From the NCBI GenBank assembly GCA_016124975.1, contig WGMP01000025.1, forward strand, positions 62,001-126,000: DNA of 64,000 bases, written 5' to 3'. The number at the start of each line of letters is the position of its first letter. The stretch's first letter is position 1. A model generated the notes under the pieces. That model made no database searches. It saw only the letters and a program-made list of their open reading frames with translations, and was not told the DNA's origin. A program made the translations under genes and the position numbers. Origin of the DNA: Phycisphaera sp. (GTDB lineage: Bacteria; Planctomycetota; Phycisphaerae; Phycisphaerales; SM1A02). Below, one piece after another: positions 1 to 64,000 of this stretch.

Positions 1-739
1 TCCACACGTCGTCGCCGATCGAGATCGGCAGCAGTTCCGACCCCTGCGCGCGGATCGGCTGGTCGATGCGCGTGAAGCGATGGTTCGCGGGCACGATCAT
101 GACGAGACCTGCGATCGCGCATCCCGCGCCGACCGTGAGCCCGCCGTGGCCGTACAGGATCGAGTTCGGTCCGACGCCAGAGCCCGTCGACATCGCGATC
201 GATCCACCGGCGCTGTCGAGCGTGACGGCATGGGTGAAGTCGCAGCGCTCCGACACCGAGATGCCTCGGCCCGTCGCGATCCAGGTGTTCGACGCGCCGA
301 TGTCGCAGGCGCCGCCGATCGAGAGCGGCGCCCTGTGCGCCCACAGCCTCGTGCCGCGTCCGATGCGCGTGCCGTCGCCGACTGAGAGCCACGACGCTGC
401 GTCCGCGAGGTCCGACTCGAGCTGCGCGAGGTCGTCGATGGCGCATCCCGCGCCGATCGAGATCGACCCCGTCGGGCGGATCACCACGCCTTCGCCGATG
501 CGCGTGCCCGCACCGATCGAGACGGTGCCGCCGAGAAGCTCGATGCGCGTACCCGCGCCGATCGTCGCGCCTGCGCCGATCGCGATGCGCGTTCCCGACT
601 CGGTCCGCTCGAGCGCATGCTCGGTCGTGAAGCCGCGCACGGCGCGCAGCGCGCCGTCGCGCACCACAAGCGCGGGGCCTTCCCCTACGAAGAGCGCCGC
701 AAGACGCGCGCCAAGTCCGCCACCCGAACCTATCGCCAT
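1..739 (-). CDS. Left-handed beta-helix (hexapeptide) acyltransferase, partial
   Basis: An open frame runs from ATG at 739 to the window edge without a stop, so the C-terminus is missing (246 codons seen). From about residue 50 it shows repeated hexapeptide turns of the type [I/V]GAG-x-x (IGAGTRI, SIGAGTRIGEG, ISIGAGC, SIGGAC, LTVGAGC), the signature of left-handed beta-helix acetyltransferases. The last visible part, with PANHRF and ISIGDDVW, resembles the WbbJ/LacA/Maa maltose and O-antigen acetyltransferase active-site region (catalytic His in the NHxF motif). The start overlaps the stop of the methyltransferase by 10 bases, so it belongs to the polysaccharide export operon. A role in O-acetylating an exported glycan is inference; the sugar substrate cannot be told. 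Confidence 0.8.
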   Translation of the reverse strand, partial: MAIGSGGGLGARLAALFVGEGPALVVRDGALRAVRGFTTEHALERTESGTRIAIGAGATIGAGTRIELLGGTVSIGAGTRIGEGVVIRPTGSISIGAGCAIDDLAQLESDLADAASWLSVGDGTRIGRGTRLWAHRAPLSIGGACDIGASNTWIATGRGISVSERCDFTHAVTLDSAGGSIAMSTGSGVGPNSILYGHGGLTVGAGCAIAGLVMIVPANHRFTRIDQPIRAQGSELLPISIGDDVW

Positions 740-1536
740 GGCATCAACCTCCCGAGCCCGCCGCGCGCGGGGCGTGGCGCGAACCCGAGCGCGCGCAGGC
801 CCTCGAGCACCTCGGGGAGAGGCGCGAGCGCAAGCGCCTGCCGCACGCCCGCCTCGACGGCGATGTGCGTGTCGATCGGCGCCGTGAACGCACTGACCGA
901 GGCCGTGCGCCGCGCGGCGAAGAGGACGAGCGTCCGTGCGCCCGTCTCCGACGGCGCGAACGGCGCGTCGAGGTCCGCGATGGGCTCGACGACGCCCGCG
1001 TTGTCGTCGCCGCCGAGCACGATGCGCCACGCGGAGCACTCGGCGAACCCGTTTGCCGCGTAGAGCCGTGCGAAGAGCTTCGGCCCGAACTGGTAGAAGC
1101 CGTGGTTCGCGAATCCGTCCATCGGCGAGATGTGCATGGCCACGCCGCGCGGCGCGAGCGCGCCCATCAGCCCGCGCAGGGCGGCGGGGGCGTCGAAGAC
1201 ATGCTCGAGGGTGCCCGCGTCGAGGAATGCGTCGAACGCAGCGTGGAACGACACAGGCAGCGGCCGCGAGAGGTCGACGATCTCGTCGGGCCCTTCGTCG
1301 GGAAAGAGGTCGACGCTCGTCGACGAGGCGAAGCCGAGCGCGGCGTAGATGGCGCGGTGGTCGGCCGTCTCCGGGACTGCGCACGCGCACGCGCCCCGCG
1401 TCGCGCCGATGGCGCGCGCCGCCGTCGCGCCGTCGCAGCGGATCGTCTGGACGCCGAGCGCAAGCAGCCGCCCCTCGAGGCCGTACTGCCGCGCAACGCC
1501 GCCGAGCGCAGCGAGAAGCGGTGCGCTCAGGCCCAT
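730..1536 (-). CDS. SAM-dependent methyltransferase-like protein of glycan export operon
   Basis: A 268-residue protein starting at ATG 1536, 10 bases inside the end of the ABC ATPase gene, which implies translational coupling. Residues around the middle read DAGTLEHVFD followed by an L-x-ALAPRGVAMHISP segment and GFYQFGPKLFARLYAANGF, a pattern found in class I methyltransferase-like proteins of surface-polysaccharide clusters. The N-terminal glycine-rich SAM loop is weak (QTIRCDGA region), so the fold assignment is moderate and the acceptor unknown. It sits between the exporter ATPase and an acetyltransferase; in Wzm/Wzt systems, terminal methylation of the O-chain is a known chain-length signal recognised by the Wzt C-terminal domain, which is a plausible but unproven job here. 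Confidence 0.62.
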   Translation of the reverse strand: MGLSAPLLAALGGVARQYGLEGRLLALGVQTIRCDGATAARAIGATRGACACAVPETADHRAIYAALGFASSTSVDLFPDEGPDEIVDLSRPLPVSFHAAFDAFLDAGTLEHVFDAPAALRGLMGALAPRGVAMHISPMDGFANHGFYQFGPKLFARLYAANGFAECSAWRIVLGGDDNAGVVEPIADLDAPFAPSETGARTLVLFAARRTASVSAFTAPIDTHIAVEAGVRQALALAPLPEVLEGLRALGFAPRPARGGLGRLMPWR

Positions 1537-2783
1537 CGCGCGTCCTCCGCGCCGTGCGGCGCGCGTGGCTCGATCACGATCTCCGCACCGAGCTCCGCGA
1601 TGCTGGCGTCGTAGGTCGCCTTCGCGCGCTCGACCTCGAAGTCGAGCCCGTCGTAGCGGTAGTCGAGCTTGGTTCCGTCGCGGCGCGCAAGCCCGAAGCT
1701 CGCGAAGTAGCGGCCGCCCGCGAGGGTGCAGGTGAAGCGGATCTCGACCTCGAGGTCCTTTCCAGGGTCTGCCGCGAAGCCATCGGGCATCGCCGCCGTC
1801 GTGTCGGTGCCGTAGGCGACGAGCCCCTGCGGCGTGCGCACGAGGAAGCCCGCGACCATGTCGGCGACCGCCGCCGTTCCCCTCGCGCGGAACCGAAGCG
1901 TCGCACGCTCGCCCGCGCGGAGCCTGCGCGTGGGCAGGCCGTCCTCGCCGAGGAGCGCGACCTCGGCGATCGACCACCCGCCCACGCCGAACGCGCGCGA
2001 GGCGCCCTCCGCAAGGCGCGCGTCCGTGGCGCGGGTGTCCTCTTCCGCGAAGAGGAGCCGCGTGTAGGCGCGCGTCACGAAGTCGGGGTCCCCGTCGGCG
2101 ATCTTCTTTCCGCGCTCGAGGATGATCGCGCGCGTGCAGAAGGCGCCGACCTGCTCGGTCGAGTGCGTCACGAACAGGATGGTGCAGCCCCTCGCGCGCA
2201 GCTCGCGCAACCTGTCGAAGCACCGCAGCTGGAAGCGCGCGTCGCCGACCGAGAGCGCCTCGTCGACGATCAGCACCTCGGGGTCGGACGCAAGCGCCGT
2301 CGCGAAGGTGAGGCGCGCCTGCATGCCCGAGGAGTAGGTGCGGAACGGCTGGTCGATGAACTCGCCCAGCTCCGCGAAGGCGATGATCGCATCGAGCTTC
2401 GCACGCGCCTCGCGGCGGCTGAGCCCGAGGCAGATCGCGCCGAGAAGCGCGTTCTCGCGCCCGTTGTAGTCGGGGTGGAAGCCGGTGCCGAGCTCGAGGA
2501 TCGCCGACAGCCGCCCGCGCACGCGCGCAGACCCCGCGCTTGGCTCGAGCGTGCCCGCGAGGAGCTTGAGGAGCGTGCTCTTCCCCGCGCCGTTTCGCCC
2601 GAGGATCCCAACGATCTCGCCCTCGCGGATCTCGAGATCGACCGAGTCGAGCGCGCGGAACTCGCTGTGGCGCGTGCCGCCGAGGACGGCCTCGAGCAGG
2701 ATGTCGCGCGGATGCGCGTACCGTCGGAAGGCCTTCGAGAGGGCCTTCGCCTCGATGACAGGCGGTCGCGCTGCGTCCGTCAC
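1527..2783 (-). CDS. wzt: ABC transporter ATP-binding protein, Wzt-like with C-terminal glycan-binding domain
   Basis: 418 residues if started at the GTG (2781-2783) that shares four bases (GTGA) with the permease stop. The N-terminal half is an ABC ATPase of the TagH/Wzt polysaccharide family: Walker A GRNGAGKST near residue 60, Q-loop, signature TYSSGMQARL, Walker B VLIVDEALSVGD and the switch histidine in FVTHS. After about residue 245 there is a beta-rich extension (GGWSIAEVALL to the C-terminus), matching the length and place of the Wzt C-terminal domain that binds the finished glycan chain. With the permease upstream it should energise export of an undecaprenyl-linked polysaccharide across the inner membrane. 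Family identification is firm; the glycan is unknown. Confidence 0.9.
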   Translation of the reverse strand: MTDAARPPVIEAKALSKAFRRYAHPRDILLEAVLGGTRHSEFRALDSVDLEIREGEIVGILGRNGAGKSTLLKLLAGTLEPSAGSARVRGRLSAILELGTGFHPDYNGRENALLGAICLGLSRREARAKLDAIIAFAELGEFIDQPFRTYSSGMQARLTFATALASDPEVLIVDEALSVGDARFQLRCFDRLRELRARGCTILFVTHSTEQVGAFCTRAIILERGKKIADGDPDFVTRAYTRLLFAEEDTRATDARLAEGASRAFGVGGWSIAEVALLGEDGLPTRRLRAGERATLRFRARGTAAVADMVAGFLVRTPQGLVAYGTDTTAAMPDGFAADPGKDLEVEIRFTCTLAGGRYFASFGLARRDGTKLDYRYDGLDFEVERAKATYDASIAELGAEIVIEPRAPHGAEDARWA

Positions 2784-3637
2784 AGCGCCTCCGCGATGCC
2801 CTGCTTCGCGCGCGCGAAGACGATGGCTCCGAGTTCGAGAAGGACAAGCGCCGTCGCCGCGAAGATCGCCCACGACCACGGGTGCTCGATGCGCCCGAGG
2901 ACGAGCGCGTCACGATAGGCGTAGATCATGTGGCTCACGGGATTCAGCTCGATGACGAGCTGCGCGGCCTTCGGCAGCGACGCGAGCGTTGCGGGCATGA
3001 AGAGGATCGGCGTGAGGAAGAGCCCGATCGTCGCGACGAACGCCATCACCTCGCGCGTGTCGCGGAGCCACGCGCCGATCGGCGAAAGGAGGAGCGACAG
3101 CCCCAGCATCGCCGCGAGCTGCAGCGCCCAGAGGACGGGAAGCAGCAGCATCGTCGGCGAGAAGCCGTGCGCGAGGAGCGCGATCGCCACCGACACGGCG
3201 CTGCCGACCGCCCACGCCACGGTCGTCGCCGCCACGGTGCGCGCCGCGAGCACTTCGGTCGGGAACACGACCTGCCGCACCAGCGAGCGGTTCGCGAGGA
3301 AGACCCCTGGCGCCCGCGTCAGCACCTCGACGAGCGCGAGCCACGGCGGAAGCCCCGCGAGGACGAGCGCCGCGCCGAGCCAGGGCGATCCATCGACCCC
3401 GAACCGCGCGGGGAACACCACGCCGAAGAGAAAGACATAGACCCCCATCGTGAGGAGCGGGGCGAGCACCGCCCAGCCGCCGCCGAGGGCGCTTCCGATG
3501 TAGCGATCGGCCAGCTCCCGCCGCGAAAGCTCGATCACGAGCTCCCGGTTCCTCCCGAGGACCGAGCGCAGAATCCCGAGCGCTTTCGGGAACCCCGACC
3601 TGCGGGTCATGTGGTGCTGGACGGCGCTCTCAGGCAT
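2780..3637 (-). CDS. wzm: ABC-2 type polysaccharide export permease, Wzm-like
   Basis: 285 residues with a cytoplasmic amphipathic N-terminus (NRELVIELSRRELADRYIGS, the typical interface helix of this family) followed by six hydrophobic segments, as expected of the ABC-2/Wzm/TagG permeases. The motif LTPILFMPATL and the segment LIELNPVSHMIYAYRD before the last membrane helix are characteristic of the family. It is the first gene of a minus-strand operon (permease, ATPase, methyltransferase, acyltransferase), all coupled by 4- or 10-base overlaps. A -10-like TACGCT lies about 30 bases upstream on the minus strand; no clear Shine-Dalgarno was found, so an internal ATG at 3610 is a possible alternative start. 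Confidence 0.88.
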   Translation of the reverse strand: MPESAVQHHMTRRSGFPKALGILRSVLGRNRELVIELSRRELADRYIGSALGGGWAVLAPLLTMGVYVFLFGVVFPARFGVDGSPWLGAALVLAGLPPWLALVEVLTRAPGVFLANRSLVRQVVFPTEVLAARTVAATTVAWAVGSAVSVAIALLAHGFSPTMLLLPVLWALQLAAMLGLSLLLSPIGAWLRDTREVMAFVATIGLFLTPILFMPATLASLPKAAQLVIELNPVSHMIYAYRDALVLGRIEHPWSWAIFAATALVLLELGAIVFARAKQGIAEAL

Positions 3638-3700
3638 GGCGGGACAACGGAGGTCGTCCGCTAGCGTATCGACAGCGCCGCTGGGCCGCGTGTCACGGCG

Positions 3701-3760
3701 TTCCCGCCGCGCGGCCGTCGATCCCGCCGCGCGGCCGTCGATCCCGCCGCGCGGCCGTCG
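3701..3760 (+). repeat. Three tandem copies of a 20-bp GC-rich repeat
   Basis: The unit, ending in GCGCGGCCGTCG, occurs three times (3701-3720, 3721-3740, 3741-3760) with a single base difference in the first copy. Each unit contains the self-complementary 10-mer GCCGCGCGGC. It lies directly after the stop of the FG-GAP gene and upstream of the exporter operon, so transcripts of the FG-GAP gene would fold here; a role in termination is possible but there is no T-run. Confidence 0.9.
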
Positions 3761-3761
3761 A

Positions 3762-5306
3762 TCACTCCGCGTCGCCGGGTCGGGCGATGCGCCACGAGGT
3801 GCTTGCGCTCGTGAAGAGGCCGCCGCCGTAGCTGTCGAAGTCGTTCATGGTCCAGATCGCGGTCTGGCCCGAGTTCGCATTGCGCCACAGGACCTCGCGG
3901 CGGCCGTCGCCGTCGATATCGGGCGACGCCTCGATGCGCCAGGCCGAGCTCAGTCCCGCGTGGAGCACCGCGGAGCCCGTCATCGCGAGCCCGCTCATGC
4001 GCCAGCTCGAGACCATTCCCGTCGTCGACGAGCGCCACACCACATCCTCCATGCCGTCGCCGTTCAGGTCGGCGATCGTCGCCACGCGCCAGTTGGCGCC
4101 GACGGTCGCATTGAAGTTCGCGATGCGCCCGCCCGTCGGCACGGATGCTCCATTCATGAGCCATCCCCAGACCTCGCCGTTCGAGCGTCGCCAGAGGATG
4201 TCGCGCCTGCCGTCGCCGTTGAGGTCACCCGTCCCGAGGACGGTCGCGCCCGCGAAGGTGCCGACGACGCCGCCACCCGTAAGCGAGGCACCGTTGAGGA
4301 GCCACACCGCGACCTGCCCGTTGTTTGGGTTGTGGAGGATGATGTCGGCCTTTCGGTCGCCATCCACATCCGAGACGGCGATCGCGCGCCACTGGAGGCC
4401 CGGGTTATGCCCGAACTGCACCGTCGAGGCGGCGCCGAGCCCGTTGAGCAGCGTGACGGAGAAGCGACCCGTCGTGCGGTGCCGCCACAGGATGTCCGCC
4501 TTGCCGTCGCCGTCGACATCGCCGATTCCCTGGAACGCCGCGCCCGCAGGCCCCTGCGCCGCGAGCAGCGAGAAGCCCTTCAGGTCGAAGCCGTCGAGAA
4601 GCCAGCCGAAGATCTGGTTGTTCGTCGGATGGACGAAGATGATGTCGCTCTTGAAGTCGCCGTCGATGTCGTCGATCGCGGCCATGTCGCCCGCGGCGGT
4701 CGCGAGGCTCCACGACCGCGTCTGCGAAGCGAACTGCAGCGAGCCGCCCGATGAGACGCCGAGGGTCGCCGTGAAGTGGAGCTGCGCGTCGGGCGTAAAC
4801 TCGCTCTCGCGCACCGTGAACTGACCGAGCAGGACGCGGTAGTCCGATCCCGCGAGGCCGAACGAGTTCGTCGGAGGAAGGTTGTACCAGCCGCCACCTG
4901 CGATCCCCGCGCCAGACGCGGCGCCCGAGTCGTCGAAGTCGGGGTCGGCGACCGTGCCGTTCGCGAAGGTTCCCTGCTCCGCGCCGACCGTGATGAAGCT
5001 GTCCACGATCCACTCTTCCCCGGGGAGGTTGAACGGCATCGGCAGGAAGGAGGGCGGAATCTCCGAGTCCGCGTCCTCGGCCTGCAGGAAGCTCGGGTCG
5101 GCCGCGCCGCTGAGCGAAACCGAGACATCGAAGGCGTTCAGCAGGCGGTCTTCGGCGCGCGTGAAGTTCGCATAGACGCGGACGACGCGGTACGACTCGG
5201 ACGCGCCGATCACCTCGGAGCGAATCGCAGTGAAGCCCGAGAAGTCGGCGACCGCGGGCGAGGCCGCGACGGCGAGCAGGGCGAAAGGAATGAACGACCA
5301 CCTCAT
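3762..5306 (-). CDS. Secreted FG-GAP/VCBS repeat protein
   Basis: 514 residues from ATG 5306, chosen because AGGAGG lies six bases upstream and the first residues (MRWSFIPFALLAVAASPAVA) form a signal peptide. Residues about 20-230 are a beta-rich unique region; the rest has six or so FG-GAP/VCBS units, each with a calcium-loop-like motif such as DVDGDGKADILW, DLNGDGRRDILW and DIDGDGRREVLW followed by WLLNG or WLMNG. Such repeats make integrin-like beta-propellers in secreted bacterial proteins. No enzymatic domain, PEP-CTERM tail or dockerin was seen. It follows a related gene (5641-7239) on the same strand. Its ligand or role is unknown. Confidence 0.85.
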   Translation of the reverse strand: MRWSFIPFALLAVAASPAVADFSGFTAIRSEVIGASESYRVVRVYANFTRAEDRLLNAFDVSVSLSGAADPSFLQAEDADSEIPPSFLPMPFNLPGEEWIVDSFITVGAEQGTFANGTVADPDFDDSGAASGAGIAGGGWYNLPPTNSFGLAGSDYRVLLGQFTVRESEFTPDAQLHFTATLGVSSGGSLQFASQTRSWSLATAAGDMAAIDDIDGDFKSDIIFVHPTNNQIFGWLLDGFDLKGFSLLAAQGPAGAAFQGIGDVDGDGKADILWRHRTTGRFSVTLLNGLGAASTVQFGHNPGLQWRAIAVSDVDGDRKADIILHNPNNGQVAVWLLNGASLTGGGVVGTFAGATVLGTGDLNGDGRRDILWRRSNGEVWGWLMNGASVPTGGRIANFNATVGANWRVATIADLNGDGMEDVVWRSSTTGMVSSWRMSGLAMTGSAVLHAGLSSAWRIEASPDIDGDGRREVLWRNANSGQTAIWTMNDFDSYGGGLFTSASTSWRIARPGDAE

Positions 5307-5640
5307 GCACCACCTCCTGTGACGCACGGGAATCGGCGGTGCCTGTGGTGCGAATGAGCCCGACCGCGCAGTCGGGCGCAACTCTCACTTTTCCCGTCGA
5401 GCCGCACGCGACTTCTGCCTGTCGCGGGGCGTCACACGCCGCACGCCCCGCACAGACGGCACGCCCCGCACAGACGGACCGCGTGGCCGAATGAAAGCGA
5501 CCGCGCCCTCGGCCGCACATCGGAATCCATCCGCGGGGGATGGGTTCGATGTGCGCCGAAGGCGCGGCGCTCTCTCTGCGATTCGTCTGGGGAGTCACGC
5601 CGACCTATGCGGCGCTCCGCCCGTCCTCAGCGCGGACCGT
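5307..5640. other. Intergenic region with an 18-bp direct repeat
   Basis: No gene seen in these 334 bases between two minus-strand FG-GAP genes. GCACGCCCCGCACAGACG is present twice in tandem (5441-5458 and 5459-5476). A short hairpin GCGCC/GGCGC lies at 5553-5565 just beyond the stop of the upstream gene but has no T-run. The Shine-Dalgarno of the 5306 gene is at its left end. Confidence 0.7.
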
Positions 5641-7239
5641 TCAGCGGGGAAGATCGCGGGTCTTCCAGTTGTTGCCGACCGTCTTCAGCGCTCCCGAACT
5701 CACGATGTTGGAGCCATTGAGCTGCCAGACCCAGCTGCGTCCGTCCGTCGCGCGGAAGAAGATGTCGCGGCGACGGTCGCCGTTCACGTCGGGGAAGCCG
5801 GCGATCGACCACTGCGAGCCCGTCGTGGGCGACACGACGGTCTTCGTGGTCACCGCGCCGTTCACGACTCCCCATCGCTCGACGGCGCCGTTCGGACCCG
5901 TCCAGATGATGTCGTCGACGCCGTCCGCGGAGGTGTCCGCGGTGCCTGCGATGCGGTTGCTCAGGGCGACGGGAGCCTCCATCTGGCCCCCCGCGTTCAT
6001 GAGGCGGGCGGGAGTTCCGAGAAGCGCACCGTTGAAGTTCGCGAGGAACAGCGCGCCCGCGTCGGCGCCCTTCAGCTTGCGCAGGAGCACCTCGCTCTGC
6101 GGGTCATTGTCGTAGTTGCCGACGAACATCTCCTCGAACTCGCCGTCGAGGGCCACGAGGCCCGTGCCGTTGAGCGCGGTGCCGTTCATGACCCACACCG
6201 CGATGTCGGTCTTGCCGTTGCCCGTTCGGCGGAAGATCACATCGGCCTTGCGGTCGCCGTCCACGTCGCCGATGACCGGGGACCACTGCGTGTTGACATG
6301 GCGCACGATCTGGGTGGCGGTGGCCGAGAGATCGTTCATCAGCCAGATCGAGTAGCGCGACGCAGCGGCGTCGTACCACAGCATGTCCGCGCGGCCGTCG
6401 CCATCGAAGTCGCCCGTTCCGACGATGCGGGTGGAGTTCGACGACGGGTCGATGCTGGTGTAGCCGCCCGAGACGGTGGAACCGTCGACATGCCACACTG
6501 CGCTCTTCGCGCCGGGCTCGTTGAACCAGGCGATCTCGGAGCGGCCGTCGCCGTCGTGGTCGTCGCGCACATACTGGAGCGCGAGGAGCGCGGCGCCCGT
6601 GTACTGAACATGGTCGATCGCGATCGGCGTCGCGGCCGAGACCGCGATCGAGTCGATGCCCGTCAGCGAGAGCGCGCCGAGCTCGACGCCGATGAAGACG
6701 TCGTCGGTCGCATCGGCCGGCTGGCTCTGGATGTCGAAGACATTGGAGAGGCTCGTGCCGTCGGTCAGGTAGACCGTCAGCGTGACCGAGACCGGCACGG
6801 GATTGCCAAGCTTGTCCTCGACGCCGCTCGCGTCGGTGACCACGACGCCCGCGAAGCGCGGCGCGCCGCCGATGTCGTCGGCACCGAAGGTGAGCGTCAC
6901 ATTGGACGGCTCGAAGGGGAACCACGACCCGAGGCCAAGCGACTTGCCGTTGGCGCTGCCGTCGAGGAGCCCGTCGTCGGAGTCGACCGAGTTGCCGTCG
7001 CCGACCTCGCCGCTGCTGACGGTGAGACCGGGCTGCAGCACCTCGGACTCGAAGTTCTCGATGATCAGGGAGTCGGGGAGCGTGACGGGGCCCGACGCGG
7101 GGCTGTCGCTCGGGGAGCGGTAGCCATCGACGCGAGGCATGGTCGGACCGTCTCCGCCAGCGAGGGCGACGGACACGGTGAGCGAAGCAACGGCAACGCC
7201 GCTGAGGACAGAACCCGAGAGCAGAGAGACATTCTTCAT
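5641..7239 (-). CDS. Secreted FG-GAP/VCBS repeat protein, paralogous to downstream gene
   Basis: 532 residues from ATG 7239, preceded by the purine-rich GGAAGAGG about nine bases upstream and starting with a signal peptide (MKNVSLLSG ... SVALAGG). Residues about 30-230 form a beta-sandwich-like domain (NFESEVLQPG, SNVTLTFGADDIGG, VFIGVELGALSLTGIDSIAV), reminiscent of secreted adhesion or lectin-like modules in which a colour-free jelly roll precedes repeats. The second half carries FG-GAP units: DHDGDGRSEIAW, DFDGDGRADMLW, DVDGDRKADVIF, DVNGDRRRDIFF, each followed by a W-x-x-NG strand. It shares repeat style and tail length with the next gene on the strand, suggesting an old tandem duplication with exchanged N-terminal domains. 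Function unknown; exported. Confidence 0.84.
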   Translation of the reverse strand: MKNVSLLSGSVLSGVAVASLTVSVALAGGDGPTMPRVDGYRSPSDSPASGPVTLPDSLIIENFESEVLQPGLTVSSGEVGDGNSVDSDDGLLDGSANGKSLGLGSWFPFEPSNVTLTFGADDIGGAPRFAGVVVTDASGVEDKLGNPVPVSVTLTVYLTDGTSLSNVFDIQSQPADATDDVFIGVELGALSLTGIDSIAVSAATPIAIDHVQYTGAALLALQYVRDDHDGDGRSEIAWFNEPGAKSAVWHVDGSTVSGGYTSIDPSSNSTRIVGTGDFDGDGRADMLWYDAAASRYSIWLMNDLSATATQIVRHVNTQWSPVIGDVDGDRKADVIFRRTGNGKTDIAVWVMNGTALNGTGLVALDGEFEEMFVGNYDNDPQSEVLLRKLKGADAGALFLANFNGALLGTPARLMNAGGQMEAPVALSNRIAGTADTSADGVDDIIWTGPNGAVERWGVVNGAVTTKTVVSPTTGSQWSIAGFPDVNGDRRRDIFFRATDGRSWVWQLNGSNIVSSGALKTVGNNWKTRDLPR

Positions 7240-7520
7240 TTGTGTATTCCTCTTCCTGAAGCCCACACACGTGCCGCTCGAGCTTCCCGGAAGCCCGTCA
7301 CGGCGGAACATCAGCCCGCTGTCGGCACATCCGTGCCCTTGCGGGTGAGATCTTCCCTGACCTCGACGAGGCGTTCCCTCGCCGACCAATGTACACGGCG
7401 CAGACGGGAAAAGTTCTCCCTCCGCTGCGATTGAGAAGATGTCTCCGATTCGGACGCGATCAAGGGGAAAGGCGGCGAGTTCTGCGCGAGCGGAAAGAAT
7501 CCGCCCCTTACAGACGGAAC

Positions 7521-9275
7521 TCAGCCCGCGGCGCGGCCGCCGTCGAGTCCGAGATCGCGCATCTTCCTATAAAGCGTCGTCCGATTGATTCCGAGCGCAC
7601 GCGCAGCGCGCGAACGGTTCCAGGCGGCGGCCTCCAGCGCCTCGACAAGCGCCGCGCGCTCGGAGCCCCGCACCTGCGCCGCGAGCGACGCATCCTCTCG
7701 CGTTCGCGGAGCCGATTCCGTCGCCGCAACGCTCTCGGACCCGCGCGCATCGGCGCCGTCCGTGTTGAGTCGCAGTGGATGGTCGGTGCGCGGAGCACGG
7801 TCCGAGTCCCCGCGCCGCACCCGGTCTGGAAGCGCGGACGCCTCCACCCAGTCGCCGTCCGAGAGGATCACCGCGCGCTCGACCGCGTGCTCGAGCTCGC
7901 GGACATTGCCGGGCCACGCGTGGCGGCGGAGCGCGTCGAAGGCGGCCTGCGAGAAGCCGACGATCCGTCGCCCGAGTTCGTCCGCCTTCTGCCGCAGGAA
8001 GTGGTTCGCGAGCCGCTCGAGGTCGCGCATCCGCTCGCGGAGCGGCGGGAGGTCGATCTGCAGCACATGCACGCGGTAGAAGAGGTCTGGGCTGAAGCGG
8101 CCCTGCTCGACGAGCCGCTCGAGCGGCGTGTTGGACGCGACCACCACCCGCACGTCGACCTCGATCGTCTCGTCGCTTCCGACGGGCTCGAACGCGCGCT
8201 CCTGCAGGACGCGCAGCAGCTTCACCTGCATCTGCGGCGGTGCGGTGTTGATCTCGTCGAGGAAGATCGTGCCGCCGTTGGCCGCGAGGAAGCGGCCCTT
8301 CTTGTCGGCGACCGAGCCCGTGAAGGCGCCCTTCACATGGCCGAAGAGCTCGCTCTCGAGGAGCGACTCGGGCACAGACCCGCACGCGATCTCGACGAAG
8401 GGCGCGGCGCACCGAGGCGACGCGAGGTGGATCGCCCGCGCGAGCGTGCTCTTGCCCGTGCCCGTCTCGCCCTGGATGAGCACCGTCGAGCGCACGCGGC
8501 TCGCAGCGCGCGCGAGCTCGAGCGCGCGGCGAAGCCGAGGGTCGTCGCCGACGAGCGCTGTCAGGACGGCATCGCCGTCCGACTGCGGAGTTGCCGCCGT
8601 CCGCGTGCGTTCCACGCGCGAGACAGGCCCATCGTGCGCGTTGGGCGCGGGGCTCCGCGCCATGCCGTCGGGGCATGCGAGGGCGTGCCGCTCGATCGCC
8701 CGCTCCAGGGCCGCACGGAACTCAGCGGCGCGCAGCGGCTTGAAGACGATGTCGTCGACGCCGCCGCGCATCCAGCGCACCGCGCGCGCGGCGGGAAGGT
8801 GCGTCGCGATGGCGATCACCGTGGGTCGCGGGCGCAGGGGGGAGAGATCCGACAGGAGCGCGTGGAGCCGGCGGTTGTCGTCGCCGAGATCGGCAACCAC
8901 AATCTGCGCGCCGCTCCGCCGAGCCGCCTCGCCGACGGACTTCAGGTCGGAAACAGCCACCGCGGCCATACCGAGTTCCTTCAGATGACGCAGCACCGCC
9001 GCCGACGCGTGGGCATCGGGCTCGTGGACAACCACGCGTGGCGGAGACGCCACACGCTCATCTCCGACAGGCTGGGAGCCGTGGACAGGCGGCATGTCTG
9101 GAGGTTCTGTCGGCTTTGCGCGCACCGAGACGGATGCGGGAGGGGCAAAATCGGCGATCGAATCGTTATCGGAATCGAATAAGCCGCACTCGCGGATACC
9201 CGTGCCGACCGAGCTCCATGCCGCAGCCGGTGGCGGAACCGCAAATCGGCGAATTCGGGTCACGCCGCCTGTCAT
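7521..9275 (-). CDS. Sigma-54-dependent response regulator, NtrC type
   Basis: 584 residues from ATG 9275. A receiver domain spans about residues 85-205: acidic pair in VVHEPD, likely phospho-acceptor Asp129 in VVADLGDD, Thr in IAIAT, and conserved Lys in FKPL. An AAA+ central domain follows with Walker A GETGTGKS near residue 270, the sigma-54 contact loop GAFTGS near 314, Walker B GGTIFLDEI, arginine finger region FRPDLFYR-like (FSPDLFYRVHVLQIDLPPLRER) and WPGNVRELEH. A FIS-type helix-turn-helix closes the protein (WNRSRAARALGINRTTLYRKMRDLG). It should activate sigma-54 promoters when phosphorylated; no partner kinase is in the window. The ORF extends upstream of 9275 but that part looks like low-quality extension over the divergent intergenic region. 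Confidence 0.92.
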   Translation of the reverse strand: MTGGVTRIRRFAVPPPAAAWSSVGTGIRECGLFDSDNDSIADFAPPASVSVRAKPTEPPDMPPVHGSQPVGDERVASPPRVVVHEPDAHASAAVLRHLKELGMAAVAVSDLKSVGEAARRSGAQIVVADLGDDNRRLHALLSDLSPLRPRPTVIAIATHLPAARAVRWMRGGVDDIVFKPLRAAEFRAALERAIERHALACPDGMARSPAPNAHDGPVSRVERTRTAATPQSDGDAVLTALVGDDPRLRRALELARAASRVRSTVLIQGETGTGKSTLARAIHLASPRCAAPFVEIACGSVPESLLESELFGHVKGAFTGSVADKKGRFLAANGGTIFLDEINTAPPQMQVKLLRVLQERAFEPVGSDETIEVDVRVVVASNTPLERLVEQGRFSPDLFYRVHVLQIDLPPLRERMRDLERLANHFLRQKADELGRRIVGFSQAAFDALRRHAWPGNVRELEHAVERAVILSDGDWVEASALPDRVRRGDSDRAPRTDHPLRLNTDGADARGSESVAATESAPRTREDASLAAQVRGSERAALVEALEAAAWNRSRAARALGINRTTLYRKMRDLGLDGGRAAG

Positions 9276-9397
9276 ACTCTCCCGTCTCGGTCGTTTGGCT
9301 TCCGCAGCGTCTGCGGACGCCGCCTCTCGGTCAGCGCACAGATTTCCCCATGCGGTCGGGCGCACGCCCCCGCGACCTGCCATCGGAGTCCCCCGAA

Positions 9398-11149
9398 ATG
9401 TTCCGCATCGCCACCAACGCCCGTGGTCGCGCCGTTCTCGGCGCTGTCGTCGCCCTTTCCGCACTCGTCGCAAGCGAGACGATGGTCTTCGCGCAGGGCG
9501 GTCCGCCCGAGGGGCGACAGCGCGGCGAGCGCGGTGAACGCGGCATGGGCGGCATGGGCCGTGGAATGGGTGGCATGGGCCGCGGTATGCAGGATGTCCG
9601 CGAGGTGCTCGAGGCCGACTTCCAGCGCCGCGACATTCCCATCTTCGTGCGCCAGCTCAACCTCACCGAGGACCAGGGTGTCGTGCTCGAGACGCTCTTC
9701 GTCGACTACGAGGCGGCGTTCCAGCCCGAGGCCGAGGCGATCATGACCTCGATGGCCGACATGGGCCGCAACCTCATGCGCAGCTTCGCCACGCCCGAGC
9801 GGCAGCAGCAGATGCGCGACATGACCGACTCGATCCGCCGCGAGATCGAGGCGGCCGAGGCCGCGAACGGCCCGATGGACGAGGAGGCCCGCCGCAACTT
9901 CTTCCGCGAGCGCATGCAGAAGATGGCGGAGCAGTTCGCCGCCGATGCGCAGGCCTCGGGCCTCGACGCCGAGGTCAAGGCCGTCATGGGCGACATGCTG
10001 CGCAAGCTCGAGGCCTGGAGCACGCGCAAGAACCAGCTGCGCGACGACTTCACCACGGGACTCAAGGTCGTCCTCGACGACGACCAGGTCGCGCAGTGGC
10101 CCGCGTTCGAGCGCTTCCTCACCCGCGAGAAGACGCTGCCGCGCGGCCGCATCTCGGGCGAGAATGTCAACCTCTTCCTCATCGTCGATGAGCTGCGTCT
10201 GCCGCCTGCCGAGTTCGCCAAGCTCGAGCCGCTCTTCGACGCCTACGAGACGCGCCTCGACGACGCGCTCCGCACCCGCAACACCTACATCGAGCAGTCG
10301 CTCCCGCGGCTCTTCGAGGCGATGCAGTCTGGCGACTCGGGCGCGGCGGGCCGCATCTTCAAGCGCCAGTCCGAGCTGCGCGCCGCCGTGCGCGATGTCA
10401 ACGAGGAGTACCGCAGCGCCATGGTTGCCGCGCTCGGCGACACCGACTGGGCGCGCCAGCTCGACGCCGCCATCCTCGAGGGCGGATGGGAGCGCATCTT
10501 CCGCGCCACGGGCACCGACCGTGCGTTCCGCGAGGCGATCGGCTTCGAGGACCTCGACCCCGCCGTGCTCGCGTCGATCGAGGAGCTCTACACCCAGTAC
10601 AAGGGTGAGATCGCCCCGATCAACGAGCGCCTCAAGTCGATGGCCCGCACCGAGGAGCCGTCGCGCCTTGTCACCGAGGGCGAGCGCTTCGTCTCCATGA
10701 TGAGCCAGGGCGTCTCGGGCATGGCGCTCGGCGCCGCGCGCGGAGGCCAAGGCTTCGGCGCTCCCGAGGCCGACCCTATGCGCGAGGTCTTCGAGCAGCG
10801 CAGCGATGTCGGCGAGCGGTACCTCGAGCGCCTGCGCGCGCTCCTCACGCCTGAGCAGATCGAGCGCCTGCCCCGCACGCGTGGCCAGGCCGGCGCGCGT
10901 GGAGGCTTCGGCGGCGGCGGTGCCGAGGGCATGCAGGGCATGCTCGAGCGCCTGCCCGAGGAGCAGCGCCGCCAGCTTCTCCAGGCCGTCGACCGCAACG
11001 GCAACGGCCAGATCGACGAGGACGAGCGCGACGGACTGCGCCAGTACATGCGCGAGCAGTTCAACAACTTCCGCAACAACGGCGGCGGTGGTGGTGGTGG
11101 TGGTGGCGAAGGCGGCCGCGGCGGCCGCGGTGGCGCCCCCGACGCCTGA
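9398..11149 (+). CDS. Secreted helical protein with an EF-hand and poly-glycine tail
   Basis: 583 residues from ATG 9398 with a signal peptide cleaved near FAQG. A Gly/Met/Arg-rich stretch (GERGMGGMGRGMGG) follows. The body is strongly helical and charged (LNLTEDQGVVLETLFVDYE, MREVFEQRSDVGERYLERL), resembling Spy/CpxP-like periplasmic helical proteins but much longer, and seems to hold several copies of a 100-150 residue helical unit. Near the C-terminus one canonical EF-hand loop occurs (DRNGNGQIDEDE), then a run of about ten glycines and GGRGGRGG. It is transcribed away from the sigma-54 activator. A calcium- or metal-sensing envelope protein is a guess; the function is not known. A shorter protein of similar style lies at 61710-63185. 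Confidence 0.75.
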   Translation: MFRIATNARGRAVLGAVVALSALVASETMVFAQGGPPEGRQRGERGERGMGGMGRGMGGMGRGMQDVREVLEADFQRRDIPIFVRQLNLTEDQGVVLETLFVDYEAAFQPEAEAIMTSMADMGRNLMRSFATPERQQQMRDMTDSIRREIEAAEAANGPMDEEARRNFFRERMQKMAEQFAADAQASGLDAEVKAVMGDMLRKLEAWSTRKNQLRDDFTTGLKVVLDDDQVAQWPAFERFLTREKTLPRGRISGENVNLFLIVDELRLPPAEFAKLEPLFDAYETRLDDALRTRNTYIEQSLPRLFEAMQSGDSGAAGRIFKRQSELRAAVRDVNEEYRSAMVAALGDTDWARQLDAAILEGGWERIFRATGTDRAFREAIGFEDLDPAVLASIEELYTQYKGEIAPINERLKSMARTEEPSRLVTEGERFVSMMSQGVSGMALGAARGGQGFGAPEADPMREVFEQRSDVGERYLERLRALLTPEQIERLPRTRGQAGARGGFGGGGAEGMQGMLERLPEEQRRQLLQAVDRNGNGQIDEDERDGLRQYMREQFNNFRNNGGGGGGGGGEGGRGGRGGAPDA

Positions 11150-11181
11150 GATCCCTCGTACACGCTTGAGAGCCCCCTGAT

Positions 11182-11226
11182 CGCGGGCGCCGTATGCGGA
11201 AACGCGTGCGGCGCCCGCGTTATCTT
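11182..11226 (+). terminator. Rho-independent terminator-like hairpin after the EF-hand gene
   Basis: Perfect 11-bp inverted repeat CGCGGGCGCCG (11182-11192) and CGGCGCCCGCG (11209-11219) with a 16-base loop, followed by TTATCTT. The T-tract is short, but the stem is by far the strongest in the region and lies 32 bases after the stop at 11149. The TATCTT may double as a -10 element of the next gene. Confidence 0.6.
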
Positions 11227-11232
11227 GCCTCC

Positions 11233-12075
11233 GTGCACGAACGATCAACGGACGCCTGCCTCGCGCATCTCTCGGCCGTCGCCGCGCGCGGCGCTTCCAC
11301 GCCGCCGCCGCCGTGCGAACGGCAGCTCATCGAGGCGACCGAGGCGCTTCGCGCCCTCGTGTTCCCGCCGCTGCGGGCGTCGGGCGCACATGGCGACGCA
11401 CTCGCGCGCCAAGTCGTGCACGCGTTCGAGGACCTCGTGCGCGCGGCGTGCGCCGCCTCGGGCGCGACGGACGACGGCGCGCGCACCGCTGCGTTCTTCG
11501 CGCAGATCCCCGCGATCGCGGCGCGGCTCGAGCTCGATGTGCGCGCGGCGTTCGAAGGCGACCCCGCGGCGCAGAGCGAGCTCGAGGTCGTCGTCTGCTA
11601 TCCGGGCGTGCGTGCGCTCTTCGTCCACCGCGTCGCGCATGCGCTCGACCTTCTCGGCGTGCCGCTCCTCCCGCGCATGATGGCCGAGTACGCGCATCGC
11701 GAGACGGGCATCGACATCCACCCGCGCGCGCAGATCGGCGACGCTGTGTTCATCGACCACGGCACGGGTGTCGTCGTGGGCGAGACTGCGTCGATCGGCC
11801 ACCGCTGCCGCATCTACCAGGGCGTCACGCTCGGCGCGAAGAGCTTCGAGCGCGAGCCCGACGGCTCGATGCGCCGCGGCTACAAGCGTCATCCCACCCT
11901 TGAGGACGATGTCGTCGTCTACGCGGGCGCCACGATCCTCGGCGGCGACACCGTGATCGGCAAGGGCTCGGTCGTCGCGGGCGGCGTCTTCCTCACGAAG
12001 AGCGTGCCCGCAGGCCATGTGGTCACGGGACCGAAGCTCGAGCTCCGCATGATCTCGATGGGCGGTGGAATCTGA
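11233..12075 (+). CDS. cysE: Serine O-acetyltransferase
   Basis: 280 residues from GTG 11233; the upstream in-frame ATG at 11194 sits in the loop of the preceding terminator hairpin and is less likely. N-terminal helical domain (to about residue 140) leads into the CysE/EpsC hexapeptide domain: YPGVRALFVHRVAHAL, HRETGIDIHPRAQIGD with the catalytic Asp/His pair, VFIDHGTGVVVGETASIG and YQGVTLGAKS, then VVAGGVFLTKSVPAGHVVTG. It transfers acetyl from acetyl-CoA to L-serine, the first committed step of cysteine synthesis. The long N-terminus and the insert GAKSFEREPDGSMRRGYKRHP are typical of the EpsC-like bacterial subgroup rather than of E. coli CysE. No cysK is adjacent. The next ORF begins within or immediately after its stop. 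Confidence 0.9.
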   Translation: MHERSTDACLAHLSAVAARGASTPPPPCERQLIEATEALRALVFPPLRASGAHGDALARQVVHAFEDLVRAACAASGATDDGARTAAFFAQIPAIAARLELDVRAAFEGDPAAQSELEVVVCYPGVRALFVHRVAHALDLLGVPLLPRMMAEYAHRETGIDIHPRAQIGDAVFIDHGTGVVVGETASIGHRCRIYQGVTLGAKSFEREPDGSMRRGYKRHPTLEDDVVVYAGATILGGDTVIGKGSVVAGGVFLTKSVPAGHVVTGPKLELRMISMGGGI

Positions 12076-12110
12076 GCGCCGCGCGCGCGAAGCTGATCGG
12101 CGCGATCGGC

Positions 12111-13472
12111 GTGCTCGGCTTCGCGAGCGGCCTGCCCAATGTGCTCGTGAACGACACGCTGGCCGCGTGGCTCTCCGATCTCGGCTTCAAGCCCGCCGAC
12201 ATCGGACTTCTCGCCCTCATCACGCTCCCGTACGGGCTCAAGCTGCTCTGGGCGCCGCTCCTTGACCGCTACGCAGCGCCCGGCTTCGCGTGGCTTGGCC
12301 TGCGTCGCAGCTGGATCGCGCTCCTCTGCACGCTGCTGGCGCTTGGCTTCGTGGCGCTTGCCGCGGTTGGCCCGACGGCCGCTGGCTCTCCCGTCCTCCC
12401 CGCGGCGATCGCGGGCCTCGTCATCGCGTTTCTCTCCGCCACGCTCGACGCGGCCGTCGACGCCCACCGCACCGACAGCGCGAGCGGCGGCGAGGAAGGC
12501 CCCGCCGCGAGCGCATTCGTCCTCGGCTATCGCGTGGCGTTCGTGTCGATCGGCGCGGCGATCCTCATGCTGCACGGCAGGATCGCGCTGCTGCTTGGGC
12601 CGGAGGCGGACGCCGCCGCCGAGGCGCTCGCGTGGAAGATCGCCGTCGGCGCAGGGGGCCTCGCGATGCTCTTCGGGGTCGGCGCCGCGCTGCTCGCCCC
12701 CGAGCCGCCGAAGCGCCGACCGCCCGAGTCGCTCTCGCGGGCGGTCGTCGCGCCGTTCCGGTCCTTCGCGCGTGCGCTCGGCCCGCGCCTCGCGCTCGTC
12801 CTCTTTGTGGCGCTCCTGTTCCGACTTCCCGACCTCCTCGGAAACCGCATGACGATGCCGTTCCTCCGCCAGGAGCTCGGCTTCGAGATCGCCGAGATCG
12901 GCACGATCCGCCAGCTCCTCGGCTTCGCCATGACGATCGTCGGCGCCGTGATCGGCGGGATCTGCGTCAAGCGCTTCGGCCTCTTCCGCGCGCTCGTCGC
13001 CTTCGGCGTCCTTCAGGTCGCGTCGAACGCGGGATACCTCGTGCTGATCGAGACGGGGAAGTCGATCCCCGCGTTCGCTGGCGTCGTCGTCGTCGAGAAC
13101 CTCTCGAACGGTCTCGTCAGCGCCGCGTTCGTCGCCTACTTCATGACGCTCTGCGAGCCGCGGTTCGCCGCCGCGCAGTACGCGATCCTCTCGGGGCTGA
13201 TGTTCCTCGCGGGTTCACTCGTCGGCGCCACAAGCGGCTATCTCGTCGAGCAGCTCGGCTACCAGGGCTTCTTCCTCCTCTCGATCGCCGTCGGCCTGCC
13301 GCCGCTCCTCGCGCTGCCGTGGGCGATGCCCGGGACGCGCGCCGACGACGGGCCACGCTGCGCGGGATGCGGTTATGCGCTCGTCGGTCTTTCGCCCCGC
13401 GCCGCGTGCCCCGAGTGTGGCCGCGCGCAAGACCCCGATGCTTCCGAAAACCGCGCGAATCCCGAGCCCTGA
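12111..13472 (+). CDS. AmpG-like MFS transporter with C-terminal zinc ribbon
   Basis: 453 residues counted from GTG 12111. About twelve hydrophobic segments; the start LGFASGLPN and motif LWAPLLDR are hallmarks of the AmpG/muropeptide-type branch of the MFS. The first membrane helix seems to begin upstream (AKLIGAIG precedes GTG 12111), and the only in-frame candidate there is a CTG at 12072 that overlaps the cysE stop, so translation may be coupled with a non-AUG start. The last 45 residues form a soluble zinc ribbon, CAGCGYALVGL then CPECG, of a type attached to many planctomycete membrane proteins. Substrate could be anhydromuropeptides or another small solute; that is inference. The ribbon fusion is not part of classic AmpG. 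Confidence 0.8.
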   Translation: MLGFASGLPNVLVNDTLAAWLSDLGFKPADIGLLALITLPYGLKLLWAPLLDRYAAPGFAWLGLRRSWIALLCTLLALGFVALAAVGPTAAGSPVLPAAIAGLVIAFLSATLDAAVDAHRTDSASGGEEGPAASAFVLGYRVAFVSIGAAILMLHGRIALLLGPEADAAAEALAWKIAVGAGGLAMLFGVGAALLAPEPPKRRPPESLSRAVVAPFRSFARALGPRLALVLFVALLFRLPDLLGNRMTMPFLRQELGFEIAEIGTIRQLLGFAMTIVGAVIGGICVKRFGLFRALVAFGVLQVASNAGYLVLIETGKSIPAFAGVVVVENLSNGLVSAAFVAYFMTLCEPRFAAAQYAILSGLMFLAGSLVGATSGYLVEQLGYQGFFLLSIAVGLPPLLALPWAMPGTRADDGPRCAGCGYALVGLSPRAACPECGRAQDPDASENRANPEP

Positions 13473-13498
13473 GCGTGCATCGCCGCGCGCTCTATACT
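13470..13498 (+). promoter_or_regulatory. Candidate promoter of aconitase gene
   Basis: A good -10 hexamer TATACT (13493-13498) lies 43 bases before the acnA ATG, just after the transporter stop. The matching -35 position (TGAGCG, 17-bp spacing) is poor, so this is a -10-based guess. Confidence 0.35.
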
Positions 13499-13541
13499 CG
13501 ACGGCTTGCCCTCGGCAGGACCTCCTTCCCCCGATACCACC

Positions 13542-16241
<2,700 letters not shown>

Positions 16242-16553
16242 CGCCAGCCCACACTTCGTGACGCGCAGGACTTCTGCGCCGAGTCGCCGCATTCTGTCCT
16301 GCAGAACTGCGGCGATTTCGCGTTTTGTCTCGAGCGCGCCGTACATTCGGTGCTCACCGCGGGTTCGGCGCGCGGGAGGTCCTCGGGGTTTCGCGGCTCA
16401 CGCCCTCGTGGCTCAGATCCTCGCGGTCGAGATGCGCGTGTTTGAAGTGCGCGTGTTTGAAATGCGCGTGTTTGAAATGCGCGTGTTTGAAGTGCTCCTG
16501 GCCCAGATCCGCGAAGGGGCAGAGCCTGGCGTCGCAAACGGAGGGAGAAGGTC
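16242..16553 (+). other. Intergenic region with a 15-bp minisatellite
   Basis: 312 bases with no convincing gene between acnA and the comF-like gene. Four 15-bp units of the form TTTGAARTGCGCGTG occur head-to-tail (16441-16455, 16456-16470, 16471-16485, 16486-16500; the last diverges as TTTGAAGTGCTCCTG), preceded by a partial unit GAGATGCGCGTG. The comF Shine-Dalgarno GGAGGGAGAAGG lies just before 16554. Confidence 0.8.
16441..16500 (+). repeat. 15-bp tandem repeat, four units
   Basis: Units read TTTGAAGTGCGCGTG, TTTGAAATGCGCGTG twice, and a degenerate TTTGAAGTGCTCCTG. The unit length is a multiple of three, so an open frame repeating V-F-E-M-R exists on the plus strand, but it has no start or ribosome site of its own. 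Confidence 0.9.
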
Positions 16554-17417
16554 ATGCGAAGAGAGGAAGAGACCGCCACTGAGGCCGATCGGAGGGCGCA
16601 CGCGGCGGCCGCGCGCGCGCTCCGCGCCGCGAGCGAAGCGGCACGGGCCGACTATCGAGTTCGGCGCGCCGCCCAAAGGGCCGCCCAGCGCGCGGTCATG
16701 CTGCGCGGGCTGGAGGAGACGCTGTTCGGCTCGCGCATGCCCGACCCCGCGTCGCTCATCGTCGCGGCGGGATGGACGCGCGATTCGATGAATCGCTTCT
16801 GCCTGCGCTGCGGCACCACGCTCGTGCCGTTCGAGGACCGAAGGGGAGGGTGCTCCGCGTGCCGCGGTCGCGCGCTTTCGTACGCGGCGCTTGTTCGGCT
16901 CGGGCGATACGCGCCACCGCTGTCGCAGTGGGTGCCCGCAATCAAGCGTCGCGCCTGGTCGCGCATGGCGGATGCGCTCGGCTGCGAGCTTGGGGCGCAG
17001 GTTCGGGACGCCTGCACCGCGGATCTGATGGAGCTCCCGCAAGCGGTCGCCTTCATTCCCACGCACCCGCTGAGGCGACTTCTCCGAGGCATCGACCACT
17101 CCGAGCGCCTGGCCCGCTCGGTCGCGCTCGAGCTCGGCGTCCCGTGCGTGAGAGCGCTGCGCGCCCGGCTGGCCCTGCGTCAGACGGGGGGCGGCAGGGG
17201 CCATCGCATCGAACGAGGCGGTCGATTCGTCGCAACCCGCGCGGCGCGCGGACTCCGGGGGAAGACCGTGCTGCTGGTCGACGATGTGCGGACTACGGGC
17301 TCGACCCTCGCTGAGGCGGCGAGCCTGCTTCGGGCGTCGGGCGTGTGCCGCGTGACGGCAGCGTGCGCCGCGGCGACCGATCCGCCAGGGCGCCACGGCG
17401 AGCGCAGGGCCCCGTGA
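16554..17417 (+). CDS. comF: ComF-family phosphoribosyltransferase-like protein
   Basis: 287 residues from ATG 16554 with a strong purine-rich ribosome site ending two bases upstream region (GGAGGGAGAAGG). After a charged, Ala/Arg-rich helical N-terminus of about 75 residues there is a zinc-binding knuckle (CLRCG near residue 84 and CSACRG about 16 residues later), then a type I phosphoribosyltransferase domain with the PRPP loop VLLVDDVRTTGSTLAEA near residue 240. This order is that of ComF proteins, needed for DNA uptake after transformation in several bacteria. The extra N-terminal segment is unusual for the family, and the segment ALRARLALRQTGGGRGHR matches the ComF QT-x-L/G-R stretch. 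No other competence gene is nearby. Confidence 0.82.
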   Translation: MRREEETATEADRRAHAAAARALRAASEAARADYRVRRAAQRAAQRAVMLRGLEETLFGSRMPDPASLIVAAGWTRDSMNRFCLRCGTTLVPFEDRRGGCSACRGRALSYAALVRLGRYAPPLSQWVPAIKRRAWSRMADALGCELGAQVRDACTADLMELPQAVAFIPTHPLRRLLRGIDHSERLARSVALELGVPCVRALRARLALRQTGGGRGHRIERGGRFVATRAARGLRGKTVLLVDDVRTTGSTLAEAASLLRASGVCRVTAACAAATDPPGRHGERRAP

Positions 17418-17649
17418 GGTGGGTCGGGTTTGGAGCGTTTGTGGACAACCTGACTCCTCCGACGGGGTAGACCAGCCGCGATGGCGAATCGGAACCGTTC
17501 TCGGGCGTCGGAATCGCTTGCGGATCCCCTTGGGTCAGGATAAACTGCGTTCTCGGACAGGAAACTGTCTTGAATCCACGGTTCTCGGGCGCGTGGCGGA
17601 ACGCGCCTGAAAACCTTTGCAATTTGCCGAGGGCAACGCTTCAAGAGGG

Positions 17650-17677
17650 TTGACAGCCCTCGTGGCTTCGCTACACT
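17650..17677 (+). promoter_or_regulatory. Sigma-70-type promoter of the 16S rRNA gene
   Basis: Perfect -35 TTGACA (17650-17655), 16-bp spacer, -10 TACACT (17672-17677). Initiation would fall near 17684, giving a leader of about 380 bases before the mature 16S 5' end. It is the best consensus promoter in the window, matching its position before rRNA. Confidence 0.75.
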
Positions 17678-17709
17678 CCTCGACCCGCGACTGATTGCAG
17701 TTGCGGGCG

Positions 17710-17736
17710 CGGCTTCGGCCGCCGTTTCTTTGACAA
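17710..17736 (+). promoter_or_regulatory. boxB/boxA-like antitermination signal in the rRNA leader
   Basis: A small hairpin CGGC-TTCG-GCCG (17710-17721) is followed by TTTCTTTGACAAG, which resembles the bacterial rRNA boxA (TGCTCTTTGACA/TAACA) bound by NusB-S10. Order (hairpin, then boxA) and placement between promoter and 16S fit an rrn antitermination site. Sequence match only. Confidence 0.5.
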
Positions 17737-18065
17737 GTCAGCAGTTGGAACGCCGCGAGGATGTTTCGCGCAGGTTGTACGGCACGGCCGGCAACTGATG
17801 CGCAAATCGCTGCCGCCACAGCGGCAGCAGATGAACATCCTCCGTGATGCCAAAGACAATGATCAATTCCAGTGGTCGCTGTCAGATCGAGTCGCAAGAT
17901 CTCGACTGGTAGTGATGTTCATCAAAGAATGGTGGATTTGCCGTCCACCACTCTCGGCACGCAAGTGAATGGAACCGAGAGAACGACCGGCCGACGAATC
18001 GAACAGTCGATCGTCGGTTTGGCCGGGCAAACCTTCAACGGTACGCAGCGCAAGCTGCTTAAATC

Positions 18066-19556
<1,491 letters not shown>

Positions 19557-19683
19557 GAATGTACTTAGACGCGTGTCCAGAGCAATCTGGATCGCGAAAC
19601 CGTCAAGACACCCTCGCTCCCGTTCGCGGGAATAGTCGCCTGGTAACAGTCGACGAAGGCCTCCAACTGCTGCTTGATATAAA

Positions 19684-19723
19684 ACAGCCAGCCCTGCGTT
19701 CGCGTAGGGCTGGCTGTATTTTT
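19684..19723 (+). terminator. Rho-independent terminator of the 16S unit
   Basis: Perfect 12-bp stem ACAGCCAGCCCT (19684-19695) and AGGGCTGGCTGT (19706-19717), loop GCGTTCGCGT that can itself pair, then ATTTTTG. This is the clearest intrinsic terminator in the window and shows that the transcript ends without reaching a 23S gene. Confidence 0.92.
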
Positions 19724-19814
19724 GCATCTCGGGAGTTTCCGCGATGCAGCAACCCTGCAGCCGGCACGGGCCAGTCTCCTGACTTCGTGCTCATTCCATC
19801 GGGCTTTGCGCTGC

Positions 19815-19864
19815 AGGTCGCGATCTTCAGGTCGCGATCTTCAGGTCGCGATCTTCAGGTCGCG
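19815..19864 (+). repeat. 14-bp tandem repeat, about 3.5 units
   Basis: AGGTCGCGATCTTC at 19815-19828, 19829-19842 and 19843-19856, followed by the partial AGGTCGCGGTCGCG. Copies are exact, which points to recent expansion. Confidence 0.92.
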
Positions 19865-19969
19865 GTCGCGAGGGTGTGGAGTTCGCGCTCTGGAGTTGAG
19901 GGTCATGACTCTGGGCTGAGGGCTCCGGGCTCTCGGTTCGAGGCTCGTGGCGAGTGAGCTGAGGGTCTT

Positions 19970-20081
19970 GGATTCATGACCTTGGACTCATGCCCGTGGA
20001 CTCATGACTTTGGACTCATGACCGTGGACTCGTGACCTTGGACTCGTGACCTTGGACTCGTGACCTTGGACTCGTGACCTC
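19970..20081 (+). repeat. 14-bp tandem repeat, eight units
   Basis: Eight units of consensus GGACTCRTGACCTT from 19970 to 20081. The first four differ by one or two bases (ATTCATGACC, CATGCCCGT, CATGACTTT, CATGACCGT) and the last four are almost identical, so expansion seems to have proceeded at the right end. The 14-base unit shifts the reading frame each copy, so it is not coding. Confidence 0.92.
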
Positions 20082-20451
20082 GGTTCCGTTCTTCACTTCA
20101 GGTCGAGCGCGGGGAGACTCTGAGGAACGGAGGAGAGCGAAGTGCAGGGGAGCGCACACGGCGCGTCGCGCACGGCCGTTGGTCTTGGAAGACGAGGCAC
20201 CATGACGGAGGCGTGATCGTTGTCCGCGAGACATGGCGCCGGGGTCGCTGCGAGAGCGGCGCCTCGCAGGCAACTGAGTGGATCGCACGGCGCTGGCACA
20301 GTGGGAATGCGGTCGACCTCTGGAGGCCCGATTGGGTCGCGGCGTATGCACGACTTCCGCGCGCGCGATGCGGCCTTCTCGTTTGCGGTGCACATGGAGC
20401 GCCCCGTATTCTCGCGGGCCACTCTCCGCATCTTTGTCCACGAGCGCCGCA

Positions 20452-21294
20452 ATGTCCCGCCCAGCCGCACCCTCCCTGATCCTCGACCTGCGCGATGCCC
20501 GAGTCAGGGCGCTTCTGAAGGAACCGACCCACCTGTCCGTCTGGGAGGTCCTCCGCAGATTCGATTGCCCTGTTCCGGTTCGCGAGATCGCGCGCGTGAT
20601 CCGATGCGACGAGTCGATCGCCCAAGCCGTCGTCGATGCACTCGTCGCCCTGCGGCTCGTCGTCGCTCACGCGGCATCCGCGTCATCGCGGGTGAGCCGA
20701 TACGCGACTGCGACGCAAGCGCTGGTGATCGCGTTCGATCCGGATGATCCTGGCCAGCTGGCCGAACTCGGACGGATCGGCGAACGGTTCAAGGAGCTGG
20801 GGCGTGCGGGAAGCATCTCGCTCGCGGAGTACCCAGGCTCAGGAGCGTTCGCCTTCGAGTACGCGCGGCCCGCGCGCCTCAGTGAGGAGCAGCTGACGCG
20901 GCTCAAGTCGCTCTTGAGACAGGTTCGAACCCTGCTCGAGCAGTCGGCCAGCACGAGTTCCGTCGCCCCTGGCCAAGAGGAGGCCCTCTGCACGCATCAG
21001 ATGCTGATCGAGGTGCACCCCTGCAGGCCGGGGACTCTTCCCCTGCCGCAGTTCATCATCGCACCCCGCGCCGAGGTCGGCGCCGCCGCGTCGCTCGTGT
21101 CGGGCGCGGGCATGCCCAGCCTCTCGCTGCGCGAGCGAACCGTGGCGCTCTCCCTCGCCGAAGGCAAGAGCCGACCCGCGATCGCGCGCGAACTTGGACT
21201 GTCGGTCAACACCGTCGCCACGGTGAGCAAGCGGGTGTATGCGAAGCTGAAGGTCAGGAGCCGTGCGGAACTCGCGAATCAGATTCGTGGATGA
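20452..21294 (+). CDS. LuxR-type transcriptional regulator
   Basis: 280 residues from ATG 20452 (upstream in-frame ATG at 20278 gives a tail with no family features). The C-terminal 65 residues are a LuxR/GerE helix-turn-helix: LSLRERTVALSLAEGKSRPAIARELGL with the invariant glutamate, then SVNTVATVSKRVYAKLKVRSRAEL. The N-terminal part (about residues 15-80; LSVWEVLRRFDCPVPVREIARVI then AQAVVDALVALRLV) reads like a winged-helix or ArsR/DprA-type DNA-binding fold, so the protein may have two DNA-binding domains and no recognisable receiver or ligand-binding domain. It lies between the rRNA unit and the cbb3 operon; control of the oxidase is possible but not shown. A decayed copy of its C-terminal domain follows. 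Confidence 0.75.
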   Translation: MSRPAAPSLILDLRDARVRALLKEPTHLSVWEVLRRFDCPVPVREIARVIRCDESIAQAVVDALVALRLVVAHAASASSRVSRYATATQALVIAFDPDDPGQLAELGRIGERFKELGRAGSISLAEYPGSGAFAFEYARPARLSEEQLTRLKSLLRQVRTLLEQSASTSSVAPGQEEALCTHQMLIEVHPCRPGTLPLPQFIIAPRAEVGAAASLVSGAGMPSLSLRERTVALSLAEGKSRPAIARELGLSVNTVATVSKRVYAKLKVRSRAELANQIRG

Positions 21295-21498
21295 GCTCGG
21301 CCGACGCGCGTGGGGGACGCCTCGGTGGGGCGATCTACGCGGAATCCTCCCCTTCTCGGGTGCAGCTCGGCGGGAATCTCTCTCCGTCGGGCCGCAAGGA
21401 GATGCGAAAGGTGTCCTCGTCGTGCATGGTGCAAGCCATGAAGCGACAGCCGACGCGAAGCGTCTCGATTCCTGACGGGAAGGTCGTGCGGGCGGTTC

Positions 21499-21813
21499 AG
21501 GCTTGAACAGCTCTCGCCGCAAGAGCGCTCCGTCGCGATGGCCGATGGCCGAAGCCGCCCTGAGATCGGGACCGATTTCGGCGTCTGGGTTGACACGGTC
21601 GCGTCGATCGGAAAGCGCGTCTACGCCACGCTCGGAGTCGGTCGCCGTGCGCAGCTGGCGGGCCATCTGCGGCTCGGAGGGTGGGGAGCGGGGGCGCGGC
21701 GGGCATGGGAGGGTCCTGCGGCCAGGGCGTATCCGCTCGGGAGACGCTCCTTCATCATTCGTTCTCGGACATTCTCCGCGGGCGCAGCAGGGGGTGTCCT
21801 CCTCATGTCTTGA
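21499..21813 (+). pseudogene. Decayed paralogue of the LuxR-type regulator
   Basis: In the frame containing ATG 21538 the translation LEQLSPQERSVAMADGRSRP then VDTVASIGKRVYATLGVGRRAQLAGHLR aligns with the helix-turn-helix of the intact regulator 200 bases upstream (LSLRERTVALSLAEGKSRP, VNTVATVSKRVYAKLKVRSRAELANQIR). About three residues of the first helix are missing and the N-terminal domain is absent, since upstream sequence in this frame has no homology or start. The frame continues without similarity to a stop at 21813. A tandem duplication followed by decay is the simplest reading; a short expressed 91-residue protein from ATG 21538 cannot be excluded. Confidence 0.55.
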
Positions 21814-21892
21814 TGCAGGTCCTTCTTCGTGGCCCTGCTCGCGGCCTGACTGGGGCTCCCGATGTTCCGCGCCCTCGCGGGAACTTCTGGGG

Positions 21893-21921
21893 TTGCAATC
21901 ACCGAAATCCTGATATATATG
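21893..21921 (+). promoter_or_regulatory. Candidate promoter of the cbb3 oxidase operon
   Basis: TTGCAA (21893-21898), 17-bp spacer and TATATG (21916-21921) within the only AT-rich patch (GATATATATG) before ccoNO. Start would lie about 135 bases before the ATG at 22065. Confidence 0.4.
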
Positions 21922-22064
21922 TCCGTAGTTGGAGGCACCCGAGCCTCCCCTCCCGAACCGTGATCGCGGACAGGCGTCGGTCGCCTTCCAGACAATCACG
22001 GAGAAAGCGGTAGAGATATCAACGGTGCGGCCGCCTCCGCGGACTGCACGCAAGGAACGCATCG

Positions 22065-24389
22065 ATGGCCGCCGTGACGACCGCAATCGACTCTTCGCAC
22101 GCCCAGGCGGGGGCTCCCGCGCTCGAGCGCTTCTCCTACGACGACGCCGTCGTTCGCAAGTTCATGATGGCCTCCGTGGTCTGGGGCATCGTGGGCATGC
22201 TTGTCGGCGTGCTGGTCGCGCTCCAGCTCGCGGACCCGCGCTTCAACCTCGGGCTCGAGTGGTTCAGCTTCGGCCGGCTCAGGCCGCTCCACACGAACGC
22301 CGTGATCTTCGCCTTTGCGGGCAACGCGATCTTCGCCGCGGTCTACTACTCGTCGCAGCGCCTCCTTAAGACGAGGATGTTCAGCGACCTGCTGTCCAAC
22401 ATCCACTTCTGGGGCTGGCAGGCGATCATCGTCGCGGCCGCCGTCACGCTGCCGCTCGGATTCACGCAGGGCAAGGAGTACTCCGAGCTCGAGTGGCCCA
22501 TCGACATCGCGGTCGTCGCGGTGTGGGTCGTCTTCGCCGTGAACTTCATGGGCACGCTGCTGACGCGGCGCGAGCGCCATCTCTATGTGGCCGTCTGGTT
22601 CTACATCGCGACCGTCGTCGCGATCGCGATCCTCTACATCTTCAACAACCTGGTGATGCCCGCAGGCTGGCTGCGCTCGTACTCGATCTACGCGGGCTCG
22701 CAGGACGCCTTCATGCAGTGGTGGTACGGCCACAACGCCGTCGCCTTCTTCCTCACGACGCCGTTCCTCGGCCTCATGTACTACTTCCTGCCGAAGGCGG
22801 CCGAGCGCCCCGTCTTCTCCTACAGGCTCTCGATCGTCCACTTCTGGAGCCTCGTCTTCCTCTACATCTGGGCGGGTCCGCATCACCTCCACTACACGGC
22901 GCTGCCCGAGTGGGCGTCGACGCTCGGCATGCTCTTCAGCGTGATGCTGTGGATGCCGTCGTGGGGCGGCATGATCAACGGCCTCCTCACGCTGCGCGGC
23001 GCATGGCACCGCGTCGCGAGCGACCCCGTCCTGAAGTTCTTCGTGGTGGGCATCACCTTCTACGGCATGTCGACCTTCGAGGGTCCGCTGATGTCGGTGA
23101 AGAGCGTCAACGCGCTCAGCCACTACACCGACTGGACGATCGCGCATGTCCATGGCGGCGCGCTCGGCTGGGTCGGCTTCATGTGCTTCGGCATGTTCTA
23201 CTGGCTCGCGCCGCGTCTGTTCCAGACCGAGATCGCGAAGCCCTCGTGGGTCGGGCTCCACTTCTGGATCGCGACGATCGGAATCCTCCTCTACATCGGC
23301 GCGATCTACTGGGCGGGCCTCTCGCAGGGCCTCATGTGGCGCGCGTTCGACCAGGACGGCCTGCTGCAGTTCCCCGACTTCATCGAGACGGTGACCGTGC
23401 TCATCCCGTTCTACTGGATCCGGGTGATCGGCGGAACGCTCTATCTCGCGGGCGCCGTACTGATGGGCGTGAACCTCGTGCTCACCTGGCGGAACAGGCC
23501 GAAGACCTACGACGTTCCCGTCTACGAGGCTGCGGCGCTCTCGAAGGACTTCCGCGAGCCCGCGATCCCTGGTTCGGACCTGCCTCCCGGGTATGTGCTC
23601 GGCGTGGCGCGCAAGCTCGATGTGTTCGGGCAGCTGCGCTGGCACCGCAAGTACGAGGGACTTCCCGTCGTGTTCACCATCCTCGTCGCGATCGGAGTCG
23701 TCGCCGCGAGCCTCGGCGAGATCATCCCGCTCTTCGCGCGCAAGTCGGACATCGTCCGCATCGCGAGCGTCGAGCCGTACACGCCGCTCGAGCTCGTCGG
23801 CCGCGACATCTACATCTCCGAGGGCTGCTCGAACTGCCACTCGCAGATGATTCGTCCGTTGCGCGCCGAGACGGAGCGATACGGCGAGTATTCGAAGCCG
23901 GGCGAGTTCGTCTACGACCATCCGTTCCTGTGGGGCTCGCGCCGCATCGGCCCCGACCTCGCGCGCTCGGGCGTGAAGATCCCTTCGGCGAACTGGCACA
24001 TCCGCCACTTCATCGAGCCGACGGACACGAGCCCCGGCTCGATCATGCCGTCATACACGCATCTCGTGGAGAAACCCCTTGATTTCGCCCAGGCGCGCGA
24101 ATCCGTCGCGGCGATGAAGGCGCTCGGCGTTCCCTACAGCGATGCGGATCTCGCGGGCGCGGAAGCCATGGCGCGCGCGCAGGCCCAGCGCATCGCAGCG
24201 CAGGTCGTCGAGGAGCAGGGGCCCGCGGGCATGGAGGACCGCCAGGTCATCGCGCTCGTCGCATACCTCATGCGGCTCGGCACCGATCTCAACAAGCCCG
24301 TGCCCGAGACAGCTCCCGCCGCGGCGACGACCGAGATCGCGCGGAGCGCGACCGACGCCGAGCCCGCGGACCAAGGTGGTGGACAGTGA
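22065..24389 (+). CDS. ccoNO: Fused cbb3-type cytochrome c oxidase subunits I and II (CcoN-CcoO)
   Basis: 774 residues from ATG 22065 (AAGGAA eight bases upstream). Residues 1-490 are CcoN with about 12-13 membrane helices and the haem/copper ligands: HTNAV near 74, GHNAV with CuB His near 223, the HH pair near 273-274 in WAGPHHLHY, and HVHGG near 367. Residues from about 520 on are CcoO: one membrane helix (VVFTILVAIGVVAASLGEI) and a c-type haem site C588-S-N-C591-H592 (GCSNCHSQMIRP), with the distal methionine region GSIMPSYTHL. Normally these are separate genes; a fused ccoNO occurs in some planctomycetes and other phyla. Together with CcoP it reduces oxygen with high affinity and pumps protons. 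First gene of a nine-gene operon. Confidence 0.95.
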   Translation: MAAVTTAIDSSHAQAGAPALERFSYDDAVVRKFMMASVVWGIVGMLVGVLVALQLADPRFNLGLEWFSFGRLRPLHTNAVIFAFAGNAIFAAVYYSSQRLLKTRMFSDLLSNIHFWGWQAIIVAAAVTLPLGFTQGKEYSELEWPIDIAVVAVWVVFAVNFMGTLLTRRERHLYVAVWFYIATVVAIAILYIFNNLVMPAGWLRSYSIYAGSQDAFMQWWYGHNAVAFFLTTPFLGLMYYFLPKAAERPVFSYRLSIVHFWSLVFLYIWAGPHHLHYTALPEWASTLGMLFSVMLWMPSWGGMINGLLTLRGAWHRVASDPVLKFFVVGITFYGMSTFEGPLMSVKSVNALSHYTDWTIAHVHGGALGWVGFMCFGMFYWLAPRLFQTEIAKPSWVGLHFWIATIGILLYIGAIYWAGLSQGLMWRAFDQDGLLQFPDFIETVTVLIPFYWIRVIGGTLYLAGAVLMGVNLVLTWRNRPKTYDVPVYEAAALSKDFREPAIPGSDLPPGYVLGVARKLDVFGQLRWHRKYEGLPVVFTILVAIGVVAASLGEIIPLFARKSDIVRIASVEPYTPLELVGRDIYISEGCSNCHSQMIRPLRAETERYGEYSKPGEFVYDHPFLWGSRRIGPDLARSGVKIPSANWHIRHFIEPTDTSPGSIMPSYTHLVEKPLDFAQARESVAAMKALGVPYSDADLAGAEAMARAQAQRIAAQVVEEQGPAGMEDRQVIALVAYLMRLGTDLNKPVPETAPAAATTEIARSATDAEPADQGGGQ

Positions 24390-24622
24390 AGCTGCTCACC
24401 GCCGACGCCTCCGGGCTCTTCGGGATGAGCTGGCCAGAGCTTTCGCTCATCTTCTTCCTCGCCCTCTTCATCGGCATGGTCGTCCGGCTCGTCCTGTCGC
24501 GCTCCACGCGCTGGGCGCGCGACGCACGCATGCCGCTCGACGACCTGAACCCCCAGGACGACCGCACCAAGGACAGGAGCCGCGCCGACGCGGCGCGCAA
24601 CGGAGCAGAGAACCATGTCTGA
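24386..24622 (+). CDS. ccoQ: cbb3 oxidase small subunit CcoQ
   Basis: 78 residues from GTG 24386, overlapping the ccoNO stop by four bases (GTGA). One membrane helix (SLIFFLALFIGMVVRLVL) with a short cytoplasmic tail LSRSTRWARDARMPLDD, matching the CcoQ/FixQ pattern of a single helix followed by a basic/acidic tail, where CcoQ stabilises CcoP in the complex. The position between ccoNO and ccoP supports the call more than the sequence does. It overlaps ccoP by eight bases. Confidence 0.8.
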   Translation: MKLLTADASGLFGMSWPELSLIFFLALFIGMVVRLVLSRSTRWARDARMPLDDLNPQDDRTKDRSRADAARNGAENHV

Positions 24623-25295
24623 CATCAGCACGCACGACGTCGCCGCGACCCTGGAACGCCCCGAGCGCAGGCCGCACGCTGCAGATGCGCACGGCGCATC
24701 GGGCGAGGCGGAGCTGCTGCCGCACGACTGCGACGGGATCCGCGAGTACGACAACCCCATGCCCTTCTGGTGGAGCGCGATCTTCTGGGCGACCTTCATC
24801 TTCTCGGTGCCGTACTTCGTCTTCTATCACGCGGGCGGCGTCGGCAAGACCCTCTCCGAGGGATACGAGTCGGAGGTCGGCGCGTTCTACGAGCAGCAGG
24901 CGGCGAAGCTCGGCGACCTCAAGGCCGACGACGAGACGATCCTCGCGCTGATGAGCGACGACAAGAAGATGCTCGCGGGCCGCACGATGTTCAAGGCGAA
25001 CTGCGCCACCTGCCACGCGCCCGACGGCGGCGGCCGCACGGGGCCGAACCTCACCGACGACTCGTACATCAACGTGCGCGCCCCGAAGGACCTCTACAAG
25101 GTCATCAAGGGCGGCGTGATCGCGAAGGGCATGCCTTCGTGGGAGAAGCGGTACAGCGATCCGCAGCTCGTGCTCCTCGCCGCGTACGTCGCCGGGCTGC
25201 GCGGCACGACGCCCGCGTCTGCCAAGGAAGCCCAGGGCGAGAAGATCGCTGAGTGGAGCGTGGCGGCGAAGCCCGCGGCTGAGACGAACGAGTGA
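24615..25295 (+). CDS. ccoP: cbb3 oxidase mono-haem cytochrome c subunit (CcoP-like)
   Basis: 226 residues from ATG 24615. N-terminal motif YDNPMPFWWSAIFWATFIFS is the CcoP membrane anchor (the DNPLPxWW signature). The periplasmic part carries a single c-type haem motif, C130-A-T-C133-H134, with PDGGGRTGPNLTDD and distal Met in GGVIAKGMPSW. Typical CcoP has two haem domains of about 300 residues, so this is a shortened, single-haem version in which the second domain appears to be missing rather than broken. Starts eight bases inside ccoQ. It should pass electrons from a soluble donor to the CcoO haem. Confidence 0.9.
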   Translation: MSDISTHDVAATLERPERRPHAADAHGASGEAELLPHDCDGIREYDNPMPFWWSAIFWATFIFSVPYFVFYHAGGVGKTLSEGYESEVGAFYEQQAAKLGDLKADDETILALMSDDKKMLAGRTMFKANCATCHAPDGGGRTGPNLTDDSYINVRAPKDLYKVIKGGVIAKGMPSWEKRYSDPQLVLLAAYVAGLRGTTPASAKEAQGEKIAEWSVAAKPAAETNE

Positions 25296-25338
25296 GCGCC
25301 CACGCGCATCGAAGCCGGAACCAGGACACGAACGAACC

Positions 25339-27018
25339 ATGCAGCTTCCAGTCCTCAACATGAACTTCGTGGCGAACGGCGGCTCGGGGGCCGCCCGTGC
25401 GGAAGAGGCCGCGGGCCCGTTCCTGAAGCCAGAGGGCCGCGTCCTCGCGACGCTCGAGCAGGATGGCCGCCGGCGCTGGCTTCGCCCGAAGCCGAGCAAC
25501 GGCCCGTGGTGGCGCAGGCGACTCGTCGTCGCGTGGGCGTTGATCGTGCTCTACACGGTGATCCCTTGGACGAAGGTCGACGGAATGCCGACGATCCTGC
25601 TCGACCTCGTCGAGCGCAAGTTCGTCTTCTTTGGCGCCGTGTTCCGTCCGACGGAGACGCTGCTCTTCGCGCTGCTCTTCCTGTCGGTCTTCTTCGGGAT
25701 CTTCCTGCTCACGGCCGTCTTCGGCCGCGTGTGGTGCGGGTGGGCGTGCCCGCAGACGGTCTACATGGAGTTCGTCTACCGTCCGCTCGAGCGGCTCTTC
25801 CTCGGCAAGGCCTACGCCAATCCGAAGGCGAGCGTGTCGCCATGGCGACGCGTCGCGATGTACGCGGCGTTCGTCGTCGTGTCGGCGCACCTCGCGAACA
25901 CATTCCTCGCATGGTTCGTTGGCGCGGACAGGCTGACCGAGTGGATCTTCACGAGCACGCCGTTCGAGCATCCCGTCGCGTTCGCGGTCTTCGCCGCGAT
26001 CACGGGCCTGATGCTGTTCGACTTCCTGTTCTTCCGCGAGCAGCTGTGCGCGCTGGTCTGCCCGTACGGGCGCTTCCAGTCTGCGCTGCTCGACAAGGAC
26101 TCGCTGACGGTCGCCTATGACCGCGCGCGCGGCGAGCCGCGTGGCAAGGGCGCGCGCCGTGCGCCGCGCAAGTGCGGCGGCGGGGGTTGCGGCGGTGCCG
26201 GAAAGTGTGGCGGAGGCGGAGGCGGGTGCGGTGGTGGCGGCGGAGGGTGCTGCAGCACGCGTGCCCCGCAGGACGCCGCGCACGACGCCGCGCACGACGC
26301 GACCGCGGCGATGGCCGCCGTCGAGGAGCCCGCGCCGCGCGGCGACTGCGTGGACTGCACGCTCTGCGTGCAGACCTGCCCTGCCGGCATCGACATCCGC
26401 GACGGCCTGCAGCTCGAGTGCATCCAGTGCACCCAGTGCATCGACGCATGCGATGGGGTGATGGAGAAGCTGGGGCGTCCGAAGGGCCTGATCCGCTATT
26501 CCTCCGAGCGCGCGATCGAGCATGCGCCGCGCAAGCGCGTGCGGGTGCGGCTCATCGTCTATCCCGTGATCCTCGTCGCGCTCCTGACGGGCGTCGTGCT
26601 GCTCGCGGTGAACCGCCAGCCTGCGTTCGTCGCGGTGCTGCGCACGCAGGGCATTCCGTACATCGTCCGCGAGCAGGGCACGCCCGCCGCCGTGGTCGAG
26701 AGCACGGTGCGCCTGCGTGTCGACAACCGCGCGCGCGATGCGCGCACCTATCTCGTCGAGGGCGGCGAGGGCGTGCGTCTCGTGCGCTCCGAGCGGATCA
26801 CCGTCGAGCGCGACGCGAGCGCGGAGGTCGATGTCGTCGTCCTGAGCGATCCGTCCGAGTTCACGCTCGGGCGGCGAAAGGTCGCGCTTCATGTGCGCGA
26901 CGAGGCGGGTGGAGACCGCGATTTCGACGGAACCGTCGAGGTCGGGGTCCTTGGTCCGATCGCGGGCGGCCTGGGGGGCCGCGACCGCGCCGCGGACGGG
27001 AAGGAGTCCGTGCCATGA
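25339..27018 (+). CDS. ccoG: Polyferredoxin CcoG/RdxA with a Cys-Gly-rich insert
   Basis: 559 residues from ATG 25339. Membrane-bound 4Fe-4S protein of cbb3 maturation (copper reduction/delivery step in CcoG studies). Family features: WVDGMPTILLDLVERKFVFFG-like block near residue 75, CGWACPQTVYMEF, ALVCPYGRFQSALLDKDSL, two ferredoxin motifs (DCVDCTLCVQTCPAGIDIRDG near 336 and LECIQCTQCIDACD), then a membrane helix and an Ig-like C-terminal domain. Between about residues 270 and 333, after RGEPRGKG, an insert absent from typical CcoG carries six or more cysteines in long glycine runs (KCGGGGC, KCGGGGGGC, GGCC) followed by AHDAAHDA. The insert looks like a metal-binding low-complexity loop; this is inference. 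It ends with a 4-base overlap to ccoH. Confidence 0.93.
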   Translation: MQLPVLNMNFVANGGSGAARAEEAAGPFLKPEGRVLATLEQDGRRRWLRPKPSNGPWWRRRLVVAWALIVLYTVIPWTKVDGMPTILLDLVERKFVFFGAVFRPTETLLFALLFLSVFFGIFLLTAVFGRVWCGWACPQTVYMEFVYRPLERLFLGKAYANPKASVSPWRRVAMYAAFVVVSAHLANTFLAWFVGADRLTEWIFTSTPFEHPVAFAVFAAITGLMLFDFLFFREQLCALVCPYGRFQSALLDKDSLTVAYDRARGEPRGKGARRAPRKCGGGGCGGAGKCGGGGGGCGGGGGGCCSTRAPQDAAHDAAHDATAAMAAVEEPAPRGDCVDCTLCVQTCPAGIDIRDGLQLECIQCTQCIDACDGVMEKLGRPKGLIRYSSERAIEHAPRKRVRVRLIVYPVILVALLTGVVLLAVNRQPAFVAVLRTQGIPYIVREQGTPAAVVESTVRLRVDNRARDARTYLVEGGEGVRLVRSERITVERDASAEVDVVVLSDPSEFTLGRRKVALHVRDEAGGDRDFDGTVEVGVLGPIAGGLGGRDRAADGKESVP

Positions 27019-27539
27019 GCCGGGGCGGACTCCTCTCCCGTCTGCGTTCGGACCGCTGGATGTTCGTGCCGATCGTGCTGCTCGCATTCACGGTGGTGAC
27101 GGGCTTCGCCACGGTGATGAGCGCTGTGGTCGGTCATCCGCTGGGCACCGAGCCCGCGTACGACCGCAAGGCTGCGTCGTGGGACGCCGAGCGCGAGCAG
27201 CGCGCCATGAACGAGCGGCTGCGCTGGGTGGTCACGCCCGACATCGCCTCGGCGGGCGCGAGGCGGACGCTCACCCTCACCGTCGAGGACAAGCACGCAG
27301 CGCGCATCGACGCGGAGCGCGTGCGCGTCGAGTGCATTCCCATCAGGAACGCCGAGGCGCGCGTCGAGATCGCGCTCCACCGCGACGCGGAGGGAATCTT
27401 CAGCGGCGGCTTCGACTCGCCGATCGGCGGACAGTGGGAGTTCCGCGTGGCCGTCGAGGATGGCGAGATGCGCTACACCGACGCGTTCCGCAGGTTCCTC
27501 ACGCCTGCGGCCGCGTCTCGGGGGGCGATCGATGGCTGA
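27015..27539 (+). CDS. ccoH: FixH/CcoH family protein
   Basis: 174 residues from ATG 27015, overlapping the ccoG stop (ATGA). One N-terminal membrane helix (WMFVPIVLLAFTVVTGFATVM), then AYDRKAASWDAEREQRAMNERLRW, the conserved start of FixH, and a beta-rich periplasmic domain (TLTLTVEDKHAARID, PIGGQWEFRVAVEDG). CcoH stays with the cbb3 complex during and after assembly. Overlaps the next gene by eight bases. Confidence 0.88.
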   Translation: MSRGGLLSRLRSDRWMFVPIVLLAFTVVTGFATVMSAVVGHPLGTEPAYDRKAASWDAEREQRAMNERLRWVVTPDIASAGARRTLTLTVEDKHAARIDAERVRVECIPIRNAEARVEIALHRDAEGIFSGGFDSPIGGQWEFRVAVEDGEMRYTDAFRRFLTPAAASRGAIDG

Positions 27540-28446
27540 CTCCGCGGTCATCGCGCTCGCGGGCACCGTGCTCGCGTCGAGCCTGCTCGGCAGCGCGCAC
27601 TGCGCGGGCATGTGCGGCGGGCTTGCGCTCGTCGCCGTCGGCGGCGACCGCAAGAGCGCGCTGGCGCGACAGATCGGCTATCACGGCGGGAGGCTCGCGT
27701 CGTACGCGTCCGTCGGCGCGTTGGCCGGCCTCGCGGGGCAGGTCGTCGACGACGCGGGCGTCCTCGTGGGCGTGCAGCGGGTGGCTGCGATCGCCGCGGG
27801 GGTCCTGATCGCGGTGTTCGGCGTGGTCGCGATCGCCCGGGCCTTCGGTGCGCGTGTTCCCATGGCGGGCACGCCGAGGCCGCTCGTGGTGATCGCGCAG
27901 CGCGTGCACGCGCGTGCGCTGAGGCTGCCGCCGTCGTGGCGGGGCGTGCCGATCGGTCTCGCCACGCCGCTTCTTCCGTGCGGATGGCTGTATGCGTTCG
28001 TCGCGATCGCGGCGGCCAGCGCGTCGATGGCGACCGGCGCGCTCGTGATGGCCGCGTTCTGGCTCGGCACCGTTCCCGCGGTCGCGCTTGCGGCAAGCGG
28101 CGCGCGCCTCGCCTTCGCGAAGCTCGGGCGATGGGCACCCGTCGCGGCCGGCGTGGCCATGATCGCGGTCGGGCTGCACGCGGCGATCGGTCGCGGCGGG
28201 CTTGCCGAGGTCGCGATGTCGGATGTGCGTGCGATGCGTGCGTCGGCGCCCGCGTCGATCGAGTCGCTCGTCGAGCAGGCGGACGAGGCGGGCGAGACGC
28301 TGCCTCCGTGCTGCAGGGAGAAGGTCGGGCCGTGCGAGGACCCGGCGGCGCCCGAGGACCCGGCCGCGCCCGAGGACCCGGCGGCGCCCGAGGACCCGGC
28401 CGCGCCTGAGGACACCGTCGCCATCGACGCAGGAGGCTCGCGATGA
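27532..28446 (+). CDS. SafE/TauE-like membrane protein with Cys-rich repeat tail
   Basis: 304 residues from ATG 27532. Six or so membrane segments with the motif GSAHCAGMCGGLAL in the first and TPLLPCGWLYAF in the fourth, which define the sulfite exporter SafE/UreH-like family that is often encoded in ccoGHIS clusters and thought to help metal (copper) handling. After the last helix the tail holds PPCCREKVGPC and then four exact repeats of E-D-P-A-A-P (28336-28407) before the stop. The two CC/C groups could bind a metal ion; the repeat is probably a flexible linker-like tail. Function in cbb3 assembly is inferred from context. Stop overlaps the start of ccoI by four bases. Confidence 0.85.
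   Translation: MADSAVIALAGTVLASSLLGSAHCAGMCGGLALVAVGGDRKSALARQIGYHGGRLASYASVGALAGLAGQVVDDAGVLVGVQRVAAIAAGVLIAVFGVVAIARAFGARVPMAGTPRPLVVIAQRVHARALRLPPSWRGVPIGLATPLLPCGWLYAFVAIAAASASMATGALVMAAFWLGTVPAVALAASGARLAFAKLGRWAPVAAGVAMIAVGLHAAIGRGGLAEVAMSDVRAMRASAPASIESLVEQADEAGETLPPCCREKVGPCEDPAAPEDPAAPEDPAAPEDPAAPEDTVAIDAGGSR
28336..28407 (+). repeat. 18-bp coding tandem repeat, four units (E-D-P-A-A-P)
   Basis: GAGGACCCGG(C)GGCGCCC-type units at 28336-28353, 28354-28371, 28372-28389 and 28390-28407. Units alternate between GGCGGCGCC and GGCCGCGCC at synonymous positions, so the ancestral expansion unit may have been 36 bp. Confidence 0.9.
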
Positions 28447-31028
28447 CATCGACGCACGAGACGGCTGTGGGCGGCGTCGACCACGCATGCGCGCACTGCA
28501 CGCTTCCCGTTCCTGCGGCGGAGTTCTGCGCGGGCGCCGCGCTGCAGTTCTGCTGCGGCGGATGCCGTGCCGTGCATGGCGCGCTTCATGCGAGCGGTCT
28601 TGAGCGCTACTACGAGATGCGCGAGCGCGAGCGCGTCTCGGCGGACGCGATCGAGCCCGCCCGCGTCACGGGGCGTGGCTTCGAGTCCTTTGACGACGCC
28701 GTGTTCTCGGCGCGGCATGTCCGCGATGGCGGCGAGGGGCTGGCCGCGGCGGAGCTGCGCATCGACGGCATCCGCTGCGGCGCGTGCGTGTGGCTCCTCG
28801 AGGCGATGCCGCGCATCGTCCGTGGCGTCCACGAGGTGCGCATCGACGGCGCGCGCGGGATCGCGCGCATTCGCTGGGCGCCGTCGGCGGTCGCACTGTC
28901 GGGAATCGCGCGTCGATTCGACGCGCTTGGATACCAGCTCGTGCCCTTCGCGGATCCCGACGCCGTGGCGCGCGAGCGCGCGATGACGCGCGCTTGGGTC
29001 GTGCGGATCGGCATCGCAGGCGCGATCGCCACCAACGCGATGGCGATCGGATTCGCGCTGTACGGCGGCATCCTCGCCGAGATGGAGCCTGCCTACAGAC
29101 TGTTCTTCCAGTGGTGCACGGTGGCGTTGGCGCTCGTCGCCCTTGCGTTTCCGGGTCGCGTCTTCCTGACCAATGCGTGGATGGCGGTGCGCGCACGCAC
29201 GCCGCACATGGACATGCCCGTCGCATTCGGACTCGTCGCGGCGGTCGGTGCGGGCATCGCATCCACGATCTACGGATCGGGCTCGATCTACTGCGAGAGC
29301 GCCGCGATGCTCGTCTTCCTGCTCCTCGTGGGCAGGTTCTTCCAGTACACGCGGCAGCGCAAGGCGCGCGAGCAGGTCGAGCTTCTCCTCGCGATCGTTC
29401 CTTCGGTCGCGCGCAAGGTCGTTCGCGACGCGCTCGGAGGGGAGCGCGTCGTGGAGGCGCCTGTCGAGACGCTTGCGCCGGGCGATGTCGTCGAGGTGAC
29501 AGCGGGCGAGGCGTGCCCGGCGGACGGGCGGCTCGTTGACCAGGATGCGCATCTCGACCTCTCGCATCTCACGGGCGAGTCGGTGCCGCAGCGCGTGTCG
29601 CGGGGCGGGCAGGTCTTCGCGGGTTCGCGGGTGCTTGGTGCGCCTGCGCGCCTCGAGGTCGTGGTCGCTGGCGCGGAGACGCGCGCCGCGCGGCTGCTCG
29701 AACTCGTGCGCGACGCAAGCGAGCGACGCGCGCCCGTGGTCGAGCTTGCGAACCGCATCTCGGGCTGGTTCCTCCTCGTGGTGGTGGCGCTCGCTGCGAC
29801 GACGGTCGCGTGGTGGTGGCCGCGCGTGGGCGCCGAGGAATCGCTCGGGCGCGCCGTCGCCTTCCTCGTTGTCACCTGCCCCTGCGCGCTCGGGCTCGCG
29901 ACGCCGCTCGCGGTCGTCGCGGGGATCGGCAAGGGCGCGCGGCGCGGCGTGCTCGTGAAGGGCGGCGATGTCCTCGAGCGCGCCTCGCGCGTGGGCACGC
30001 TCGTCCTCGACAAGACGGGCACCGTCACGGAGGGACGCACCGAGGTGCTCGCGCATCTCGGTGGCCGCGAGGCGCTTCGGCTCGCCGCGGCGCTCGAGGC
30101 GCGCAGCGCGCATCCTTCGGCGCGGGCGATCGTGGAGGCGCTGACGGACGACGGCCCCGCGATCACGCCGAGCGACGTGCGGGAGATCCCAGGCCTCGGG
30201 ATCGAGGGAAGGATCGGCACGAGGCTCGTGCGCGTGGGAAGCGCGCGCTTCATGGAGTCCGTCTGCGCGACGATGCCCGACGAGATCCGCGCGGAGGGAC
30301 AGCGGTTCGCAGGCATCGGCCTCGCGCCCGTCTTCGTCGCGGTGCAGGGCCGGGTCGAGGCCGTGCTCGGGATCGGCGACGCGATCCGCGGCGATGCGCG
30401 AGAGACCGTCGCGCGGCTCAAGCGCGCGGGCTGGCGCGTGATGCTCGCGTCGGGCGACGATGCGGTCGTCGTCAGCGGCGTGGCGCGCGCGCTCGGCATC
30501 GATCCGCGCGATGCGCTCGGAGGACTCTCGCCCGAGGCGAAGCTCGAGCTCGTGAGGCGCGAGGACCTCGCGCGCCCCGTGGTCATGGTGGGCGACGGCG
30601 TGAACGATCTCGCCGCGCTCGCGGCGGCCGATGTCGGCGTCGCCGTGCGCAACGGCGCGCAGGCGTCGCACCATGTCGCCGACGTGTGCCTCGCCGCGCG
30701 CGGCATCCGCCCGCTCGAGCGTTTCCTCGCTGGCTCGCGCAGCACGATGCGCACGATCAAGGCAAATCTCCTCATCTCGATCGGCTACAACATCGTCGGC
30801 GGAGCGCTGGCGTTCCTCGGGCTCGTGAACCCTCTCGTCGCGGCGGTGATCATGCCGCTGAGCGGACTCACCGTGCTCGTGGTCGCGCTGCGGATGCCGT
30901 CGTTTGCGATTCCGCAGTCGGGCCGCCCGCGTCGGGCGGGCGAGTCGTCAGGGGATCGCGATGCCTCGGCCGCGGGATCGGGCGTCGACCGTCCGTTCGA
31001 GCATGGCCTTCCCCAGGAGGTCCGCTGA
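28443..31028 (+). CDS. ccoI: Copper-transporting P-type ATPase CcoI/FixI
   Basis: 861 residues from ATG 28443, overlapping the previous stop (ATGA). Order: an N-terminal zinc-finger-like segment (CAHCTLPVPAAEFC, FCCGGCRAVH), a heavy-metal-associated domain with IRCGACVWLLE near 115, eight membrane helices, actuator motif LTGESVPQ, the ion-site CPCALGLATP, phosphorylation site DKTGTVTEG, and hinge GDGVNDLAAL. This domain set is that of FixI/CcoI, which supplies copper to the cbb3 CuB site by moving Cu(I) out of the cytoplasm. The following ccoS begins within the stop (TGATG). Confidence 0.95.
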   Translation: MTSTHETAVGGVDHACAHCTLPVPAAEFCAGAALQFCCGGCRAVHGALHASGLERYYEMRERERVSADAIEPARVTGRGFESFDDAVFSARHVRDGGEGLAAAELRIDGIRCGACVWLLEAMPRIVRGVHEVRIDGARGIARIRWAPSAVALSGIARRFDALGYQLVPFADPDAVARERAMTRAWVVRIGIAGAIATNAMAIGFALYGGILAEMEPAYRLFFQWCTVALALVALAFPGRVFLTNAWMAVRARTPHMDMPVAFGLVAAVGAGIASTIYGSGSIYCESAAMLVFLLLVGRFFQYTRQRKAREQVELLLAIVPSVARKVVRDALGGERVVEAPVETLAPGDVVEVTAGEACPADGRLVDQDAHLDLSHLTGESVPQRVSRGGQVFAGSRVLGAPARLEVVVAGAETRAARLLELVRDASERRAPVVELANRISGWFLLVVVALAATTVAWWWPRVGAEESLGRAVAFLVVTCPCALGLATPLAVVAGIGKGARRGVLVKGGDVLERASRVGTLVLDKTGTVTEGRTEVLAHLGGREALRLAAALEARSAHPSARAIVEALTDDGPAITPSDVREIPGLGIEGRIGTRLVRVGSARFMESVCATMPDEIRAEGQRFAGIGLAPVFVAVQGRVEAVLGIGDAIRGDARETVARLKRAGWRVMLASGDDAVVVSGVARALGIDPRDALGGLSPEAKLELVRREDLARPVVMVGDGVNDLAALAAADVGVAVRNGAQASHHVADVCLAARGIRPLERFLAGSRSTMRTIKANLLISIGYNIVGGALAFLGLVNPLVAAVIMPLSGLTVLVVALRMPSFAIPQSGRPRRAGESSGDRDASAAGSGVDRPFEHGLPQEVR

Positions 31029-31243
31029 TGGAACTCGTCTTCGTCGCGCTTCCCGTCGCCCTCGTCATCGGTGGAGCGGCCCTCGTGGCCTTCGCGTGGG
31101 CCGCCAAGGACGATCAGTTCGAGGACCTCGATACGCCACCGAGGCGGGCGATCTTCGACGAAATCCCTGCGAAGGACGCGGCGGAGGCGGGGGTGCCCGA
31201 CCCCGCGCCCACGGAGACATCCGCGGATTCCCGCCAACCTTGA
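31028..31243 (+). CDS. ccoS: cbb3 oxidase maturation protein CcoS
   Basis: 71 residues from ATG 31028, one base into the ccoI stop. One membrane helix (ALPVALVIGGAALVAFAWAA) followed by KDDQFEDLDTPPRRAIFDE, which matches the strongly conserved CcoS motif (GQFDDLDGPA-RML-D). Last gene of the cbb3 operon; required in other bacteria for haem and copper insertion. Confidence 0.92.
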   Translation: MELVFVALPVALVIGGAALVAFAWAAKDDQFEDLDTPPRRAIFDEIPAKDAAEAGVPDPAPTETSADSRQP

Positions 31244-31275
31244 GGGCAGCCGCTTCACTTTTGCCGTCCCCGTAG

Positions 31276-31288
31276 TAGGCTTCCGCCA
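31276..31288 (+). promoter_or_regulatory. -10 element placed for a leaderless start
   Basis: TAGGCT (31276-31281) lies six bases before the ATG at 31288, with TTCACT (31254-31259, 16-bp spacing) as a possible -35. There is no Shine-Dalgarno between them, so the transcript would begin at or next to the ATG. Confidence 0.45.
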
Positions 31289-33066
31289 TGCGGGGCCACC
31301 GCAGAGACATGCTGGCTGCGTTCACCGTCGGCCTTGCCGCGGCGGGATGCGGCGTCGCCTCCGCGCAAATCCAGTTCGTCGACGCCACCGTCGCGAGCGG
31401 TCTCGGAGGTTTCACCCATTCGCCGAACTCGCTCGCCGTGCCCGGGCTCAACGAGTGGATCATGGGCGGCATCGGCGTCGGCGACTTCAACGACGACGGC
31501 TGGCCCGATGTCTATGTGCCGCGCGGCGGCGCGGGCGCCGACCGCCTCTTCATGAACAACGGCGACGGCACCTTTACAAACCGCGCGCCCGAGTGGGGCA
31601 TCTCGCTCGCGCACGCGGGCAACGGCGTCGCGTGCGCCGATTTCGACGGCGACGGACGCACCGACATCTATGTGACGAGCTACGGCACCGCGCTCGACAA
31701 CCTCGGGCAGGTCGGCCGCCACAGGCTCTATCGCAACACGGGCTCTGCGTTCGTCGACGTGGCGCCCGCGGTCGGCGTCCATCGCAGCGCGACCACCGGA
31801 TCCGTGGCGAACGGCGCTGCGTGGGGCGACCTCGATCTCGACGGCGACCTCGACCTCGCCGTGGCGGGCTGGTCGTCGGTGCACTTCGGGAACCGCGTGT
31901 TCCGCAACGACGGCGGCGTGTTCACCGAGGTGACGCCGCCTGTGCTGCTCTCCGCGGTCACCTGGGGATTCCAACCCGCATTCGTCGATCTCACGGGTGA
32001 TGGATTTCCTGAACTTCTGATCGCGTCGGACTTCGAGACGGGGCGCGCGTTCGTCAACATGCGCGATGGCTCGTTCCAGCTTGCCACGGAGGAGCTCGGC
32101 CTCGGCATCGACGACAACGGCATGGGCCATTGCGTCGCCGACCTCGACCGCGACGGGCTGCCCGACTACTTCGTGACCAGCATCCACATGAACACGCCGA
32201 ATCCGGGCATGTACAACGGCAATACGCTGTACATGCAGCGCCCGGAAGGCGTTCGGTTCCGCGAGGAGGCGCTGAAGCGCGGCTGCTCCGACGGCGGGTG
32301 GGGCTGGGGCGTCGCGGCGGTCGACCTCGACCACGACGGGTGGGAGGACCTCGTCGAGGTGAACGGCCGCAACGCGTCTGAGTGGGCGAACGAGCAGGAG
32401 TATGTCTATCGAAACATCGGAGATGGATTCTTCGAGCGGCTGGGTGCTCCGACGGGGCTCTCGCTCGCGGCGGACGCGCGCGCCGTCGCGCTGATCGACC
32501 ATGACCGCGACGGCGACATGGATGTGCTGATCCTCGTGAACGCGGGCCCGCTCAAGCTCTATCGCAACGACTCCGCGAAGACGGGCGGATGGCTGCAGCT
32601 CGATCTCGCGGCCGGAGCGGGGAGCCGCGTCGCGCCGCACGGAATCGGGTCCGTGGTCGAGGTTCGGCAGACGCAGCCTGCCAAGGGCGCGAAGGGCGCG
32701 GGCGAGGAGATCGTGCTCAGGCGCTTCGTCCACTCGGGCTCGGGCTACAACGCGAGCAGCGAGCATCTCGTGCATGTCGGACTGCCCGATGCCACGGCGC
32801 CCGTCGACATGCGGGTCGAGTGGCCGACCGGCCAGACGAGCGTGATCGGGGCGGTGGCGCCGAACCAACGGCTTTCGCTCGCCGCACCCGCGCGCAGCGA
32901 TCTCGACGCCGACGGCATCGTCGGGAAGGGCGATCTCGCGGCCCTCGTCGCGGCGTGGGGCGGAACCGACCTCGGTGACCGATCGATCCGTGCCGCGGAC
33001 CTTGACCGCGACGGCGTCGTCGGAGCGCGGGATCTCGCGCTTCTCCTTGCGGACTGGTCGCGGTAG
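31288..33066 (+). CDS. Secreted FG-GAP/ASPIC-UnbV (CRTAC1-like) protein with dockerin-like tail
   Basis: 592 residues from ATG 31288 (ATG 31309 also possible). Signal peptide ends near VASA. Residues about 25-430 are VCBS/FG-GAP units: DFNDDGWPDVYV, DFDGDGRTDIYV, DLDLDGDLDLAV, DLTGDGFPELLI, DLDHDGWEDLVE, DHDRDGDMDVLI. Residues about 430-535 form the ASPIC/UnbV domain (GSVVEVRQ, SSEHLVHVGLPDA, VEWPTGQTSVI). The last 55 residues are two EF-hand-like dockerin-type repeats, DLDADGIVGKGDLAALV and DLDRDGVVGARDLALLL, ending in ADWSR. This tail is frequent on exported planctomycete proteins; whether it binds a cohesin partner or only calcium is unknown. Function unknown. Confidence 0.85.
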   Translation: MRGHRRDMLAAFTVGLAAAGCGVASAQIQFVDATVASGLGGFTHSPNSLAVPGLNEWIMGGIGVGDFNDDGWPDVYVPRGGAGADRLFMNNGDGTFTNRAPEWGISLAHAGNGVACADFDGDGRTDIYVTSYGTALDNLGQVGRHRLYRNTGSAFVDVAPAVGVHRSATTGSVANGAAWGDLDLDGDLDLAVAGWSSVHFGNRVFRNDGGVFTEVTPPVLLSAVTWGFQPAFVDLTGDGFPELLIASDFETGRAFVNMRDGSFQLATEELGLGIDDNGMGHCVADLDRDGLPDYFVTSIHMNTPNPGMYNGNTLYMQRPEGVRFREEALKRGCSDGGWGWGVAAVDLDHDGWEDLVEVNGRNASEWANEQEYVYRNIGDGFFERLGAPTGLSLAADARAVALIDHDRDGDMDVLILVNAGPLKLYRNDSAKTGGWLQLDLAAGAGSRVAPHGIGSVVEVRQTQPAKGAKGAGEEIVLRRFVHSGSGYNASSEHLVHVGLPDATAPVDMRVEWPTGQTSVIGAVAPNQRLSLAAPARSDLDADGIVGKGDLAALVAAWGGTDLGDRSIRAADLDRDGVVGARDLALLLADWSR

Positions 33067-33169
33067 CGCGGGGCGCTCGATGCATGAAGGGCGATGGGAT
33101 TCGCGGTGCGCGCCGCGCACGATTTCGCGTGCGTCCGTACCATCCGCTCCACCCCGCAGGAGCCCTCCC

Positions 33170-35302
33170 GTGAGCACCGCCATGACCGCTTTCCCCAAGC
33201 AGCACGCAGGCACGCCGAGCGGCACGCCTGCGATCGACGACCTCGCCATCAACACGATTCGCACGCTCTCGATCGACGCGGTCCAGGGCGCGGACTCCGG
33301 CCACCCGGGCGCCCCGATGGGCCTCGCGCCCGTCGCGTATGCGCTGTGGCAGGAGGCGCTGCGCTACGACCCCGCGCAGCCCTCGTGGGCGAACCGCGAC
33401 CGCTTCGTCCTCTCGAACGGCCATGCGTCGATGCTCATCTATTCGCTGCTGCACCTCGCGGGCGTCGAGCGCGTCGACCACGACGGGAGGGCGACGGGCG
33501 AACTGTCGGTGCCGCTCGAGGAGATCAAGCGCTTCCGCCAGCTGGGCTCCGTGTGCCCGGGCCACCCCGAGAGCCACCTCACGACGGGCATCGAGACGAC
33601 GACGGGGCCGCTCGGCCAGGGCCTCGCGACGAGCGTCGGCATGGCGATCGCGTCGCAGTGGCTCGGCGCGCGCTACAACCGTCCCGGCTACGCGCTCTTC
33701 GACTACCGCGTATGGGCGATCTGCGGCGACGGCTGCCTGATGGAGGGGATCTCCGCCGAGGCCGCGTCGCTCGCGGGGCACCTCGGGCTCGCGAACCTCT
33801 GCTGGATCTACGACTCGAACCGCATCACGATCGAGGGGAAGACCGACCTCGCGTATTCCGACGATGTCGCGGCGCGCTTCGCGGGCTATGGCTGGAATGT
33901 GCTGCGCGTCGGCGATGCGAACGATCTTCCGCAGCTCGCACGCGCCTACGAGACCGCGCGGCGCAACGCGGACCGCCCGACGATGATCATCGTCGACAGC
34001 CACATCGGCTACGGCTCTCCGAAGAAGCAGGACACCGCGAGCGCGCACGGCGAGCCTCTCGGCGAGGAGGAGATCAAGGTCACGAAGCGCGCGTACGGAT
34101 GGCCCGAGGACGCGAAGTTCCTCGTCCCTGACGGCGTGCGCGAGCGCTTCGCCGAGAAGCTCGGGCGCCGCGGCGCCGTTGCGAGCGCCGAGTGGCGCGA
34201 GCGCTTCGAGGCGTACGCGAAGGCGTATCCGTGGCTTGCCGACGAAGTGCGCACGATGCTTTCGCGCGGGCTGCCCGAGGGCTGGGACAAGGACCTCAAG
34301 CCCGCCGCCGCCGACGCGAAGGGGAACGCCACGCGCAACAGCTCGGGCGCGGCGCTCAACGCGATCGCGAAGCAGGTGCCGTGGATGATCGGCGGCTCCG
34401 CCGACTTGGCGCCGAGCACGAAGACGCTCCTCACCTTCGAGGGCGCGGGCAGCTTCCAGAAGGGAAATCGCCTCGGCCGCAACCTGCACTTCGGGATCCG
34501 CGAGCACGCGATGGCCGCCGTGTGCAACGGCCTCGCGCTTTCGGGCCTGCGGCCGTACGGCGCGGGCTTCCTGATCTTCAGCGACTACGCGCGCGGCGCG
34601 ATCCGACTCAGCTCGATCATGGAGCTGCCTGTCCTCCACATCTTCACGCACGACTCGATCTATGTCGGCGAGGACGGGCCCACGCACCAGCCGATCGAGC
34701 AGCTCGTCGGCCTGCGCGCGATTCCGGGGATGCATGTGTTCCGGCCGTGCGACACGAACGAGGTGCATGCGTGCTGGCGCGCGGCGATGAACCTGACGCA
34801 TTACCCCGCGGTGCTTGCGCTCACGCGGCAGAACCTTCCGACGCTCGACCGCTCGGTGGTGGCGAGCGCCGACGGCTGCGCGCGCGGCGCGTATGTCCTC
34901 AGCGATGCGGAGGGCGGCCTGCCCGACGTGATCCTGATCGGGACGGGCAGCGAGGTGCACCTCTGCCTCGGCGCGCAGGAGATCCTCGCGAAGGAAGGCG
35001 TGCGCGCGCGCGTGGTGTCGATGCCGTGCACGGCGCTCTTCGACGCGCAGGACGAGGCGTACCGCGCGAGCGTGCTGCCGAGCGCCGTGCGCGCGCGCGT
35101 CACCTGCGAGGCCTCGAGCACGATGGGATGGGACCGCTACGCGGGCCTCGACGGCGAGTGCGTGGGCATGACAACCTTCGGCGCGAGCGCGCCGGCGAAG
35201 GATGTGGCGAAGCACTTCGGCTTCACGCCCGAGCGCGTGGCCGAGGCTGCGCGTGCGTCGCTTGCGCGCGTGCGCGGCGCGCATGCGGGAGGTGCGCGGT
35301 GA
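33170..35302 (+). CDS. tkt: Transketolase
   Basis: 710 residues from GTG 33170, chosen because AGGAG stands seven bases upstream; ATG 33182 is the alternative. Thiamine-diphosphate enzyme of the pentose phosphate pathway moving two-carbon units between sugar phosphates. Signs: [13 protein letters not shown] near residue 45, [32 protein letters not shown], thiamine-binding [28 protein letters not shown], then the second-domain [14 protein letters not shown] and [15 protein letters not shown]. One oddity is [28 protein letters not shown], standard for bacterial Tkt, confirming type. It overlaps rpiB by four bases, so the two non-oxidative pentose phosphate enzymes are co-translated. Confidence 0.97.
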
Positions 35303-35751
35303 AGATCGCCGTCGCAAGCGACCACGCGGGTTTCCCGCTGAAGGAAGCGATGAAGAAGGAGGTCGAGGCGCTCGGCCACAGCGTGCTCGATCTCGGCACG
35401 CACTCGACCGACTCGGTCGACTATCCCGATTACGCCGAGAAGCTCGGGCTTGCGGTCGTCTCTGGCGAGATCGAGCGCGGCATCCTCTTCTGCGGCTCGG
35501 GGATCGGCGCGAGCGTCGCCGCGAACAAGATCCCGGGCGTCCGCGCAGGCAACTGCAGCGACACCTACTCGGCGCACCAGGGCGTCGAGCACGACGCGAT
35601 GAACGTGCTCGTCCTCGGCGGCCGCACGGTCGGCCCAGCGGTCGCCGCCGAGATGGTGCGCGCGTTCCTCGCGGCCGAGTACACGCGCGAGCCGCGGCAC
35701 GAGAAGCGCCTTGCCAAGGTCATGGCGATCGAGGAGCGGTACGGGGCCTGA
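35299..35751 (+). CDS. rpiB: Ribose 5-phosphate isomerase B
   Basis: 150 residues from GTG 35299, overlapping the tkt stop (GTGA). Typical RpiB/LacAB protein: [16 protein letters not shown] start, [45 protein letters not shown] with the catalytic cysteine in FCGSG, and the phosphate-binding H-x-R/ A[12 protein letters not shown] segment. It interconverts ribose 5-phosphate and ribulose 5-phosphate, feeding the transketolase encoded just upstream. Downstream is a 147-base convergent spacer with repeats. Confidence 0.96.
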
Positions 35752-35803
35752 GCGCCCGCGCGCGGGAAGTGCGGCAGTGTGTCCACGCGCGTGCAGACGC
35801 TCA

Positions 35804-35890
35804 GTCCACGCCAAAGCGAGCGGCCGCCGCGCGTGCGTCCGCCTCATCCACGCCAAAGCGAGCGGCCGCAGCCGCGAGCGCTCAAACCAC
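35804..35890 (+). repeat. Direct repeat and accessory-zone repeat motif in rpiB-FKBP spacer
   Basis: TCCACGCCAAAGCGAGCGGC occurs at 35804 and again at 35847, 43 bases apart. The second copy runs into AGCGGCCGCAGCCGCGAGCG and CTCAA, a motif that reappears near 45353-45377 at the end of the third folE-tail repeat. It may be part of the same extragenic repeat family. Confidence 0.7.
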
Positions 35891-35898
35891 GCCGTGCT

Positions 35899-36780
35899 TC
35901 AGCGCTGCTCGCCAGGCTCCTTCACCGACACGAGCTCGACATCGAAGATGAGCGTCGCCTTCGGCGGAATCGGCCCGCGGCCTCGCTCGCCGTACGCGAG
36001 CGCGTAGGGGATGACGAGCTTGCGCTTGCCGCCGACCTTCATGTCGCCGACGCCTTCGGTCCATCCTGGGATCACGCCGCCGAGCATGAACTCCGCGGGC
36101 TGGCCGCGGTCGACGCTCGAATCGAACTTGGTGCCGTCGGTGAGCCAGCCCGTGTAGTGCACGACGACGGTCGTGTTGCGGCCCGCGGGCATGGCGCCCG
36201 TTCCCTCGACGAGGTCGACGAACTGCAGGCCCGAAGGCGTCGTGAGCAGTTCACCCTCGAACGGCGAGCCGGGGAAGCGCGCGCGTGCCGTGTCGGAGAT
36301 GACGGAGCCATCGACTGCGTTCAGCACGACCTCGTAGGCCTTTCCGCCGTTGAAGATCTCGATCTTGGCCGTGGCGGGCTCGCCCTCGAAGTCGAGGCGC
36401 GCCGAGCGGACGGATCCGTTGTGGCGCTCGAGCGCGGACTTGATGGCCGCGCCGATCGTCATGGTGGGCGCGCTGACGGTGCCGCTCGTCGCGTCGACCA
36501 TGACCTTGCGCGCGCCCGTGCCCGTGCCGACCGTGATCTCGTAGCGGAGCGCGCCCGCGAGCACGGCCCGCGCATCGACGCACGCGCCGCCCGCGGCCTT
36601 CTCGGCGAGCTCGATCGCCTGCATCATCGAGACGGGTGCGGCCGCGAGGGTCTGCTCGACCTCGGCTGGATCGGGCGGGACGGTCGTGTAGTCGGTCTGC
36701 TGCATGGGCGAGAGTCCGAGGGCAAGCGGGGCCGCGAGCGCGGCTGCGAGGGTCGTCGAGAGGAACGCGAGGCGGTTCAT
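35899..36780 (-). CDS. Secreted FKBP-type peptidyl-prolyl isomerase with N-terminal PepSY-like region
   Basis: 293 residues from ATG 36780 with AGGAG seven bases upstream and a signal peptide ([14 protein letters not shown]). Residues about 45-180 contain two PepSY-like units: [31 protein letters not shown]-type and [27 protein letters not shown], each followed by Y-E-[IV] and VDA-x-[SD]G. Residues about 185-290 are an FKBP domain: [77 protein letters not shown]. PepSY modules are known as protease-inhibitor or sensor units and are not usual partners of FKBP. A periplasmic or surface chaperone is a reasonable reading. Confidence 0.87.
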
Positions 36781-36874
36781 GGTGGGCTCCTGATCTCTAG
36801 AGGAGGCGATGGCGGAGGCGATGTCGGCGGGAAAGACAGTCGTGGCGCGGGCGCTCGACCCGTGAGGGCGGATG

Positions 36875-36880
36875 CTAGCA
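36875..36880 (+). promoter_or_regulatory. -10-like TAGCAT upstream of lipoprotein gene
   Basis: TAGCAT (36875-36880) in a short AT-richer patch 41 bases before ATG 36921, which has its own AAGGAG ribosome site. The -35 region shows only a weak match. Sequence match only. Confidence 0.3.
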
Positions 36881-36920
36881 TTCGCAGATCCGCGCGGCGC
36901 GCGGCCAGAAGGAGCGTGTC

Positions 36921-37229
36921 ATGTCGAAGTGCGCGTTGTCTCGATCGATCGGTGGGAACTTCATGAAGGCCGCGGGCGCGTGCGTGGCCATCGTTCCGCT
37001 CTGTCTCCTCGGCTGCGAGGACCTCTCGGGGGAGTCGGCTGCGACGCAGCAGGCCGCGACAGCGCCCGCGGACCCCGCAGCGAGCGAGGATGGTGCGACG
37101 CTCGAGACCGAGCCAGGTGCGCGCAGCGCGCTCGGCAAGGCGAAGGAGCGCGCCGAGCGCCTCGTGAACGAGGAGGTCGCGGAGTACAACCGCAAGCTCG
37201 AGGAGGCTGCGGAAGGCAAGTACCCGTAA
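36921..37229 (+). CDS. Small predicted lipoprotein
   Basis: 102 residues from ATG 36921, with AAGGAG seven bases upstream; ATG 36963 is an alternative. A hydrophobic stretch ([14 protein letters not shown]) ends in a lipobox LLGC, so the mature protein would begin at Cys near residue 32. The rest is Ala/Glu/Lys-rich ([16 protein letters not shown]) and ends in a helical, charged segment [27 protein letters not shown] that could form a short coiled coil. No family recognised. It is divergent from the FKBP gene and lies 164 bases before folE. Confidence 0.65.
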
Positions 37230-37393
37230 CTTCATGCTGGTACTGGCTTTGCGCTGTCATCCTCGACGATCGCAGCTCCCGCGGAGCGGTCGGTTCGCCC
37301 GTTTCCTGCGTGTGCGGTGAATCCGCGCCGAAAGCGGGCGCGATTGACCACCTTGCGCCGCGGGATGCCCCCGCCGGCGAGAGGAGAGCCGCC

Positions 37394-38137
37394 ATGATCG
37401 CACCGCAGAACGGGCTGTCGAACCACGCCGCGAACGAAGTCGGAAGCAACCTCGTCGACGAGGACCACTTCGGTGAACTCGATGCCTGCGAAGAGGGTTG
37501 CGCCTGCACCGCAGAACTGCACGCGCCACGCCAGCCTTCGGCGGCGGGCGCCGTCGACCAGCCGCGCATCGCACGAGCCGTGCGCGAGATCCTCTTCGCG
37601 ATCGGCGAGGACCCGGACCGCGACGGCCTGCTCGACACGCCGAAGCGCGTGGCCAAGGCGTACGCGGAGATCTTCCGCGGGCTCTCCGAGAACCCGTCGA
37701 CGCACCTCGCGCGCGTGTTCGAGCAGCGCTCGGACGAGCTCATCACCGTCACGAACATCAACTTCTTCTCGGTGTGCGAGCATCACCTGCTGCCGTTCCA
37801 CGGCCAGGCGCATGTGGCGTACATCCCGAACCACGGCCGCGTGGTGGGTTTGTCAAAGCTGGCCCGCACCGTCGAGGTGTTCGCGCGGCGGCCGCAGCTC
37901 CAGGAGCGGCTGACCGACCAGATCGCGGATGCGCTCGTCGCGCATCTCGACGCCGCGGGCGTCGTGGTGATGGTCGAGGGCGAGCACATGTGCATGAAGA
38001 TGCGCGGCGTCCGCTCGCACGATGCGCGCATGACGACCTTCGCGCGCCGCGGCGTGTACGCCGCCGACGAGTCGCGCGGCATGCAGGCGGTGCAGCTGGT
38101 GCGTGACATGGCGCGTGACATGGCGCGGCGCGGGTGA
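37394..38137 (+). CDS. folE: GTP cyclohydrolase I
   Basis: 247 residues from ATG 37394. It opens GTP to 7,8-dihydroneopterin triphosphate at the start of folate/tetrahydrobiopterin-type synthesis. The catalytic domain starts near residue 58: [25 protein letters not shown], the zinc site [18 protein letters not shown] with Cys and His ligands, [29 protein letters not shown], and [12 protein letters not shown] containing the third ligand. The N-terminal 55 residues are an extension with [13 protein letters not shown]. The last 45 residues (from [11 protein letters not shown]) and the DNA after the stop are copied twice more in the window (40660 and 45064), so this gene is the likely source of a repeat family. 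Confidence 0.95.
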
Positions 38138-38618
38138 GGGATGACCGGCCCTGCGGGCCGCGCTGTCGACGCTTCGGAAAGTTCTGTTCGCACTGCTTCC
38201 TCGCTTCGCGAGGAAGACGCGCGGCACCCGCCGCTCCGCGGCGGCGACCCGCGCCGGGATGTCACAAGTCGCCGCCGGCCAAGGGCCGGCGGGTGCCACA
38301 TGTCTTGCGAAGCAAGCAGTGCTAGCTGAATCTCTCGACCGTCGACAGCGCGCCGCGAAGCGGCGGTCCACCCCGCGGATGCAAGCACGAGCAGCCGCAG
38401 CCGCGCGGTCACCCCGCCGTGCACGGCGCGGATGGTCCTCAACGCTCGCTTGGCTGCGCCTCCCTCCATCGATGTACATCCATCGTGGTATTTCACAGAA
38501 AAGGCCGCGCTTTTTCTTGACATGGGGGGGGTGCGGTGGTAGGTTCGACCAGTCCCCACGGCCGAGCGTGTCGCTCGTCGCGGTGCGACGGGAACCGATT
38601 CAAGCAGGAGACGGCACG
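38138..38618 (+). other. Palindrome-rich spacer and leader after folE
   Basis: 481 bases without a gene of their own. Contains the hairpins of repeat copy A, the alternating motif TCTTGCGAAGCAAGCA, an AGCAGCCGCAGCCGCG motif, and at 38517-38545 a promoter for the downstream secreted-protein gene. Confidence 0.75.
38517..38545 (+). promoter_or_regulatory. Sigma-70-type promoter in repeat copy A
   Basis: Perfect -35 TTGACA (38517-38522), 17-bp spacer and -10 TAGGTT (38540-38545). Transcription would start near 38552, giving a leader of about 67 bases with AGGAG eight bases before ATG 38619. The same elements recur in copy B, which supports function. Confidence 0.7.
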
Positions 38619-39761
38619 ATGGCCACCTTCACGGACTGGATGCGGCTGGGCGAGGCCCGGATGACACAGCTCGCAACCCTCGCGCTCGGCGCGGCGATGG
38701 CGTGGATCGCGCCCGAAGGCGCCGATGCCGCGAATGCGGCGACCGGCGAACGGAGTGTCTCGGGCGTGCGCATCTCGATCGGAGAGGAAGGCCGCCGCTG
38801 GACGCTCGTGCCGACCTTGCTCGACGGGAAGGTCGAATCGTTCCTCGCGCTCCGCGAGGACATGGCCTACGGCGAGAACCTCACCGCAGTCTGGTACCGC
38901 AAGCTCGCGCTGGCCGACGGTACGGAGTCGTGGGAGACCAAGGCGTTCGAGGATCAGGACCAGTCGAAGGCGATCCGCGCGGTGAAGGAGACGCTCGCGC
39001 TTGCGGACTCGACCGACGAGTCGTGGCCCGTCGCCGTGGGAGCGGTCGCAGCGGCCGAGCCGGAGCTGATGGTCAAGGGCGTGCTCGAGACCGACGCGCT
39101 CGCGCCGCTCGTCGCGGACCTCGAGGACCCGCAGCCGCTCGTCGAGATGCTCGAGGACGCGGGCTGGAAGGCGGCCTGGATCGGCCCGCTGGAGGGCGGG
39201 CAGCTCGCGACGGCGGAGCCTGGTGTGGTCGCGTGTCCACAGGGGGTGGTGCTGGCGGCGTTGGCGACGACGGTCGAGGTTGCGGCGACCGACGGCCTCG
39301 GCGCCGCCCTCGGAGATCTACGCTGGATGCTCGGTGTTTGCGGAATGCTGTGCATCCCAACGACCGTGGAAACGGAGGGTCCTTGGTCGCAATGGAACTG
39401 CGGGTCGGCTACCTATGTCAGCGTGGGCTGCGAGCGACAGAACATATCGGGCTGCACGCATCATTGCATGTATGAGAAGCGGTACGAGCGCACGCAGTCA
39501 CGTACGGTCGGGCGACTTCACTGGGACTGCACGACGAGTCTGCGCTCCGAGACTCGGACCGAGTACTACGTCAGCGAAGGAAGTTGCCAGCGATCAGGGT
39601 TCCTCCCACCGGGATGCGAGGAGCCAACGATATCGGGAAACTGTCCTACTGGTGCGCCTTGTGCGCCATTCAACTCGCAAGGCGCAGGAATCTGCACGAG
39701 CGATGCTCTCGCCTGTCCGCCGGCGTCCGGCCAGCGCACGACGATGACGGAGTGGCAGTAG
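38619..39761 (+). CDS. Exported Cys-rich protein of unknown function
   Basis: 380 residues from ATG 38619. The start MATFTDWMRLGEARM is shared with the gene at 41278 through the upstream repeat and is followed by a signal-peptide-like stretch (LATLALGAAMAWIAPEGADA). Residues about 45-240 are mixed alpha/beta with two similar Leu/Glu segments. From about residue 245 the protein becomes cysteine-rich (around 16 Cys): MLGVCGMLC, WNCGSATYVSVGC, GCTHHCMYEKRY, HWDCTTS, GSCQRSGFLPPGCEEP, CPTGAPC, indicating a disulfide-stabilised exported domain. No family recognised. It ends nine bases before a membrane zinc-ribbon gene, with which it should be co-transcribed. Confidence 0.7.
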   Translation: MATFTDWMRLGEARMTQLATLALGAAMAWIAPEGADAANAATGERSVSGVRISIGEEGRRWTLVPTLLDGKVESFLALREDMAYGENLTAVWYRKLALADGTESWETKAFEDQDQSKAIRAVKETLALADSTDESWPVAVGAVAAAEPELMVKGVLETDALAPLVADLEDPQPLVEMLEDAGWKAAWIGPLEGGQLATAEPGVVACPQGVVLAALATTVEVAATDGLGAALGDLRWMLGVCGMLCIPTTVETEGPWSQWNCGSATYVSVGCERQNISGCTHHCMYEKRYERTQSRTVGRLHWDCTTSLRSETRTEYYVSEGSCQRSGFLPPGCEEPTISGNCPTGAPCAPFNSQGAGICTSDALACPPASGQRTTMTEWQ

Positions 39762-39770
39762 GAGTAGCAT

Positions 39771-40649
39771 GTGCCGATGCCGCAGAGAATTCGGCTCTTT
39801 GTTGTCTTTGCAGTGACTCTCATCGGACTTGGGGTCGCGACGAGCTGGTCCGCTGCTCGACTTGCCGCTGGACGCGCGATGACTCGAACGGGGCCGTCGG
39901 CGAACTCTGCGTATGGCTTGTACAAATGGAACGCCCACCGATCAGGGAGACTTGAGAGCGGCCGTTGGAACGGATGGATCTGGCAGGCGCAGAGGATTCC
40001 TGGCTCTTCGGGCGTGTGTGTCCGACGGATCGCGTCATGGCCGGGAAGCGAGACCGTTCCCGAGAGGCCACCGCCTCGCTGGAGCGCGTCGATGTTTCCC
40101 TACGAGGGTGCGCAGAGCAGCGAGACCACATGGTGCGCGCATTACGAGGCAGGGTTTGGGTGGCCGTTTATCTGTCTGGTGAGCGAGGATGTCGAGGTTT
40201 CGGATGGGAGAGATTCCCTCGACCAGCCACTTCCTCCTGTCTTCGTCGTGCAAGGCGCCCGAGTGCACGAGTTGTCTGCCACCGAGGGGATCCGCCTCTC
40301 ATGGCTCGGGCCGCCCTGGCACACCGTCACGGGTGGAGAGGAGGCTCCCGAGCGCGCATTTCAGTGGATCCGGCTTCCCAGCGGCGTCTACCAGAGCGTC
40401 CCCACCGCGCTCTATCTCCCCACGCGTATTAGTTGGGTTGGGCTGATTGGCAACGCACTCGTTCACGGAACCATCCTCTTCGTGATCGCGTTATGCGTCG
40501 TATGGATTCCTCGGGGCGCGCGCACGGGGGTTCGATTTCTTCTCCGTGACACGCGTGTCGCCCGCGCCCGCCGCGGCGCCTGCCGCGCGTGCGGTCATCC
40601 GCTCGCCGGGCTTGCGCGCTGTCCCGAGTGTGGTGCGGTCGTGAAGTAA
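39771..40649 (+). CDS. Membrane protein with C-terminal zinc ribbon
   Basis: 292 residues from GTG 39771 (AGGAG six bases upstream; ATG 39777 is possible). N-terminal membrane helix (IRLFVVFAVTLIGLGVATSW), an extracytoplasmic domain of about 190 residues with few recognisable motifs, a second helix (LVHGTILFVIALCVVWI), then a basic stretch and a cytoplasmic zinc ribbon CRACGHPLAGL...CPECGAVVK. The last 30 residues are almost identical to those of the protein ending at 45054, while the rest differs, so the ribbon end is part of a repeated DNA tract. The ribbon class is widespread in planctomycete membrane proteins; function unknown. Lower codon bias than neighbouring housekeeping genes. Confidence 0.7.
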   Translation: MPMPQRIRLFVVFAVTLIGLGVATSWSAARLAAGRAMTRTGPSANSAYGLYKWNAHRSGRLESGRWNGWIWQAQRIPGSSGVCVRRIASWPGSETVPERPPPRWSASMFPYEGAQSSETTWCAHYEAGFGWPFICLVSEDVEVSDGRDSLDQPLPPVFVVQGARVHELSATEGIRLSWLGPPWHTVTGGEEAPERAFQWIRLPSGVYQSVPTALYLPTRISWVGLIGNALVHGTILFVIALCVVWIPRGARTGVRFLLRDTRVARARRGACRACGHPLAGLARCPECGAVVK

Positions 40650-40659
40650 TGCGGACGGC

Positions 40660-40798
40660 GCGCAGCGTCCGCTCGCGCGATGCGCGCATGACGACCTTCG
40701 CGCGCCGCGGCGTCTACGCCGCCGACGAGTCGCGCGGCGTGCAGGCGGTGCAGCTGGTGCGTGACATGGCGCGTGACATGGTACGGCGCGGGTGAGGG
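40660..40798 (+). pseudogene. 3' fragment of folE (copy B)
   Basis: Encodes the final 45 residues of GTP cyclohydrolase I with about four substitutions (H to R, M to V, A to V). No frameshift, but the zinc site and active site are absent, so it cannot be an enzyme. Confidence 0.85.
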
Positions 40799-41174
40799 AT
40801 GACCGGCCCTGCGGGCCGCGCTGTCGACGCTTCGGATAGTTCTGCTCGCACTGCTTCCTCGCTTCGCGAGGAAGACACGTGGCACCCGCCGCTTCGCGGC
40901 GGCGACTCGCGCCGGGATGTCACAAGTCGCCGCCGGCCAAGGGCCGGCGGGTGCCACATGTCTTGCGAAGCAAGCAGTGCTCGCTGAATCTTTCAAGCGT
41001 CGACAGCGCGCCGCGCAGCGGCGGTCCATCCCGCGCATGCAAGCACGAGCGCCCGCAGCCGCGCGGTCACCCCGCCGTGCACCGAGCGGATCGACCTCAA
41101 CGCTCACTTGGCTGCGACTCGCTCCATCCATGTACAGCGATTCGTTTTGTTCACAGAAAATGCCGCGCTGCGTA

Positions 41175-41204
41175 TTGACATGGCGGGGAGCGCGGTGGTA
41201 GGTT
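41175..41204 (+). promoter_or_regulatory. Sigma-70-type promoter in repeat copy B
   Basis: TTGACA (41175-41180), 18-bp spacer and TAGGTT (41199-41204). Both hexamers are kept relative to copy A while the spacer differs at several bases and by one in length, which suggests selection on the promoter. Confidence 0.68.
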
Positions 41205-41277
41205 CGACTAGTCCCCACGGCCGAGCGTGTCGCTCGTCGCGGTGCGGCGGGAACTGATTCAAGCAGAAGACGGCACG

Positions 41278-42756
41278 ATGGCGACCCTTACGGAATGGAT
41301 GCGGCTTGGAGAGGCCCGGATGACGCCGCTCGCGACGACTACGCTCGCGGTCCTCGGCGCGACATTTTTGGCGGGCTTTGCCCACGCGCAGCAAGGCGCG
41401 CCGATCGGAGGAATCCATCACTTCGAGGTCGTCGTCCTCGGAGAGGATGTTCCGTGCGGCGACCAATACAATGCGGCCTACGAGGTCACGGACTGCGGCC
41501 TGGTGGTGGGGCAGCGGGCAAGGCAGCTCGCCGGGGGTGCATGTTCTTCGTCGGACCCATCGCTACGGCGTATCGCATTTGTCTACGCCGTGACTTCTCA
41601 GTATGGAATACCTGCTGGTACTGTCGTCGAACTCCCGAATCCAGATCCTGGCTACGGCGGATTTTCGGCGGCCTTTGACGTGAACGAGTCGGGCGTCGTT
41701 GTGGGCTCCGTGGGCGCAGAGCTTCCAATGAGTACCAACTTCAGTCAGGAGCGAAGCGCTGTTTGGCGCCTGCTTGCGGGATCATCGCCGACGCTCGCCG
41801 TCGTCAGCCCGCCGACGGATGCTGCGTTTCGCCCCTATGGCTCCGCCCCAAACCAGGGAGGCTTCGGGAGGTTCGAATCGGTGTCCTCGACCGAGAACTC
41901 GGGCACATGGGCGGTCGGGCACTTCCGCACCCACGGTAGCTGCGGCGTTGGATTCAGTAGTCCGAAGTACGCCGCGACCGCAGTTCGGATCGACTCGCTC
42001 CCGAGCCAGCTCTATCGATGGGAGATCGATCCCGACGGGGGCGCTGGCTCGGCGCGCGCGGTGTCGAGAGACGCGGCGGGGCTCGCTGGGTCGCGGGTGA
42101 TTTGCTCGGGCATTTCTTGCGGTGGCGAGCCAGCGGAGGCGCGCGCGTGGATGTTCGGTGCCGCACCGACCGCCCTCATTGGTTCGGACCGAAACCCAGA
42201 TGTCTTCCCGGGAAACGATTGGAAGAACGCCAAGATCGAGGCCATTCTTCCGGACGGCTCGGCCGCTGGAGTAGCCTGGGACTCGCCCTTTTTCAACGGG
42301 TCAAACTGCGTGATGGCATATGCCTGGCGGCCGGGCAACCTGTCGGATGGTGCGCCTCTCCTGGATGTGCTGACCCACCCGGACGCTGGCAAGGGCTTCG
42401 CTGCGAGCGATATGGAGTCGCTGGACGCCCAACTCTCCCCAGGGCGGATGGTCGTCGGGCGCGTGAATCGTCCCGCTGACGACCCAGGCCAAATGGGCGC
42501 GATCTGGTTCCGGCCCGACTCAGCCTCCGGTTGGACAACGCAGGACTGGCAGTATCGGAGAGTGAGCTCGATGGCCTCCCCGCGCAAGTCCGCGACCGAG
42601 ACGGTTCGTGTCGTGAATCTCGAGGGCGTCAACCGATTCGGCGACTGCGTGGGTAGCGCGGATGTCGTGGGGCAGGACCCCAACGGGGGGCCCCGCAAAC
42701 GACGCGTCGCGCGGTCCTGCTTCGCGCAGTACCGATCGCGTGCGTCGGCGACCTGA
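41278..42756 (+). CDS. Exported protein, HAF-repeat-like, apparently frameshifted before its dockerin tail
   Basis: 492 residues from ATG 41278. N-terminal MATLTEWMRLGEARM is shared with the gene at 38619; a signal peptide ends near FAHAQQG. The body has repeated beta motifs around G-x-VVG (DCGLVVGQRAR, ESGVVVGSVGAEL, DGSAAGVAWDS, PGRMVVGRVNR) with NESG/DAAG turns, similar to the HAF/extracellular repeat proteins found in Planctomycetes. At the C-terminus the frame changes character (RKRRVARSCFAQYRSRASAT) and ends, while the next frame encodes TTRRAVLLRAVPIACVGDLN and two dockerin-like repeats. A missing G in the run at 42685-42690 would join them. The gene as read is therefore probably broken, or the assembly has an error. 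Confidence 0.68.
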   Translation: MATLTEWMRLGEARMTPLATTTLAVLGATFLAGFAHAQQGAPIGGIHHFEVVVLGEDVPCGDQYNAAYEVTDCGLVVGQRARQLAGGACSSSDPSLRRIAFVYAVTSQYGIPAGTVVELPNPDPGYGGFSAAFDVNESGVVVGSVGAELPMSTNFSQERSAVWRLLAGSSPTLAVVSPPTDAAFRPYGSAPNQGGFGRFESVSSTENSGTWAVGHFRTHGSCGVGFSSPKYAATAVRIDSLPSQLYRWEIDPDGGAGSARAVSRDAAGLAGSRVICSGISCGGEPAEARAWMFGAAPTALIGSDRNPDVFPGNDWKNAKIEAILPDGSAAGVAWDSPFFNGSNCVMAYAWRPGNLSDGAPLLDVLTHPDAGKGFAASDMESLDAQLSPGRMVVGRVNRPADDPGQMGAIWFRPDSASGWTTQDWQYRRVSSMASPRKSATETVRVVNLEGVNRFGDCVGSADVVGQDPNGGPRKRRVARSCFAQYRSRASAT

Positions 42757-42960
42757 ACCGCGACGGTGCGATCGGGCCGCAGGATCTCGCCATCTTGCTG
42801 AGCTACTGGTGTGCCGCGCAAGACTGCTCGTCCGCGTCGGCGATCGCCGATCTCAATGTCGACGGCGCGGTCGGGGCGCAGGACCTCTCCATCTTCCTTG
42901 CCAACTGGGGCGGGAGTTGCTCGTGGCCGCAGTGCTCGGCGCTCGCCGAGAATGTGCCGC
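42694..42960 (+). pseudogene. Out-of-frame dockerin-like C-terminus of the 41278 gene
   Basis: In the frame of ATG 42795 but starting upstream of it, the translation reads TRRAVLLRAVPIACVGDLN, then RDGAIGPQDLAILLSYW and DLNVDGAVGAQDLSIFLANW, two complete EF-hand/dockerin-like repeats as on the protein ending at 33066. There is no start codon with a ribosome site. The frame differs by one from the upstream gene and the switch falls at a GGGGGGCCCC tract (42685-42694). After the repeats the frame stays open into the next gene. Confidence 0.65.
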
Positions 42961-43121
42961 CGCAGCCCGTGCGGCTCGCGATGGAATCCGTCGAATTTTC
43001 GTCCAGATTCGTTAGGTACGGTGACGGTTTTGGGTTACCGTGCGTGGCGGGAGACGGCGCCGGCGCCGCTTGCCGAGATCGTGGATGGCGTGCTCTGGGA
43101 TATCGCGAAGGGAGGCTCGTG

Positions 43122-43796
43122 ATGTTTGCTTCGATTCAAGCGGATGTTGTGCGGGTGGCCGTGGGACGCGCGCTGGTCGTCGCGGGTCTGGCGATCGCGA
43201 CGCAGTCGGCCTCCGCGGCGGTCACGCACTACCAGGCGCGCGCGCCATGGGAGGCGGCGACGGGGGCGGTGACGACGATCGGGATCCCGAACGTTCCGCA
43301 GACTTGGTTCGGGATGGGCGATCACTTCGCGTCGCAGGGGGTGACTGATCTCCAGATGTACGGCGCTCCGCTCAACGACGAGCAGTCGGCGCTGTGGAAC
43401 GTGCCGACTGGCACGGTCGCGTTCCTCACCCCTGCGGGGTGGCAGTCGCAGAACCATGTGCAGTTCGCGGCACCGATCCACTCGATCGCGTTCGACTGGG
43501 TCTTCGTTCAGCCGTTCTACTTCGAGCTCCTGAGCGGCGGAGAGTTCGGCCAGGTCGTCGGTTCCGGAATCTTCCAGTACACCCAGCAGTCGACGTGGCA
43601 GCCACAGTTCTTCGGCTTGATCAGCACGGTGGCCTTCGACCGCATCCGCGTGAATGCGGTCGGCGACAATACTTGGTATGGGGGCTACGGCTACGGCATG
43701 TCCTTCGCGACGATCGTGCCTGCGCCGATGGCCGGCTCGGCCGTGGCGCTGGGCCTGATGTGCGTGGGCCGAGGCCGGCGCCGGTCGGCGCGCTGA
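43122..43796 (+). CDS. Exported protein with PEP-CTERM-like sorting tail
   Basis: 224 residues from ATG 43122, which has GGGAGG six bases upstream. Signal peptide ends near SASAAV. The mature part is beta-rich: FGMGDHFASQGVTDLQMYG, HSIAFDWVFVQPFYFELLSGG, ISTVAFDRIRVN, a pattern common to exported PEP-CTERM proteins of unknown role. The end is a sorting signal, VPAPMAGSAVALGLMCVGRG then RRRSAR: a P-A-P motif, a membrane segment and a basic cluster, in the VPAP-type variant used in Planctomycetes. It would be processed by an exosortase, which is not in this window. It lies between a dockerin-tailed protein and a zinc-ribbon membrane protein. Confidence 0.78.
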   Translation: MFASIQADVVRVAVGRALVVAGLAIATQSASAAVTHYQARAPWEAATGAVTTIGIPNVPQTWFGMGDHFASQGVTDLQMYGAPLNDEQSALWNVPTGTVAFLTPAGWQSQNHVQFAAPIHSIAFDWVFVQPFYFELLSGGEFGQVVGSGIFQYTQQSTWQPQFFGLISTVAFDRIRVNAVGDNTWYGGYGYGMSFATIVPAPMAGSAVALGLMCVGRGRRRSAR

Positions 43797-43809
43797 GGAC
43801 GTAGCGCGC

Positions 43810-45054
43810 ATGCTGCACCGCAGGTGCCAGTCAGTGCCAGGCACTGCACGGCACGTGCCGTGTACATTCGAGGTAACCGTGCGCCGATGGGCGCGGCGCC
43901 CGTTCGCAGGTCTCTCCCGAGAGGATCCACGGTTGAAGCGTTCCACGGTCGGTGAAGCCTCGCAGCGCGACCAGCCGCGTCCGCGCGCAGGGTGGGGCCG
44001 TGCGCTGCCCGTGCTTGGTTTCTTGGCAGCTGGGTTCTCGCTTCAGTACGCCGCCGCGGTCGTGTCATCGTTTCTCGTGCACCAGCAGGGGATCTACCCT
44101 TCGGAGCATCGAGTTGCGTGGGCGGACTGGGTGTTGGAGCGGTTCATTCACGACCCGCGCGACGCTCGCGCCTTGATAGGGCAGGGGAAGGTGTGGCCTG
44201 CGGACACGAACACGGACGATCGGCCCGAACTCCGAGTGGACCCCGCGTGGAGCCCGTTCGACGCGAGCGTGTGGCGGGAGCAGCCTGGGTTCGCGGTTGA
44301 GTTGTCCGGGCTCCCCGTCAGCCTCGTCCAGTGCTTTGAAGGCGGCGGGTTCCTCGGTGAGACCTGGGTGGCGTTCGCTCCGATCAAGCTGCGCGATCCC
44401 GAGCAGGAATCTAGTCAGCATGATGCTCCAACGGTCGAATTGGTGAACGACTGGTGGTGCCGCGAGTGGCAGACTCCGCGACTGAGGGCTTATCCCGAGG
44501 GCCTATTCTTCGACCTTGACGGTCATGTTGGGCAGAGTCACGCTTGGCTCATACACCTTCTTGATACCTCGACTCTCCGCGTGACACCTCCGCGCTGGGT
44601 GGACCTGCAGGGACTGCTCGATCGCGCCGCTGCGAAGACCGATGATCCACTGCGCCCGTTCGGGCTCCTTTCGAGGGCGTGGGGTTTCCCGTTTCGCTCA
44701 GTCATCGAGCGCGCGGAACTGCAGAGGCGGCCGCTGCGCTTCGTCGAGGGTGGGGTCGATCAGTGGTATGCGCGTGACTGGGAAGTTCTGTCGTACGACG
44801 GCGTCAGGGTCGGGGTCTCCGACCCGTTCAAGCAGTCCGCTTCGAGCGTTGGCGTCGCGATCCAGCCGCTCTGGACCGGGGCGGTGCTGAACTCCGCGAT
44901 CTACGCGCTTGCGCTGTGGTGCGTCTGGCGCGCGTTGGGGGCGGTGCTCGCGGTTCCTCGCGTGCTTCGCGCCCGCCGCGGCGAGTGCCGCGCGTGCGGT
45001 CATCCGCTCGCCGGGCTTGCGCGCTGTCCCGAATGTGGTGCGGTCGTGAAGTGA
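43810..45054 (+). CDS. Membrane protein with C-terminal zinc ribbon
   Basis: Open frame of 414 residues from ATG 43810; a TTG at 43933 with GAGAGGA seven bases upstream gives 373 residues and may be the true start, since the first 40 residues look non-coding. One N-terminal membrane helix (ALPVLGFLAAGFSLQYAAAVV), an exported domain of about 270 residues (WADWVLERFIHD, WWCREWQTP, HVGQSHAWLIHLLD), a second helix (AVLNSAIYALALWCVWRAL), a basic stretch RVLRARRGE and the ribbon CRACGHPLAGL...CPECGAVVK. Same architecture as the protein at 39771 and nearly identical in the last 30 residues, though the exported domains do not align. Function unknown. Confidence 0.68.
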   Translation: MLHRRCQSVPGTARHVPCTFEVTVRRWARRPFAGLSREDPRLKRSTVGEASQRDQPRPRAGWGRALPVLGFLAAGFSLQYAAAVVSSFLVHQQGIYPSEHRVAWADWVLERFIHDPRDARALIGQGKVWPADTNTDDRPELRVDPAWSPFDASVWREQPGFAVELSGLPVSLVQCFEGGGFLGETWVAFAPIKLRDPEQESSQHDAPTVELVNDWWCREWQTPRLRAYPEGLFFDLDGHVGQSHAWLIHLLDTSTLRVTPPRWVDLQGLLDRAAAKTDDPLRPFGLLSRAWGFPFRSVIERAELQRRPLRFVEGGVDQWYARDWEVLSYDGVRVGVSDPFKQSASSVGVAIQPLWTGAVLNSAIYALALWCVWRALGAVLAVPRVLRARRGECRACGHPLAGLARCPECGAVVK

Positions 45055-45063
45055 TGCGGACGG

Positions 45064-45200
45064 CGCGCGGCGTCCGCTCGCACGATGCGCGCATGACGAC
45101 CTTCGCGCGCCGCGGCGTCTACGCCGCCGACGAGTCGCGCGGCGTGCAGGCGGTGCAGCTGGTGCGTGACATGGCGCGTGACATGGCGCGGCGCGGGTGA
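45064..45200 (+). pseudogene. 3' fragment of folE (copy C)
   Basis: Encodes [20 protein letters not shown] and the rest of the FolE C-terminus to the stop, with one or two substitutions. It lacks all active-site residues. Confidence 0.85.
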
Positions 45201-45330
45201 GGGATGACCGGCCCTGCGGGCCGCGCTGTCGACGGTCGAATTGTTCAGCTCGCACTGCTTGCTTCGCAAGACATGTGGCACCCGCCGCTTCGCGGCGGCA
45301 TCCTGCGACACTTGAACTCAAGTCGCCGCC
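45064..45330 (+). repeat. folE-tail repeat, copy C (truncated)
   Basis: Matches copy A from the last 45 codons of folE through the stop and about 110 bases of spacer, then diverges before the promoter. The coding part is closer to folE than copy B is (keeps RSHDARM). Its left edge again follows GTCGTGAAGTGATGCGGACG of a zinc-ribbon gene, as in copy B. Confidence 0.82.
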
Positions 45331-45377
45331 GCGCATGCAAGCGCCAGAGGGAGCGGCCGCAGCCGCGACCGCTCAAG

Positions 45378-46481
45378 CTAGCCGTTCAACCCCTGCAGAT
45401 CCGCCGGCACGAAGAGCCCGTTCTTGCGGATCACCTCGCCGTCGAAGCTGATGGTGCCGCCGCCGTGGTCGGCGCGCTGGATGCAGACGAGGTCCCAGTG
45501 GATCTCGCTCCGGTTGTGGTTCTCGGTGTCCTCGTAGCAGCGGCCGGGCGTGAAGTGGAAGCTGCCGGCGATCTTCTCGTCGAACAGGATGTCCTTCATC
45601 GCGTGCGTGATGTGCGGGTTGAAGCCGATCGCGAACTCGCCGATGTAGCGCGCGCCTTCGTCGGTGTCGAGGATCTCGTTGAGCTTCTTCGAGTCGCCCT
45701 GGCACGAGGCCTCGACGATCTTGCCGTGCTTGAAGACGAAGCGGATGTTCTCGAAGCTCTGGCCGTTGTAGACGGTGGGGGTGTTGTACTGAAGGACGCC
45801 GTTGACGCTGTCGCGGACGGGCGCGGTGAAGCACTCGCCGTCGGGGATGTTCTTGTCGCCGCAGCACGGGACGACGCCGACGGCCTTGATCGAGAAGGTG
45901 AGGTCGGTGTCGCCCGGGCCCTTGATGTGGACGGTGTCTGCCTTGCGCATGCGCGCGGCGAGCGGCTCGCACGCGGCGGCCATCTTCGCGTAGTCGACGC
46001 AGCAGACGCGGAAGTAGAAGTCCTCGAACTCCTCGGTGCTCTTGCCGGCAAGCTGCGCCATCGATGGCGTCGGCCAGCGCAGGACGCACCACTTGGTGTG
46101 GTTGACGCGCTGCTCGAAGTGGACGGGCTTCTGGTAGAGCCGCGCGGCGCGCTTCATCTGGTCGCCCGGCACGATCGTCTGCTCGCTGACATTGTGGCCG
46201 CCGCGGATGCCGATGTAGGCCTGCATCGACTTCATGCGGTGGAGGTCGTTGTCGCCCCACATCGCGAGGCCCGCCTCGTCGTTGCGGTAGAGCTCGGCGA
46301 CGATGCGGTTCGAGCGCTCGGCGACGTGCGGATGCGCGCCGACCGCGCGCGCGGCGCGGATGAGCGCGATCGTCATCTCGACGGGGATGTCGAACGCCTC
46401 GATGAGGACATGCTCGCCCTTCTGGAGCTTGGTCGAGTGGCGGACGAGGAGGTCGGCGAGCTGCTGGTAGCGGGGGTCCAT
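45378..46481 (-). CDS. M29-family aminopeptidase
   Basis: 367 residues from ATG 46481 (AGAGG seven bases upstream on the minus strand). Thermophilic metalloaminopeptidase family (AmpS/AmpII, leucyl aminopeptidase): LADLLVRHSTKLQKGEHVLIEAFD start, RGGHNVSEQ, TVHIKGPGDTDLTFSI, FTAPVRDSVNGVLQYNTP with E/acidic metal ligands nearby, IGEFAIGFNP, GSFHFTPGRCYEDTENHNRSEIHWDLV holding the conserved H/E/H/D metal ligands, and the final IRKNGLFV. It is a cytosolic exopeptidase. Third gene of a minus-strand operon after a threonine aldolase and a HAD phosphatase; its stop faces the repeat zone. Confidence 0.9.
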   Translation of the reverse strand: MDPRYQQLADLLVRHSTKLQKGEHVLIEAFDIPVEMTIALIRAARAVGAHPHVAERSNRIVAELYRNDEAGLAMWGDNDLHRMKSMQAYIGIRGGHNVSEQTIVPGDQMKRAARLYQKPVHFEQRVNHTKWCVLRWPTPSMAQLAGKSTEEFEDFYFRVCCVDYAKMAAACEPLAARMRKADTVHIKGPGDTDLTFSIKAVGVVPCCGDKNIPDGECFTAPVRDSVNGVLQYNTPTVYNGQSFENIRFVFKHGKIVEASCQGDSKKLNEILDTDEGARYIGEFAIGFNPHITHAMKDILFDEKIAGSFHFTPGRCYEDTENHNRSEIHWDLVCIQRADHGGGTISFDGEVIRKNGLFVPADLQGLNG

Positions 46482-46517
46482 GGGAGCCTCTGGGAGAGAT
46501 GCGGAGACCAACGCAAT

Positions 46518-47180
46518 CTACGCGAGAAGCGCGCGAACTGCGGCGACCGTGACTGTCTTTACGGTCGGAAACACAATATCAGCCTCACCCTGGCGTTCGA
46601 CCGTGTGTCCCTTCGAGGTGATGGCGATGCAGCGCATGCCCGCGGCCTTGGCGGCGGCGATGCCCGCGGGCGCGTCCTCGAAGACGACGCAGCGCTCGGG
46701 CGGCACCGACAGGCGCTCGGCCGCGAGGAGGAAGCACTCGGGGTCGGGCTTCGAGCGCTTGACATCGCGGCCGGTCACCACCGCGTCGAATGCGTTCGCG
46801 AGCGCAAGGCCTTCGATCGCGAGCGCCACATTCGCGGGCGGCCCCGATGACCCGACCGCGGTGCGGAAGCCCGCGGTGCGCAGCGACGCGACGAGCTCGC
46901 GCGCGCCGTCCATGATCGGGAAGCGGTGCGCGACGAGCGCGCGGTACGCGGCCTCCTTCTCGTGGTCGAGCGCGTGGATCTCGTCGGCGGTGAGCTCGCC
47001 CTTGCCCGCACGCAGCCAGCACTCGCGCAGCAGGTCCTCGTTGCGGCGGCCGAAGTGGCGGTAGTAGTCGTCGACGGTGACGGCGACGCCGTGCGTGGCG
47101 CTGATCGTGCGCCAGGCCTCGTAGTGGGCGTCGTAGCTGTCGACGAGGGTTCCGTCGAGGTCGAAGATCGCGGCGTGCAT
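46518..47180 (-). CDS. HAD-superfamily phosphatase, beta-phosphoglucomutase-like
   Basis: 220 residues from ATG 47180, one base after the aldolase stop. Motif I DLDGTLVDS near residue 7 with the nucleophilic and acid/base aspartates, a helical cap (HYEAWRTISATHGV, LDHEKEAAYRALV), motif II VGSSG, motif III lysine in KRSKPDPECF and motif IV VFEDAPAGIAAAKAAGM. This pattern is that of the GMHS/beta-PGM-like subgroup that acts on sugar phosphates or similar. Substrate cannot be told. Codon use as for the neighbours. Confidence 0.9.
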   Translation of the reverse strand: MHAAIFDLDGTLVDSYDAHYEAWRTISATHGVAVTVDDYYRHFGRRNEDLLRECWLRAGKGELTADEIHALDHEKEAAYRALVAHRFPIMDGARELVASLRTAGFRTAVGSSGPPANVALAIEGLALANAFDAVVTGRDVKRSKPDPECFLLAAERLSVPPERCVVFEDAPAGIAAAKAAGMRCIAITSKGHTVERQGEADIVFPTVKTVTVAAVRALLA

Positions 47181-47181
47181 G

Positions 47182-48234
47182 TCAGGCGCTCCTCGCTGCG
47201 TTTGCAATCGCGGTGGCTGCACGGTCGATGTCCGCGGCGCTCACATCGAGGTGCGTCACGAGCCGCACGCGGTTGTGGCCCATGCCGATCGCGGCGACGT
47301 CGTGCTGCGCGAGCCGCACGCAGAACTCCTGCGCGTTGCCAAGCCGCGCGTCGAGCGTGAAGAACACCATGTTCGTCGGGATCGACTCGGGAGCCCCCTC
47401 GAGCGAAAGGCCTGGAATCGCGGCCACCGCGCGGGCAAGGCGCTTCGCGTTCGCGTGGTCGTCGGCGAGCCGCGCCACATGGTGGTCGAGCGCGTGGATG
47501 CACGCGGCCGCGAGCAACCCCGACTGCCGCATGGCGCCGCCGAACATCTTGCGGAACCGCCGCGCGCGCGCGATGAACGCGGCGCCGCCGACGAGCGCGC
47601 TGCCGACAGGCGCGCCGAGCCCCTTCGAGAAGCACACCGACACGCTGTCCGCGTGCTGCGCATATTCGCGCGGCGCGTGGCCCGACGCGATGCAGGCATT
47701 CATCAGCCGCGCGCCGTCAATGTGAACATGAAGCCCGCGCTCGCGGCCCGTCGCCGCGCACGCCGCGAACTGCTCGAGCGGCCACACCGTGCCGCCGCCC
47801 CTGTTGTGGGTGTTCTCGAGGACGAGCATCCGCGAGAAGGGCGCGTGCTGGTCCTTCGGCTTGATCGCCGCCGCGACCTGCGCGGGCTCGAACAACCCGC
47901 CCGGCCCATCGAGCGGCGCGATCATGCACCCCGCGAGCGCGGCGGGCGCGCCCGTCTCGTAGTGGATGATGTGGCTGTCCCTGTGGGCGACGATCTCGTC
48001 GCCCGGCTCGCACACGGTGCGGATCGCGAGCTGGTTCGCCATCGTCCCGGACGGCACATAGAGCGCCGCGTCCTTGCCGAGGAGCGCCGCGATCTTCGCC
48101 TCGAGCGCCTGCACGGTCGGCTCGTCGCCGAGGACATCGTCGCCGAGCGGCGCCGCCATCATGGCCGCGCGCATGGCGGGGGTGGGGCGCGTGACGGTGT
48201 CGCTGCGGAGGTCGATCAGGGCGGTGGTCGGCAT
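47182..48234 (-). CDS. ltaE: Low-specificity L-threonine aldolase
   Basis: 350 residues from ATG 48234. PLP enzyme cleaving L-threonine or allo-threonine to glycine and acetaldehyde. Features: IDLRSDTVTRPTPAMRAAM start, GDDVLGDEPTVQALE, FVPSGTMANQLAI-type (YVPSGTMANQLAI), HIDGARLMNACIASG with the PLP-binding Asp, and CFSKGLGAPVGSALVG containing the Schiff-base lysine. Length and order are standard. First gene of the operon with the HAD phosphatase and M29 peptidase; TACCAT about ten bases upstream on the minus strand may be its -10. Confidence 0.94.
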   Translation of the reverse strand: MPTTALIDLRSDTVTRPTPAMRAAMMAAPLGDDVLGDEPTVQALEAKIAALLGKDAALYVPSGTMANQLAIRTVCEPGDEIVAHRDSHIIHYETGAPAALAGCMIAPLDGPGGLFEPAQVAAAIKPKDQHAPFSRMLVLENTHNRGGGTVWPLEQFAACAATGRERGLHVHIDGARLMNACIASGHAPREYAQHADSVSVCFSKGLGAPVGSALVGGAAFIARARRFRKMFGGAMRQSGLLAAACIHALDHHVARLADDHANAKRLARAVAAIPGLSLEGAPESIPTNMVFFTLDARLGNAQEFCVRLAQHDVAAIGMGHNRVRLVTHLDVSAADIDRAATAIANAARSA

Positions 48235-48373
48235 CGGGACGGGGATGGTACGGAGTGCCCGCCATGGGAACGGGGCCTGTGCGGTGCTCGTGGGCCTCGG
48301 GCCGCGGCGACGGGCGGTCGGGAACCGCGCCCGACCGCTGCAGACGCTGTCCGAGAATGCCGATGAAGGCCGC

Positions 48374-51250
48374 GTGACAGCACTCCATCGACACCGCACG
48401 GCCCTCGGGTTCGGCGCGCCTGTGGCGTTCGCCGTCGTCGCATCGCTAGCGGGTCTGTCGACCGGGCCTTGCGCGATGGCGGAGGCCGCGCCCGCGGCCG
48501 CGCTCCAGCAGTCGCCGGGCCAGGCGCAGCGCGACGACGCTCTTCCGAGGCGGCTCGTCGCCAAGTTCGACTTCGAGGAGAGCGAGGAGTTCGCGCGCGA
48601 GATCCCCGTCGGGTTCTACCGCGCGCTGACCGCGATCGAGGACGATCTCGCCGCGCGGTCGGACCGCGAGGGCCAGGCGGATGGCTCGTCGGGCGTGCGC
48701 GCCTTCGGGCGCATCGAGTCGGTGCGCGGAGCGGGCAGGCCCGGTGGGCGCGGCGTCGGCAACTGGGCGGTGCGCTTCACCGTGGATGGCGCGTCGATGC
48801 GGCTTGCATCGGAACCAAGCCGCATCGTGGTCGCCGCCGGCGCGCAGCTCCTGGTTCGGGCTTTCGGGCGCACCGAGGGACTGCAGCAAGCATCGATGCG
48901 GCTCAGCGTCCGCTTCCACGACAAGGAGGGAATCGCCCTTCCAGGCGTCTACTCGAGCGCGATGTTCCGCAGCGAGGGCAACTGGCGGAGCCTCGCCGTC
49001 GAGCCACCGCCGACGCCCGTCGGCGCGACGGGGCTTTCGCTGTGGCTCGAGGTGGTTCAGCCGAGCATCTATCGGGACCGCGATGATCCGTATGCGATCG
49101 CGGTCGACGATGTGTCGGGCGCCGCGTACTTCGACGACATCGAGGTGTGGCAGGTGCCCACGGTGGTCTTCGAGGCCGAGTCGAGCGGAGTCGTCCCCGC
49201 TGGCTCACGCGCCGTGCTGCAGCTCCGGTGCAGCGATCCGTCGATTCCGCGCACGAGCGCCACGGTCGTCGTGCGGGACGCGGAGGAGTCGCTCGTCCAC
49301 CAAAGCACGCTCGATGTTCCGGGCGATGGAGGGGTGAGGCTCGAGCTTCCGCAGCTTTCGACGGGCTGGTACGAGGCGTCCGTGAGCTACATGCAGGGCG
49401 GAACCGAGGTTTCCCAGCGGCGGGCGCGCTTCACGGTGCTTCCCTCCGACGGCCTCGCGTCGGACGACGCCCCGCGATTCGGCACCAGCTTCGCGATCTC
49501 GGATGAGCGGGTGCTGCCCGCGATCGACCTCTCGCGCAGCGCGTTCGCCATCCTTCCGTTCTGGACGGCCGCGACGGACACCCGCGACCCGCAGCAGGAC
49601 CTCGACCGCTTCCGCGAGCTGCTCCTGAAGCTCCTCGACCGCGAGGTCGGCACGGTCGGGCGCATCGCGCAGGTCCCTGCGCATCTCGCGCGCCAGAACC
49701 GCATCGACATCGACGACTCGCTGGCGCTGTTCGCGCTCGAGGAGGAGCGATGGCGCCCCGCGCTCGAGCCCTGGCTCCTCGGGTTCGGCCAGCAGATCGA
49801 CCACTGGATCATCGGAACGCCCCCCGTCGACGGAAACCGCGGCGACCTCGCGGCGCGCATCGGCTCGCTTGCGAAGGCGATGCGTGCGGCGATCGCGGGC
49901 CCGAGCGTCGGGGTGCCGTGGTCGCCCGCGGAGATCCTGCCCTCCGACCTCGAGTCGACCATCGTCGACGGACGCCATGTGCTCGAGGTCGTGGTCGACC
50001 CATATTGGCGCGAATCGGGCGGGGAGGTCTATGAAGGTCTTCCCAGCGGAAAGCGCGGCATCGCGCGCATCGTCCCCATTGCCCCGGGCACGGTCGACGA
50101 CCGCGCGCGCGCGGTCGATCTCGCCGTGCGGGCCATGGATGCGTGGCGATACGGCTTCGACGCGATCGCGGTCGATGTGCGCGGCGAGAGCGTGCAGACG
50201 ATTCCAGGGCCGCCGATCGAACTCGCGGCGTGGAGGCAGCTCTCGGTGCGGCTTTCGGGGCGGCGGTTCGTGGCGGAGATTCCGCTGCATCCAGACCTGC
50301 GCGCATGGCTTGCGGACGGACCGCGCGGGCCCGTCCTCGTCGCATGGAGCGACGCGACGACGGGCATCGTCGAGTGCACGACCGATCTCGGCGGCGGCGC
50401 GCTGACGGTGACCGACCTCTGGGGCCGCAGCACGCGCGTCGCCGCCACCGCGAAGGGCCACGCACTTCGCATCGGGCGCGAGCCCGTCTTCATCGAGGGG
50501 ATCGACCCGTACCTCGCGCTCCTCCGCCGCGGGCTGCGCATCGACCCGCCTGTCTCGATCAGCAAGCGCGCGCCGCAGGATGGCTCGCTCTATCTGGCGA
50601 ATCCGTGGCCGACCTCGATCGCAGGCACGCTCACGATCCTCGGCCCCGAGTCGCTCGGCATCACGCCGCGCACGCACACCTTCAGCATCGACGCAGGCGC
50701 CGAGGCGCGCATGCCCATCACCTACAGCGTGCCGCGCAGCATGCCGTCTGGACCGACCATGGTGCGCGTGGTCATACAGGGCACGGCGACCGAGCCGTTC
50801 CGCCTCGAGCTCGAGACTCCGATCATCCTCGGATACAAGGCGATCAAGGCGGAGCCCTCGTGGCGCCTTGCGCGCAGCATCGAGAGCGGGACGCTCGACC
50901 TCGTCCTCACGCTGCGGGTCACGAACGTGGGAAACACGACCCTCGACATCGAGGCGTTCGCGGTGGCCGACGGCTACACCCAGAGCCGCAAGCCCGTGAG
51001 TTCGCTCGACCCCGGCGGCACCGCCGTGCGCGTGTTCCACTTCGCGGACGGCGTGCGAAGGCTCTCGGGCCGCGACATCCGCACAGGCGTCCACGACACG
51101 GCGCTCGACGCGCGCTACCTCACGCGCGTGCCGATTCCGCCGCTCCTTCCGCCCGCGGCCGCCGTCCGAACGGTGCGCGCGGGGCAGGGCGGCTCGATCG
51201 CGGGCGCGGAGGGCGGGCGCTCCGCCGACGAGGTGCTCGAAGAGTGGTGA
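48374..51250 (+). CDS. Large exported protein of unknown function
   Basis: 958 residues if started at GTG 48374 (upstream in-frame codons run over the divergent aldolase promoter). Signal-like stretch FGAPVAFAVVASLAGLSTGP then a cleavage-like site. Residues about 45-290 resemble a carbohydrate-binding-like beta-sandwich: KFDFEESEEFAREIP, RSLAVEPPPTPVGATGLSLW, GAAYFDDIEVWQ. A middle part (about 370-600) is alpha/beta with FGTSFAISDERVLPAIDLS, PFWTAATDTRDPQQDLDRF and PSVGVPWSPAEILP, possibly a glycoside-hydrolase-like barrel; the C-terminal 300 residues are Ig-like strands (LYLANPWPTSIAGTLTI, LRVTNVGNTTLDIEAF). Catalytic residues cannot be assigned. It stands alone, convergent with a small SnoaL-like gene 16 bases further. 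Confidence 0.7.
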   Translation: MTALHRHRTALGFGAPVAFAVVASLAGLSTGPCAMAEAAPAAALQQSPGQAQRDDALPRRLVAKFDFEESEEFAREIPVGFYRALTAIEDDLAARSDREGQADGSSGVRAFGRIESVRGAGRPGGRGVGNWAVRFTVDGASMRLASEPSRIVVAAGAQLLVRAFGRTEGLQQASMRLSVRFHDKEGIALPGVYSSAMFRSEGNWRSLAVEPPPTPVGATGLSLWLEVVQPSIYRDRDDPYAIAVDDVSGAAYFDDIEVWQVPTVVFEAESSGVVPAGSRAVLQLRCSDPSIPRTSATVVVRDAEESLVHQSTLDVPGDGGVRLELPQLSTGWYEASVSYMQGGTEVSQRRARFTVLPSDGLASDDAPRFGTSFAISDERVLPAIDLSRSAFAILPFWTAATDTRDPQQDLDRFRELLLKLLDREVGTVGRIAQVPAHLARQNRIDIDDSLALFALEEERWRPALEPWLLGFGQQIDHWIIGTPPVDGNRGDLAARIGSLAKAMRAAIAGPSVGVPWSPAEILPSDLESTIVDGRHVLEVVVDPYWRESGGEVYEGLPSGKRGIARIVPIAPGTVDDRARAVDLAVRAMDAWRYGFDAIAVDVRGESVQTIPGPPIELAAWRQLSVRLSGRRFVAEIPLHPDLRAWLADGPRGPVLVAWSDATTGIVECTTDLGGGALTVTDLWGRSTRVAATAKGHALRIGREPVFIEGIDPYLALLRRGLRIDPPVSISKRAPQDGSLYLANPWPTSIAGTLTILGPESLGITPRTHTFSIDAGAEARMPITYSVPRSMPSGPTMVRVVIQGTATEPFRLELETPIILGYKAIKAEPSWRLARSIESGTLDLVLTLRVTNVGNTTLDIEAFAVADGYTQSRKPVSSLDPGGTAVRVFHFADGVRRLSGRDIRTGVHDTALDARYLTRVPIPPLLPPAAAVRTVRAGQGGSIAGAEGGRSADEVLEEW

Positions 51251-51266
51251 GCGCCGCGCGGCGGAC

Positions 51267-51869
51267 CTATCGCCACACGCCAGGCGACGGCGGGTTCATG
51301 AAGAGCCGCTCGAAGGTGAGCCTGTCGATGCGCCAAGCGCCGTCCACGAGGCGCACGCGCACGATCCAGTCCGTCGGGACGGCGCCGGAGGACGAACTGG
51401 TGGTCGTCGAGCAGGAAAGCTCGACCTCGCCCGTCGTCCCGTCGAGCGTCACGGCCTCGAGGCGGCGGATGCGGTTCGACTCGATGCGATGGCGCCCCTC
51501 GAGCGCGCTGAGCGCGCGGCGGATGTCCTCGATCGCCGTGCCGGGGTTCTCGCGGCGGCCATAGTTGAGGACGGCGCCGTCGGCGAAGAGCGCGACCGCA
51601 GCGTCGGTCTCGGCGCGCTCCGCGTGCTCCACGAGCTGCCGCACGACCGCTGCAGCGTGCTCGCCGGGGGTCGTCACCAGGTTTCCCGTGAGGAGCGCCG
51701 CGAGCGCAAGCGCCGCGGCCGCGCCGCCCCCGACGAGGAGCGGCCGCCTGCGGTCCGACAGCCAGCGGACGAGGAGGAGCGCGGCGGCTACGCCGAGGGC
51801 GATCGCAAGGGGCCACGGGTTCTCGAAGAGCCAGCGCGTCAGCATCGCGGACGATTGTGGCACGATCAT
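51267..51869 (-). CDS. Membrane-anchored SnoaL/NTF2-like protein
   Basis: 200 residues from ATG 51869 (ATG 51845 is an alternative; neither has a ribosome site). Two membrane segments near the N-terminus (WPLAIALGVAAALLLVRWL and LLVGGGAAAALALAALLTG) precede a 120-residue cone-fold domain of the SnoaL/NTF2 type: VVRQLVEHAERAETDAAVALFADGA, IEDIRRALSALEGRHRI, VELSCSTTTSSSSG, DWIVRVRLVDGAWRIDRL. Such domains bind small hydrophobic ligands or act as scaffolds. No active-site pattern seen. Divergent from the Maf-type gene. Confidence 0.65.
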   Translation of the reverse strand: MIVPQSSAMLTRWLFENPWPLAIALGVAAALLLVRWLSDRRRPLLVGGGAAAALALAALLTGNLVTTPGEHAAAVVRQLVEHAERAETDAAVALFADGAVLNYGRRENPGTAIEDIRRALSALEGRHRIESNRIRRLEAVTLDGTTGEVELSCSTTTSSSSGAVPTDWIVRVRLVDGAWRIDRLTFERLFMNPPSPGVWR

Positions 51870-52035
51870 GCGTGGGAGGCGAATGGCGGGGGGCGCTTCG
51901 CGCATTTTCTGCATCGAATCCGCCCCCGCGGCCGATGAGCGGGGCGCGGCGGAGCCGCGTACCGAACGACGAGGCCGAGCGGCGGAGCCGCGCGGACGCT
52001 GCCTCGTCGCGGCCGCGTTCCGTGGCAGGTCCACG

Positions 52036-55000
52036 ATGGCAGCCCCACCTCACGCGCTTGAACCAGATCCAGCAGGGCGACCGCCCGAGGCATCGCCGCG
52101 CTCGTCGGGGGTGCAGGGGATCGGCGCGTCTGCGTCGGGTGCGACGGCCGTGCATCACGACCGAGGCGCCGCACTGGGCCACGCGGTGCGAACCGTCGAG
52201 ATGGAGTGCGGCGTTCCCGCCGCAAACGCCGTCCTCGAGCGGAACCTGCTCGCGCTCGGCCCGCGGAACGCAGACCTCGCGCGACAGATCCGCGCCGTGC
52301 CACCCGCCCCGCTCGAGTGGTCGACCGCCGCCGATGGTTCGCGCGTGGCAAGCCTCCAGGGCCGTGCCCTCGCCTCGAGGCACGCGCCGCGGCGCGAGGC
52401 CGAGACCTTTGCCGACGCGATCGACTACCGCGAGAAGGCCGTCGTGGTGATCGTCGGTTTCGGCCTCGGGTTCCATGTGACGGCCGTGTGCGAGCGGCTG
52501 AAGCGCACGGGGTTCGCCGCGGTGCTCGAGCCCGACCTCGGGCTGATGCGGGCGGTCCTCTCCGAGATCGACATCAGCGAGTCGCTGCGGCACTCGAACA
52601 TCCTCGTCTTCAGCGGCGCTGAGAATTCGGCCGTCCATGCGGAGCGCTTCGCAGGCACGGAGGGCTTTCTCATCCAGGGCGTGCAGATCGTGGAGCACGC
52701 GCCGAGCAAGGCGCGCATCGCAGAGGTGCGCGTGCCCGCGCAGGCCTGCGCGGACGGCAAGGAGACCGCGGAGGGCGCTCCCGTGCCGCCCGTGCGCGAG
52801 TTCTCCGCGCGCCTCACCGAGCTTGTGCGCATCGCGCGCGTGACGGCGTCGACGAACCTCGCGCGCAGCGCGCACACGATCCGGTCGGTCTTCCGCAACG
52901 CGCGGCGCTACGTGGGCGGCGAGACGCTCGCGCCCCTTGCGGGAACCGCGAAGGGCCGGCTCGGCGTCGTGGTCAGCGCGGGCCCGAGCCTGCGCCGCAA
53001 CCTGCATCTCCTCGCCGATCCCGGCGTCCGCGACCGCTGCCTCATCGTGGCGACGCCGACGGTGCTGAAGCCGCTGCTCGCAGACGGCATCCGCCCGCAC
53101 TTCGTGGCGGCGCTCGACTGGCACCACATCTCGACGCGCTTCTTCGAGGGCCTGACGGCGGAGGAGGTGCGCGATACCACCTTCGTGCTCGACCCACAGG
53201 TCAATCCCGCGGTGCCCGCGCACTATCCGGGCCCCGTGCGCGTGATCTCGGCGCCGCACCTCGACCTCGTGCTCGGTCCGATCGCGCGCGACACGGGCAG
53301 GCTTCCCGCGTGCGCCACGGTCGCGCATCTCTGCTACCAGATCGCGCGCTACCTCGGCTGCGATCCTGTGGCGCTGATCGGCCAGGACCTCGGCTTCACC
53401 GACGGCGTCTACTACGCGCGCGGCACGGCGATCGACGAGGTGTGGAGCCCCGAGCTCAACCCGTTCAACACGCTCGAGAACCTCGAGTGGACGCGCATCG
53501 TGCGCCACCGCGCGCATCTCGTGCGGCGCCGCGACATCCACGACCGCTCCATCTTCACTGACGGCCAGATGGAGGCGTACCTCCAGCGCTTCGAGTACTT
53601 CTTCGCGGAGGACGAGCGGCGCGGCCTGCGCACGATCGACGCGAGCGAGGGCGGCGTGCGCAAGCAGTGCACCGAGATCGCGACGCTGAAGGACACGCTC
53701 GAGCGCTTCGCGCGCGAGCCGCTTCCCGAGATTCCCGTGCCCGCGCGCGCCCTCGACGCGAACCGCCTCCGCAAGGCGCGCACGCGCGTCGAGGAGGTCA
53801 TCGATGCGGTGCGCATCATCCGCCAGGCGTCGCACCGCGCGTGCGACCTCCTCGAGCAGCTGACGGACGCGCGTCCGCGGCGCGAGCCCGAGGGAGCGCT
53901 GTGGAAGGCGCTCGACCGCGAGCGCGACAAGGTCTCGCGGCGGCTCGACACCCTCGCGCTCCTCGACGGATTCAGCACGCTCGGCGCGTTCAAGCGCGCG
54001 AAGGCGGACCGCCGCATCGAGTACACCCGCGGCCTCGACGAGGTCGGCAGGCAGAAGCTGCAGTTCGAGCGCGACATCGTGAACGTTCGCTGGATCGGCG
54101 AGGCCGCGGAGGAGTACCTGCGGCTTCTCGAGGAACTCAGCCATCGCCTCGGGCTTCCCGCGGACCTCGAGGAGCGCGGACTCTCCGCCGACGGCGATGC
54201 GGTCGAGGACGAGGCCGCGGTCGCGGCGCGATCGGATGGTGCGCTCGGGCGCGCGCTTGGCGAAGCGGAGGCCGCGGTCGAGGTGCGGGCGGCGTTCATC
54301 GTGCCCGTCGACCCCGTGCGCGGCGGCCTCGGCACGGCGCGCAGCCTGTCGGAACCCCTTGCGGGGCGGCCCGTCATCCAGTGGACGCTCGAGCGGCTGG
54401 GGCGGTCGCGCGAGGCGTCGGCGATCGTGCTGCTCGTGCCAGAGGGCTTCGACATCGAGCGGCTGATCGATAGGCGCCGCATCGGGCTTCCCGTCGAGAT
54501 CCACCGCACGGAGGGAAGCCCGCTCCGCGCGGCGCACCCGGCGGTCGCCGCTGGACGCCTCTGGAGCGACGCGAGTTGGCGCGGCGGAATCGCGGGCCTC
54601 ACGGCCTACGACGAGGTGCTCTCGCCCGAGTCGATGGCGCCCGCGATGGAGCGATTCGGGATCACCGCCGCCGTCGTGGTCGGGCCGGACTGGCCGCTCG
54701 TCTTCGTGGACGGGCCGTCGGGATGCGACGCCCTCGTGCGTCGCCACAGGCTGAAGCCCGACGCGCTGCGGCTCGTCTTCAATCAGTCGCCGCCAGGGCT
54801 CTCGGGCGTCCTCGTCGAGCGCTCGCTCATGCAGGAGTTCCGCCAGGGCGGACGCCACGCGACGATCGGCGCGCGGCTCGCCTACGAGCCGACGCGTGCG
54901 CAGCAGGATCCGATCTCGAAGGATCTGTGCGTGCAGATCGAGCAGCCCGTGCGTCGATCGCTCATCCGCGCCGTGTTCGACACGCCGCGCAGCATGACGC

Positions 55001-55980
55001 GCATGCGCCGCGCCATCGAGCCGCTTCTCTCAGGGCTCGACGCCGATGCCGCGCAGCGGGCGCTCGAGGCGCTCGAGGCGCGCGCCATCGTCGATCTGCT
55101 CGAGCACCAGCTCTACGACACGGTTCCGTACTTCACGCCGCAACACCTGATGGTCGAGCTCAACACGGGCCGCCAGGGGTCGGGCGCGTCGAGCCCGCAT
55201 CGCCACGGATCGCTGCAGCGGCCCGTCATGACCGAGCGCCGCTTTGCGCGGCTTGTCGAGCAGGTTGGCGAGAGCCGCGACTGCGTGATCAGCTTCGCGG
55301 GCGCGGGCGATCCGCTCTTCCACCCCGATCTGCCCGACTTCATCCGAATGGCGAAGGACGCCGGCGTGCGCGGCGTTCATGTGCGAACCGAGCTTCTCGC
55401 GTCGGCCGAGGCGATTGACGCCATGGTCGCGGCGGGCGTCGACGTGGTCTCCATCGAGGTCGACGCGGAGACGCCCGAGACCTATCGCCGCATGCACGGG
55501 GTCGACCGCTTCCGCCAGGTGATCGACGGGATCCAGCGCGTGTTCCTTGCGCGCACGCATCTCTCCGGCCCGAACGACGCCGCGGGCTTCGCGGTGCCTT
55601 GGATCGTGCCGCGCCTGCAGCGACGCGTCGAGAGCATCGAGGACATCGAGGCGTTCTTCGACCGCTGGCAGCACACGCTCGGGACGCCCGTCCTCGAGGG
55701 CGCGCCGCCGCACGACCCGTCGGCCGAGATGCCCGCGGACGGCCTTGCGAGCGCGCGCGCGCCGTCGCGCGTGATGTTCCGCGAGATGCTGCGGCGCATG
55801 CAGGTCCTCGCCGATGGATCCGTGCCGCTCTCGGAGCTTGACCTCCGCGGCGAGCGGATCTTCGCGCACATCGAGCGCGCGCCGCTCCTCCAGATCTGGC
55901 GCGATCTCGTGGCGCGACGCAAGCAGATCCGCCGCGACCACGGCGAGTCCCACCCCGACCTGAGGACGCGCATCCCATGA
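52036..55980 (+). CDS. Maf-type flagellin/surface glycosyltransferase fused to nucleotidyltransferase-like and cysteine-less radical-SAM/SPASM domains
   Basis: 1314 residues from ATG 52036; ATG 52201 is possible because homology begins at NAVLERNLLALGPRNADLA. Residues about 290-490 are the MAF_flag10/DUF115 domain (VVSAGPSLRRNLHLL with Ser314; IRPHFVAALDWHH; CDPVALIGQDLGFTDGVYYA near 448). A helical part follows. Residues about 750-940 look like an SpsF/cytidylyltransferase domain (FIVPVDPVRGGLGTARSLSE, LAGRPVIQWTLERL). Residues about 1035-1300 have the layout of a radical-SAM plus SPASM protein (AGDPLFHPDLPDFIRMAKDA, VDVVSIEVDAETPETYRRMHG, VLADGSVPLSELDLRGE, LLQIWRDL), but every cluster cysteine is replaced (VELNTGRQGSGASS; MQVLADG; PLSEL). 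Overlaps the cytidylyltransferase gene by four bases. It probably transfers the nonulosonic acid made by the next three genes to protein. Confidence 0.82.
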   Translation: MAAPPHALEPDPAGRPPEASPRSSGVQGIGASASGATAVHHDRGAALGHAVRTVEMECGVPAANAVLERNLLALGPRNADLARQIRAVPPAPLEWSTAADGSRVASLQGRALASRHAPRREAETFADAIDYREKAVVVIVGFGLGFHVTAVCERLKRTGFAAVLEPDLGLMRAVLSEIDISESLRHSNILVFSGAENSAVHAERFAGTEGFLIQGVQIVEHAPSKARIAEVRVPAQACADGKETAEGAPVPPVREFSARLTELVRIARVTASTNLARSAHTIRSVFRNARRYVGGETLAPLAGTAKGRLGVVVSAGPSLRRNLHLLADPGVRDRCLIVATPTVLKPLLADGIRPHFVAALDWHHISTRFFEGLTAEEVRDTTFVLDPQVNPAVPAHYPGPVRVISAPHLDLVLGPIARDTGRLPACATVAHLCYQIARYLGCDPVALIGQDLGFTDGVYYARGTAIDEVWSPELNPFNTLENLEWTRIVRHRAHLVRRRDIHDRSIFTDGQMEAYLQRFEYFFAEDERRGLRTIDASEGGVRKQCTEIATLKDTLERFAREPLPEIPVPARALDANRLRKARTRVEEVIDAVRIIRQASHRACDLLEQLTDARPRREPEGALWKALDRERDKVSRRLDTLALLDGFSTLGAFKRAKADRRIEYTRGLDEVGRQKLQFERDIVNVRWIGEAAEEYLRLLEELSHRLGLPADLEERGLSADGDAVEDEAAVAARSDGALGRALGEAEAAVEVRAAFIVPVDPVRGGLGTARSLSEPLAGRPVIQWTLERLGRSREASAIVLLVPEGFDIERLIDRRRIGLPVEIHRTEGSPLRAAHPAVAAGRLWSDASWRGGIAGLTAYDEVLSPESMAPAMERFGITAAVVVGPDWPLVFVDGPSGCDALVRRHRLKPDALRLVFNQSPPGLSGVLVERSLMQEFRQGGRHATIGARLAYEPTRAQQDPISKDLCVQIEQPVRRSLIRAVFDTPRSMTRMRRAIEPLLSGLDADAAQRALEALEARAIVDLLEHQLYDTVPYFTPQHLMVELNTGRQGSGASSPHRHGSLQRPVMTERRFARLVEQVGESRDCVISFAGAGDPLFHPDLPDFIRMAKDAGVRGVHVRTELLASAEAIDAMVAAGVDVVSIEVDAETPETYRRMHGVDRFRQVIDGIQRVFLARTHLSGPNDAAGFAVPWIVPRLQRRVESIEDIEAFFDRWQHTLGTPVLEGAPPHDPSAEMPADGLASARAPSRVMFREMLRRMQVLADGSVPLSELDLRGERIFAHIERAPLLQIWRDLVARRKQIRRDHGESHPDLRTRIP

Positions 55981-56714
55981 CGGACACCCACCGCGGGCTC
56001 GACGGGAACTCCACGCTTGCCGTCGTCATCGGACGCGCGGGAAGCAAGGGCCTTCCTCGCAAGAACGCGCTGCCCGTGGCGGGCGTGCCCATGATCGCGC
56101 GCACGGTCCGCTTTGCGCGCGCCTCGCAGGAGATCGACCGCGTCATCGTCTCGACCGACGGAGACGAGATCGCGCGGATCGCGCGCGACGAGGGCGTCGA
56201 GGTCTTCCTGCGGCCGGAGAGCGTGTCGCACGACCAGGCCACCGTCGACAGCGCGGTGCGCCACGCGGTCCTCGCGAGCGCATCGGCTGCGGAGACCGTC
56301 GTCATCCTCTACGGGAACGTGCCCGTGCGCCCCGCGGACCTCGCCGACCGCGCCGTGCGCGCGCTGCGCGAGACGGGCGCCGACAGCGTGCAGAGCTACT
56401 ACCGCGTGGGCAAGACGCATCCCTTCTGGATGTCGCGCCTCGACGAAGAAGGCCGCGTCTCGCAGTTCATCAAGAACCGCATCTATCGCCGTCAGGAGCT
56501 GCCGCCGCTCTTCATGCCCGATGGCGGCGTGATCGCCGTGCGCCGCGCGAGCCTCTTCGATGTGCGCGAGGGCGAGCCGCACGCGTTCTTCGGCCGCGAT
56601 CGCCGCGGCATCGAGACGCGCGAGGGCGATGTGATCGATGTCGACAGCGCGCTCGACCTCGCCGTCGCCGAGGCGATCCTCTCGGCGCGCGAGCGCGAAG
56701 GAGTTCCCGCATGA
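55977..56714 (+). CDS. neuA: CMP-nonulosonic acid (sialic/legionaminic-type) cytidylyltransferase
   Basis: 245 residues from ATG 55977, four-base overlap with the Maf-type gene (ATGA). NeuA/LegF/PseF family: IGRAGSKGLPRKNALPVAG nucleotide loop, PMIARTVRFARASQEIDRVIVSTD, HDQATVDSAVRHAVL, and the pattern SVQSYYRVGKTHPFWMSRL. It would load CMP onto a nine-carbon keto-sugar. An odd change is ILYGNVPVRPADL where most members have L-Q-P-T-S/ N-V-P-F-R, typical of the LegF/PseF-like set. Product (Neu5Ac, legionaminate or a related sugar) cannot be fixed from sequence alone. Confidence 0.9.
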   Translation: MTDTHRGLDGNSTLAVVIGRAGSKGLPRKNALPVAGVPMIARTVRFARASQEIDRVIVSTDGDEIARIARDEGVEVFLRPESVSHDQATVDSAVRHAVLASASAAETVVILYGNVPVRPADLADRAVRALRETGADSVQSYYRVGKTHPFWMSRLDEEGRVSQFIKNRIYRRQELPPLFMPDGGVIAVRRASLFDVREGEPHAFFGRDRRGIETREGDVIDVDSALDLAVAEAILSAREREGVPA

Positions 56715-57793
56715 ACTACGGCGTTTCTGCACCCACGCTCTCGATCGGCGGCCGCACCGTCGGCGCGGGCCACGCGCCCTTCATCATCGCCGAGATCGGC
56801 GTCAACCACGACGGCGACCCCGCGCGTGCGCGCGAGCTGGTGCACGCGGCGCGGCGCGCGGGCGCGGACGCCGCGAAGTTCCAGATGTTCGACGCCGCGA
56901 TGCTCATGTCGCGCGACGCGGTGCTTGCGGCCTACCAGCGCGAGCGTGGCGCGCGCGATCCGCGCGAGCTGCTGCAGGCGCTCCAGCTTCCGCCCGAGGC
57001 GCTCGGCGAACTGGCGGGTGAATGCGTGCGCGTCGGAATCGTGCCGATCGTCACGGTCTTCTCGATCCCGCTCGTCGAAATCGCGTGCGCGCAGCCGTGG
57101 CAGGCCTTCAAGACGGCCTCGCCCGACCTCGTCAACCTTCCGCTTCTGCGCGCGGTCGCCTCGCTCGGTCGCCCGCTCGTCGTGTCGACGGGCGCCGCCA
57201 CGCGCGAGGAGGTCGCGCAAGGGGCGCGCTGGCTCGAGCCGCACCGCGACATCGCGTTCCTCCAGTGCACCTCGAGCTATCCCGCGCGCGACGATTGCGC
57301 CGCGATCGGCGGCATGCACGAGATCGCGGCGATCACGGGGCGCGCGGTCGGATACAGCGACCACACGGCCTCGGTCGACACGGGCGCGATCGCCGTCGCG
57401 GCGGGTGCGTCGATCCTCGAGAAGCACCTCACCTACGACCGCGGCGCCGCAGGCCCCGACCACGCCGCGAGCCTCGATCCCAACCAGTTCGCGGCGTATG
57501 TGCAGCTCGCGCGGCGCGCGGCGCGCATGATGGGCGCACCGTCGAAGGAGCTGCAGGCGGTCGAGCGCGATGTGCGCGCGGTGAGCCGCCAGTCGCTCGT
57601 CGCCGCGCGCGACCTTCCGCTCGGGCATCTTGTGCGCCCCGAGGATCTCTGCGTGAAGCGCCCGGGCACGGGCATCTGCGCAAGCCGATTCGACGAGATC
57701 GTCGGCCGCAGGCTCGCGCGCGCGGTCGAGGCGGACCGCGTCCTCACCGAGGCGGACATCGCGTGGCCCGTCGCGGCGGGGACTGCGCCGTGA
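56711..57793 (+). CDS. neuB: N-acetylneuraminate/legionaminate synthase
   Basis: 360 residues from ATG 56711, four-base overlap on both sides. NeuB family: PFIIAEIGVNHDGDPARARELV, AAKFQMFDA, metal-binding and phosphoenolpyruvate pocket residues in FKTASPDLVNLPLLRAV, STGAATREEV, LQCTSSYPA, GYSDHTASVDTGAIAVAAGA, EKHLTYDRGAAGPDHAASLDP. The C-terminal 60 residues are an antifreeze-like SAF domain (SLVAARDLPLGHLVRPEDL, KRPGTGICASRFDEIVGRRLARAVEAD). It condenses an N-acyl hexosamine with PEP to give a nonulosonic acid. The neighbouring NeuC-type hydrolysing epimerase suggests the ManNAc- or legionaminate-type route rather than pseudaminate. Confidence 0.94.
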   Translation: MNYGVSAPTLSIGGRTVGAGHAPFIIAEIGVNHDGDPARARELVHAARRAGADAAKFQMFDAAMLMSRDAVLAAYQRERGARDPRELLQALQLPPEALGELAGECVRVGIVPIVTVFSIPLVEIACAQPWQAFKTASPDLVNLPLLRAVASLGRPLVVSTGAATREEVAQGARWLEPHRDIAFLQCTSSYPARDDCAAIGGMHEIAAITGRAVGYSDHTASVDTGAIAVAAGASILEKHLTYDRGAAGPDHAASLDPNQFAAYVQLARRAARMMGAPSKELQAVERDVRAVSRQSLVAARDLPLGHLVRPEDLCVKRPGTGICASRFDEIVGRRLARAVEADRVLTEADIAWPVAAGTAP

Positions 57794-58992
57794 ACGACGG
57801 AAAGCGGCGGAAGATCGCAGTTGTCACTGGAACGCGCGCGGAGTGGGGGCTGCTCTCACCCGTCTGCGATGCGATCGTCTCGCGCGGCGACCTCGCGCTC
57901 GAGGTCTGCGCGGGCGGCGCGCATCTCCTCCAACCGCCGGTCGCAGAAGACCGAGCCCTGCACCGCGCCGTCTTCGGCGAACCCCCGCCGTTCGAGCCGA
58001 CGATCATCTGGGTCGAGTCGAGCGGTCACCGCCCGCACCGCTTCGAGATGCAGCGCGCGGGCGAGACAGGCCGCCTCGCGGACGCGGCGGCGCTCGGTCG
58101 CGGCGTGTCAGCGCTGACGGAGATCTTCGCGCGCCTCGCGCCCGACATCGTGGTCGTCCTTGGCGATCGCATCGAGGCGTTTGCGGCCGCGAGCGCAGCG
58201 TCGATCGGCGGCATCCGCGTCGCGCACATCCACGGCGGCGACCGAGCGGAGGGCGTCGCAGACGAAGCGATGCGGCACGCCATCACGAAGCTCGCGCACA
58301 TTCACTTCGCTGCGAGCGCGGCGAGCGCTGCGCGCATCGCGCGGCTCGGCGAGGACGCGGCGCGGATCCATCTCGTGGGCTCGCCCGCGGTCGACGGGCT
58401 TGGCGCGATCCGGCCGCTGTCAGACCATGAGTACGCGGAGCTCGGCGCCCCTGACTTCGTCTTCCTCATGCATCCCGTGGGACGCCCCGACGCGGAGGAG
58501 GAGCGCGAGGCCCACGCGGTGCTCGAGGCGCTCGCCGCCCGCGGCCGCGTGACCGCGCTCGCGCCGAACTCGGACCCGGGCCGCAACGGCATCGCCCGCG
58601 CGATCGAGATCGTCGCAGAGCGAAGACGCACGCACTTCCGCGCCTTCAGGCACATCGAACGCGAGCTCTTCATCGCGCTCCTGAAGCACCCCGGCGTGCG
58701 CGCCATCGTCGGCAACTCGAGCGCGGGCCTCATCGAGTGCGCGGCCCTCGGCGTGCGCGCGGTCAACATCGGGTCGCGCCAGGCGGGGCGGGAACGCGCC
58801 GACAACGCGCGCGACGCCGCGTCTGCATGGGACGGCCTCGCGGAGGCCCTCGACACCCTCGACACCCTCGACTCTTGGCGCCCATCGGGCCGACACCCGT
58901 ACCTCGAGGCGGGCGCATCGACTCGGATCGCCGTGATTCTCGCCACCTGCGACTTCTCGGTCCACGGCCTCGCCAAGCGCTGCACCTACTGA
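57790..58992 (+). CDS. neuC: UDP-N-acetylglucosamine 2-epimerase, hydrolysing (NeuC/LegG type)
   Basis: 400 residues from GTG 57790, four-base overlap with neuB (GTGA). WecB/NeuC family with the hydrolysing-subgroup look: KIAVVTGTRAEWGLLSPVCDAI, VVVLGDRIEAFAAASAASIGGIRVAHIHGGDR, DEAMRHAITKLAHIHFAASAASAARI, LVGSPAVDGL, and IVGNSSAGLIECAALGVRAVNIGSRQAGRERADN. The GDR-E and IHGGD motifs are catalytic in the family. It releases ManNAc (or the bacillosamine-derived analogue in legionaminate synthesis), the substrate of the NeuB next door. The extra tail EALDTLDTLDSWRPSGRHPY is a short repeat unique to this copy. Last gene of the cassette. Confidence 0.92.
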   Translation: MNDGKRRKIAVVTGTRAEWGLLSPVCDAIVSRGDLALEVCAGGAHLLQPPVAEDRALHRAVFGEPPPFEPTIIWVESSGHRPHRFEMQRAGETGRLADAAALGRGVSALTEIFARLAPDIVVVLGDRIEAFAAASAASIGGIRVAHIHGGDRAEGVADEAMRHAITKLAHIHFAASAASAARIARLGEDAARIHLVGSPAVDGLGAIRPLSDHEYAELGAPDFVFLMHPVGRPDAEEEREAHAVLEALAARGRVTALAPNSDPGRNGIARAIEIVAERRRTHFRAFRHIERELFIALLKHPGVRAIVGNSSAGLIECAALGVRAVNIGSRQAGRERADNARDAASAWDGLAEALDTLDTLDSWRPSGRHPYLEAGASTRIAVILATCDFSVHGLAKRCTY

Positions 58993-59199
58993 GCGGAGGC
59001 CGCCCGTGCGGTCTTTCCATCCACGCCACCGTCATCGGTTCGAGTGAAGGTTCGGACTTTCGCGCGCTTTGTCGCGCTCGAGGTCAACCACCCGTCCGAA
59101 CAGGCCGATCACCACCGTGCGGCACGCCGTTTTTCGTGTCGCGATGGATGAAGCGGGGAATCGTCGGACTCTGTCCGGCTGCAGGGAGGTCAGGTCGAG

Positions 59200-60102
59200 A
59201 TGCCCGAACAGATCACACCAGCCGCGAGTGCGGGCGACTGCATGCAGGTTGCGAACGCGGCCGTGAAGCAGCTCAGCCACATCGCGACCTTGCCGGAGGT
59301 GACGCTCGGGATCATCGAGCTCGTCGAGAACCCGCGTTCGAGCGCCTCCGCGCTGAACGCGCTCATCCAGCGCGACCCCGCGCTCTCCGCGCGCGTCCTC
59401 CGCGTCGTCAACAGCGCCTTCTACGGACTTCCGTCGCAACTTGGCTCGATCAACCGCGCGATCTCGCTCCTCGGCCTCAACGCCGTCAAGAACATCGCCA
59501 TCGCCGCCAGCCTCGCCAAGCTCTTCCGCGGCGGCGCGCTCTGCGACCGCTTCGACGCGAAGGAACTGTGGACGCACTCGCTCGCAGTCGGCACGGCTGC
59601 GCGCATGCTCGCAAGCGCGGGATCGAAGATTCCCGCCGACGAGGCGTTCCTCGCGGGTCTCATGCACGACATCGGCATCGTCGTAGAACTGCAGACCGAC
59701 CGCGCCAAGCTCGCGCGTGTCTTCGCCGACATGCAGTTCGACGCGGAGGGCCAGCCCCTGATCGACTTCCGCATGGTCGAGCGCGGCATCTTCGGCGCCG
59801 ACCATTGCCACTTCGGTCAGGCCCTGTGCGAGCAGTGGAAGTTCACGAAGGGGCTTCGCGCCGCGTGCGGTTTCCACCACGAGCCACGCCAGGCCGAGGC
59901 CTCGATGCAGCCGATCGCGTGGCTCATCTATGTCGCAGACCGCGTCGCGGCCACCGAAGGCGCCTTCCGCGCCGACATCCTGGGGCAGGGCGTCCCGCAC
60001 GAGGCGCTCGATGCCCTCGGAATCGGCGTCCCGCAGCTCCAGGAGTGCCTGGCGAGCCTTCACAAGGCGCTCGACGAGGCACGCGCGACCATGAACGCGT
60101 GA
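59200..60102 (+). CDS. HDOD-domain signalling protein
   Basis: 300 residues from ATG 59200 with GGAGGT upstream. HDOD domain from about residue 20 to 225: LPEVTLGIIELVENPRSSASALNALIQRDPALSARVLRVVNSAFYG-like block, INRAISLLGLNAVKNIAIAASLAKLF, LWTHSLAVGTAARMLA, DEAFLAGLMHDIGIVV. HDOD proteins lack nucleotide hydrolysis activity in most cases and act as signalling adaptors, often in motility or surface-attachment control; here several HD residues (H in LWTHS, HD in MHDIG) are retained, so hydrolase activity is not excluded. No other output domain. It lies 207 bases after the nonulosonate cassette and is transcribed separately. Confidence 0.9.
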   Translation: MPEQITPAASAGDCMQVANAAVKQLSHIATLPEVTLGIIELVENPRSSASALNALIQRDPALSARVLRVVNSAFYGLPSQLGSINRAISLLGLNAVKNIAIAASLAKLFRGGALCDRFDAKELWTHSLAVGTAARMLASAGSKIPADEAFLAGLMHDIGIVVELQTDRAKLARVFADMQFDAEGQPLIDFRMVERGIFGADHCHFGQALCEQWKFTKGLRAACGFHHEPRQAEASMQPIAWLIYVADRVAATEGAFRADILGQGVPHEALDALGIGVPQLQECLASLHKALDEARATMNA

Positions 60103-60187
60103 CGCTGGCGCTGTGACCTTGCGCGCGCTGCGCCACCCCGTTCGCGCGATCTTGCCACTTCGATTGCCGCCAGACGGGGGCCGCGCG

Positions 60188-60200
60188 TAGCATCGCGCCA
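60188..60200 (+). promoter_or_regulatory. -10 element placed for a leaderless start
   Basis: TAGCAT (60188-60193) ends six bases before ATG 60200, and TTGCCG (60164-60169) lies 18 bases further upstream as a -35. No ribosome-binding site is present, which fits a leaderless mRNA. Confidence 0.5.
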
Positions 60201-60925
60201 TGTCCGCGTCCGTGCGCATCGACTTCTCGCGACCGATCGCGCTCTTTCCTCTTCCCGCGGTCTCGCTCTTCCCGCACACGGCCGAGTGCCTGCAGGCGTT
60301 CGAGCCGCGCTATCGCCAGATGGTCGAGGACTGCCTGCGCGCGCGCGGCGACGGTCCCGTGCTCGGCGCGGCGCCGATCGCGATGGCCACCTACGCGGGC
60401 CGAAGCTGGTCGGGCGAGCGGCTCGGCGATCCGCCGCTCAGGCCCGTCGTGTGCGTCGGCAAGATGGTCGAGCATGTGAGGCTCGACAACGGCCACCATC
60501 GCTTCATCATCCACGGGCTCGGCCGCGCGCGCATCGAGTCGATCTCGGAGCCCGACGGACGGCGGCTCTACCGCGTGGCGAAGCTGGCGCCGCTCGAGTC
60601 GACGATGGGCGCGCCGCGCAGGCTGCCGGGGTTCAACCAGATGCTCGGGTCGATCCTCGAGTCGCCCGCGCTCCAGCGCATCCATCGGTTCGGCACGATC
60701 CGCGATTGGCTCGCGCGCGGCGCCGTGCCTTCCGAGGTGGTCGTGGAGCAGCTCTTGTCGATGCTCGCGCGCGACGACGACACGCGCTACGGGCTTCTCG
60801 CGGAGCCGCGCTGCCGCGAGCGCGCGCGCTTCGTGCTGAGCGAGCTCTCGCATCTCGGGTCGCAGCTCGAGCGCGCCTGCGAGCGGACGGCGGCGCCGAC
60901 GATGCGCGGCGTGACGCTCAACTGA
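60200..60925 (+). CDS. Lon N-terminal (LON substrate-binding) domain protein
   Basis: 241 residues from ATG 60200. Stand-alone LON domain (the substrate-binding part of Lon protease) without the ATPase or protease: PIALFPLPAVSLFPHTAECLQAFEPRYRQMVEDCL, GPVLGAAPIAMATY, VCVGKMVEHVRLDNGHHRFIIHGLGRARIE, then a helical bundle (DDDTRYGLLAEPRCRERARFVLSEL). Related stand-alone proteins are common in bacteria (YCII/peptidase S16-like) with unknown partners. Convergent with the cyclophilin gene 10 bases away. Confidence 0.9.
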   Translation: MSASVRIDFSRPIALFPLPAVSLFPHTAECLQAFEPRYRQMVEDCLRARGDGPVLGAAPIAMATYAGRSWSGERLGDPPLRPVVCVGKMVEHVRLDNGHHRFIIHGLGRARIESISEPDGRRLYRVAKLAPLESTMGAPRRLPGFNQMLGSILESPALQRIHRFGTIRDWLARGAVPSEVVVEQLLSMLARDDDTRYGLLAEPRCRERARFVLSELSHLGSQLERACERTAAPTMRGVTLN

Positions 60926-60935
60926 CCGCGCGCGC

Positions 60936-61676
60936 TCAGCGCGTGGCGCGGATCCCCGCCGCATCGAGCGCAGCGTTCCATTGCGCGATCTTCGCGGCGT
61001 GGGCCGCGAGATGGGCCGATGCATCTCCCTCGATCTCGACCCGCACGATCTTCTCGCCTTCCGTGAGCGCGGCCGCCACGTCGAGCCCCTCGACGATCGT
61101 GCCGAAGACGGAGTACTGGAGGTTCCAGCGGTCCTGCGGCCGCACGGTGATGAAGATGCGCGTGGCCATGGCGCGCGCCGAGCTCGGGTTGTCGGTGTCG
61201 TTCGAGGCGCACAGCCTTCCCGGCACATCGAAGAAGAGCTTGCGCGAGAACTCCCGCGGCATCGTGTAGACGGGGTCCTTGCCCGGGTTCTTGCCGGTCT
61301 GCCGCACCACGCGCGAGAAGTCTCCCCAGGTCTGGCCGTCGTAGTAGCCGCGGCCGACGAGATTGATGAAGTTGGCGCAGAGGCTCGGCGCCTCCTTCGT
61401 GGCGAGCAGCACGCGGAACGAGCCCGACTCGCAGACGAAGCGCGCGTGGAGCACGGTGTCCGCGGCGGGCGTCGGCGCCGCTTCGGCGGGGGCCGCGGTG
61501 GTCGCGGGAGGTGCGGTCGACGGTGCCGGCGTGGGTGGGGCCGCGCCCTCTCGGCCACACGAGGCGAGCGTCAGCACGCAGCACAGGATCGCGGCGAGCG
61601 GGGCCATCCACGCGCTGCGCGCACGGGGCGATGCATCGGCATCCTGGAACGGGGTCGTCGTCGGCTTCGTCTGCAT
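60936..61676 (-). CDS. Cyclophilin-type peptidyl-prolyl isomerase lipoprotein
   Basis: 246 residues from ATG 61676. Signal with lipobox LASC near residue 40 (CVLTLASCGREG), a Pro/Ala/Thr-rich linker (PTPAPSTAPPATTAAPAEAAP), and a cyclophilin domain from about residue 75: FVCESGSFRVLLATKEAPSLCANFINLVGRGYYDGQTWGDFSRVV, RLCASNDTDNPSSARAMATRIFITV, NLQYSVFGTIVEGLDVAAAL. The catalytic region differs from the standard FHRVIPGFMIQGG (here FSRVVRQTG with a 20-residue insert), so activity may be weak. Lipid-anchored in the envelope. Also possible: a non-catalytic chaperone. Confidence 0.85.
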   Translation of the reverse strand: MQTKPTTTPFQDADASPRARSAWMAPLAAILCCVLTLASCGREGAAPPTPAPSTAPPATTAAPAEAAPTPAADTVLHARFVCESGSFRVLLATKEAPSLCANFINLVGRGYYDGQTWGDFSRVVRQTGKNPGKDPVYTMPREFSRKLFFDVPGRLCASNDTDNPSSARAMATRIFITVRPQDRWNLQYSVFGTIVEGLDVAAALTEGEKIVRVEIEGDASAHLAAHAAKIAQWNAALDAAGIRATR

Positions 61677-61709
61677 CGAGCTGTCGCTCTCTCTCGGGGT
61701 GGAAGGCGT

Positions 61710-63185
61710 TCAGGGCGCGCTTGGCGCGGACGACGCGCCGCCCGTGTCGATGGATCGCTCGGCCGCCGCTGCGATCGCCGCTGCGATCTGCGCCGCGAGC
61801 GACTCATGGGAGCTGCGGTCGAACTGGTCCGCGCGCTCGAGCGCGCCGATCGTCTCGAGAAGCTGCGTGAAGCGCGCGGCGACGGCGTCGTCTCCCGTCG
61901 CCACCACGCCGCGCACGCGCGCGACCGCGTCGCGCACGGCCGCGCGCCGCTTCGCCTGGATCTCGAGGAGCCTGATGCGCGCCGCGAGCTCCTCGAGCAC
62001 CGCGAGGTCGGAGCGGTCGACGAGCCGCGGCAGAATGAGATCGGCCGCGGCGGACGCGTCGCGGGCGAGCGGCTCGACGCGGCGGAAGGCGAGGTCGACC
62101 GCCTCGAGGATCGCCTCGTCGGTTCCCGGCGCGCTCGCGGGAAGGCCGAGCATGCTCTCGACGAGCTCCGCAAGGAGCCGCTCGTCGTCGAAGAGCTCTG
62201 GATGCACCGAGCGCTGCCACTCCTCGACGAGCCTGCGGCCCTCGCGCGCGGGAAGCCGTCCGCGCAGCCTGCGCAGCGACTCGAAGTGGAGGTCGCGGAT
62301 CGCAAGCTCGCTCGCGAACTCCGCGTCGTCGACTTCGGCCAGCCGCGCCTCGGTCGCGCGCACGGGCTCCTCGAGACCATATCGCCAGAGCGAACCCGCC
62401 TCGGTCTCGATGCGTGCGCGGGCGAGGTCGCCTGCCGACAGGATGTCCGCACGCTTCGCAAGCAGCGTGCCGAGCTGCTCGGCGTGCGCGACAAGGACCG
62501 GCTCGATCGTGGCCGCGACCTCCGACGAGAGCTCGAGCCGCGCCACGAGCTCGAAAAGCGTCAGCTTCGTCGACGGCAGCAGCCCGTCGCGGGGAAGGCG
62601 TTCCGCGAGCCAGTCGACGCGCTCGCCCACGAACGCGAGGCGACGCGCGGGGTCTGCCGCGCGCTCGACCGCCACGAGGAGCGTGCGCTCGGCGGCCGCG
62701 AGGCGTGCGAGCGCCGCCTCGCGCAGCACGAGCGTCTGCACGAGCTCGGGGTTGTGGCGCGGCACGAAGATCTCGCGCGCGCCGTCGAAGCGGTAGGCGG
62801 CGGGGAGCCTGTCGCGGATCCGCCCCGACGCTGCCTTGATCGCGGCGTCTGCGGACTCCCGATAGGCGGCGTAGCTGGCGGCGAGCTCGGCATTCGCGGC
62901 GAGCGCAGGATCCACCGCCTTGAGAAACGCCGTGAAGCGCGCCTCCGACATCGGTTGTGGAAGCGCGGCCAGGTCGAGCTTCTGCTGGGCCTCGGCGCGC
63001 GCACGCTCGCGTTCGTCGCGCGGCGCGTCCTTCCTCGGCTGGGCCGCGGCGGAAGGCTCCGCGCGTGGCGTCTGCGTCTGCGGCCGGGCCTGCACCGGCG
63101 TCTGCGTCTGCGCGCCGGCCGACGCCTGCCACGCGAGCGCGGCACCGACAAGCGCGGCCCGAACGAGCGAGCGGGGGCTGGCCAT
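61710..63185 (-). CDS. Secreted helical protein of unknown function
   Basis: 491 residues from ATG 63185 (ATG 63209 possible). Signal peptide ends near ASAGAQT, followed by a low-complexity T/P/Q linker with TQTPVQARPQTQTPRAEP. The mature part is almost entirely helical and Ala/Glu/Arg/Leu-rich (LDLAALPQPMSEARFTAFLKAVDP, SYAAYRESADAAIKAAS, RTLLVAVERAADPARRLAFVGERV), likely several helical repeats of about 100 residues. The opening MSEARFTAFLKAVDPALAANAELAASYAAY echoes the 9398 protein in layout (LNLTEDQ..VLETLFVDYEAAF), so the two may be distant relatives. No known family. Confidence 0.7.
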   Translation of the reverse strand: MASPRSLVRAALVGAALAWQASAGAQTQTPVQARPQTQTPRAEPSAAAQPRKDAPRDERERARAEAQQKLDLAALPQPMSEARFTAFLKAVDPALAANAELAASYAAYRESADAAIKAASGRIRDRLPAAYRFDGAREIFVPRHNPELVQTLVLREAALARLAAAERTLLVAVERAADPARRLAFVGERVDWLAERLPRDGLLPSTKLTLFELVARLELSSEVAATIEPVLVAHAEQLGTLLAKRADILSAGDLARARIETEAGSLWRYGLEEPVRATEARLAEVDDAEFASELAIRDLHFESLRRLRGRLPAREGRRLVEEWQRSVHPELFDDERLLAELVESMLGLPASAPGTDEAILEAVDLAFRRVEPLARDASAAADLILPRLVDRSDLAVLEELAARIRLLEIQAKRRAAVRDAVARVRGVVATGDDAVAARFTQLLETIGALERADQFDRSSHESLAAQIAAAIAAAAERSIDTGGASSAPSAP

Positions 63186-63240
63186 GCTTCCGTCACGCGG
63201 GGCGTGCATGGCGCGCAGTGTAGATCGGCGCGGGCTCCGC

Positions 63241-63253
63241 TACGCTCCGACCA
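63241..63253 (+). promoter_or_regulatory. -10 element placed for a leaderless start
   Basis: TACGCT (63241-63246) ends six bases before ATG 63253, the same spacing as at 31288 and 60200. A -35 is not evident. Confidence 0.4.
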
Positions 63254-63831
63254 TGCCACGATTCTGGCTTCTCAAGTGCGAACCCGATGTCTACTCGATC
63301 CGCGACCTCGAGCGCGACGGCCGCACGGGCTGGGACTCCGTGCGCAACTACCAGGTGCGCAACTTCATGCGCGACGAGATGCAGGCGGGGGACCTCGGCG
63401 TCTTCTACCACTCGAACGCGGATCCCTCGGGTGCTGCGGGCGTGCTGCGGATCGTGCGGCCGGCGCTTCCCGATCCGACCCAGTTCGACCCGAAGAGCGA
63501 GTACCACGACCCGAAGTCGACCCGCGAGGCGCCCACCTGGCTGATGTGCGAGGTCGAGTTCGTGGAGCGGTTCCCGGAGGTCGTCCCGCTCGAACGGCTG
63601 CGGGTGGAGCCTGCGCTCGCTGGGATGCTCATCCTCCGCAAGGGGAACCGCCTCTCCGTCACGCCGCTCGAGGAGACGGAGTTTGAGGCCATCCGCGCGC
63701 TCGGTGCGGGGCGCGGCAAGCCTGCGTCCGCCAAGTCGTCGGTCGAGTCGGCAGGCAAGTCGGCAGGCAAGTCGCCGGTCAAGTCCTCCGCCGCGCCCGT
63801 CCCAGCCGGCGCGAGGCGCAAGTCGCGTTAG
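63253..63831 (+). CDS. EVE-domain protein with basic Ser/Lys tail
   Basis: 192 residues from ATG 63253. Residues 1-145 are an EVE domain (PUA-like fold, THYN1/YqfB-related): FWLLKCEPDVYSIRDL, GWDSVRNYQVRNFMRDEMQAGDLGVFYHSNAD, GVLRIVRPALPDPTQFDPKSEYHDPK, VEFVERFPEVVPLERLR, ILRKGNRLSVTPLEETEFEAI. EVE domains read modified bases in DNA or RNA. The last 45 residues are a flexible tail, SAKSSVESAGKSAGKSPVKS then AAPVPAGARRKSR, with a 12-bp coding repeat giving AGKS units, reminiscent of histone-H1-like DNA-binding tails. Other context gives no restriction gene nearby. Confidence 0.9.
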   Translation: MPRFWLLKCEPDVYSIRDLERDGRTGWDSVRNYQVRNFMRDEMQAGDLGVFYHSNADPSGAAGVLRIVRPALPDPTQFDPKSEYHDPKSTREAPTWLMCEVEFVERFPEVVPLERLRVEPALAGMLILRKGNRLSVTPLEETEFEAIRALGAGRGKPASAKSSVESAGKSAGKSPVKSSAAPVPAGARRKSR

Positions 63832-63970
63832 AATCCGCCCCGCCAGCCTGAAATCGCGCAGACGGTGCGCGGAATCGGGCGGCCCGCCGTCTGTGCGCCG
63901 AGGGGAACGATGGCCCCTGGCGAAAGGTGGCTTCTCACATGGCGCAGACGCGCCCTCTCGGAGGCTTTCC

Positions 63971-64000
63971 GTGCCAATCTTCCTTGTTCTCGGTTGCGGT
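63971..64000 (+). CDS. Start of a gene cut by the window edge
   Basis: GTG 63971 begins an open frame reading MPIFLVLGCG up to the edge, with GGAGG six bases upstream (63960-63964). The hydrophobic start ending in LGC could be a membrane or lipoprotein signal, but ten residues are too few to identify the product. An alternative ATG at 63939 in another frame has no ribosome site. Confidence 0.35.
   Translation, partial: MPIFLVLGCG

Follow-up and report, generated by a model that had tools for sequence, protein, structure and literature searches.

Maf proteins, which glycosylate flagellin, have a PF01973 domain with N-terminal and C-terminal flanking parts; in the available portion of one account, the acceptor sequon is not known and the roles of the outer domains are described as unclear (PMC11339370). 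The Maf proteins of Magnetospirillum magneticum (PDB 5MU5), Clostridium botulinum and Campylobacter carry the same PF01973 domain with Rossmann-like and helical flanks as the protein described here, and known Maf systems likewise have nonulosonate genes alongside and flagellins in the genome. We know of no Maf in the sps pathway of Bacillus subtilis, which acts in the spore crust and not in flagella. The accessible text identifies that pathway as one for legionaminic acid (PMC7439481). What distinguishes the present Maf is a partner, fused to it here and adjoining it in relatives, that goes unmentioned in those parts of the literature found on known Maf proteins.

The locus lies within a 64,000-nucleotide stretch of the genome of a Phycisphaera sp. 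(hereafter the window, whose numbering is used throughout unless a contig is named). Open-frame analysis places a Maf fusion and genes of the NeuA, NeuB and NeuC types consecutively, linked by three 4-base overlaps (Table 1), which bears out the compact four-gene unit described in an earlier note on this DNA. Because homologous proteins align to the fused protein only from about residue 60 onward, ATG 52201 (residue 56), predicting about 1259 amino acids, appears to be the more likely start than the upstream ATG. An HDOD-domain gene is found behind NeuC in 8 of the 20 examined relatives having NeuC near the Maf/partner pair, and is a probable associated gene of the cassette. Any link of the divergent SnoaL-like gene to the cassette is uncertain. 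A SnoaL-like stretch also adjoins the cluster at loci L119, L121 and L040 and, at E 0.001 only, at L122.

Table 1. Features of the cassette and its flanks, in window positions
Feature	Position	Strand	Basis
SnoaL-like gene, divergent	51267..52034	-	PF13577 24.1 bits, cut-off 24
Fused Maf + predicted pseudo-CMP-sugar-synthetase + pseudo-radical-SAM protein	52036..55980	+	1314 aa from ATG 52036
Maf glycosyltransferase half: N-terminal Rossmann-like, central PF01973 (52891-53403) and C-terminal helical parts	52201..54255	+	PF01973, Foldseek
Nucleotidyltransferase-like domain, CMP-sugar-synthetase fold, without CTP-binding motif	54286..55032, borders approximate	+	structure match
Radical-SAM/SPASM-like domain, without CxxxCxxC and the four SPASM cysteines	55129..55977, borders approximate	+	Pfam, structure
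NeuA-type CMP-nonulosonate synthetase, CTP motif RAGSKGLPRK	55977..56714	+	PF02348 1.2e-21; 1eyr 2.5e-23
NeuB-type nonulosonate synthase with SAF domain	56711..57793	+	PF03102 1.1e-58, 199 bits
NeuC-type hydrolysing UDP-sugar 2-epimerase, GTG start	57790..58992	+	TIGR03568 276.3 bits, above cut-off 235.9
HDOD-domain protein	59200..60102	+	PF08668 6.4e-52

The PF01973 match in the fused protein (Pfam; residues 286-456, 107.8 bits against a cut-off of 34.6, E 6.7e-31) falls where a Maf/DUF115 match had been expected, at residues 290-490. With an AF2 model of the Maf half (pLDDT 84.1), Foldseek returned 5mu5 as the sole match below 1e-3 and by far the best structural match (E 9.4e-18 over 746 columns with gaps, TM 0.46/0.49, rmsd 11.1), and the half as modelled shares the three-part fold of the solved Maf structure. 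The NF050051 model (PseD flagellin modification protein) scored 42.6 bits, far under its cut-off of 670. Judged by PF03102, membership of the NeuB-type protein in its family is clear; among its PDB matches are SpsE of the B. subtilis sps pathway (1vli, 6.9e-40, the best) and SiaC (2wqp, 1.7e-39). It scores under both equivalog cut-offs, for neuraminate (TIGR03569, 282.7 versus 399.65) and for pseudaminate (TIGR03586, 187.6 versus 340.25), and the best PDB match of NeuC, diacetylbacillosamine 2-epimerase (5xvs, 1.1e-41), is nearly equalled by human GNE (4zht, 2.5e-38); on both counts the earlier note was right to leave the sugar unnamed. A LegC-like aminotransferase gene (345.4 bits versus 420) lies about 70 kb upstream, at 44899-45978 of the same contig (C51), and by eye adjoins a generic NAD-dependent epimerase gene and an asparagine-synthase-like gene; the best score of the PseB model in the genome is 140 versus 407.75.

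The second half of the fused protein, which together with its separate counterparts in relatives we call the partner, begins with a nucleotidyltransferase-like domain. Structure comparison relates it to 6oew (Z 21.0, rmsd 2.9, 224 aligned) and to KdsB (Z about 15), and hhalign aligns it to the adjacent NeuA (E 1.1e-6, probability 91). It thus resembles the SpsF/KdsB/NeuA-type cytidylyltransferases in fold and NeuA profile similarity, yet their CTP-binding motif, R-x-G-S-x-G-x-P-x-K, is missing from every one of the 62 partner sequences covering that site, the window protein included (62 of 65 span it, L040, L105 and L107 being the exceptions), whereas it is present, with invariant positions, in 15 of 15 aligned NeuA. 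A bare R-x-G-S without the rest of the motif occurs in seven partner sequences, and Pfam gave no PF02348 (SpsF/CTP_transf_3) match to this part of the window protein. The SpsF-like domain proposed previously is borne out by its fold. The domain also carries an unusual, nearly invariant stretch, R-x-W-x-x-x-x-W-R-G-G followed by D-E (WRGG is found in 57 of the 65 sequences), as well as an invariant D, after which comes a nearly invariant T; retention of such residues leaves room for another kind of catalysis.

Motif loss is seen as well in the radical-SAM/SPASM-like domain that follows. The Radical_SAM Pfam match covers residues 1062-1169 and only the profile from position 25 on, and the barrel fold is recovered by structure comparison (DesII Z 19.7, MoaA Z 19.1, BtrN Z 18.9). 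The barrel and SPASM fold are those of BtrN, DesII and PqqE, but CxxxCxxC, the cluster motif that is the signature of radical SAM enzymes, is missing from all 65 partner sequences, the window protein included (64 are distinct, L083 and L135 being identical), and from all 39 planctomycetal loci; the other two loci scanned, L117 and L118, possess it and are excluded from the 39-locus counts. All four SPASM cysteines are present in 45 of the 65 sequences and in none of 13 fused ones, the window protein having lost all four, so that fused forms coincide with loss of these residues; the 20 sequences without all four include L112 and L115, which end ahead of them. In one genus (L126-L129) the barrel half is badly eroded. 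Because CxxxCxxC is absent, the second half is predicted to be no radical enzyme and radical-SAM-like in fold only: the domain named in the earlier note is there, without its catalytic cluster ligands.

Elsewhere a separate partner gene is typical: at 36 of the 39 planctomycetal loci maf precedes it in the same orientation, a conservation of gene order that the earlier note had proposed to survey. The separate maf and partner genes overlap by four bases in several relatives, as delimited by a simple gene caller. Of the 20 flagellated genomes sampled from the order, 19 have NeuA directly 3' of the partner. The fusion is common to eleven genomes, and the Maf parts of the fused proteins form one clade (support 97/98) in a tree of 35 hand-picked rows in which the intended outgroup does not lie on one side of a branch. 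By these comparisons, the fusion appears to have arisen once, in one clade of the order, as a lineage-specific joining of two separate neighbours. All 28 members of the partner alignment match TIGR04321 (spiro-SPASM), more than match any other model among the 25 NCBIfam models listed, yet all scores are far under its 250-bit cut-off (54.9 for the window protein, 158.4 at best), the best planctomycete match spanning model positions 75-506 of 510. In a plasmid search, coverage of the query stayed below 80% for each of 25 records; the best 20 of the 25, Brachyspira among them, match the radical-SAM half only.

Flagellin, which had been reported as absent, is indeed lacking from the window but not from the genome, in which five Flagellin_N (PF00669) matches are spread over C7 and C11, contigs other than that of the window (C51); a contig end reduces one of them to a fragment, and another belongs to an 855-aa frame of FlgL-like appearance. 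FliW-, CsrA- and FlgK-like genes were found by eye close to these matches, and a host without a flagellum is ruled out by the matches themselves. In a sample of 150 genomes of the class, flagellin is encoded by 106, Maf by 72 and a full-length partner by 73 (rows reaching the nucleotidyltransferase-like half, the other 20 of 93 being C-terminal matches only). All 72 genomes with Maf have the partner too, and one further genome has the partner without Maf; flagellin is present in 70 of the 72 Maf genomes, and 36 genomes have flagellin without Maf. Within the order (24 genomes), the set of Maf, partner, NeuB and NeuC is found in 20/20 flagellated and 0/4 flagellin-less genomes, although such co-occurrence counts are not corrected for shared ancestry, and few loss events underlie the pattern within the order. 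Among the flagellin-less genomes, G220 has none of the four, and in G403 the matches are confined to NeuB and NeuC (30 and 32% identity). Those of the flagellated G111 (34 and 36%) are hardly closer than these, and NeuB and NeuC by themselves do not cleanly split flagellated from flagellin-less genomes. The other two, G287 and G421, hold fused frames in an eroded state and lack any NeuB/NeuC match at E 1e-15; their Maf is eroded and the partner half well matched in an open frame, and this outlasting of Maf hints at a role of the partner's own. In a phylum sample of 294 genomes, 52 have Maf and 31 a full-length partner, all of these having Maf (G034, G095 and G172, which fell short of the 1e-40 threshold, were added by hand because the class sample shows a partner in each). 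At most 21 of the 52 Maf genomes lack a full-length partner at E 1e-40, an upper bound because G029 has a 565-aa frame matched in its C-terminal half only; Maf may therefore not always be accompanied by the partner.

Overall, these observations are probably best explained by O-glycosylation of flagellin with a nonulosonate, assisted by a pseudoenzyme subunit. NeuC would convert a UDP-sugar to the free 2-epimerised sugar, which NeuB would condense with phosphoenolpyruvate to a nine-carbon acid and NeuA would activate as a CMP-sugar; the Maf half would then transfer the activated sugar to Ser/Thr of the genome's flagellins in the cytoplasm, ahead of export. The fused second half, with a synthetase fold minus the CTP motif and a barrel minus the cluster, would derive from a spiro-SPASM-like Maf partner and could be a subunit that docks or positions either NeuA/CMP-sugar or flagellin and performs neither radical nor cytidylyl-transfer chemistry. 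The elements of this proposal differ in strength. A nonulosonate donor is very likely, and flagellin is a likely acceptor, indeed the likeliest, because the genome encodes flagellins and the system tracks flagellin across genomes; the O-linking to a surface or flagellar protein suggested earlier thus persists as the best reading and, in all likelihood, narrows to flagellin. That the second half is a non-catalytic subunit we advance with slightly less than even confidence.

The main competitor to a non-catalytic subunit is a second half that is still active, its rebuilt nucleotidyltransferase-like site activating or transferring another sugar, for example one that comes second in a compound flagellin glycan, so that a longer glycan would result. 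The synthetase fold, the nearly invariant W-R-G-G and D-E stretch, the D and T residues and the persistence of this half in the flagellin-less G287 and G421 would all suit such an enzyme, but the CTP-binding motif conserved in NeuA is lost from every partner covering the site, and the overlap-joined unit is without any further glycan gene; we consider this unlikely, if still a serious contender. Radical chemistry on the sugar or on flagellin by an enzyme fused to Maf, as the Pfam match and a barrel near those of DesII and BtrN might suggest, is ruled out by the absence of CxxxCxxC from partners and planctomycetal loci alike (L117 and L118 again aside), and the SPASM cysteines are gone from the window protein as well; the chance that it occurs is negligible.

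Nonulosonates are common in surface glycans, and the cassette could have a surface polysaccharide, an S-layer or another protein as its target in place of flagellin. Cassette and flagellin matches do lie on different contigs, PF01973 also covers archaeal pterin enzymes (8sd5), and remnants are kept in the two flagellin-less genomes; set against these are the near-constant company of flagellin in Maf genomes of the class, the sharp division of the full set between flagellated and flagellin-less genomes of the order, and the Maf glycosyltransferase as top structural match by far, which together make such a target quite improbable. It is hardly credible that the fused frame is an artefact of assembly or annotation: in relatives the genes are separate, in several cases overlapping by four bases, where a minor error would be enough to merge or divide them, yet the fusion recurs in eleven genomes whose Maf parts form a single well-supported clade.

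Our literature search found no paper on spiro-SPASM and none joining Maf with SPASM or radical SAM; no planctomycete flagellin glycosyltransferase with legionaminic acid was among the matches listed, nor, judged by title, was any paper on flagellin glycosylation in Phycisphaera. Papers on planctomycetes and nonulosonic acid, judged by title and opening lines of the abstract, gave no lead. The name spiro-SPASM presumably points to spirochaetes, and we take TP0283, a CMP-KDO-synthetase-like gene, to adjoin TP0285. TP0284/TP0285 is given as a merged gene in the available part of one source (PMC3265458), and TPASS_0285 as a SPASM protein in a table entry of another (PMC4403809); the accessible text of a paper on Leptospira nonulosonates (PMC3438082) makes no mention of SPASM or SpsF. 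A more speculative and rather doubtful extension is that the spiro-SPASM-like family, a composite of two dead enzymes, might serve as dedicated subunit in a Maf class of its own with two components, found in Planctomycetota and perhaps Spirochaetota, capturing NeuA or its product by mimicking a synthetase subunit, with fusion having made the SPASM metal site dispensable. From a wider perspective, our findings suggest that Maf transferases can have an unrecognised partner. Its presence wherever Maf occurs among the 150 genomes of the class, mostly directly behind and once fused, points to a missing Maf component, and its relatives offer a natural series from enzyme pair to scaffold, in which catalytic motifs are lost from all sequences examined, metal ligands in the fused forms and the barrel in one genus. 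For a family labelled only spiro-SPASM, this provides a function to look for.

The four cassette genes, identified from reading frames and profile matches, are joined by successive 4-base overlaps. Because homologues align to the fused Maf protein only from about residue 60, an ATG at 52201 (residue 56) is its likelier start. The Maf domain (Pfam PF01973) occupies residues 286-456 at 107.8 bits, against a cut-off of 34.6, and is the only such match in the genome. A profile of 25 sequences, the window's included, matches the solved Maf structure 5mu5 at 1.3e-13 by sequence, and also archaeal MptE (8sd5, 9.2e-9). The AlphaFold2 model of this half (pLDDT 84.1) has 5mu5 as its single PDB match under E 1e-3 (E 9.4e-18, 746 columns with gaps, TM 0.46/0.49). 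Of the 20 relatives examined whose NeuC lies close to the Maf gene and its partner, 8 (L078, L079, L104, L105, L119, L123, L125 and L138) likewise have an HDOD gene behind NeuC; it may regulate the system. A stretch similar to the upstream SnoaL-like gene adjoins the cluster at loci L119, L121 and L040, and weakly at L122. Some 70 kb upstream, a LegC-like DegT aminotransferase and an NAD-dependent epimerase adjoin an asparagine-synthase-like gene (C51:44431-45978 of the window's genome, G000; L075:9751-12003).

Features of the cassette and its flanks in the window
Feature	Position	Strand	Remark
SnoaL-like gene	51267-52034		hydrophobic stretch; divergently transcribed
Fused Maf protein, then NeuA-, NeuB- and NeuC-type genes	52036-58992	+	in this order
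HDOD protein	59200-60102		fifth gene, behind NeuC

The second half of the fused protein corresponds to a spiro-SPASM-like partner, which many relatives encode separately. Two folds are recognisable in its predicted model (pLDDT 82.8, pTM 0.87): that of cytidylyltransferases (224 aligned to 6oew, Z 21.0, rmsd 2.9) and that of radical-SAM/SPASM proteins (Z 19.7 for DesII, 18.9 for BtrN). The former resembles the neighbouring NeuA by profile (hhalign E 1.1e-6, probability 91). All 15 NeuA sequences compared carry the nucleotide motif without variation, but none of the 62 partner sequences that span the site has it; CxxxCxxC is absent from all 65 partner sequences and, in another scan, from all 39 planctomycetal loci, being present there in two proteins not so counted (L117 and L118). 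At the expected cluster-loop site relatives carry a conserved PREIEIELTT-like stretch instead. As both motifs are absent, the second half is, by its sequence, a double pseudoenzyme. All four SPASM cysteines are found in 45 of the 65 partner sequences, two further sequences ending before them, and in none of 13 fused proteins; in the order's nine unfused sequences the number kept is four in four cases, three in three and at most one in two. The closest named family, spiro-SPASM TIGR04321, is matched by 28 of 28 members, always under its cut-off. In four genomes of one genus (G002, G034, G095 and G172; L126-L129) erosion of the fused protein's radical-SAM-like half has left only scraps that match, although the matches to Maf and NeuA remain good. 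A Brachyspira plasmid (NC_012226.1, L139) carries a row of adjoining radical SAM/SPASM genes accompanied by a HAD-family gene; no link to the cassette was apparent there.

A single scan of named genomes returned 41 loci, 39 counted as planctomycetal, including L116, titled 'bacterium' alone. Maf lies just upstream of the partner on the same strand in 36 of these 39; L080 has no Maf in reach, and L105 and L107 start within the partner gene. Several pairs, among them L083, L084, L087, L091, L092 and L109, overlap by 4 bases. At L083:10708-13445, L087:4053-6771 and L092:10755-13473 no neu genes lie nearby, and the pair precedes an Hsp70-like gene (GIDLGTTFS start, by eye) and a second, similar-looking gene. 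Within the window's order, the genes are fused in 11 genomes (its own included), present as an eroded fusion in two flagellin-less genomes, separate and adjacent in eight, and on different contigs in G111, which is also the exception to NeuA lying directly downstream (19 of 20 flagellated genomes). On the tree, a branch with support 97/98 separates the 11 fused Maf sequences from the rest, and fusion requires one change, against a shuffle mean of 9.6, establishing a single fusion clade.

Five Flagellin_N matches occur in the window's genome, on contigs C7 and C11, one being a fragment and one lying within an FlgL-like frame. Among 150 genomes of the class, flagellin was found in 106, Maf in 72 and the full-length partner in 73; all 72 genomes with Maf also have the partner, so that none has Maf alone, and one has the partner alone. 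Maf accompanies flagellin in 70 genomes and occurs without it in two, and 36 have flagellin without Maf (Fisher p 4e-13, uncorrected for ancestry). The two Maf genomes lacking flagellin, G287 and G421, are members of the window's family; their fused frame retains just part of Maf, and NeuB and NeuC gave no match there at E 1e-15. At these loci (L121 and L120, respectively) the fused frame is open, with Maf eroded and the pseudoenzyme half well matched. In the order (24 genomes), every one of the 20 flagellin-bearing genomes matched Maf, partner, NeuB and NeuC; of the four flagellin-less ones, G403 has only NeuB (30%) and NeuC (32%) matches and no Maf, and G220 matched none of the four. The NeuB/NeuC contrast by itself is soft, because flagellated G111 reaches just 34 and 36%. 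In a phylum sample of 294 genomes, which overlaps the class sample and takes three genomes' partners from it, Maf occurs in 31 of 31 genomes with full-length partner, and 21 of 52 Maf genomes have no full-length partner at E 1e-40. The partner thus accompanies Maf, though the converse does not always hold.

In the established pathway, NeuC, NeuB and NeuA produce CMP-nonulosonate, whose sugar Maf passes to flagellin (in part, PMC11339370). Beyond the parts, folds, lost motifs and pairing documented here, flagellin would be the likely acceptor of the cassette's sugar, and the second half, perhaps performing no chemistry at all, would act as a docking or positioning subunit that may hold the donor, NeuA or flagellin. 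The chief alternative is that the active site has been rebuilt, in favour of which an unusual WRGG stretch is retained in 57 of 65 partner sequences and two flagellin-less relatives preserve the second half better than Maf. Glycosylation by Maf is already known. We found no description of the partner in the open-access literature searched, most subscription papers lying outside that search; on a bold reading, the pair may represent a wider two-component class of Maf systems.
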